From Candidatus Solibacter sp. (GTDB lineage Bacteria > Acidobacteriota > Terriglobia > Bryobacterales > Bryobacteraceae), in the NCBI GenBank assembly GCA_025463045.1, contig JAOAPT010000009.1, positions 1-32,042 of the forward strand: a stretch of DNA of 32,042 bases, given 5' to 3'. Below are positions 1-32,042 of the stretch, in pieces. The first letter of the stretch is position 1, and every line of letters begins with the position of its first letter. The notes under the pieces are model-generated. The model ran no database searches and was not told the origin of the DNA. It was given only the letters and a program-made list of their open reading frames with translations. The position numbers and the translations under genes are program-made.

Positions 1-479
1 GAGAAGCCGCGCACGACCGCGATGGCGACCGCGATGCCCGCCGCGGCGGAGAAAAAGTTGTGCGTTGCCAGCGCGAGAATCTGTGTGAGATAGATCATCG
101 TCGTTTCCGGCTTGTAGGCATGCCAAATGGTGTTGGTAGTGAAGATCGCGGACTTATTCCAACCCAGATCCGCCGCGACGTTTCCCAGTCCCTTCGGATT
201 CAGGGGCAGCCACTGCTGCACGCGTTGAATGAGGTACGTCAACAGCAGACTCACCAGGCTGAGCGCTAGTAGCGCACCGGCGTACGACGTCCACCGCTGT
301 TCGACCGATGGATCGACGCCGCACAGCTTGTAGATGGCGGTTTCGATGGGCCGCAAAATGCGGTGCAGCCACGTCGATTCGCCGGCGAACACCTTCGCCA
401 TGAAACCTCCGATGGGTTTCGCCAACGCCCACACCACCAGGATGAAAACGAAAATCTGCAGTACTCCATTGGTAGTCAT
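1..479 (-). CDS. kdpA: Potassium-transporting ATPase subunit KdpA, N-terminal part (runs off window edge)
   Basis: Reverse translation begins MTTNGVLQIFVFILVVWALAKPIGGFMAKVFAGE...LLTYLIQRVQQWLPLNPKGLGNV..., typical KdpA N-terminus; directly follows kdpF. Confidence 0.92.
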   Translation of the reverse strand, partial: MTTNGVLQIFVFILVVWALAKPIGGFMAKVFAGESTWLHRILRPIETAIYKLCGVDPSVEQRWTSYAGALLALSLVSLLLTYLIQRVQQWLPLNPKGLGNVAADLGWNKSAIFTTNTIWHAYKPETTMIYLTQILALATHNFFSAAAGIAVAIAVVRGF

Positions 480-480
480 A

Positions 481-570
481 TCAGAAGCGCTCCGGGCGCA
501 GCAGCGCGTAGAAGAGGTAGCAGGCAAGGGCCACCGCCACAACCAGCGCCATTACGTATTCCAGGGTCAT
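481..570 (-). CDS. kdpF: KdpF small membrane subunit (29 aa)
   Basis: MTLEYVMALVVAVALACYLFYALLRPERF, ends 1 nt before kdpA start; single TM helix with KdpF-like YALLRPERF tail. Confidence 0.88.
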   Translation of the reverse strand: MTLEYVMALVVAVALACYLFYALLRPERF

Positions 571-650
571 AGTTTTTCGCAGCCTTTCACAAACGCCCAG
601 CTCGCGGCGAAGAACAAGATGGTCACCACAACGAAAAGCACGTCGAGCAT
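567..650 (-). CDS. 27-aa putative membrane microprotein upstream of kdpF
   Basis: MLDVLFVVVTILFFAASWAFVKGCEKL; hydrophobic helix plus GCEKL tail; stop overlaps kdpF start (ATGA). Confidence 0.65.
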   Translation of the reverse strand: MLDVLFVVVTILFFAASWAFVKGCEKL

Positions 651-658
651 AATCTTCC

Positions 659-1108
659 TCAATCGATGTGCAGCAGCGCGACTTTGTGGCCGTCGGCGAC
701 CAGCATGCGCGCGAGCTGCTCTTCTTGTGTCCGCCAGAAATGGCGGTGAGTTCCAACCAGAATTGTGGACTCGGCCTTCAGAGCGTAACGAAAGCCTTCG
801 TCGCGGCTGCGCGCGAGAACCACCTGCGGGCTCACCGGCAGGGTGCATTCGCCCGCGAGTTCCACCAGTTGATCCACCAGGAACGCATGCGCCGCCGTCG
901 GGCAGCGAAACGCCCCCGGGTAAGGTACGGTGTGAACGGCAACCAGTTGGATTCGCGCCTGCAGACCCGCGCTCAACTGCTGCGTGAGCTGTAGCAGGGC
1001 GCGTGTCAACTCGAGGCCGGTGTACGGCACCACGAGTTCGATCTCGCCTGCGAAGGCCTCCCCGATCAATTGACCCGGGTCAATCCGAAGCTCACCGCGA
1101 CTTTCCAT
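659..1108 (-). CDS. Universal-stress-protein-like protein of the kdp locus
   Basis: 149-aa ORF between kdpE and kdpF with Rossmann-like strands (IELVVPYTG, IQLVAVHTVPYPG, VVLARSRDEGFRYAL, STILVGTHRHFW); colinear with genes on both sides. Confidence 0.6.
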   Translation of the reverse strand: MESRGELRIDPGQLIGEAFAGEIELVVPYTGLELTRALLQLTQQLSAGLQARIQLVAVHTVPYPGAFRCPTAAHAFLVDQLVELAGECTLPVSPQVVLARSRDEGFRYALKAESTILVGTHRHFWRTQEEQLARMLVADGHKVALLHID

Positions 1109-1171
1109 GACTTAAGCGTAGAAGCGGAGTGCTAAGGAAGTCGTAAAGAAAGGATCAGGATTGAGTAAGCG

Positions 1172-1858
1172 CTAGCCGGCGAATCGGTAGCCGACCCAGG
1201 GCTCCGTCAGGATATATTTGGGCTTGCTGGGATTGGCTTCGATCTTCTTGCGGAGTTGATTGATGAACACGCGGAGGTATTCCGGCTCATCGCCGTAGTC
1301 CGGTCCCCACACGGCCTGGAGCAGCTCGCGATGCGTGACGGGACGGCCGGTGTGCGCGACCAGATAGCGCAGCATCTCGAATTCCTTGGGAGTCAGGCGA
1401 ACGTCCTTGTCGTTGGCGTGGACGCGGCGTGTATCGAAATCGATTTCCAGGTTCGCCGACGTGAAGCCATGCGGGCCGCCTTCGGGACCCGAAGGGGAAC
1501 GGCGCAACGCGGCGCGAATGCGCGCCAACAGCTCCTCGATGCCGAAGGGCTTGGTGACGTAATCGTCGGCGCCCGCGTCGAGAGCGGCGACTTTGTCCTT
1601 CTCGGTGTTGCGGACCGAAAGAATGATGACGGGGGTGTCGGAGCCGGCGCGAATCGCACGGCAGGTTTCGAGGCCGCCGATCCCCGGCATGTTCATATCG
1701 AGCAGCACCAGATTGGGCATCTCCTGCGGAAGTTTTTCGAGCGCGTCCTCGCCGGTGCGCGCTTCGATGACTTCGTAACTGTGGCCCACGAGCGTGGCTT
1801 TCATGACGCGGCGAATCTGCGGATCGTCATCCACCACCAGGATCTTGGCGATACTCAA
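1172..1858 (-). CDS. kdpE: KdpE-type response regulator (REC + winged helix)
   Basis: MSIAKILVVDDDPQIRRVMKATL...LLDMNMPGIGG...KPFGIEELLARIRAALRR...TEPWVGYRFAG; OmpR/PhoB family next to kdp genes. Confidence 0.9.
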   Translation of the reverse strand: MSIAKILVVDDDPQIRRVMKATLVGHSYEVIEARTGEDALEKLPQEMPNLVLLDMNMPGIGGLETCRAIRAGSDTPVIILSVRNTEKDKVAALDAGADDYVTKPFGIEELLARIRAALRRSPSGPEGGPHGFTSANLEIDFDTRRVHANDKDVRLTPKEFEMLRYLVAHTGRPVTHRELLQAVWGPDYGDEPEYLRVFINQLRKKIEANPSKPKYILTEPWVGYRFAG

Positions 1859-3276
1859 ACTGCCCCGCCTTCAGCCGCCGGCAGTGAGAAGTAGAAGGCC
1901 GAACCGTGATCCGGCTCGCTCTCGACCCAGATCTTCTCGCCATGCGCCTCGATGATACCTTTCGCGATCGCCAGTCCCATTCCAGTTCCCTTTATTTCGA
2001 AACGATGACGCCGGCCGCGGAAGAATTTATCGAAGATGCGCGCACGTTCGTCTTCGTCGATTCCGGGACCGCGGTCGGCAACACCGATCACGATTTTCGC
2101 ATCTTTGCGTGCCGCCGAAATGGTGACCGGGATACCCTCGGGCGAGTACTTCAGAGCGTTCTCGATCAGTTGCTTAATCACCTGCTGCACGAGCTCCGGG
2201 TCGCACACAGCGGGCGGCAGCCCCTCCGCGATTTGAACCGCGATCCGTTTGACGGCGAGCCCGGCGAGCGCACTTTGGATCAACGCCGCGGCCTCGACCG
2301 GGCGCTTGTCGAGGTGCAGTTTGCCGGCTTCAACGCGCGCCATCGCGATCACCTCGGCGGCGAGCTGGTTCAAGCGGTCGGCCTCTTCATTAATGATCGT
2401 GAGCAGCTCGTGGTCGCCGCCGGGGGCGGTACTCAGCAGGCTGGTAACGGCGGCCTTGATCGAGGTGAGCGGCGTTTTGATATCGTGCGCGAGCGAATCG
2501 AGTAGCGCCGATTTCAGCACCTCGCTTTGCCGCGCTGCCTCCGCGTGGCTCGCGTCTTCGAGCGCGCGCGCCTTCTCCACCGTGATCGCGATCAGGTTGA
2601 CGATGGCGCGCAGCGTCTGCGGCGAAGGCAATTCGCCGAGCAGAGCCATGCTGCCCAAGGGCCGTCCGCCGAGACGCACGGATGCAGTGGCCAGCCTTCG
2701 TGCGGGATCGATCGAGATATCGTCGAGTTCGGCAGCTACGAGCAGATCGTGATCCGTGACAGGTTCGCTTTCGGATCCGGATCGAAAAACCTCTTCACCA
2801 GGCCGGTAGTAGAAGACCGCAGCCTCGCAGCCGAACACCTTGACGACGGTCTGCACGAACTCGTGCAAAGTGCGCCGCACGTTGCCGCTGAGAATCATCG
2901 CCTGGAGGAGCGCATAGAGCCGTTCGATCTCCAGACGGCGCACTTCGGCCTCAGCGGCCCGGCGCCGCGCGCGCGCGGAGAGCTGGCTCGCCGTCACTGC
3001 CGTCACCAGGAATGCTCCCAGCGCGGCCCAGTTCTGCGGGTCCTGAATCGTGAACTCGCCGACCGGCGGCAGGAAATAGTAGTTGAGCGCGAGCACCGCG
3101 ACCACCGAAGCGACCGTCGCCTCCGCCAGTCCCCAGCGCGCCGATACTGCGAGAATTACCAGCAGCAGTGAGAGTGCGACGGTGGTCGCGTTGACTTCGA
3201 GCACCCAACGATAGAGGGAGATGGTCGCGGCGACGGCAAGGAGTGACGCGGGAAAGCGCGTGAGTTTCAAGCGCAT
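1855..3276 (-). CDS. kdpD: KdpD-like sensor histidine kinase, short form (DUF4118-like TM region, GAF-like region, HisKA/HATPase)
   Basis: From MRLKLTRFPASLLAV; four-TM region, DSLAHDIKTPLTSIKAAV H-box, GVADRGPGIDEDERARIFDKFFRG and GTGMGLAIAKGIIEAHG; no N-terminal KdpD/USP module; 4-nt overlap with kdpE. Confidence 0.8.
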   Translation of the reverse strand: MRLKLTRFPASLLAVAATISLYRWVLEVNATTVALSLLLVILAVSARWGLAEATVASVVAVLALNYYFLPPVGEFTIQDPQNWAALGAFLVTAVTASQLSARARRRAAEAEVRRLEIERLYALLQAMILSGNVRRTLHEFVQTVVKVFGCEAAVFYYRPGEEVFRSGSESEPVTDHDLLVAAELDDISIDPARRLATASVRLGGRPLGSMALLGELPSPQTLRAIVNLIAITVEKARALEDASHAEAARQSEVLKSALLDSLAHDIKTPLTSIKAAVTSLLSTAPGGDHELLTIINEEADRLNQLAAEVIAMARVEAGKLHLDKRPVEAAALIQSALAGLAVKRIAVQIAEGLPPAVCDPELVQQVIKQLIENALKYSPEGIPVTISAARKDAKIVIGVADRGPGIDEDERARIFDKFFRGRRHRFEIKGTGMGLAIAKGIIEAHGEKIWVESEPDHGSAFYFSLPAAEGGAV

Positions 3277-3322
3277 GGAGGCACATCCTGCCTTCGTGGG
3301 GAATTTGCGTTCGCGGCGCGCA

Positions 3323-6040
3323 CTACGCGCCCCCAAAGAGACGGTCGAAGAACTCGCGCGTTCGCCGGCGGATCTCCTGCAGCGTGACATCGAGAGGTTG
3401 CTCGTGCAGGTGCGCTGGGGTCCATCGCTTCACCAGATCGGTAAGCACTTCGAACTGTGCCTGCGAAGCTGGCAGACTGCCCTCGGCATGGCCCGTGGAA
3501 ATGCGCTGCCCATGATCAAGCGCGCGATAGAACGTCGCCGCGTCGCGCAGAAATGCGGCGTCTGCGGGCTCCAGGTGGCCCATCTTTTCGATCACGTCAA
3601 TGCGTTCGGGCGTGTTCAACACCTTGAAGAAAATTCCAGCTCCGCGCAGACGCAGGTACATCAATGCGAAGTCGATATCATAATAGCCCCCTACGCCGGC
3701 CTTCAGTGGATTGCGCGCACCCTGCTCGCGCTCCAGCCGCGCACGCATCTCGGCGAGCTCGCCTTTCGACCGCATACCCTGTCCGTATCGCCGCCAGTCC
3801 ACATCCTGCAACTCGTGAAGAAAAGTGGTCGCGCGATCGAGATTCCCGGCGAGGGCGCGCGCCTTCATGTAGGCGATCCCTTCCCAAGCCTCGGCCTTCT
3901 CGGCGAAGTACGTTTTGTACGCACTAACGGTCTGCACGAGATCACCCGCGCGCCCGTTGGGCTTGAGCCGCGTGTCGATCGCGAACATCACGCCCTCGCC
4001 GGTGTAGGAACTGAGCGTTTGAATAATGCGCTCGGCCACGCCGGTCCAATAGACCTGCTCGCCGGCATCCTCATCGGAGATCACGAAGTTGACGTCGGCA
4101 TCGCTGCCGAGATCGAACTCGCGCATGCCAAGGCGCCCGAGCGAGATCACGATCATCTGGTCGCCGGGCCGGTAATCGGCAGAGGCGGGCGGCGGCGCGT
4201 CGGTGAGCGCGATGCGATAGGCGGCGGCGATCACGCTATCGGCGAGCACGCTTGTCTTGCCGAGCGTGGTGAAGATCGGCTCGCGCCGCAGCATGCTCTC
4301 GCATTGAATGCGCAGCATCTGGCGCCGATAGAAGCGGCGTAGCGCGGCTCCGTCGGCGAGCGCTCCGCCTTCGAGTTGAAACGGCTCACCGATTTCGGCA
4401 AGCAGTTCCGGATAGCGCAGCAGCTGATCGGCGAAGTGCGCGCTGTGTTCGAACAGGTCCAGCACCCCGGCGGGCGCGGCTTCGAGGAGCGCGAGGCGCT
4501 CGGGCGACGCCACTGCGTCTTCCAGGAAATGATCGAAGCGGACGCGCCCCCGGCGCAGGTTCGCGCCGGCGATGGCTGTGGCCAACCGCGGCGCGCTTTG
4601 CCCCAACGCACGCGTGACGTGGCTCTCGGGAGGCGGAGGCTCCGGCTCTTCACGGCGTACGACATCCGCCGGAAGGGCGGGCGCCGGCTGGCGGTGAACG
4701 CGGACGACGCGATCGTAGATCTCGCGCACCGCCGCCAAATGCTCCTGCAGGCGCTGCTTCAGTTCGTCGCCATTCGCGATTGGCTGCGGCATCTTGCGCG
4801 CCAGCACGTCGAGCCGCTCGGAGTCGGTCGGCAGCGCGTGCGTCTGGCGGTCTTCTTCCACCTGCAAACGGTGCTCCAGGTAGCGCAAAAACTGATAGGC
4901 CGAAGCTAGCCGCGCGTATTCGGTGTCGGACAGCAGGCCCTTGTCGCGCAGGCGGAAGAGCGCAAACATGGTGCCACCGTGTCGCACCCACTGCTCTCGC
5001 CCGCCGTACAATCGCTGCAGGCACTGCACTAGAAACTCGATATCGCGAATGCCGCCGGGCGTCAGCTTGACATCGAGCCCTCCCTGGCCGCCGCGCTTCG
5101 CCGCGAGTTTTTCACTGATGCGCTGCCGCGTTTCGCTGACCGCCTCGACGGCGCGGAAATCGAGCGAGCTTTGATAGATCAGCGGTTCGACGAACTCCAG
5201 CAGCGCGGCTCCCGGTTCATTCTCGCCGGCCGAGATCCGCGCCTTGATCAGCATCTGCTTTTCCCAATCGCGCGCGCGGCCGCTGTAGTACGCGAGCGCG
5301 CCTTCTTCGGAGATCGCGACCTCGCCCAACGTGCCGTCGGGGCGCAGTCGCAGATCCACGCGATAGCACTGTCCCTCCGCGGTGTAGCTCGAAAGCAGCG
5401 CGGTGTACTGATTCGCGACCTTTTTGTAAAACTCTTTGTTGGTCAAAACGCCCGGCCCATCTGTCTCTCCCGCGCCGCCGTACACGAACATCAAATCGAT
5501 ATCCGAGCTGTAGTTCAGCTCCTTTCCGCCGAGCTTCCCGAGCGAGATCACGCTAAAGCCGCACAGTGAGCCATCCTCGAGCCGCGGTTCGCCGTGACGC
5601 GCCACTAGCTCCGCGCGAATCCGTCGGTACGCGACGTCCAGAATCGCGTCGGCCAAATTTGAGAGTTCTTCAGTAACGTTGGCCAGCGACGCCGCGCCGA
5701 GCACGTCGCGCAACAGGATTCGCAGAATATGCCGCCGCCGGAAGCGCGCGAAGTCCACGGCGGACGGCACACCCGCGCCGAGAAAACTATAGAGCTTCTC
5801 GCGATAATCTTCTACCGTGAGCACGCGCCCAAACGTCCGCGAGTTGGAGAGTTGCAGGATGCGCTCCGGCTCGCGCAGCATCGCGTCGGAAAGGAACGCG
5901 CTGTATGAGAACAGGTAGTTCGCAATGCGCAATGCGGCAGGAGTCTGCACGATGCGCTGGTACGCATCCGGGAACCCCTGCCGTAGCGAGCCCAGGTAGT
6001 GACGTACCCGTTCGGGGTCTGGGAGTTCAGCGGCGTTCAT
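3323..6040 (-). CDS. glnE: Glutamine synthetase adenylyltransferase/deadenylase
   Basis: 905 aa with two nucleotidyltransferase cores (GKLGGKELNYSSDIDLMFVYGG and GRLGMREFDLGSDADVNFVI) and GGIRDIEFLVQCLQ / GGYYDIDFALMYLRL motifs. Confidence 0.95.
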   Translation of the reverse strand: MNAAELPDPERVRHYLGSLRQGFPDAYQRIVQTPAALRIANYLFSYSAFLSDAMLREPERILQLSNSRTFGRVLTVEDYREKLYSFLGAGVPSAVDFARFRRRHILRILLRDVLGAASLANVTEELSNLADAILDVAYRRIRAELVARHGEPRLEDGSLCGFSVISLGKLGGKELNYSSDIDLMFVYGGAGETDGPGVLTNKEFYKKVANQYTALLSSYTAEGQCYRVDLRLRPDGTLGEVAISEEGALAYYSGRARDWEKQMLIKARISAGENEPGAALLEFVEPLIYQSSLDFRAVEAVSETRQRISEKLAAKRGGQGGLDVKLTPGGIRDIEFLVQCLQRLYGGREQWVRHGGTMFALFRLRDKGLLSDTEYARLASAYQFLRYLEHRLQVEEDRQTHALPTDSERLDVLARKMPQPIANGDELKQRLQEHLAAVREIYDRVVRVHRQPAPALPADVVRREEPEPPPPESHVTRALGQSAPRLATAIAGANLRRGRVRFDHFLEDAVASPERLALLEAAPAGVLDLFEHSAHFADQLLRYPELLAEIGEPFQLEGGALADGAALRRFYRRQMLRIQCESMLRREPIFTTLGKTSVLADSVIAAAYRIALTDAPPPASADYRPGDQMIVISLGRLGMREFDLGSDADVNFVISDEDAGEQVYWTGVAERIIQTLSSYTGEGVMFAIDTRLKPNGRAGDLVQTVSAYKTYFAEKAEAWEGIAYMKARALAGNLDRATTFLHELQDVDWRRYGQGMRSKGELAEMRARLEREQGARNPLKAGVGGYYDIDFALMYLRLRGAGIFFKVLNTPERIDVIEKMGHLEPADAAFLRDAATFYRALDHGQRISTGHAEGSLPASQAQFEVLTDLVKRWTPAHLHEQPLDVTLQEIRRRTREFFDRLFGGA

Positions 6041-6041
6041 C

Positions 6042-6536
6042 TCACGCCAGCTTTGAAATCAGCGAGACCGCATCGCCGACTTTCACCGGACCGGGTGCGA
6101 CGACACTCGCGTAAAATCCACTCATCCCCCACCGAGGTGAGGAATGGTCGCGCTGCTTGACGTTCTTATCGTAAACGTCAAGCTTGAGCGTATCGCCGTA
6201 AACATCGAGCGCCGAGCACGGACCGCGCGGCTGCGTGACTTCGAGCAGCGTGCCGCCGACCCGCAATTGATCACCGATCCGCAGATCGCGAATCTCGATG
6301 CCGCGCGTCGTGAAGTTCTCGCCCATCGCGCCGTAGAACAGCGGATAGCCGCGCTCCACCAGCCCATCGATCACCTCAGCCGCAATAATCAGGATCGCCT
6401 TCGATGGACCGCCGTGGATTCCTGGGTGCGCGTGAAGATCGCCTTCGATCCCGAGCGGCGTGACGAAACCCTCCGGGATGGCGCGCTTTGGCAGGCCTCC
6501 CGGAGAGATACTGACTTGGACAACGGAGCCCTGCAT
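6042..6536 (-). CDS. MOSC domain-containing protein
   Basis: 164 aa: VQVSISPGGLPKRAIP...HPGIHGGPSKAILIIAAEVIDGL..YGAMGENFTTRGIEIRDLRIGDQLRVGGTLLEVTQPRGPC, typical MOSC/YiiM-like core. Confidence 0.87.
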   Translation of the reverse strand: MQGSVVQVSISPGGLPKRAIPEGFVTPLGIEGDLHAHPGIHGGPSKAILIIAAEVIDGLVERGYPLFYGAMGENFTTRGIEIRDLRIGDQLRVGGTLLEVTQPRGPCSALDVYGDTLKLDVYDKNVKQRDHSSPRWGMSGFYASVVAPGPVKVGDAVSLISKLA

Positions 6537-6539
6537 AAT

Positions 6540-7949
6540 CTAGATGTCGTAATAGAGCGCGAACTCGTACGGATGAGGGCGCAGCCGCACGGCCTCCGCT
6601 TCGTTCTTGCGCTTGTAATCGATGTACGTCTCGATCAGCTCTTCGGTAAAGACGTCGCCGCGCATCAGGAAGCCGTGATCGTCCTCCAGGCAGGTGAGCG
6701 CTTCGTCCAAAGAGCCCGGCATCGAGGGCACCGACTTCATCTCTTCAGGCGAGAGATCGTAGATATCCTTATCGAGCGGCTCGCCCGGGTTGATGCGATT
6801 CATCACGCCGTCGAGTCCAGCCATCAGCATCGCGGCAAATGCGAGATATGGATTGGCGGCCGCATCGGGCGGACGGAACTCCACACGCTTGGTTTTCGGA
6901 CTTGCCGAGTACATCGGGATGCGCACCGCCGCGCTGCGGTTGCGGCGCGAGTAGGCCAAATTGACGGGCGCTTCGTAACCCGGCACCAGTCGCTTGTAGC
7001 TGTTCGTCGTCGGCGCGATGATCGCCGAAAGCGCTCGCGCGTGTTTCAGCAGGCCGCCGATATAATACAGCGCCATCTGGCTAAGCCCCGCGTAACTCTC
7101 GCCGGCGAACAGCGGCTTACCCTCGCGCCACAGGCTCTGGTGACAGTGCATACCGCTGCCGTTGTCGCCGAAAATTGGCTTGGGCATGAACGTCACCGTC
7201 TTGCCGTGCTTATTGGCGACGTTGCGGACCACGTACTTGTACAGCATCATATTGTCCGCACTGCGCACCAGCGTGTCGAACTTCTGATCGATCTCGCACT
7301 GGCCGCCGGTCGCGACCTCGTGATGGTGACACTCGATATTCAGGCCGCACTGGATCATGGTCTGCACCATCTCGCTGCGCAGATCCTGATAGTGGTCCGT
7401 CGGCGGCACGGGGAAGTAGCCTTCCTTGTAACGCGGACGATAACCCAGATTGTTTTCGCGCCGGCCGGAGTTCCAGCGGCCTTCCTCAGCATCGATGTAG
7501 TAATAGCCGGAGTGCTGATTCTGATCGAAGCTCACGTTGTCGAAGATGAAGAACTCGGCCTCCGCGCCGAAGTACGACGTATCGGCAACGCCGCTGTTCT
7601 TCAGGTACAGTTCCGCCTTTTGTGCAATCCAGCGCGGATCGCGCTCATACCGCTGTTTGGTGATCGGGTCCTTGACGTCGCCGTACATGACCACCGTCGG
7701 CACCTTCGCGAACGGGTCCATAAACGCCGTAGTCGGATCGGGAATCAGCAGCATATCGCTTTCGTGGATCGCCGCCCAGCCGCGGATGCTCGACCCATCC
7801 ATGCCGAAGCCTTCTTCGAAGCTGCTCTCGTCCACCTGATTCATCGGATAAGAGACGTGATGTTGCAGGCTCGGAATATCGGTGAATCTGAGATCGAGCT
7901 GCTGCGCGCCGTTGGTTTTCGCGTATTCCAGGACTTCCTGCGGAGTCAT
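6540..7949 (-). CDS. glnA: Type I glutamine synthetase
   Basis: 469 aa: [46 protein letters not shown], and adenylylation-site-like [10 protein letters not shown]. Confidence 0.97.
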
Positions 7950-8133
7950 AGATTCTCCTCTGTCTTAACTTTCGAGTATAGCGATGTGCCGGAAGGGTCG
8001 TCGCGCGCACGATGGCAATTCAACTGCCCCGTCGCTCTTCATGGCTGACCAACAATCCGGTGGACCGACTAAACTGAGAGCCCTCTTGAAGTGTGCGCGA
8101 ATCTGTATGCTGATTACGGAGGACTGGCAAGGG

Positions 8134-8307
8134 ATCTTCGCTCCCGCCCTATGGTCCTGCAGGAGACCGAGAGGCCGACGGCTGCGTGAACGTGAGCTTC
8201 GTCGAAGGGAAACTTTCGTTTCCATCTCGGGCACTGCGAGTCCGGTGGATAACAAGAGGAAGACCGCCGGGCTTTGGAGCCCGCTCTAAAGGGCGCAGGC
8301 GGAGGAT
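8134..8307 (+). ncRNA. Candidate 6S-RNA-like structured non-coding RNA (strand inferred)
   Basis: Ends pair over 13 bp with a 2x2 internal loop (8134-8149 with 8291-8307); apical hairpin GGAAAC-TTTC-GTTTCC at 8208-8223; terminal stem GGCTGCGTG (8180-8188) / CACTGCGAGTC (8232-8242); 3'-side hairpin CGGGCT-TTGG-AGCCCG at 8268-8283; total about 174 nt in the glnA-rsmI intergenic gap. Confidence 0.5.
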
Positions 8308-8448
8308 TGGGACAACCCGGGCGGTGTGATGACCACGCTGATCGCTTACGTGAAGAGCATTGCAACCGGGCACCAGCCGGAGGTCGGCGAGAATCGGACC
8401 GTCAAGCTCTAAACGTCCAGGACGGGCGACGCCACCTATACTCAATAC

Positions 8449-9270
8449 ATGCCCGGTCTGCTCTACGTAGTCGCCACGCCCATCGGGAATCTGGAAGACA
8501 TCACCTACCGTGCAGTGCGCGTGCTTGGCGAGGCCGACCTGATCGCGTGCGAAGACACGCGCCAGACGCGCAAGCTGCTCGACCATTACAAGATTCACAA
8601 ACCGACCATCAGCTATCACGATCACAACGAGCAGGAGCGCACTGAAGACCTCACGGCGCGCCTGCTTTCCGGCGAGACGATCGCACTCGTCTCCGATGCC
8701 GGCATGCCGCTTGTCTCCGATCCCGGATATCGCCTGGTGCATGCCGCCATCGAAGCGGGAATCAGCGTGCAGCCCGTGCCCGGAGCGTCGGCGTCGCTTA
8801 CTGCGCTCGCCGCCTCGGGACTTCCCACGGACTCCTTCCACTTCGGCGGATTTCTGCCGCCCAAAACCGGGCAGCGCGCGAAGCTACTCGAAGCGCTTGC
8901 CGACGAGCACGCCACGTTGATCTTCTACGAGGCGCCGCACCGCATTCTGGAAACGCTCGAAGCGATCGAGACAGCGCTCGGACCGCGCCCTGTCGTGGTC
9001 GCGCGCGAGATCACGAAAATCCACGAGGAGTTCCTGCGCGGCACGGCCGCCGAGATCCACGCGAAGCTCGCGGCGCGCGATTCAGTCAGGGGCGAGATCA
9101 CTCTGCTCATCGGCAAGGCTCTCGAGCCCCCGCCGGACGATACGCCGATGGTAGAGGCCGTCGACGCGCTCATCCGCGACGGCGTTCCGCGCATGGACGC
9201 GATAAAGCAGGTCGCACGGCGGCGTGGACTTTCCAAGCGGGAAGTGTACGATCAGTTATTACAGAAGTGA
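8449..9270 (+). CDS. rsmI: 16S rRNA (cytidine(1402)-2'-O)-methyltransferase
   Basis: MPGLLYVVATPIGNLEDITYRAVRVLGEADLIACEDTRQTRKLLDHY...PVPGASA...HFGGFLPPK; diagnostic RsmI motifs. Confidence 0.96.
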   Translation: MPGLLYVVATPIGNLEDITYRAVRVLGEADLIACEDTRQTRKLLDHYKIHKPTISYHDHNEQERTEDLTARLLSGETIALVSDAGMPLVSDPGYRLVHAAIEAGISVQPVPGASASLTALAASGLPTDSFHFGGFLPPKTGQRAKLLEALADEHATLIFYEAPHRILETLEAIETALGPRPVVVAREITKIHEEFLRGTAAEIHAKLAARDSVRGEITLLIGKALEPPPDDTPMVEAVDALIRDGVPRMDAIKQVARRRGLSKREVYDQLLQK

Positions 9271-9283
9271 CGGAGAGCTTTCG

Positions 9284-10483
9284 ATGCTGAATCGTTTTCG
9301 CCTGCCGGCCGTGATCCTGTTTGCGGCGGCACTGTGCCCGGCACAGGATTATGTCGAACAGGTAGTGGAGCGGGCGCGCAAGGAGTTCGACGTCCCCGGA
9401 ATCGCGGTTGCTATCGTGAAGGATGGCGACGTCGTGCTCACCAAAGGTTTCGGCATGCGCAAGATCGGCGAACCCGCGCCCGTCACCGCGCAATCGCTCT
9501 TCCGCATCGCTTCGAACACGAAAGCGTTCACCACTGCGGCGCTCGCCATGCTGGTCGACGAGCGCAAGCTGCGTTGGGACGATCCGGTGGTCCAGCACCT
9601 GCCCGGCTTCCAGATGTACGACCCGTACGTTACCCACGAGATGACGATCCGCGATCTGCTGACGCATCGCAGCGGCCTCGGACTCGGCGCGGGCGACCTG
9701 ATGTTCTTCCCGCCGAGCGATATCAGCCGCGAGGAGATCATCCGCCGCCTGCGCTTCATCAAGCCCGCCACGAGCTTTCGCAGCGCGTACGCGTACGACA
9801 ATCTGCTCTATCTGGTAGCCGGCCAGTTGGTCGCCGCGGTCAGCGGAAAAAGCTGGGACGATTTCGTGAAGGACCGCATCTTCACTCCGCTCGGTATGAG
9901 CAATACCTTCGTCAATACCGCGGCGTTGAAATCCGGTAAAGACGTGGCGATCCCGCACAATACCCTCTCCGGGAAACTCGAGGCGCTCCCGCAGGAAGAC
10001 GTGGACAACAATGCGCCGGCCGGCGCGATCGTCTCCTGCGTCGCCGACCTCGCGAAATGGATGACGCTGCAACTCGGCAACGGTACGGTCGGCAAGACGC
10101 GACTGTTCACCGCCGCGCACTCCCGCGAAATGTGGTCGGGACAGACGATCTTGCCGATCAGCGAACCGCCGAAAGATGCGCCCGCCGCGTTCGCCACGAC
10201 CCAGCCCAGCTTCCACCAGTACGGCCTCGGCTGGGATCTCAGCGACTATCGCGGCAAGAAGCTCGTCGGCCACGGCGGCATGCTCTCCGGGTACGTTTCG
10301 CGCACGGCGCTCATTCCCGAACTGAAGCTGGGGATCGTCGTTCTGACCAATCAGGAGGCGACCGGTGCGCACAACGCGATCGTCAATACGGTGCTCGATC
10401 ACTACATCGGCGCGCCGGACACCGATTGGGTGACCGCCTATGGCGAACGCACGAAAAAGGCGATGGCAGAGTCCGTAGTCTAG
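9284..10483 (+). CDS. Secreted serine hydrolase / class C beta-lactamase-like protein (catalytic domain; ORF stops before the DUF3471-like domain)
   Basis: MLNRFRLPAVILFAAALCPAQ signal peptide; LFRIASNTKAFTTAAL (SxxK), YAYDN (YxN), HGGMLSGY (HGG) motifs; start placed at the internal ATG 9284. Confidence 0.85.
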   Translation: MLNRFRLPAVILFAAALCPAQDYVEQVVERARKEFDVPGIAVAIVKDGDVVLTKGFGMRKIGEPAPVTAQSLFRIASNTKAFTTAALAMLVDERKLRWDDPVVQHLPGFQMYDPYVTHEMTIRDLLTHRSGLGLGAGDLMFFPPSDISREEIIRRLRFIKPATSFRSAYAYDNLLYLVAGQLVAAVSGKSWDDFVKDRIFTPLGMSNTFVNTAALKSGKDVAIPHNTLSGKLEALPQEDVDNNAPAGAIVSCVADLAKWMTLQLGNGTVGKTRLFTAAHSREMWSGQTILPISEPPKDAPAAFATTQPSFHQYGLGWDLSDYRGKKLVGHGGMLSGYVSRTALIPELKLGIVVLTNQEATGAHNAIVNTVLDHYIGAPDTDWVTAYGERTKKAMAESVV

Positions 10484-10852
10484 TTGAAGAAGGCCGGGGG
10501 CAAGCGCAATCCGAACACCCGCCCAGCGCTACCTCTTACCGCGTATGCAGGTCGCTACCGCGACGCCTGGTACGGCGACATTCGTATCGAAGAGCACGGC
10601 GGCAAGCTCTCCATCGACTTCACGCAGTCGCCCGACCTCGCCGGCTATCTCGAACACGGGCAGTACGCCACGTTCGTCGCGCGCTGGAAGAATCGCACGC
10701 TGGACGCCGACGCGTATGTGACTTTCACGCTCAAGCCCGACGGCACGATCGACGAAGTTCGCATGGCGGCCGTCTCACCGCTCACAGATTTCAGCTTCGA
10801 TTTCCAGGACCTGCTCTTTCATCCGGTGCCGATCAACATAAAACCAATGTGA
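10484..10852 (+). pseudogene. Detached C-terminal DUF3471-like domain of the upstream serine hydrolase
   Basis: Same frame as 9284-10483, separated only by TAG at 10481-10483; LPLTAYAGRYRDAWYGDIRIEEHGGKLSIDF...LDADAYVTFTLKPDGTIDEVRMAAVSPLTDFSFDFQDLLF is the usual C-terminal extension of such hydrolases. Confidence 0.65.
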
Positions 10853-10866
10853 GTGTAGGTGAAACG

Positions 10867-10880
10867 GACCCTAAAGGGTC
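10867..10880 (+). promoter_or_regulatory. Small hairpin overlapping the putative ribosome-binding site
   Basis: GACCC-TAAA-GGGTC; AAAGGG lies 9 nt before the GTG start at 10888. Confidence 0.35.
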
Positions 10881-10887
10881 TTAGAGT

Positions 10888-13800
10888 GTGAACCTCTCGT
10901 CCGCACTCCTAATTTCGGGTTTCCTGGCTGTCACAGCATCCGCTTCGAACAGCGTGTCGAAGCAATTCACCGTCGCCTCGTTCGGCGACTCCGGTCAAAA
11001 CTCGATTCAGGCGATCGCCACCAGTTCACGCGGCGATATTTACATTGCCGGCACCACGACCTCCTTCGACATCTCCGTCAAAAACGCTGCCCAGCCCGCG
11101 TTCGGCGAAGCGCGCATCATGCGAACCACCGATCTCGGCGTCACCTGGACGCGCGTCGGTGCACCTCCGGCAAACGTCATTGCCGTCGTGGCCGACCCCG
11201 TTACCCCGCAAATCCTCTTCGCCGGCGGCGATAAGGGCATCTACAAGAGCGTCGATTCGGGCGCGACCTGGAAGTTGGTCCATCCCTTCAATTCCATCTA
11301 CCAATTCACCGGCGCGCTCGTCATCGACCCTGCGAACCATCTCCGCCTGGCAACGGTCGAGCCCTTCACCGGCATCGTGACCCGCAGCCTCGATGGCGGC
11401 GACACCTGGACCACAGGCGGACAACCCTGCTCCCAATCGTTCTGCCAGGGTGGGCTAGTCGCCGACCCAGCGGGCTCCGGCGCCCTCATCGTCGGCTCCT
11501 TCGCCGGCCTCTATCTCTCGCGCGATTGGGGACTCACGTTCCAGCCGCTCAATCCGCCGGGCTTCGGCTCGCCTTCCATTGCGGCCTTCGCGCCCTCGAA
11601 GCGCGGGTGGATCTACGCCGGCACGTCCGCCGGAGTCAGCGGCAGCCTCGCGATGACCACCGATTTCGGCGCTACGTGGACCGCGAAGTCCTCCCCGCCG
11701 AACACCTTCTCGATGATCCTCAATCTCGCCGTCGATCCCGATGACGCGAACGCGCTCGTTGCCGGCACGCCCGACTCCCTCTACCGAAGTACGGATGGCG
11801 CCGCCACATGGGTTCGCGAGGCCTCGTCCGGAGGCCCGTTCCTTACGCAGACCCATGCGCCGTTCGTGATTCTTCCCCACCGTTGCGCCCCGGCCGGAGG
11901 ACTCTTCGCCCAGGGCAGCGCGGCCGCCGGAAGCTACAGCGTCGCCTACAGTCCGGACTACGGCGCCACCTGGACGACGCCGCAACTCACCGGCCTGACC
12001 AGCGTCGCGGCCGGCGCCGACTGCGCGGTCTTCATCACGCGGACCGCTTCCTCGGACGCCTTCGTGGCCAAGGTGGCGCCTGACGGAACGGTCCTGTGGG
12101 CGACCTACCTCGGCGGCTCCGATCAGGATGTCCCCGTAGCCCTCGCGGTGGATAACCAGGACAACGTGTACATCGCCGGCACCACCACGTCGCCCGACTT
12201 TCCTTCGACCGTGCCGCGCATCGGCGTCTCCGGACAAAGCGCCGCGTTCGTTTCCAAACTCTCGCCGGCCGGCGCGCTGATGTATTCCGCCATCGTCAGC
12301 GGGGAAGCGCGCAACAGTGCTACCGCCCTCGCGGTTGACGCCGACCGCAATGCCTACGTCGGAGGCGGGACAAATTCCTTCCAATTCCCCCTAACACCCG
12401 GCACCCTTCCGGTGACCCTCGCCCCGGGATCGTACACGGGTTTTCTCGTCAAATTATCTTCCGATGCCTCGCTCGTCTACGCCACCTACCTGGGCGGTTC
12501 GTACACCTACCCTGGCGCGATCCTGGTAGATGCGGGCGGCCAGGCGATTGTCGCCGGCACGGGCCTGCCGGTCGCGGACGATCCGTTTTCCAATTTCGCC
12601 GCCTTCGTCCTGCGGCTGGATCGCGGCGCATCTCAGGTGAGCGCGGTGGCCTACCTCCCGGGGATGGGCACACCGACCTCGCTCGTCGCCGACGATCAGG
12701 GCAATCTCTTCATCGCCGGCCGGGCCGACCGCGGCGCGGATTTCGTGACGCCCGGCGCGTACGTCGCGCCCCAACCGCTGGCGAACTGTCCCGCCAAATT
12801 CTTTGTGGGTTATAACGCCTACGTCAGCAAGCTGGCGGCAACCGGTTGGAAGCCGGTGTACAGCGCGCTCCTGCGCTCGAGTTGCGGCGTGCAAACCGGA
12901 CCCATCGCGGTCGATAAGACCGGCGCCGTCGTATTGGCGATCTCCGCCGCCGGCGGACTACCGTTGCGCAATCCACTGGTCGCAGGGCCGTCCTGCGGCA
13001 CGAATACCAGCGCCGTCGTCCGCCTCAATCCAAGCGGTTCCGCGCTCGAATTCGCCACATATCTCGACGCGTGCGGCGTACCCGGCATCGCGCTCGCCGG
13101 CGCCAACTCGCTCTACGCGGGGGTCTCGCCGCAAATCTCCGCCCACCTCGCCGCGCTACTGCACATCAACACTGCCAGCACCTCGACCGTCGCCCTCGAT
13201 GGCATCGCGAACGCATTCAGCGGCGACTCCACCGCCATCGTGGTGGGCGGACTCTACTCGCTCACCGGGTCCGGCTTTCAAGCGCCGGAAATCGATCTCG
13301 GCCTCAATCCCGCTGGCGACCTGCCTCTCACTCTCGGCGGCATCGAGGTCCGCTTCGACGGCGTCCCCGCACCGATTCTCCGCACCGGCGCGGGCAAGGT
13401 GATCGTCGTCCCGCCCTTGCCGCCGCCCTTGGGATGGCGTACCCGCGCCGTCCCCGGCTTCTCCGCGGTGCAACTCATCGCCCACGGAGTCGCGTCGAAC
13501 GTTGTCTGGATGCCGGTCGTCGATTCCCTCCCCGGCCTGCTGACCGCTTCCTTTCTCGATCCACAGCTTCCGGCCGGTTCCGACGCCTACGCGCGGAATC
13601 AGGATGGCACGGTGAATGACGCCGCTCACCCCGCGCCCGCGGGCTCCACGCTCACGCTCTATGTCACCGGAATGGGGCCCGCCGCGCCTCCCCTTCCGCC
13701 CGGCTCGATCGCGCACTCCCCGGGTACGTCTCCCGTCACCCCGGTCTACGGATCGTGGAAACGCTTCACGCCCTCCGGCCAGCCCGTGCCGGAGACAGTC

Positions 13801-13986
13801 TTCACGCTGCCGGGCTATCTGGCGGCGGTCTACCAGATGCCGGTCGTCGTGCCTTCAGCGGATTCTCTCGGCGGCGTGCCCGACGCCAACGGCGTCCGGC
13901 ACCTTGTCATGGCGTTGCAGTTCTTCATCGCCGCATCGTCGTCGATTCCGCCCGTCTCGAATCTGGTCGGCGTGTACGTGAAATAG
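10888..13986 (+). CDS. Large secreted protein with BNR/VPS10-like and SBBP-like beta-propeller repeats and a TIGR03437-like C-terminus
   Basis: GTG start; signal peptide; repeated GxTWxxxx (DLGVTWTRVG, DSGATWKLV, DGGDTWTTG) and ATYLGGS..D.. / NVYIAGTTTSPDFPST units; C-terminal GSGFQAPEIDLGLNPAGDLPLTLGGIEVRFDGVPAPIL. Confidence 0.8.
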   Translation: MNLSSALLISGFLAVTASASNSVSKQFTVASFGDSGQNSIQAIATSSRGDIYIAGTTTSFDISVKNAAQPAFGEARIMRTTDLGVTWTRVGAPPANVIAVVADPVTPQILFAGGDKGIYKSVDSGATWKLVHPFNSIYQFTGALVIDPANHLRLATVEPFTGIVTRSLDGGDTWTTGGQPCSQSFCQGGLVADPAGSGALIVGSFAGLYLSRDWGLTFQPLNPPGFGSPSIAAFAPSKRGWIYAGTSAGVSGSLAMTTDFGATWTAKSSPPNTFSMILNLAVDPDDANALVAGTPDSLYRSTDGAATWVREASSGGPFLTQTHAPFVILPHRCAPAGGLFAQGSAAAGSYSVAYSPDYGATWTTPQLTGLTSVAAGADCAVFITRTASSDAFVAKVAPDGTVLWATYLGGSDQDVPVALAVDNQDNVYIAGTTTSPDFPSTVPRIGVSGQSAAFVSKLSPAGALMYSAIVSGEARNSATALAVDADRNAYVGGGTNSFQFPLTPGTLPVTLAPGSYTGFLVKLSSDASLVYATYLGGSYTYPGAILVDAGGQAIVAGTGLPVADDPFSNFAAFVLRLDRGASQVSAVAYLPGMGTPTSLVADDQGNLFIAGRADRGADFVTPGAYVAPQPLANCPAKFFVGYNAYVSKLAATGWKPVYSALLRSSCGVQTGPIAVDKTGAVVLAISAAGGLPLRNPLVAGPSCGTNTSAVVRLNPSGSALEFATYLDACGVPGIALAGANSLYAGVSPQISAHLAALLHINTASTSTVALDGIANAFSGDSTAIVVGGLYSLTGSGFQAPEIDLGLNPAGDLPLTLGGIEVRFDGVPAPILRTGAGKVIVVPPLPPPLGWRTRAVPGFSAVQLIAHGVASNVVWMPVVDSLPGLLTASFLDPQLPAGSDAYARNQDGTVNDAAHPAPAGSTLTLYVTGMGPAAPPLPPGSIAHSPGTSPVTPVYGSWKRFTPSGQPVPETVFTLPGYLAAVYQMPVVVPSADSLGGVPDANGVRHLVMALQFFIAASSSIPPVSNLVGVYVK

Positions 13987-13990
13987 GCGT

Positions 13991-14854
13991 TTACCCGCGC
14001 ACGCTGGCGGCCGGGATCTTGCGCAGCAGGTCTTCCATTTCGGCGCGGCTTTCGCTGCCGATCGTGATCGCGTCCAGGCAATCCTGCGCCATCGCGAACT
14101 GCAGCGCCTCGTCGGCCTTGGTGCGCAGATCGCCCTGCGCCAGGATCTTCATTCCGATGACGCCCTTGCCGGCCTGCTTCATCTGCTTCAGCACGCTCAC
14201 GACAGTCGCCGGATCGGCATCCATGTGCAGCCCCGCGGGATTGAGGCGCGCGAGTTGCACTTCCACCCACGGTTCGGCGGCGGAGGTCTTCAGCGCTTGC
14301 AGGGTGTGGCAGGAGATGCCGTGCGAGCGGATGATCCCCCGGTCCTGCGCCTCCGTGATCACGTCCATACAGGGACGCATGCGCACGTTCCAATCGGCCG
14401 CCTGCTGATTGTGCAGCAGCAGGATGTCGATCGTGTCGACGCCAATCTCACGCCGGTACCGGTCGATATCCGCCTTCACCGCGGCGGCGGTCGTCGAGTT
14501 GGTCTTGGTGAGGATCACGACCTTGTCACGCGGCACCGTCTTCAGCGCCTCGCGAATATACGTGTGGCTGCCATACTGATCGGCCGAATCCCAGAAGTTG
14601 ATTCCTTGATCGTACGCAGCGCGGAAAAGTTCCGATACGCCGTGATACCCGAGTTTTCGCGTCTGGTTGGAACTGCCGTTGCTGCCGCTGGTACCGGTGC
14701 CCATCGCCATCCGGCTGAGTTCGATCTTTCGCGGCCCGAGTACGATGCGGTCCGTCGCGTTTTTCGGCTTGGCAGCCGCAAAAAGATGGTGCGGAAAGTT
14801 GCGCATCGAGACGACGCCCGCGGCGCCCGCGCGAAGGAAATTTCGACGGTTCAT
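13991..14854 (-). CDS. Aldo/keto reductase family protein with Tat signal
   Basis: MNRRNFLRAGAAG twin-arginine motif; FWDSADQYGSHTYIREAL, VVILTKTNS, DTIDILLLHNQ, RSHGISCHTLQAL. Confidence 0.88.
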   Translation of the reverse strand: MNRRNFLRAGAAGVVSMRNFPHHLFAAAKPKNATDRIVLGPRKIELSRMAMGTGTSGSNGSSNQTRKLGYHGVSELFRAAYDQGINFWDSADQYGSHTYIREALKTVPRDKVVILTKTNSTTAAAVKADIDRYRREIGVDTIDILLLHNQQAADWNVRMRPCMDVITEAQDRGIIRSHGISCHTLQALKTSAAEPWVEVQLARLNPAGLHMDADPATVVSVLKQMKQAGKGVIGMKILAQGDLRTKADEALQFAMAQDCLDAITIGSESRAEMEDLLRKIPAASVRG

Positions 14855-14936
14855 AGACAGCCTCCAGCTTGTTTGGAAGTATATCATCAGGCCTTCCTGT
14901 TGACATCCAAAAGGAACAGCGGTATTCTCCTTTAGA

Positions 14937-14953
14937 ATGTCTACACGAGACAT
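14937..14953. promoter_or_regulatory. Perfect inverted repeat ATGTCT-ACACG-AGACAT on the padR start codon (candidate autoregulatory operator)
   Basis: 6-bp arms with 5-nt spacer; contains the ATGT...ACAT dyad reported for some PadR sites. Confidence 0.35.
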
Positions 14954-15275
14954 CAATATCCTGCAAGGCACGCTCGACCTGATGGTCCTCCGCACCCTGC
15001 AAACTATGGGTCCGCAGCATGGCTTCGGGCTCGCGAAACGAATTCAGACCATCTCCGGCGGCGCGCTCGATCTCAACCAGGGAAGTCTTTACCCCGCGCT
15101 CCTCCGTCTCGAACATCGCGGCTGGATTTCCTCCCGCTGGGGCGTGAGCGACGCCAATCGCAAAGCGAAATTCTACGAGATCACCCGCGCCGGCCGGCGC
15201 CAGATGGAACACGAGACCGAGGACTGGGAGCGCACCGTGGAAATCATGGCCCGCTTCCTGCGTCCCGCCGAATAG
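14937..15275 (+). CDS. PadR family transcriptional regulator
   Basis: MSTRDINILQGTLDLMVLRTLQTMGPQHGFGLAKRIQ...LNQGSLYPALLRLEHRGWISSRWG...FYEITRAGRRQ. Confidence 0.93.
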   Translation: MSTRDINILQGTLDLMVLRTLQTMGPQHGFGLAKRIQTISGGALDLNQGSLYPALLRLEHRGWISSRWGVSDANRKAKFYEITRAGRRQMEHETEDWERTVEIMARFLRPAE

Positions 15276-15284
15276 GAGCCCACT

Positions 15285-17954
15285 ATGCGCACCTTCGCGC
15301 AACGCGTCATCGCCTTCTTCCGTGCTCGACGGATGGAACGCGATCTCCATGCCGAGATCGCTTCCCACCTCGCCATGCAGGAGGCCGAATTCCGCGAGCG
15401 CGGCATGGACCCGGCCGCCGCCCACACTGCCGCCCTTCGTGAATTCGGAGGAGTCGCGCAGACCATGGAAGAGTACCGTGAACGCCGGGGACTTCCGCTG
15501 CTCGAGACCGCCGCCCGCGATGCCCGCTACGCGCTCCGCGGACTCCGCAACAACCCAGGCTTCACGGCCGCCGCCGTGCTCTCGCTCGCCCTCGGCATCG
15601 GCGCGAACACCGCCATCTTCTCTCTATTTCACGCGCTGATGCTGCGGCTGTTACCCGTCGCGCAACCGCAGGAACTCATCAGCCTTTACCGAACCGGCGG
15701 CTGGGGCAAAGGCTTCATCTCCTATCCCCTCTATCTCGAAATTGCCGCCCGCACCGACCTCTTCAATGGCGTGATCGCGCGCACCGGCGTCGGCAAGGCG
15801 CGCTTCACACCCCGCCCCGGTGCGCGCGGCGAATTCACGCAGTGCGAGTTCGTCTCCGGCAACTACTTCGCCGTGCTCGGCGTCGCGCCCACGCTCGGCC
15901 GCCTGTTCACGCCGGATGACGACCGCGTGCCCGGCGGCCACCCCGTCGCTATCATCAGCTACGATCTCTGGCGTAACCGCTATGCCGGCGAGCCCTCGAT
16001 CCTCGGCACAAAGATCCTCGTAGGCGAACAGCCCTTCACAATTATCGGTGTCGCCGCCGGCGGATTTCGCGGCGTCGAGGTGGAGCGGCACGCCGAAGTC
16101 TGGCTGCCCGCCAAGATGAGCGGCATGAATTTCTCGAGCCCCGGCAACTGGTGGCTTTGGGCGGTTGCGCGCCGGCGTCCCGACGTTTCCGCGCGGCAGG
16201 CTCAGGCCGCGATCGACGTCCTGATGCGACAGCACCTCAACACCGTCTACCCTTCGTCTTACAATGCGGCATTCCGCCGGCGCGCGCTGGAGCAGCGCCT
16301 CGAAGTGCGCGACGCCGGAATTGGGATTTCCATGTTGCGCGAAGAGTTCGGCCGCCCGCTGGCCGTCATGATGGCCGCCGTCGGACTGGTGCTGCTCGCT
16401 GCGTGCGTCAATGTCGCGAACCTGCTGCTGGCACGCGGCGCGGCCCGCCAAAAGGAAATCGCGTTGCGCCTCTCGCTGGGCGCCACCCGCGCCCGTCTCG
16501 TCGGGCAGGCGCTCGCGGAGAGCGTCATCCTGGTCACGGCGGGCGCCGGGTTCGGAGTCTGGTTAGCCGCACAGGGACAGCGCTTCATCATCCAATTTCT
16601 TCCCGGCAATTCCGGGAATCCGTTCGACGCTTCGCTCGACCAGCCAGTCCTGCTCTTCACGCTCGCGATCGCCGCGGCCGCGGTGCTCCTGTTTGGCGTG
16701 GGGCCCGCGCTGCGCTCCACCGCCATCGACCCAGCGGCCGCACTGCGCGCCGGACACGCGGGAGCATCCGGCAGCGGCACGCTACGACGCGCGCTCGTGA
16801 TCGCGCAGGTAGCCTTCAGCGTCGTGCTGGTCGCGCTCGCCGCCCTCTTCGGCCACAATCTTTTGGCGCTCCGCGGCGTCGACCTCGGCTTCCGCAACGA
16901 CAACGTCATCGCCTTCACGCTCGATTTCCCGCGTCATCCGAAGTCGGACGTGCACACGTCGATTCGCCAACTCGCCGTTCAACTGGAGACGCTCCCCGGA
17001 GTCTCGTCCGTCAGCTACGGATTCCCCGGCCCCTTCCTCATGGGAACCTCGAGCGCGACCATCCGCGTTCCCGCCTCTGAACGTACCGCCGCCGAACCCG
17101 CCGACGTCGACACCGCGCACATCGCCGCCCGCTACTTCGAGACCATCGGCACGCGCCTCGTAGCGGGCCGCGAGTTCGACCGCAAGGACATGAACAGCAC
17201 GCGCAAAATCGCCGTGGTCAACGAAGCTTTCGTTCGCGAATTCCTCCCCGGCGAGACGCATCCCGACGCCCGCACGCTGAGCTTTGACGACAGCCGCCCT
17301 GAAGGCGGTGAGCCCACCTACATAGTCGGCGTCGTCCGCGACATCCGCCACGCCGGCATTCAAAAGCCTGCTCGCCCCACCGTCTACCTCCCCGCCGCGC
17401 AGGACGCGAACGCCGGACTGTCGACCATGTTGCTGCGCACCCGAATTTCCCCCGCGTCCTTAATGCCGGCCCTCTATCGCGAGCTCAATCGCGTCGGATC
17501 TTCCATCGCCTTCGCCTCCATCGGCACGCTTCGCGAGCAGATCGACGACTCGATTTTCGAGCAGCGCATCCTCGCCGTGATCGGCGGCTTCTTCGGTACC
17601 CTGGCGCTCGTGCTCGCCGCCGTCGGGCTTTACGGCGTCGTGACCTACGGTACAGCGCGCCGCACTCCGGAAATCAGCATCCGTATCGCGCTCGGCGCGC
17701 CGCGCCCCCAGGTGCTCTGGATGATCCTCCGCGGTTCGCTGGGAATGGTCGCCGCGGGCCTCGTCGTCGGCCTGCCGATCGCTCTCGCTGCTGCCCGCGC
17801 CGTCGATTCCATACTCTTCGGAATTCGTCCCGCCGACCCGCTTACGTTCGCCTTTACAGCCGGCATCCTGGCCGTCATCGGGATTGCCGCCGCCTTCCCG
17901 CCTGCCTGGCGCGCCGCCCGCCTGGAACCCAGCCAGGTGCTACGACACGAGTAG
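15285..17954 (+). CDS. ABC transporter permease, MacB/FtsX type (acidobacterial duplicated permease, ADOP-like)
   Basis: 889 aa; ARYALRGLRNNPGFTAAAVLSLALGIGANTAIFSLFHALMLRLLPV plus two FtsX-type TM blocks; immediately downstream of padR. Confidence 0.9.
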   Translation: MRTFAQRVIAFFRARRMERDLHAEIASHLAMQEAEFRERGMDPAAAHTAALREFGGVAQTMEEYRERRGLPLLETAARDARYALRGLRNNPGFTAAAVLSLALGIGANTAIFSLFHALMLRLLPVAQPQELISLYRTGGWGKGFISYPLYLEIAARTDLFNGVIARTGVGKARFTPRPGARGEFTQCEFVSGNYFAVLGVAPTLGRLFTPDDDRVPGGHPVAIISYDLWRNRYAGEPSILGTKILVGEQPFTIIGVAAGGFRGVEVERHAEVWLPAKMSGMNFSSPGNWWLWAVARRRPDVSARQAQAAIDVLMRQHLNTVYPSSYNAAFRRRALEQRLEVRDAGIGISMLREEFGRPLAVMMAAVGLVLLAACVNVANLLLARGAARQKEIALRLSLGATRARLVGQALAESVILVTAGAGFGVWLAAQGQRFIIQFLPGNSGNPFDASLDQPVLLFTLAIAAAAVLLFGVGPALRSTAIDPAAALRAGHAGASGSGTLRRALVIAQVAFSVVLVALAALFGHNLLALRGVDLGFRNDNVIAFTLDFPRHPKSDVHTSIRQLAVQLETLPGVSSVSYGFPGPFLMGTSSATIRVPASERTAAEPADVDTAHIAARYFETIGTRLVAGREFDRKDMNSTRKIAVVNEAFVREFLPGETHPDARTLSFDDSRPEGGEPTYIVGVVRDIRHAGIQKPARPTVYLPAAQDANAGLSTMLLRTRISPASLMPALYRELNRVGSSIAFASIGTLREQIDDSIFEQRILAVIGGFFGTLALVLAAVGLYGVVTYGTARRTPEISIRIALGAPRPQVLWMILRGSLGMVAAGLVVGLPIALAAARAVDSILFGIRPADPLTFAFTAGILAVIGIAAAFPPAWRAARLEPSQVLRHE

Positions 17955-17974
17955 CGGCTTGATTAGGGGTTCAA

Positions 17975-17993
17975 AACTCCGTAAAGTGGAGTT
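17975..17993. other. Short hairpin AACTCC-(7)-GGAGTT between permease and kinase genes
   Basis: Perfect 6-bp inverted repeat in the intergenic gap; no clear T-tract. Confidence 0.25.
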
Positions 17994-18031
17994 CTACCCG
18001 TCTGTCTAAGAAGCGCCGGGCGGCACATGCG

Positions 18032-21028
18032 ATGATTTGCCCCCAATGCAGAACTCCGAACCCGGATGGCACGAAGCTCTGCGTGAAGTGTGCCACGCCC
18101 GTCGATTTGGACAACGTGACGCTTCCCCTGTTCTCCACTCCGCAGCCGGAAGACACCACCGGCATGGAGACGAAGGCGACGGCATGGTCCAGTCCGGCGT
18201 CCACGGGGATGTACGAAGCGGCCCCCGCTTCGGGGCTGCGTCCCGGGTCCATGCTCGGCGAGCGCTATGAAATCATCAAACTGCTTGGGGAAGGCGGCAT
18301 GGGAGCCGTGTACCGCGCGCACGATCGGGAGCTCGATCGCGTCGTCGCCCTCAAAGTCATCCGCCCCGAATTGGCGCGCAACGCGCAAGTCCTGCAGCGT
18401 TTCAAGCAGGAGTTGATTCTCGCGCGCCAGATCACCCACCGCAACATCATTCGGATCTTCGATCTGGGCAGCGCCGACGGCACGCGCTTCATCACGATGG
18501 AGTTTATCGAAGGTGAAGATCTTTCCGCGATTCTCGCCAAGCGCCGCAAACTCCCCGCCGACGAAGCGGCGCCGATCATGGCCCAGGTCATCCGCGGTCT
18601 GGAAGCCGCCCACGCCGAAGGCGTCGTCCACCGCGATCTCAAACCGCAGAACATCATGATCGATTCCGACGGCAAGGCCTCGGTCATGGATTTCGGCATC
18701 GCGCGCTCGATGGACACCACGAACATGACGCGCACCGGCGCACTGCTAGGTACGCCAACGTACATGTCGCCGGAGCAGGCGCAAGGCCACAAAGTCGATT
18801 CGCGCAGCGACCTCTACACGCTCGGCATCATCTTCTACGAACTCCTCACCGGCAATCCGCCCTTCGAAGCGGATCATCCGATGGCAACCCTGGTGCGCCG
18901 CATTCAGGAAAAGCCGGTACCCCCGATCCAGATCGAGCCGACGATTCCGAAGGCGATCAACGACATGGTGCTCAAGATGCTCGGCACCAAGCCCGAGGAG
19001 CGCTACCAGACGGCCGTTGAGATTCTCGCAGACCTCGACGCCTTCGAAGTACACCGCACCGGACGCACGATGCTCGGCGTCGTCGCCGCGCCCCCGGTCA
19101 AGAAAATCGGGTATCTGCCGTTCATCGCCGCCGGCATGGTGGTCGGTGTGATCATGGGTGCGTCGCTGCTCTACATGCGAAAGGGTGGTGTGCCTGCCGC
19201 GCCCGCGGTTACCAAGACCGTTCGCCTGCTCGTCTCCGATTTCCAGAACGCGACCAAGGACCCGGTCTTCGATGGCACGCTCGAACCCACATTTGCGCTC
19301 GCGCTCGGAGACGCAGCGTTCATCAACTCGTATTCCCGCGGCGACGCGCGTACGGTGGCTCGCCAGCTCCAGCCAGGCGCCACGCAGCTCGATGAAAAGC
19401 TCGCGCAACTCGTGGCCGCCCGGGAAGGCATCGATGTGGTGGTCTCCGGCGCCATCGAACCCGCCGGCAGCGGCTACACGATCCGCGCCCGCGCCCTGGA
19501 CACCGCCACCAGTAAAGTGCTGGTCGAAAAATCGGCCAACGCCAAGGGCAAGCAGGACGTGCTCGCCGCCGCCGGAAAACTCGCGGCACCGATTCGCAAG
19601 GCGCTCGGCGATACCACTCCCGAATCCGCTCAACTGCGCGCGGCGGAGACATACAGTTCCAGTTCGCTCGAAGCCGCCCAGGCGTACGCCAAGGGGCAGG
19701 AATTACAGTGGGATGCGAAATTCCGCGATGCCATCAGGCCCTTCGAACAGGCCATCGTATTCGATCCCGAAATGGGCCGCGCCTACGCCGGGCTCGCAGT
19801 AATGCACCGCAATCTCGGCGATCGCAACGAGGCGGAAAAGAATTTTCAGTTGGCCATCGCACGCACGGCCCGCATGACAGACCGCGAACAATACCGCACC
19901 CGCGGTGCATATTACCTGTTCATGCGCAACGATCAAAAGGCGCTCGACGAGTTCTCGACCCTCACCAAACAATTCCCCGCCGACGACGCCGGGCGCATCA
20001 ATCTCGCCACCGCACTGCTCTACACCCACAACTTCCCGCGCGCCATCGAGGAAGGCCGGCAGGCAGTCAAGCTCAATCCCAAGAAGCCGCTTTACCGCAA
20101 CAACGTCGCGCTCTACGAAATGTACTCGGGGCGCTTCGATGATGCCATCCGCGACGCGGGCGAGGCCATGAAGTTGAATCCGGCCTACACCCGCGCGTAC
20201 CTTGCGACGGCGCTCTCCCAATTCGCGTCCGGCAAGATCGTCGATGCCGCCGCCACATATCAGAAACTCGCCGGCATCGGCGCGCAAGGCGCATCGCTCT
20301 CCACCATCGGCTTGGCCGACATGGCGATCTACGAAGGCCGCGATGCGGAGGCTGCGGCCATCCTTGAAACCGCCATCGCCGCGGACCGGGCGGCCGATCC
20401 GAAATCCGCAGGCGATGGCAACAAGCTCGCCGCCCTGGCCACCGCACTCCGTGCGAATAAGGCCCAGGCTCTGGAGGCCGCCAATCGCGCACTCGCCGTC
20501 AGTAAGACCGAAGCTTTCTCTTACGCCGCCGCCCGTGTGCTGCTGGAGTTCGGGCAGGATGCCAAGGCGCTCGAAGTCGCCAAGGCCATGGGCGCCCGCC
20601 TCGAACCCGAACCACGCGCGTACGCAAAGCTCATCGAAGGCGAGGCCCTGCTCAATAAGGGCAAGGCTCAGGCTGCAATCGATCTGTTTCAGGAAGCGCA
20701 GAAGCTTGCCGACACGTGGATCGGCCGTCTCGTTCTCGGCCGCGCCTATCTCGAAGCCAACGCGTTTACCGAAGCCTCTTCGGAGTTCGGCTCCTGCGAG
20801 AAGCGCAAGGGCGAGGCCGCCAGCGTCTTCCTCGACGATATTCCCAGTCTCCGCTACTATCCCCAGGTCTACTACTATCGCGCCCGCACCGAGGAAGGGA
20901 TGAAGAGTCCCGCGGCCGGCGAGTCTTACAAGACTTTCCTCGCCATCAAAGCCAAGGCCAGCCCCACCGATCCGATGGTCGCAGACGCCCGCAAACGGGC
21001 AAAAGCTCTCGGAGTACCAGGACTGTAA
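18032..21028 (+). CDS. Ser/Thr protein kinase with N-terminal zinc ribbon, one TM and C-terminal TPR-like repeats
   Basis: CPQCRTPNPDGTKLCVKCATP; GEGGMGAVYRAHD, VVHRDLKPQNIMID, VMDFGIARSMD, GTPTYMSPEQAQG; TM near GYLPFIAAGMVVGVIMGASLLY; TPR-like repeats after it. Confidence 0.93.
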   Translation: MICPQCRTPNPDGTKLCVKCATPVDLDNVTLPLFSTPQPEDTTGMETKATAWSSPASTGMYEAAPASGLRPGSMLGERYEIIKLLGEGGMGAVYRAHDRELDRVVALKVIRPELARNAQVLQRFKQELILARQITHRNIIRIFDLGSADGTRFITMEFIEGEDLSAILAKRRKLPADEAAPIMAQVIRGLEAAHAEGVVHRDLKPQNIMIDSDGKASVMDFGIARSMDTTNMTRTGALLGTPTYMSPEQAQGHKVDSRSDLYTLGIIFYELLTGNPPFEADHPMATLVRRIQEKPVPPIQIEPTIPKAINDMVLKMLGTKPEERYQTAVEILADLDAFEVHRTGRTMLGVVAAPPVKKIGYLPFIAAGMVVGVIMGASLLYMRKGGVPAAPAVTKTVRLLVSDFQNATKDPVFDGTLEPTFALALGDAAFINSYSRGDARTVARQLQPGATQLDEKLAQLVAAREGIDVVVSGAIEPAGSGYTIRARALDTATSKVLVEKSANAKGKQDVLAAAGKLAAPIRKALGDTTPESAQLRAAETYSSSSLEAAQAYAKGQELQWDAKFRDAIRPFEQAIVFDPEMGRAYAGLAVMHRNLGDRNEAEKNFQLAIARTARMTDREQYRTRGAYYLFMRNDQKALDEFSTLTKQFPADDAGRINLATALLYTHNFPRAIEEGRQAVKLNPKKPLYRNNVALYEMYSGRFDDAIRDAGEAMKLNPAYTRAYLATALSQFASGKIVDAAATYQKLAGIGAQGASLSTIGLADMAIYEGRDAEAAAILETAIAADRAADPKSAGDGNKLAALATALRANKAQALEAANRALAVSKTEAFSYAAARVLLEFGQDAKALEVAKAMGARLEPEPRAYAKLIEGEALLNKGKAQAAIDLFQEAQKLADTWIGRLVLGRAYLEANAFTEASSEFGSCEKRKGEAASVFLDDIPSLRYYPQVYYYRARTEEGMKSPAAGESYKTFLAIKAKASPTDPMVADARKRAKALGVPGL

Positions 21029-21052
21029 CCTCAAATCGCCGAAATCATCGGA

Positions 21053-21061
21053 TGGTATAAT
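21053..21061 (+). promoter_or_regulatory. Extended -10 promoter element TGGTATAAT
   Basis: TGnTATAAT 42 nt upstream of the ATG at 21103; no convincing -35, as allowed for extended -10 promoters. Confidence 0.4.
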
Positions 21062-21102
21062 CGCAGAACACCAAAGGGGTTTGCACGAAGCCCTGTGTCG
21101 TT

Positions 21103-22032
21103 ATGTCAGCTCGGAGGATGATTTTCGGTTCGGCTTTTTCACTGGCGTTGCTTGCCTTCGCGCCACTCGTGTCTGCCAACCCGGTCCTCGATCCCGGCGG
21201 TCCGGGAGGCCTGACGCTTTTCAACGTCAGCAATCTGGCCAGCTTCAACGACGCGAACCCCACCGGACTCTACGAGGGGATCGCGATCACATCGAACACG
21301 CTTTACCTGTCACTGGGTGATCCAACCAGCCTCACGCAAAGCGTCTGGGCCTTGCCCCTCATTCGCAGCAATGGCCACATCGTCTCCGTCGAGAGCAGCG
21401 GCGCCATTTTATACAAATCGCTGCCGAACAACCTCGGCGACACTCTGGGCGGAGGTCTAGTCACGGTCAATGGCGGCATCCTGTACACCATGCTGCCCAC
21501 TTTCCTGGGGCAAGCCGTCGGCGCCCCGACGCTGACCGACCTCGGCATCGCGGCGAGTATCGGCGGCCTTCAATATGTACCTGGTTCCGGGAATAGTCAG
21601 CTCAAAGTCAGCAGCACGTCAGGGGATTGGTACACCGCAAACGTCAGCGGAACTCCGGGATCCTACACCGTTGGTTCCGTCTCCCAGCAGTCGCTCGGAG
21701 TGGCGGCCTATTCGTTCGACTACATTCCCGCCGACCTGACCTTCGCCACTGCCGGCATGATTCTGGGCGACGCCAGCTCGATCAGTTACTACCAGGTGGA
21801 TAATAGTGGCGCTCCCAAGCCAGGCACTCGCGTACAACTGGTCAACTACAACTTCGAGGCTGCCATCGGATACGGCGTGGCGCGCGATCCGTTCAGCGGC
21901 GACGTGCTGTTCACCACCGGCGACAACCAGATCTTCCGCCTCAGCGATACCTACGACGCTCCCGAGCCCTCGACCGTTCTGCTCGCACTAGGCGGTATCG
22001 CGCTACTCGCTACCCGCGCGCGCCGCCGGTAG
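21103..22032 (+). CDS. PEP-CTERM sorting-domain secreted protein
   Basis: N-terminal signal peptide and C-terminal APEPSTVLLALGGIALLATRARRR (PEP motif, TM, Arg-rich tail). Confidence 0.85.
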   Translation: MSARRMIFGSAFSLALLAFAPLVSANPVLDPGGPGGLTLFNVSNLASFNDANPTGLYEGIAITSNTLYLSLGDPTSLTQSVWALPLIRSNGHIVSVESSGAILYKSLPNNLGDTLGGGLVTVNGGILYTMLPTFLGQAVGAPTLTDLGIAASIGGLQYVPGSGNSQLKVSSTSGDWYTANVSGTPGSYTVGSVSQQSLGVAAYSFDYIPADLTFATAGMILGDASSISYYQVDNSGAPKPGTRVQLVNYNFEAAIGYGVARDPFSGDVLFTTGDNQIFRLSDTYDAPEPSTVLLALGGIALLATRARRR

Positions 22033-22037
22033 TCGGG

Positions 22038-23606
22038 CTACTTCACTGCGACGGTCGCCGCACCCGTGCTCGAGAAATTTCCTATCTTGATGATGACTGG
22101 CAGCGCAATCGAGGATGGCACGCCGGCCGGTATTTCCACGTTGACTTGCGTCAGTCCCGCGACCGCGTCCGGCGCCGCCCCGGCGTACTTGACTACCGCG
22201 GGAACTCCGCCGACCGTCGCCGTCGGCGTCTGCGACAACAGCGGCGGTGGCGCGGCGGTCACCGACCCATCAGCAGCCGGCGGCGTGACCGCGCCCCCGC
22301 CCGTCATGTAAACTGCGATCACCGAGCCCTTCGCGGCCGGGTTGGCAGACGAGTTGATCGACAGATCCTGATTCAGAATCGCTCCCGGACCTGATCCGCT
22401 CGCGTCCAGTGTGAAAATCGCGGGGGACGCGGCTTGCACGTTAATCGTCGCGGTATTCGAAGCCGTCCCCTGATTGAGTACCTGGACTTTCGTACTACTC
22501 TTTCCCGCCACGGCGTACGGTACGACGGCGCTGACTTGCCCGGCGAGCGTGTAAATCATCGGCGCCGCCACGCCATCGAAGAGCACCTGGGTGCCCGCCA
22601 GCGAATTCATCACCACTCCCTTTTCCACCTGCAGCGTCGCGATCGAAGACGGCCCGAGATTGCTGCCGAAGATGGTGACGATCTCGCCTGGGCACACTCC
22701 ATCGGTCGAGTAGTTTGCCGCGTTGGCAATGCCGCTCAACACGACGGGCGGAGGAGGCGGCGGCTGTTGCGTAATCGTGTAGAGCAGCGCGCCGATGTGG
22801 ATGTTGCCGGTGCGCACGATGCTCTTGTTTTCCAAGAGGTGGTAGACCAGGCTGCCATTGCCGGCGCCCGAAGCGCCGTTGGTGATCTGGATCCAACTCA
22901 CATCGCTGAACGCGCTCCAAGCGCAGCCATCGCCCGTCGTGATCGTGATGCGGTAGTCTTTCGCGTCGGACGGCGCCGTTGCACTGGTCGCCGACAGCGT
23001 CAGGTTCGCCTGCGATCCATCTTGCGTGATCGCCACCACGGGCGGACTCGGCAGGCCCGTCGACACCGTGATCGATCCGCTTCTCCCTGAAACGCACTGG
23101 TTCGCATCGACCGAATAGGCGGCTGTCGCATTGCTCGACCCCTGCGATCCGCCTGTTAACTTGATCCACGTCGCGCCGGAAAAGGCCGACCACGCACAGT
23201 TAGCTGTCACCGCGAACGATCCGGTGCCGCCATCGATCGGGAAATTCTGATTTTTCGGATCGGCCGAAAACAGGCACGTCGCGCCGCTCTGCGTGATTGT
23301 GACATTCTGCAGCGAAACGCGGATGATGCCGCTGCGCGAGTTGGCGCTTGAATTCGAATCGACGGTGAAGCTCACTTTGCCCGGCACCGCGCCGCCGGTC
23401 TGGCCCGCCGTAATGTGAATCCAGTTGGCTTGGCTCGCGACCGAGAAGTTGCCGCAGTTACTACCCGTCGATTGCGTCACCGCGATCTCCCCGGTATAAC
23501 TGTCGGCGGGAATCGTGAAGCTGGTCGGGGTCACCACCATGGTGCAATCGCTTTGTGCGAACAGCGGGGTGGCGGCAAGGAAAGCGATAGCGGCGAAGAG
23601 CCTCAT
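22038..23606 (-). CDS. Secreted protein with BACON-like repeats and TIGR03437-like C-terminal domain
   Basis: MRLFAAIAFLAATPLFAQ signal; repeats NCAWSAFSGATWIKLTGGSQGSSNATAAYSV and GCAWSAFSDVSWIQITNGASGAGNGSLVY; C-term SGIANAANYSTDGVCPGEIVTIFGSNLGP... Confidence 0.85.
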   Translation of the reverse strand: MRLFAAIAFLAATPLFAQSDCTMVVTPTSFTIPADSYTGEIAVTQSTGSNCGNFSVASQANWIHITAGQTGGAVPGKVSFTVDSNSSANSRSGIIRVSLQNVTITQSGATCLFSADPKNQNFPIDGGTGSFAVTANCAWSAFSGATWIKLTGGSQGSSNATAAYSVDANQCVSGRSGSITVSTGLPSPPVVAITQDGSQANLTLSATSATAPSDAKDYRITITTGDGCAWSAFSDVSWIQITNGASGAGNGSLVYHLLENKSIVRTGNIHIGALLYTITQQPPPPPPVVLSGIANAANYSTDGVCPGEIVTIFGSNLGPSSIATLQVEKGVVMNSLAGTQVLFDGVAAPMIYTLAGQVSAVVPYAVAGKSSTKVQVLNQGTASNTATINVQAASPAIFTLDASGSGPGAILNQDLSINSSANPAAKGSVIAVYMTGGGAVTPPAADGSVTAAPPPLLSQTPTATVGGVPAVVKYAGAAPDAVAGLTQVNVEIPAGVPSSIALPVIIKIGNFSSTGAATVAVK

Positions 23607-23611
23607 TTTCA

Positions 23612-24292
23612 CTATTTTAGCGCGTCGCGGCAGGCTTTCAGGATAGCCACCGATCCTGGTGTATCGCCATGCACGCATACCGTTTGCGCCTGGCCCTCGT
23701 TGGCGAACCGCAATGCTTGCGCCGCCGCTGCCGCCGGGTCGGTGATCAACGCGTCGGGAAATTTGCGCGAGCGTAGTGTTCCGTCCGGCTCGTAGCGACG
23801 ATCCGCGAACGCCTCGCCCCACACCCGCATCCCCATCTCGCGCCACACCTCGAGCATCGGAGACTCCGCCAGTCCGAAGATCGTCACCCTCGGATTCCAG
23901 CGCGCCACGCCTTCCGCGATCGCGCGCGCGACTTCCCTGTTCTTCACCGCGACGTTGTACAGCGCGCCGTGCGGCTTCACGTGGACGATCTCCCCGCCGA
24001 CGCGCTCGATCACCGCGTGCAGCCGTTCAATCTGGCGATGCACCGTGTCCGCAATGGCTTCGGCAGTCATCGCCATCTCTACCCGTCCGAAATTCTCGCG
24101 GTCCGGATACCCCGGGTGCGCGCCGATCCTGACGCCGCGCGCCAACGCCAGCCGCGCCGTCCGTTCCATCGTGCCCTCGTCCCCCGCGTGTCCGCCGCAT
24201 GCGATGTTGGCCGACGTGATGTACTCCATCAGCGCCGCTTCATGCGCCGCATCGTCCAACTCCCCCATGTCGCAGTTCAAATCGAGTTTCAT
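23612..24292 (-). CDS. pxpA: 5-oxoprolinase subunit A (LamB/YcsF family)
   Basis: [42 protein letters not shown]...IGAHPGYPDRENFGR. Confidence 0.95.
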   Translation of the reverse strand: MKLDLNCDMGELDDAAHEAALMEYITSANIACGGHAGDEGTMERTARLALARGVRIGAHPGYPDRENFGRVEMAMTAEAIADTVHRQIERLHAVIERVGGEIVHVKPHGALYNVAVKNREVARAIAEGVARWNPRVTIFGLAESPMLEVWREMGMRVWGEAFADRRYEPDGTLRSRKFPDALITDPAAAAAQALRFANEGQAQTVCVHGDTPGSVAILKACRDALK

Positions 24293-25170
24293 ATCGAGTA
24301 CAGCCACTCCTCCTGCTCCCGCAACAGATTCCACGCACCTTCCAGGGTAATCCTCTCAAAGGCCGCCTGATCGCGCGGCCGCAACTGCCCCAGCTTCCAA
24401 AAATCCGCCGAGATCACATTGGCAGGCTTCGGATATCCGCCCGTGGTCTGATGCTCCACGAACAATACGATTGGCTGTCCGTCCGGCGGCGCCTGCACCG
24501 CGCCGAGCGGCACCCCTTCCGTAATCATGTGGCCGCCCGGCGCCGCCAGCGGCGAGCCCTTGAGCCGGATTCCCATTCGATTCGTCTCCTCGCTCACTAC
24601 GTAGGTGCCACGGTACAGCTCCTCTCCGAACCATCGCGCCTGCGGCCCGGCGGTCGCGCGAAGGTACGCCGTCCCGCTTTGCACCGGAGCGCCACGCGCC
24701 GGCCCGCGCGGCTTCCGCACCACCGCGCCTCCACTTGCGAGGCGATCGCCCTTCCTGAGCGGCCGCCCGCCGACGCCCGTCATCACGTGCACCGACGCAC
24801 TCCCCATCGTGAGCGGGACGTCGAGCCCGCCGCGCACCGCGAGATAACAGCGCGCCCCATTGCGTGCCGCGCCGCATCGCACCACATCGCCCGAGCGCAC
24901 CGTCGTCGCTTCCCAGAGCGGCACGTTCGCGCCGAAATCTGCGCCCGCCAGCGCGATCACTCCATCGCCTTCGACCGCGAACTCGCCGCCCGCAAGCGTC
25001 ATCTCGAGCGCCGGAGCATTCTCCGCATTCCCTGCCAGCAGATTCGCCGCGCGCAGTGCAACCGGATCGGCCGCACCCGATGCCGAGATCCCATACTGCG
25101 CGAAGCCAAAGCGTCCCAGATCCTGCACGGTCGTCAGCAGGCCCGGCGAGATGACGTGAAGCCAGGTCAG
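24289..25170 (-). CDS. pxpC: 5-oxoprolinase subunit C (biotin-dependent carboxyltransferase-like)
   Basis: [42 protein letters not shown]; probable CTG start at 25168-25170 with GGAGG at 25178-25182; ATGA overlap with pxpA. Confidence 0.85.
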
Positions 25171-25817
25171 ATGCGAGCCTCCACGAACCGCACCCGGTCG
25201 CCCATCCGCAACAACGGCGGCGGCGATCCCTCCAGATCGAACAGCGTCATCGTGGTCCGCCCGATCAGCCGCCATCCGCCCGGAGAGGACAGCGGATAGA
25301 TCCCCGCCTGCGCACCGCCGATCGCCACACTCCCGACCGGCACGTGTTTTCGCGGTGCGGACAGTCGAGGCGTCGCCAGTTCGGGCGGCAGTCCGCCGAG
25401 ATACGGAAAGCAGGTCGAGAATCCGACGAAGTAAACCAGGTATTCGGCGGCCGCATGCAGTTCCACGACGCGCGCTTCGCTTAACCCCGTATGTCGTGCC
25501 ACGTCTCCAAGGTCCGGCCCGAACTCGCCGCCATACCGCACCGGGATCTCGACATGACGCGGCTCAGGCGGCGCCTCATGCTTGTGCGTCGCCTCCCGCT
25601 CGCGAATCATCGCCGCGACTTCGGCGTGCGAGCGCAGCCGCGGATCGAAATCCACCAGCACGGAAGTGTACGCCGGATGCAGATTGAGAATCCCGCGCAC
25701 ACCTTCGAGACATCGCGTCAGGCGCGCCACCGCCAAGTGCGTTTCGAACGTTATCTCATCGCCGAACGAAATCAAGAGCGAGCGATCGCTCGCGGGACGG
25801 ATCTCCATTAGTTCCAT
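25167..25817 (-). CDS. pxpB: 5-oxoprolinase subunit B
   Basis: 216 aa; [24 protein letters not shown]...[10 protein letters not shown]...[57 protein letters not shown]. Confidence 0.94.
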
Positions 25818-25868
25818 CTCTCAGTGGGACAGGCCATCGTTACTTGTGGCCCGTCAACCCGGGCGTTC

Positions 25869-25887
25869 CGCCGCAAACTTCGCGGCG
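25869..25887. repeat. Hairpin CGCCGC-AAACTTC-GCGGCG
   Basis: Perfect 6-bp arms upstream of pxpB. Confidence 0.5.
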
Positions 25888-25904
25888 AAAGACCCCTCAC
25901 ACAG

Positions 25905-25962
25905 AGCCGCGACCGTGAGGGAGCGGTGGCCGCGTGACCACCGCTCCGTAACCGTCGCGGCT
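25905..25962. repeat. 58-bp palindromic element
   Basis: AGCCGCGAC (905-913) pairs with GTCGCGGCT (954-962); GGAGCGGTGG (920-929) pairs with CCACCGCTCC (938-947); 8-nt loop. Confidence 0.75.
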
Positions 25963-25973
25963 CCGATTGGGGT

Positions 25974-26140
25974 GCGTTTTTCAACGGAGTTCTCCATGGC
26001 CCCGTTCGGGGCCGCAACAAGGGATGAAAATGCACGATGCTTCTTGGCGCGTAATTTTCAACGGAGTTCGCCATGGCCCCGTTCGGGGCCGCAACAAGGG
26101 ATGAAAATGCATCATCGCTTTTAGGCGCGTCATTTTCAAC
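25974..26140. repeat. Tandem ~77-bp repeat of hairpin units (two full copies plus a degenerate third)
   Basis: TTTTCAACGGAGTTC[T/G]CCATGGCCCCGTTCGGGGCCGCAACAAGGGATGAAAATGCA occurs twice; TCAAC anchors at 25981, 26058 and 26136; each unit has GGCCCC-GTTC-GGGGCC. Confidence 0.88.
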
Positions 26141-26244
26141 AGAGCGCCGAGCGCGTCCCGGAAGACAGCGCCCCTTCTCACAGTCGCGGCCGCCAATGAT
26201 CTTTCCATCCCGTCAATGTCGCCGCGCCTCCATTTCAAGCGATC

Positions 26245-28068
26245 TTACCACCGGCAGAGTATGAGAGCCGCGATGAGCCCGGCAATCGTCAGCCCCAAGC
26301 CCCAATACACCGACGCCGGCCGGTAGAAGAACTCGATCCTGTGCCGCCCCGCGTCGACCCGCACCGCGCGCACCGTATCGAGTTCCTGCACCGGACGCCG
26401 CGCACCATCCACTCGCGCGCGCCATCCGGGATAGAACGCATCGCCCACCCGCACCAGCCCGGGACTCGCCATCTCCACTTCGATTACGACACGCTCCGAA
26501 TTCCGCGAGATCACGCGAGAGTAGTCCGCCGTCACCGCCTCCGCGATCCGCGGATCGCTCCACACCTTCAGCCCGCTCCGCGATGCGAAGACCTCTACTT
26601 GATTCGGTGACGACGCCTTCCGCGCTACTCTATAGCGAATCCCGTAAATCCCCGGCGTCTCCTCGCGGCCGAGCATCCGGTGCACGCGCACCGGCATCGA
26701 ACTGACCGCCCCGCCGAACTGTTCGATCCCATAAAGGTCGCCGAAGTTATACGGCACCTCGTTGTCGTCGAAGTCCACCCGGAACCATCCGGGCCGCGCC
26801 TTCAGAAATTCCGCGATGTCCGACTGCGCCCGCACCATCTCCGTGTACGATCCCGGCCGATCGAACCGCGCCAGCCGCGGCGCGTTATACACCGCTTCAC
26901 CCAGGATCAGCACCAACGCAAGCGCACCAACCCACCATCGCCGGAAGTAGGCGATCCCGAGTGCCGCCAGCACGGCGATTCCCAGATTGAACAGCACGAT
27001 CGCGAATGCCGGCTCGCGCGCCTTCTCCACCATCGGCACGAAGCGGTAGATCAGCCAGTACGGCGGAAAATCTCCGCCGAGCGCAATCAAGAGGCCGCCC
27101 GTCGCGACCGCTGCCAACCAGCGCACTGCCGCGTCTTTCCGCCGCCACCACACCGCGGCGAGCGCGAACGCCAACGCCACGAACCCGACGTGCGGATTCA
27201 CATGCAGCGCGATCCCCGGCAGCACAATGCCAGGTGCAATGCTCCACTGCAACGAGTACTGCGCGTGCACGGCGTATGGCACAGGTTCGCCCCAGCGCAA
27301 GGGCTCCGGCGCGCCTGCCCAGCGCAGCGATTGCCTGGCGTACTCGATCGCCGGCAGCACCTGGACCGCCGAGACGGCCAGCCAGATCGCGAAGAAGATC
27401 GCCGCGTGCCGGAGAGCCCCGCGGCGCCACGCAAGCGCCACATGCGCGACCCAGAGCGCGCCCACCAGCACCGCCGTGAACGTCGGCACCACATGATGTC
27501 CGCTCAGGAACGCCATCCCCAGCGCCGCACCGCATAGCGCCGCGCTCGCCCGCACACGTTTGCCGCGCACCACCCGCGCGAAAAACAGGAACACGACGGG
27601 CGTCCAGATCGCCGTCATCAGAATCTGCGGCCAGTCGATGTGCCCCACGAAGCCCATCAGGCCGAACATCACGCCGCCCGCAACACTCGCAACCTGCCCC
27701 GCCCCGAGATCGCGGCAGAGCGCGTAGCACGCCACCGCCCCGAGCCAGTGAATCAGCACCCAATACCAGTGCAGTGTCGAAATCGGAATATGCCCGTCGC
27801 GCAGTGGCATCGCGAAGAGGATCCAGTTCAGCGGATTCGTGATTCCCGGCTGCACCTGCCCGATCAGCGTGTGCCCCGCCCATTCGTATGGGTCCCAAAG
27901 TGGAATCCTTCCCGCGTGGAATTCGCGCGCCTGAAGGTCCAGCCACGGACGGACGACGTTCGCCTGGTCGGGACCTTCGAGCCACGTCCACTCGTGCGAG
28001 ACCGTCAGTTTCCAGTAAAAGCCGGCCGTCAGCAGAAGCAGCGCGAACAGCGCCGACGGTGTGCGCAC
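26245..28068 (-). CDS. YfhO-like multi-TM membrane protein (putative glycosyltransferase-type)
   Basis: 607 aa with many TM segments, GRIPLWDPYEWAGHTLIGQVQPGITNPLNWILF, and C-terminal VRVGDAFYPGWRARVDGARRPVQELDTVRAVRVDAGRHRIEFFYRP typical of YfhO-type proteins. Confidence 0.75.
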   Translation of the reverse strand: MRTPSALFALLLLTAGFYWKLTVSHEWTWLEGPDQANVVRPWLDLQAREFHAGRIPLWDPYEWAGHTLIGQVQPGITNPLNWILFAMPLRDGHIPISTLHWYWVLIHWLGAVACYALCRDLGAGQVASVAGGVMFGLMGFVGHIDWPQILMTAIWTPVVFLFFARVVRGKRVRASAALCGAALGMAFLSGHHVVPTFTAVLVGALWVAHVALAWRRGALRHAAIFFAIWLAVSAVQVLPAIEYARQSLRWAGAPEPLRWGEPVPYAVHAQYSLQWSIAPGIVLPGIALHVNPHVGFVALAFALAAVWWRRKDAAVRWLAAVATGGLLIALGGDFPPYWLIYRFVPMVEKAREPAFAIVLFNLGIAVLAALGIAYFRRWWVGALALVLILGEAVYNAPRLARFDRPGSYTEMVRAQSDIAEFLKARPGWFRVDFDDNEVPYNFGDLYGIEQFGGAVSSMPVRVHRMLGREETPGIYGIRYRVARKASSPNQVEVFASRSGLKVWSDPRIAEAVTADYSRVISRNSERVVIEVEMASPGLVRVGDAFYPGWRARVDGARRPVQELDTVRAVRVDAGRHRIEFFYRPASVYWGLGLTIAGLIAALILCRW

Positions 28069-28072
28069 AACG

Positions 28073-29341
28073 TTAATCCAGCTTCGCCTGCTCGAGCCTG
28101 GGCGAAAGCAGATGAATCACCCCGAGCGCCACCAGATATGCGGAACCGGAGATCATGAACAGGATGAAATAGCTGCCCGTCCACGTCACCACCAGTCCGG
28201 CCAGTTTCAGCATGAGCGCATTGCCCGCCGCACCCGCCGCCGCCCCGATACCAACGACGCTGCCCACCGCGACGCGCGGGAACATGTCCGACGTCGTCGT
28301 GAACAGGTTCGCCGACCATCCCTGGTGCGCGGCCATCGCGAGACTGAAGATTCCGACCACGACCCACATGTTGCCCGCATAAGGCGCGTACAACACCGGG
28401 ACTACGCACAGCGCGCAAATCAGCATCGCGGTCTTGCGCGCCGCGTTGATCGTCCAGCCGCGATTGATCAGATTCCCCGACAACCACCCGCCCGCCACGC
28501 TGCCGATCGTCGATGCGTTGTACACGATCAGTGTCGGAACGCGAATCTCCATCAGCGTCAGGTGATACGTGTCCTGCAAGTATTTCGGCAGCCAGAACAG
28601 GAAGAACCACCAGATCGGATCGGTGAAGAACTTGCCCATCGCAAACGCCCAGGTTTCCTTCTTCGGAAACACGCGGCGCCACGGCACCGACTCCACCCGG
28701 TCCGGCGGATCGCTGCGAATCAGCGCCAACTCTTCGGGCGATACTTTCGGATGCATCTCGGGCTGCCGGTAGAGCCATAGCCACAGCGCCACCCAGATGA
28801 ACCCCACTGCGCCGGTCGCGATGAACGTCGATTGCCACCCGTATTTCTCCGCCATCCACGGCACCAGCAGGATCGTCACCACCGCGCCGATATTCGCACC
28901 GCTGTTGAAGATCCCCGTGGCCACTCCGCGCTGCCGCTTTGGGAACCATTCAGCCACCGTTTTGATGCACGCCGGAAAGTTCGCCGCCTCGCCGAACCCG
29001 AGGAACACGCGCGCGATTCCGAACGTCAGTGCCGAAGTAGCCGCCGCGTGCATCATCGCCGCCGCGCTCCACACCGTCACCGCGATCGCAAACGCGATCC
29101 GCGTACCGAACTTGTCCAACAGCCGCCCAGCACCCAGCAACCCGATCGCGTACGCCGTCGCAAACGCCGATGTGATATTGCCGTATTCATCGGCCGTCCA
29201 CCCGATGTGGACCTCGAGCGTCTTCGCCAACAGACTCAGCACCTGCCGGTCTACATAGTTGATCGTAGTCGCAAAAAAGAGGAGCGCGCATACAGTCCAA
29301 CGGAAGTGTGAACGCTCGGGCCGCGCGAGAGTCGGTGACAT
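28073..29341 (-). CDS. MFS transporter (ACS/hexuronate-transporter-like)
   Basis: RWTVCALLFFATTINYVDRQVLSLLAKTLEVHIGWTADEYGNITSAFATAYAIGLLGAGRLLDKFGTR; 12-TM pattern. Confidence 0.87.
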   Translation of the reverse strand: MSPTLARPERSHFRWTVCALLFFATTINYVDRQVLSLLAKTLEVHIGWTADEYGNITSAFATAYAIGLLGAGRLLDKFGTRIAFAIAVTVWSAAAMMHAAATSALTFGIARVFLGFGEAANFPACIKTVAEWFPKRQRGVATGIFNSGANIGAVVTILLVPWMAEKYGWQSTFIATGAVGFIWVALWLWLYRQPEMHPKVSPEELALIRSDPPDRVESVPWRRVFPKKETWAFAMGKFFTDPIWWFFLFWLPKYLQDTYHLTLMEIRVPTLIVYNASTIGSVAGGWLSGNLINRGWTINAARKTAMLICALCVVPVLYAPYAGNMWVVVGIFSLAMAAHQGWSANLFTTTSDMFPRVAVGSVVGIGAAAGAAGNALMLKLAGLVVTWTGSYFILFMISGSAYLVALGVIHLLSPRLEQAKLD

Positions 29342-29455
29342 GGAAGCAACGATTATAGCCCTTCGCACAAACGCCCACCCGATCCGAAAACCTTTAGCTG
29401 AAAGATTTAAGCTTGAACACCACCATCCCCGTAGTGGGGGCTTCACGCGCGCGAT

Positions 29456-29767
29456 TCAAGCCTCCTCCGAATCGCGTTCGTCCACCACCGAATCGTCGCT
29501 GTCCCCGATCGAATCCACCAAACAGGAAAGCGCCAGGATACCGATGCCGGTTCGCTCCGGCGGCGGCGCTACCGGAGGATCTTCGAGGGGCTTGGCCAGA
29601 ACGTGCTGCAGGTGCTTCACGTTTTCCACCGCCTGCATGAAGCTCGCCGCCGCGCGATTGTCAGCGCCATAGACATCCACCACCAAGTCGCGCAGAACGT
29701 GCAGACGCTCGCCAATCGTCCGCACCTCATGCCGCAGTTCCCGAAGTTCGACAGGCGTGAGCGGCAT
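29456..29767 (-). CDS. Hypothetical protein, 103 aa, helical N-terminus and acidic C-terminus
   Basis: MPLTPVELRELRHEVRTIGERLHVLRDLVVDVYG...DSIGDSDDSVVDERDSEEA; start 5 nt after the upstream gene's stop. Confidence 0.55.
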   Translation of the reverse strand: MPLTPVELRELRHEVRTIGERLHVLRDLVVDVYGADNRAAASFMQAVENVKHLQHVLAKPLEDPPVAPPPERTGIGILALSCLVDSIGDSDDSVVDERDSEEA

Positions 29768-29772
29768 GGCGA

Positions 29773-31413
29773 TCACCGCGTCAGCACCTTCCCCGGCAGC
29801 GCGTCGGTCATCTTCCCATCCGAGATCACCGGCACACCGTTGACCAGCACGAACTGCATGCCTTCCGACAACTGGTTCGGTTGATCGAATGTCGCCAGAT
29901 CGCGCACCGTCTCCGGGTCGAACACCACCACGTCCGCCCACATTCCCTGCTTCAGCACGCCGCGATCAGCGAACCGCATGCGCTGCGCCGGCAGTGACGT
30001 GAACTTGCGGATCGCATCCTCCAGCGTCAGCAACTTTTCTTCGCGCACGTATTTGCGCAGAATTCGAGGGAACGTGCCGTACGCGCGCGGGTGCGGATGC
30101 TCCTTGCCCAGCACACCCTCGAGTCCCGTTCCCTGCGAATCGTTGCAGATCGATACCCAGGGCTGCCGGATCGCCAGCGCCACGTCCGGTTCGCTCATGA
30201 TGAACATCCCCACCATCGTGAAGGCCTCGTCTTCGATCAGCAGATCGAACACCGTGTCGATTGGATCTTTATTCCAGATCTTCGCAATCTCCTCGATGGT
30301 CTTCCCCTGCAGCGGCATCAGTTTGGGATTCTGCACCGCGCTCACGATGAACGATTCCGGCCCTTTCACCTGCTGCCATTCGTTGTTCCATTCGCTCGAC
30401 GGCGTTTCCATTTCCTTGCGAATCCGCGCGCGCATCGCGGGATCCTTCAGACGCTCGATCAGTTTCTTATCTCCGCCATCGTGCGCCCACGGCGGAATCA
30501 CCGCAGAAAACGTATTGAACGCCGCCGGATATCCGTACGTATCGGCCGCCACATCGAGCCCCGATTTGCGGGCCGCATCGATCCGCGCCACGATCTGCGG
30601 CATCCGCCCCCAATTCGATTTCCCCGCTGCTTTCAAGTGCCAGATCTCCACCGGGATCCTCGCCTCGCGCCCGATGCGGAACGCCTCGTCCAACGCCGGC
30701 AGAATCGCGTCGCCCTCATCGCGAATGTGCGACGCGTAAGTCCCGCCGAGCTTCGCCGCCTCCGCCGCCAGCGCGATCAACTCCTCCGTCTTCGCATACG
30801 GCGCCGGCGCGTATTGAAGCGATGTCGAGAGCCCCACCGCACCCTCGCGCATCGCATCGCGCACCAACACCTTCATGCGCTCCAATTCCTCCGCCGATGG
30901 CGCGCGATTGTCGTCCCCGAGCACCATTCGGCGCACCTGCGTCGCACCGACGTAGCTCGCGAGATTGATCCCCATTCCCTGCTTTCGCAGGCGCGCGAAG
31001 TAGTCTCGAAAGGTGCGCCACACCGGCTGGACGCCGTAGTGTTCGTAACTCACGTGGTCGGCCTTCACGATTGCATCATTCAACGGCGCGATCGAACTGC
31101 CCTCGCCCGTGATCTCCGTCGTGATCCCCTGAAAGATCTTCGACGGAAGGTGCGGGTTCACCAGGATCGTCAGCTCCGATTGTCCGAGCATGTCGATGAA
31201 CCCCGGCGCAACGACCATCCCACGCGCATCGATCGTCCGTTTCGCAGCCGCGTCGCCCAGCCGCCCGATCGTCGCGACTTTCCCGTCCCGAATTCCGATA
31301 TCCGCCGCATACCACGGCGAACCCGTCCCGTCGATCACATGCCCATTGCGAATGACAACGTCATAGGGCGCAACAGCGGCAGCGAACAAGAGTACAGGCA
31401 CCAGTATCGGCAT
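29773..31413 (-). CDS. D-aminoacylase / N-acyl-D-amino-acid deacylase-like amidohydrolase, secreted
   Basis: Signal-like N-term; YDVVIRNGHVIDGTGSPWYAADIGIRDGKVATIG...PGFIDM...YASHIRDEGD...IEIWHLKAAGKSNWG-type motifs...RFADRGVLKQGMWADVVVFDPETV. Confidence 0.88.
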   Translation of the reverse strand: MPILVPVLLFAAAVAPYDVVIRNGHVIDGTGSPWYAADIGIRDGKVATIGRLGDAAAKRTIDARGMVVAPGFIDMLGQSELTILVNPHLPSKIFQGITTEITGEGSSIAPLNDAIVKADHVSYEHYGVQPVWRTFRDYFARLRKQGMGINLASYVGATQVRRMVLGDDNRAPSAEELERMKVLVRDAMREGAVGLSTSLQYAPAPYAKTEELIALAAEAAKLGGTYASHIRDEGDAILPALDEAFRIGREARIPVEIWHLKAAGKSNWGRMPQIVARIDAARKSGLDVAADTYGYPAAFNTFSAVIPPWAHDGGDKKLIERLKDPAMRARIRKEMETPSSEWNNEWQQVKGPESFIVSAVQNPKLMPLQGKTIEEIAKIWNKDPIDTVFDLLIEDEAFTMVGMFIMSEPDVALAIRQPWVSICNDSQGTGLEGVLGKEHPHPRAYGTFPRILRKYVREEKLLTLEDAIRKFTSLPAQRMRFADRGVLKQGMWADVVVFDPETVRDLATFDQPNQLSEGMQFVLVNGVPVISDGKMTDALPGKVLTR

Positions 31414-31450
31414 ACGTGCCAGTATACGCCTCGCGAGAATGTCATCCCGT

Positions 31451-31638
31451 TTAGAGCAGTTTTCTGAATTGTTCCACCGTTAGGCCGGCGTCACGCGCGA
31501 TGCCGCCCATCGTGAAGGCGTCGATTGGATTGTGGCGGGGGATTGTGAGAATGCGCATCCCATCCGTCATTACGATGTGGAGACTCTGCCGAGCAACCCA
31601 AAAGCCTGCCTTTCGAGTGCGCGAACTGCGTGAAGCGC
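31451..31638 (-). pseudogene. hicA: hicA toxin remnant (N-terminus missing, one-nucleotide frameshift)
   Basis: RQSLHIVMTDGMRILTIPRHNPIDAFTMGGIARDAGLTVEQFRKLL* in one frame; HAVRALER in the hicB frame; adding one G in AGGCAGG restores LERAGFWVARQSLHIVM. Confidence 0.8.
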
Positions 31639-31827
31639 AACCGTGACTTCACGGATGTCGGCATCCTGAGACAGAACGGCGGCGACGGCTAAGTATTCGC
31701 GAATTGCGTCCTGGATATTCTCGAGTGCCTCTTCTTCGGTCGACCCTTGCGACCAGCAGCCGGGCAATCCGGGGCACGATACGCTGAAACCTTCGTCGGT
31801 ACGTCGAAGCGCAACCTTGTAGCTCAT
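31570..31827 (-). CDS. hicB: HicB-like antitoxin with aberrant C-terminal extension derived from hicA
   Basis: MSYKVALRRTDEGFSVSCPGLPGCWSQGSTEEEALENIQDAIREYLAV...ADIREVTV then hicA-derived ALHAVRALER and out-of-frame tail. Confidence 0.88.
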   Translation of the reverse strand: MSYKVALRRTDEGFSVSCPGLPGCWSQGSTEEEALENIQDAIREYLAVAAVLSQDADIREVTVALHAVRALERQAFGLLGRVSTS

Positions 31828-31846
31828 TGACTTCCGACCTTTATTA

Positions 31847-32042
31847 TCAATTATTTCCGCTCTTCGCGATCTCGACCGCGTACACGTGCACCGGACCCAG
31901 CATGTTCGAGCGGAAGACCACCCATTTCATATCCGGCGAGAACGTGACATTGGGCTCCAGCCTGTAATCGTGCTTGCTCATATTGACCAGGCGCTCGGAC
32001 TTGAAGAACCCGGTATCGATCAGGCTGTCGGAGTTCGCCGCC
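31847..32042 (-). CDS. C-terminal part of oligogalacturonate-lyase-like / WD40-PD40 beta-propeller protein (runs off window edge)
   Basis: ...LVNMSKHDYRLEPNVTFSPDMKWVVFRSNMLGPVHVYAVEIAKSGNN*. Confidence 0.65.
   Translation of the reverse strand, partial: AANSDSLIDTGFFKSERLVNMSKHDYRLEPNVTFSPDMKWVVFRSNMLGPVHVYAVEIAKSGNN

Follow-up and report, generated by a model that had tools for sequence, protein, structure and literature searches.

The window (the whole stretch of 32,042 nt that we have analyzed) contains a tract of repeats in the gap between two genes of the reverse strand. The tract lies upstream of the start of a pxpB-like gene (25167..25817) and downstream of the stop of a gene coding for a 607-aa membrane protein (26245..28068). 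These two genes are 427 nt apart in the window (25817-26245) and overlap (GTGA) in G005, a genome of the same genus. We have looked for an orthologous empty site of the window locus: this syntenic relative is without the whole 427-nt gap, and no clean pair of empty and filled sites was found. As the flanking genes overlap in G005, the comparison shows the gain of the whole gap, not precisely that of the element.

The left part of the tract consists of two REPs. One of them (GAGCCGCGACCGTGAGGGAGCGG, 25904..25926, forward strand) has a 5' foot CAGA, of the CnGA type, at 25902-25905; the other (25941..25963) is on the reverse strand, with a CGGA foot at 25965-25962 of that strand. They form a 60-bp palindrome (25904-25963, GAGCCGCGACCGTNAGGGAGCGG), which is REPIN-like: two REPs in inverted orientation, with a DNA fold z of -5.7. 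To the right of the palindrome is a REP flank which we call F (CGATTGGGGTGCGTTTTTCAACGGAG, 25964..25989, forward strand) and which ends in a GGAG joint (25986-25989). Two head-to-tail units follow (25990-26144), both complete when cut at the GGAG joint; the inverted REP pair adjoins unit 1 on the left. This unit (25990..26066, 77 bp, forward strand) is a two-hairpin module, belongs to a subfamily that we call B, and ends in AACGGAG. Unit 2 (26067..26144, 78 bp, forward strand) ends in AACAGAG, which corresponds to a decayed GGAG joint. Hairpin 1, also on the forward strand, is found at 25998..26013 in unit 1 (GGCCCC GTTC GGGGCC) and at 26075..26090 in unit 2. Hairpin 2, likewise on the forward strand, is found at 26025..26060 in unit 1, where its arms are TGAAAAT (26025-26031) and ATTTTCA (26054-26060), and at 26102..26138 in unit 2, where they are TGAAAATG (26102-26109) and CATTTTCA (26131-26138). 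It is supported by the fold and by covariation across genera in unit 1, and by covariation across genera in unit 2.

The original prediction described a tandem repeat with a 77/78-bp spacing, and such a repeat is present. Two direct repeats of 68 nt (25967-26034 and 26044-26111) are 91% identical with a spacing of 77, and a 28-nt repeat family has three copies in the window, with spacings of 77 and 78. The decayed third unit that had been proposed is in fact the right end of unit 2 (ATTTTCAACAGAG, 26132-26144), with unrelated sequence beyond. In the window, each GGCCCC hairpin does have arms of the type ATTTTCA...TGAAAAT on its two sides (TTTTTCA or ATTTTCA on the left), but these are not terminal inverted repeats. 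When 103 units are aligned, the left arm proves to be conserved only in its inner part, TTCA/TGAA; the outer positions pair in 23-77% of the units. TGAAAAT pairs stably with the ATTTTCA which follows it on the right within the same unit, as part of the second hairpin. We have therefore rejected a MITE with terminal inverted repeats: the outer arms are not conserved among units, and the arms belong to an internal hairpin. A REPIN-like reading had also been suggested. This holds for the family, which is dispersed and REPIN/BIME-like, but the unit itself is neither a REP nor a REPIN. The REPIN is the 60-bp palindrome, upstream of the stretch which that prediction covered; the unit is attached to this palindrome as a distinct module with two hairpins.

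The genome which we have examined has 7.7 Mb in 1038 contigs and is 92% complete. A 34-nt core of the unit has 97 matches in it with up to three mismatches (none in the reversed control), which is far more than chance would give, and BLAST finds 53 places. A profile built from these matches detects 126 units, distributed over 81 tracts: 45 tracts have one unit, 28 have two, 7 have three, and 1 has four. These counts are lower bounds, because many tracts end at contig ends. The possibility that only the copies in the window exist may thus be set aside: the genome-wide search reveals a dispersed family. No called ORF contains a unit, though 81% of the examined sequence is coding according to our gene calls, which come from a simple codon-usage caller. 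Only one of the 32 gaps which carry units lies between divergent genes, compared with 17 of the 47 control gaps, which have a length of 150 bp or more (P = 7e-4). When the left context of the 103 units with a left flank is considered, 58 have a REP within 70 nt and 30 have another unit; many of the remaining 15 are preceded by a decayed REP. A related module, D, has 32 copies in this genome. D and flank F look as if they were opposite ends of a single module whose second-hairpin loop holds the REPIN (TGAAGAAC...CCAATC / GATTGG...GTTCTTCA), and at one locus (L176) both ends are joined without a REPIN. On the basis of these sequences, we read flank F as the probable right end of a D-type module which carries the REPIN in its second-hairpin loop.

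When folded as single-stranded DNA, unit 1 has exactly two main hairpins. If the sequence of unit 2 is folded on its own as DNA, an alternative pairing wins over the second hairpin. Among 17 modules from four genera, 92.8% of the cells in paired columns can pair, compared with 83.2% after shuffling. Both sides have changed in 24 cells, against a shuffled mean of 8.4, and none of 500 shuffles reaches this number. When the partner is slid by one column, pairing falls to about 50%. The significance of the covariation is overstated by the shuffles, because the modules of any one genome are related to each other; the slid controls are free from this weakness. Both hairpins carry compensatory changes across genera. 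Within this genome alone, changes in hairpin 1 break pairs and are not compensated, as would be expected for a subfamily that is young and homogeneous. Judging from these sequences, it is the structure of the module which is conserved between genera, and we see no sign that the module encodes anything. No match at the gathering score of Rfam 15 was found in the window or in ten module loci.

The exact 78-bp unit sequence is confined to this species, with diverged relatives in other genera of the family. The exact unit has only chance-level BLASTN matches in 150 relatives, and the exact core is absent both from viral contigs and from genome_contigs (GTDB r220, which may omit the genome of the window and very near ones). 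Subfamily B was not detected in eight genomes of the same genus, either by BLASTN or with a covariance model. This model gives weak repeated matches in one other genus (G029), which correspond to modules that share this plan but have diverged in sequence: GGAG | n(2-7) CATGG - hairpin 1 - CACCAAAGGnnATGAA - hairpin 2 - TTCAnnGGAG |. A degenerate core pattern has matches in 10 of 400 relatives, from eight genera, and none in the reversed control. In four genera (this one, those of G029 and G082, and the one that includes G187, G205, and G216), the first module is found at the same point of the REP. Typically, it begins directly after the 5' half of the REP (...GACCGTNAGGGAG| or a slight variant of it). 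At the other end, several tracts finish with the remainder of the host's own REP, which is CGGT, or TCGGTGC in hosts whose REP has this sequence. In our genome, this start is true of module D; subfamily B follows flank F instead. Modules in a REP context are preceded by GGAG and have a single orientation; the search at the window locus gave no orthologous empty site for comparison. The two types of module in G029 are present in both orders. Two-hairpin sequences which resemble the module are also found outside REPs, without the GGAG joint, in G009 (L346) and G038 (L339, L347, L353, and L359). Those in G038 are preceded by AACCTGTCGG and end in ...GTTTTCGACCGTGCCCCACA.

The REP which adjoins the unit is abundant, with about 518 copies in this genome and 9-167 in eight others of the same genus. 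Copy number thus spans 9 to 518 within one genus, and G001, with no detectable class 3 RAYT, still has more than 160 copies. The foot, formed by the bases before GAG, is CnGA in about 166 of 170 REPs, and is not the canonical 5' GT[AG]G tetranucleotide of the REPs of class 2 RAYTs. The genome has a single Y1_Tnp gene, which codes for 164 aa and is flanked by this same REP, so the cognate RAYT that had been predicted does exist. The protein matches PF01797 over the cut-off, and has a significant match to the NCBI model NF047646 (REP_Tyr_transpos), below the cut-off of that model. Its motifs NHVH, WA (RWARHG), and YVVAEQ are those which PMC6006769 gives for class 3 TnpAY1, and agree with the pattern of this class: a Y1 core with the HUH motif NHVH, W[TA], and the Y motif YV[VI][AENY]EQ. 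H87, H89, and Y147 are invariant across homologues, Q152 nearly so. A search of PDB by sequence with the RAYT gave nothing, and a profile search only unconvincing matches; its likeness to PDB structures had to be established by fold comparison. The AlphaFold model of a 72% identical homologue (L245, pLDDT 85) has 4er8 as its best PDB match, followed by IS200/IS608/ISDra2. 4er8 is TnpAREP, a REP-associated tyrosine transposase, bound to a REP hairpin.

Other class 3 loci show a similar arrangement. Inverted repeats are found on both sides of the gene in 42 of the 56 loci with both flanks, against 1 of 157 control comparisons. Their hairpins follow a constant plan (stem-GA-2 bp-GNNA loop-2 bp-GA-stem), present in 35 of 64 loci when 0.1 are expected after shuffling, and the stems are compensated (CCGC/GCGG, CCCC/GGGG, GCGC/GCGC; CC/GG, GC/GC). 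The opposed GA/GA mismatches and the GNNA loop make this an unusual plan, which is kept from Acidobacteria to Planctomycetes (flanks of L245-L324). At L178:2330-2600 (genome contig C185), the stretch that separates the REP from the 3' end of the RAYT gene contains a tandem array of about a dozen copies of a short unit, about 18-20 bp long and similar to GTGTGTTCGTTGCGAATGC. The six module-bearing genomes which were part of the RAYT search (G000, G009, G016, G029, G038, and G055) all have a class 3 match, compared with 29 of the 121 genomes searched, a comparison which is not corrected for relatedness. Since the REP flanks the only Y1/HUH transposase of the genome, which is a class 3 TnpAY1, the locus can be assigned to a type of REP/RAYT system which is already known. 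Judging from the motifs and the modelled fold of the protein, and from the flanking position, CnGA foot, and high copy number of the REP, both the REP part and the RAYT are members of the class 3 system. According to Quentin et al. 2018 (PMC6006769), class 3 TnpAY1 come from Planctomycetes, Acidobacteria, and Proteobacteria, with atypical flanking hairpins and a CnGA foot; there are about 600 copies of class 3 REPs in Solibacter usitatus Ellin6076, a genome with three class 3 genes, and class 3 RAYTs are proposed as intermediates between IS200 transposases and REP transposases.

The tandem arrangement itself may be examined by comparing units. The original prediction considered that the whole 77-bp block had been duplicated. 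The two units of the window are only 88% identical over the module, like random copies taken elsewhere (the mean of all unit pairs is 87%), which does not support a recent duplication. In 17 adjacent pairs the mean identity is 0.896, compared with 0.885 for shuffled partners (P = 0.04), and the adjacent unit is the best match in only one pair of the 17. Neighbours in an array are hardly more alike than copies elsewhere, so a fresh local duplication is not supported as the origin of the tandem. A fixed dimer which spread as a block finds no support either, as the first and the later units of arrays show the same degree of likeness (0.866 / 0.866 / 0.865) and form no classes. A CRISPR array is rejected: the intervals between hairpins are alike and form part of the unit. 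In one array, two adjacent units are 99% identical (L167:3049 and 3132), so slippage or recent duplication also occurs. Two histories fit these data: either the units joined at GGAG in separate events, or the arrays are old and have undergone gene conversion. We prefer the former.

Our main reading, to which we assign a probability of about 0.68, is that the locus is a REP/RAYT mosaic of Bryobacteraceae (Candidatus Solibacter-like), in which an inverted REP pair is joined to two head-to-tail noncoding modules that would be spread by the RAYT machinery. The class 3 RAYT, a putative HUH/Y1 single-strand nuclease, would cut and rejoin REP DNA when it is exposed as single strands. The modules may spread as single strands by means of the same machinery, joining 3' of GGAG. 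IS200/IS605 elements join 3' of a fixed tetranucleotide in a comparable way. Each module ends in its own GGAG, so we propose that the target is recreated at every insertion, building head-to-tail arrays of non-identical units. The action of the RAYT on the modules and their mobility are what we infer from position and structure. Two results count against this reading: the search for orthologous sites gave no clean pair of one empty and one filled, and the module-like sequences of G009 and G038 are found outside REPs, with no GGAG joint. In a more specific and tentative version, the module would be a miniature transposon of the single-strand type, with two covarying hairpins, living as a parasite of REPs. 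It would insert 3' of the GGAG in the REP stem with the class 3 RAYT acting in trans, and would regenerate its target at its right end, which would account for the head-to-tail arrays. We consider this version a possibility at somewhat less than even odds.

The main rival is recombination between the direct repeats which end in GGAG. Arrays would gain and lose units through replication slippage or unequal crossing-over between TTCAACGGAG / TTCAGGGGAG at the module ends, and gene conversion would preserve the likeness of the copies, with no transposase acting on the module. All units are bounded by such near-identical repeats, neighbours in an array resemble each other marginally more than shuffled partners do, the L167 pair is nearly identical, and gene conversion after unequal recombination at TTCAxxGGAG repeats predicts a pattern much like the observed one. 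Nevertheless, the single modules in 45 separate tracts, the position in the REP shared by four genera, and the presence of both orders of the two G029 modules are left unexplained, and we consider this explanation unlikely. An origin as a miniature derivative of another insertion sequence which targets REPs, such as one of the IS110/IS1111 type, and not of the RAYT, is very doubtful. REP-targeting insertion sequences are known (PMC1525189), and the module is found at one fixed point of the REP. However, no parent element was found in searches not aimed at IS110-type genes in particular, and two hairpins with GGAG at each boundary are closer to the ends of IS200/IS605.

Two other explanations suppose a function for the unit. 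It might be kept by selection as a 3'-end structure (a terminator, an mRNA stabiliser, or a small RNA), copying being secondary. Its avoidance of divergent gene pairs and the covariation of its hairpins across genera agree with this, and some relatives resemble bidirectional terminators (L364: AAAAACCCGCC...GGCGGGTTTTT). Tolerated insertions, however, would be expected to avoid promoters just as much, and the uncompensated changes in hairpin 1 within the genome, the lack of an Rfam match, and the absence of subfamily B from the eight genomes of the genus make this improbable. The unit might also be part of a repeated small protein. An ATG is well spaced after the GGAG and kept in 97 of 103 units, GGAG TTCTCC ATG GCC... 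resembles a ribosome-binding site and start, and 78 bp correspond to 26 codons. Codon position 1 is the most variable and codon position 3 the least, yet 45 of 95 units have an in-frame stop; the T run varies in length, and the length of hairpin 1 changes by 1-2 nt from one relative to another, so that the frame shifts. A protein-coding repeat is refuted in the main by these stops and length changes, and we give it hardly any credence.

Returning to the REP/RAYT mosaic, the existence of relatives in other genera and the compensating changes suggest that the module is a structured passenger of a known REP/RAYT system. A two-hairpin module bounded by GGAG on both sides appears to be undescribed in the literature we have covered, mainly that which is openly readable. 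The spreading of REPs by RAYTs is still poorly understood. Here a class 3 system is accompanied by a second structured noncoding module, nested at a fixed position in the REP; this is seen in several genera, and the modules form tandem arrays. These modules may be used as a natural set of substrates in order to learn what a RAYT cuts and joins, and the prediction is that joining would take place at the GGAG joint.

Several known systems may be compared with this locus. The BIMEs of Escherichia coli combine REPs with intervening motifs in mosaics which are intergenic and partly tandem. The window locus is likewise an intergenic REP mosaic which is partly tandem. It differs from BIMEs (described in PMC3733652) in having another type of REP, without GTAG, and an intervening module that is structured and has GGAG joints. 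As in REPINs (Bertels and Rainey 2011, PMC3116915), the 60-bp palindrome consists of two inverted REPs, but a 77/78-bp unit is joined to its right end and the foot is CnGA, not GTAG or GTGG. The agreement with the class 3 TnpAY1/REP system includes the class of the motifs, the phylum, the CnGA foot, a gene flanked by REPs, and hundreds of copies. REPs are described in that system, and the parts of PMC6006769 that we have consulted include no nested or attached tandem 78-bp two-hairpin module. Finally, the module differs from IS200/IS605 elements (IS608, ISDra2) in being noncoding, with a length of 77-130 bp and a movement suggested by position and structure, but it shares with them a hairpin near each end, a fixed tetranucleotide at the junction, a fixed orientation, and, as regards the RAYT of the genome, a related HUH/Y1 protein fold.
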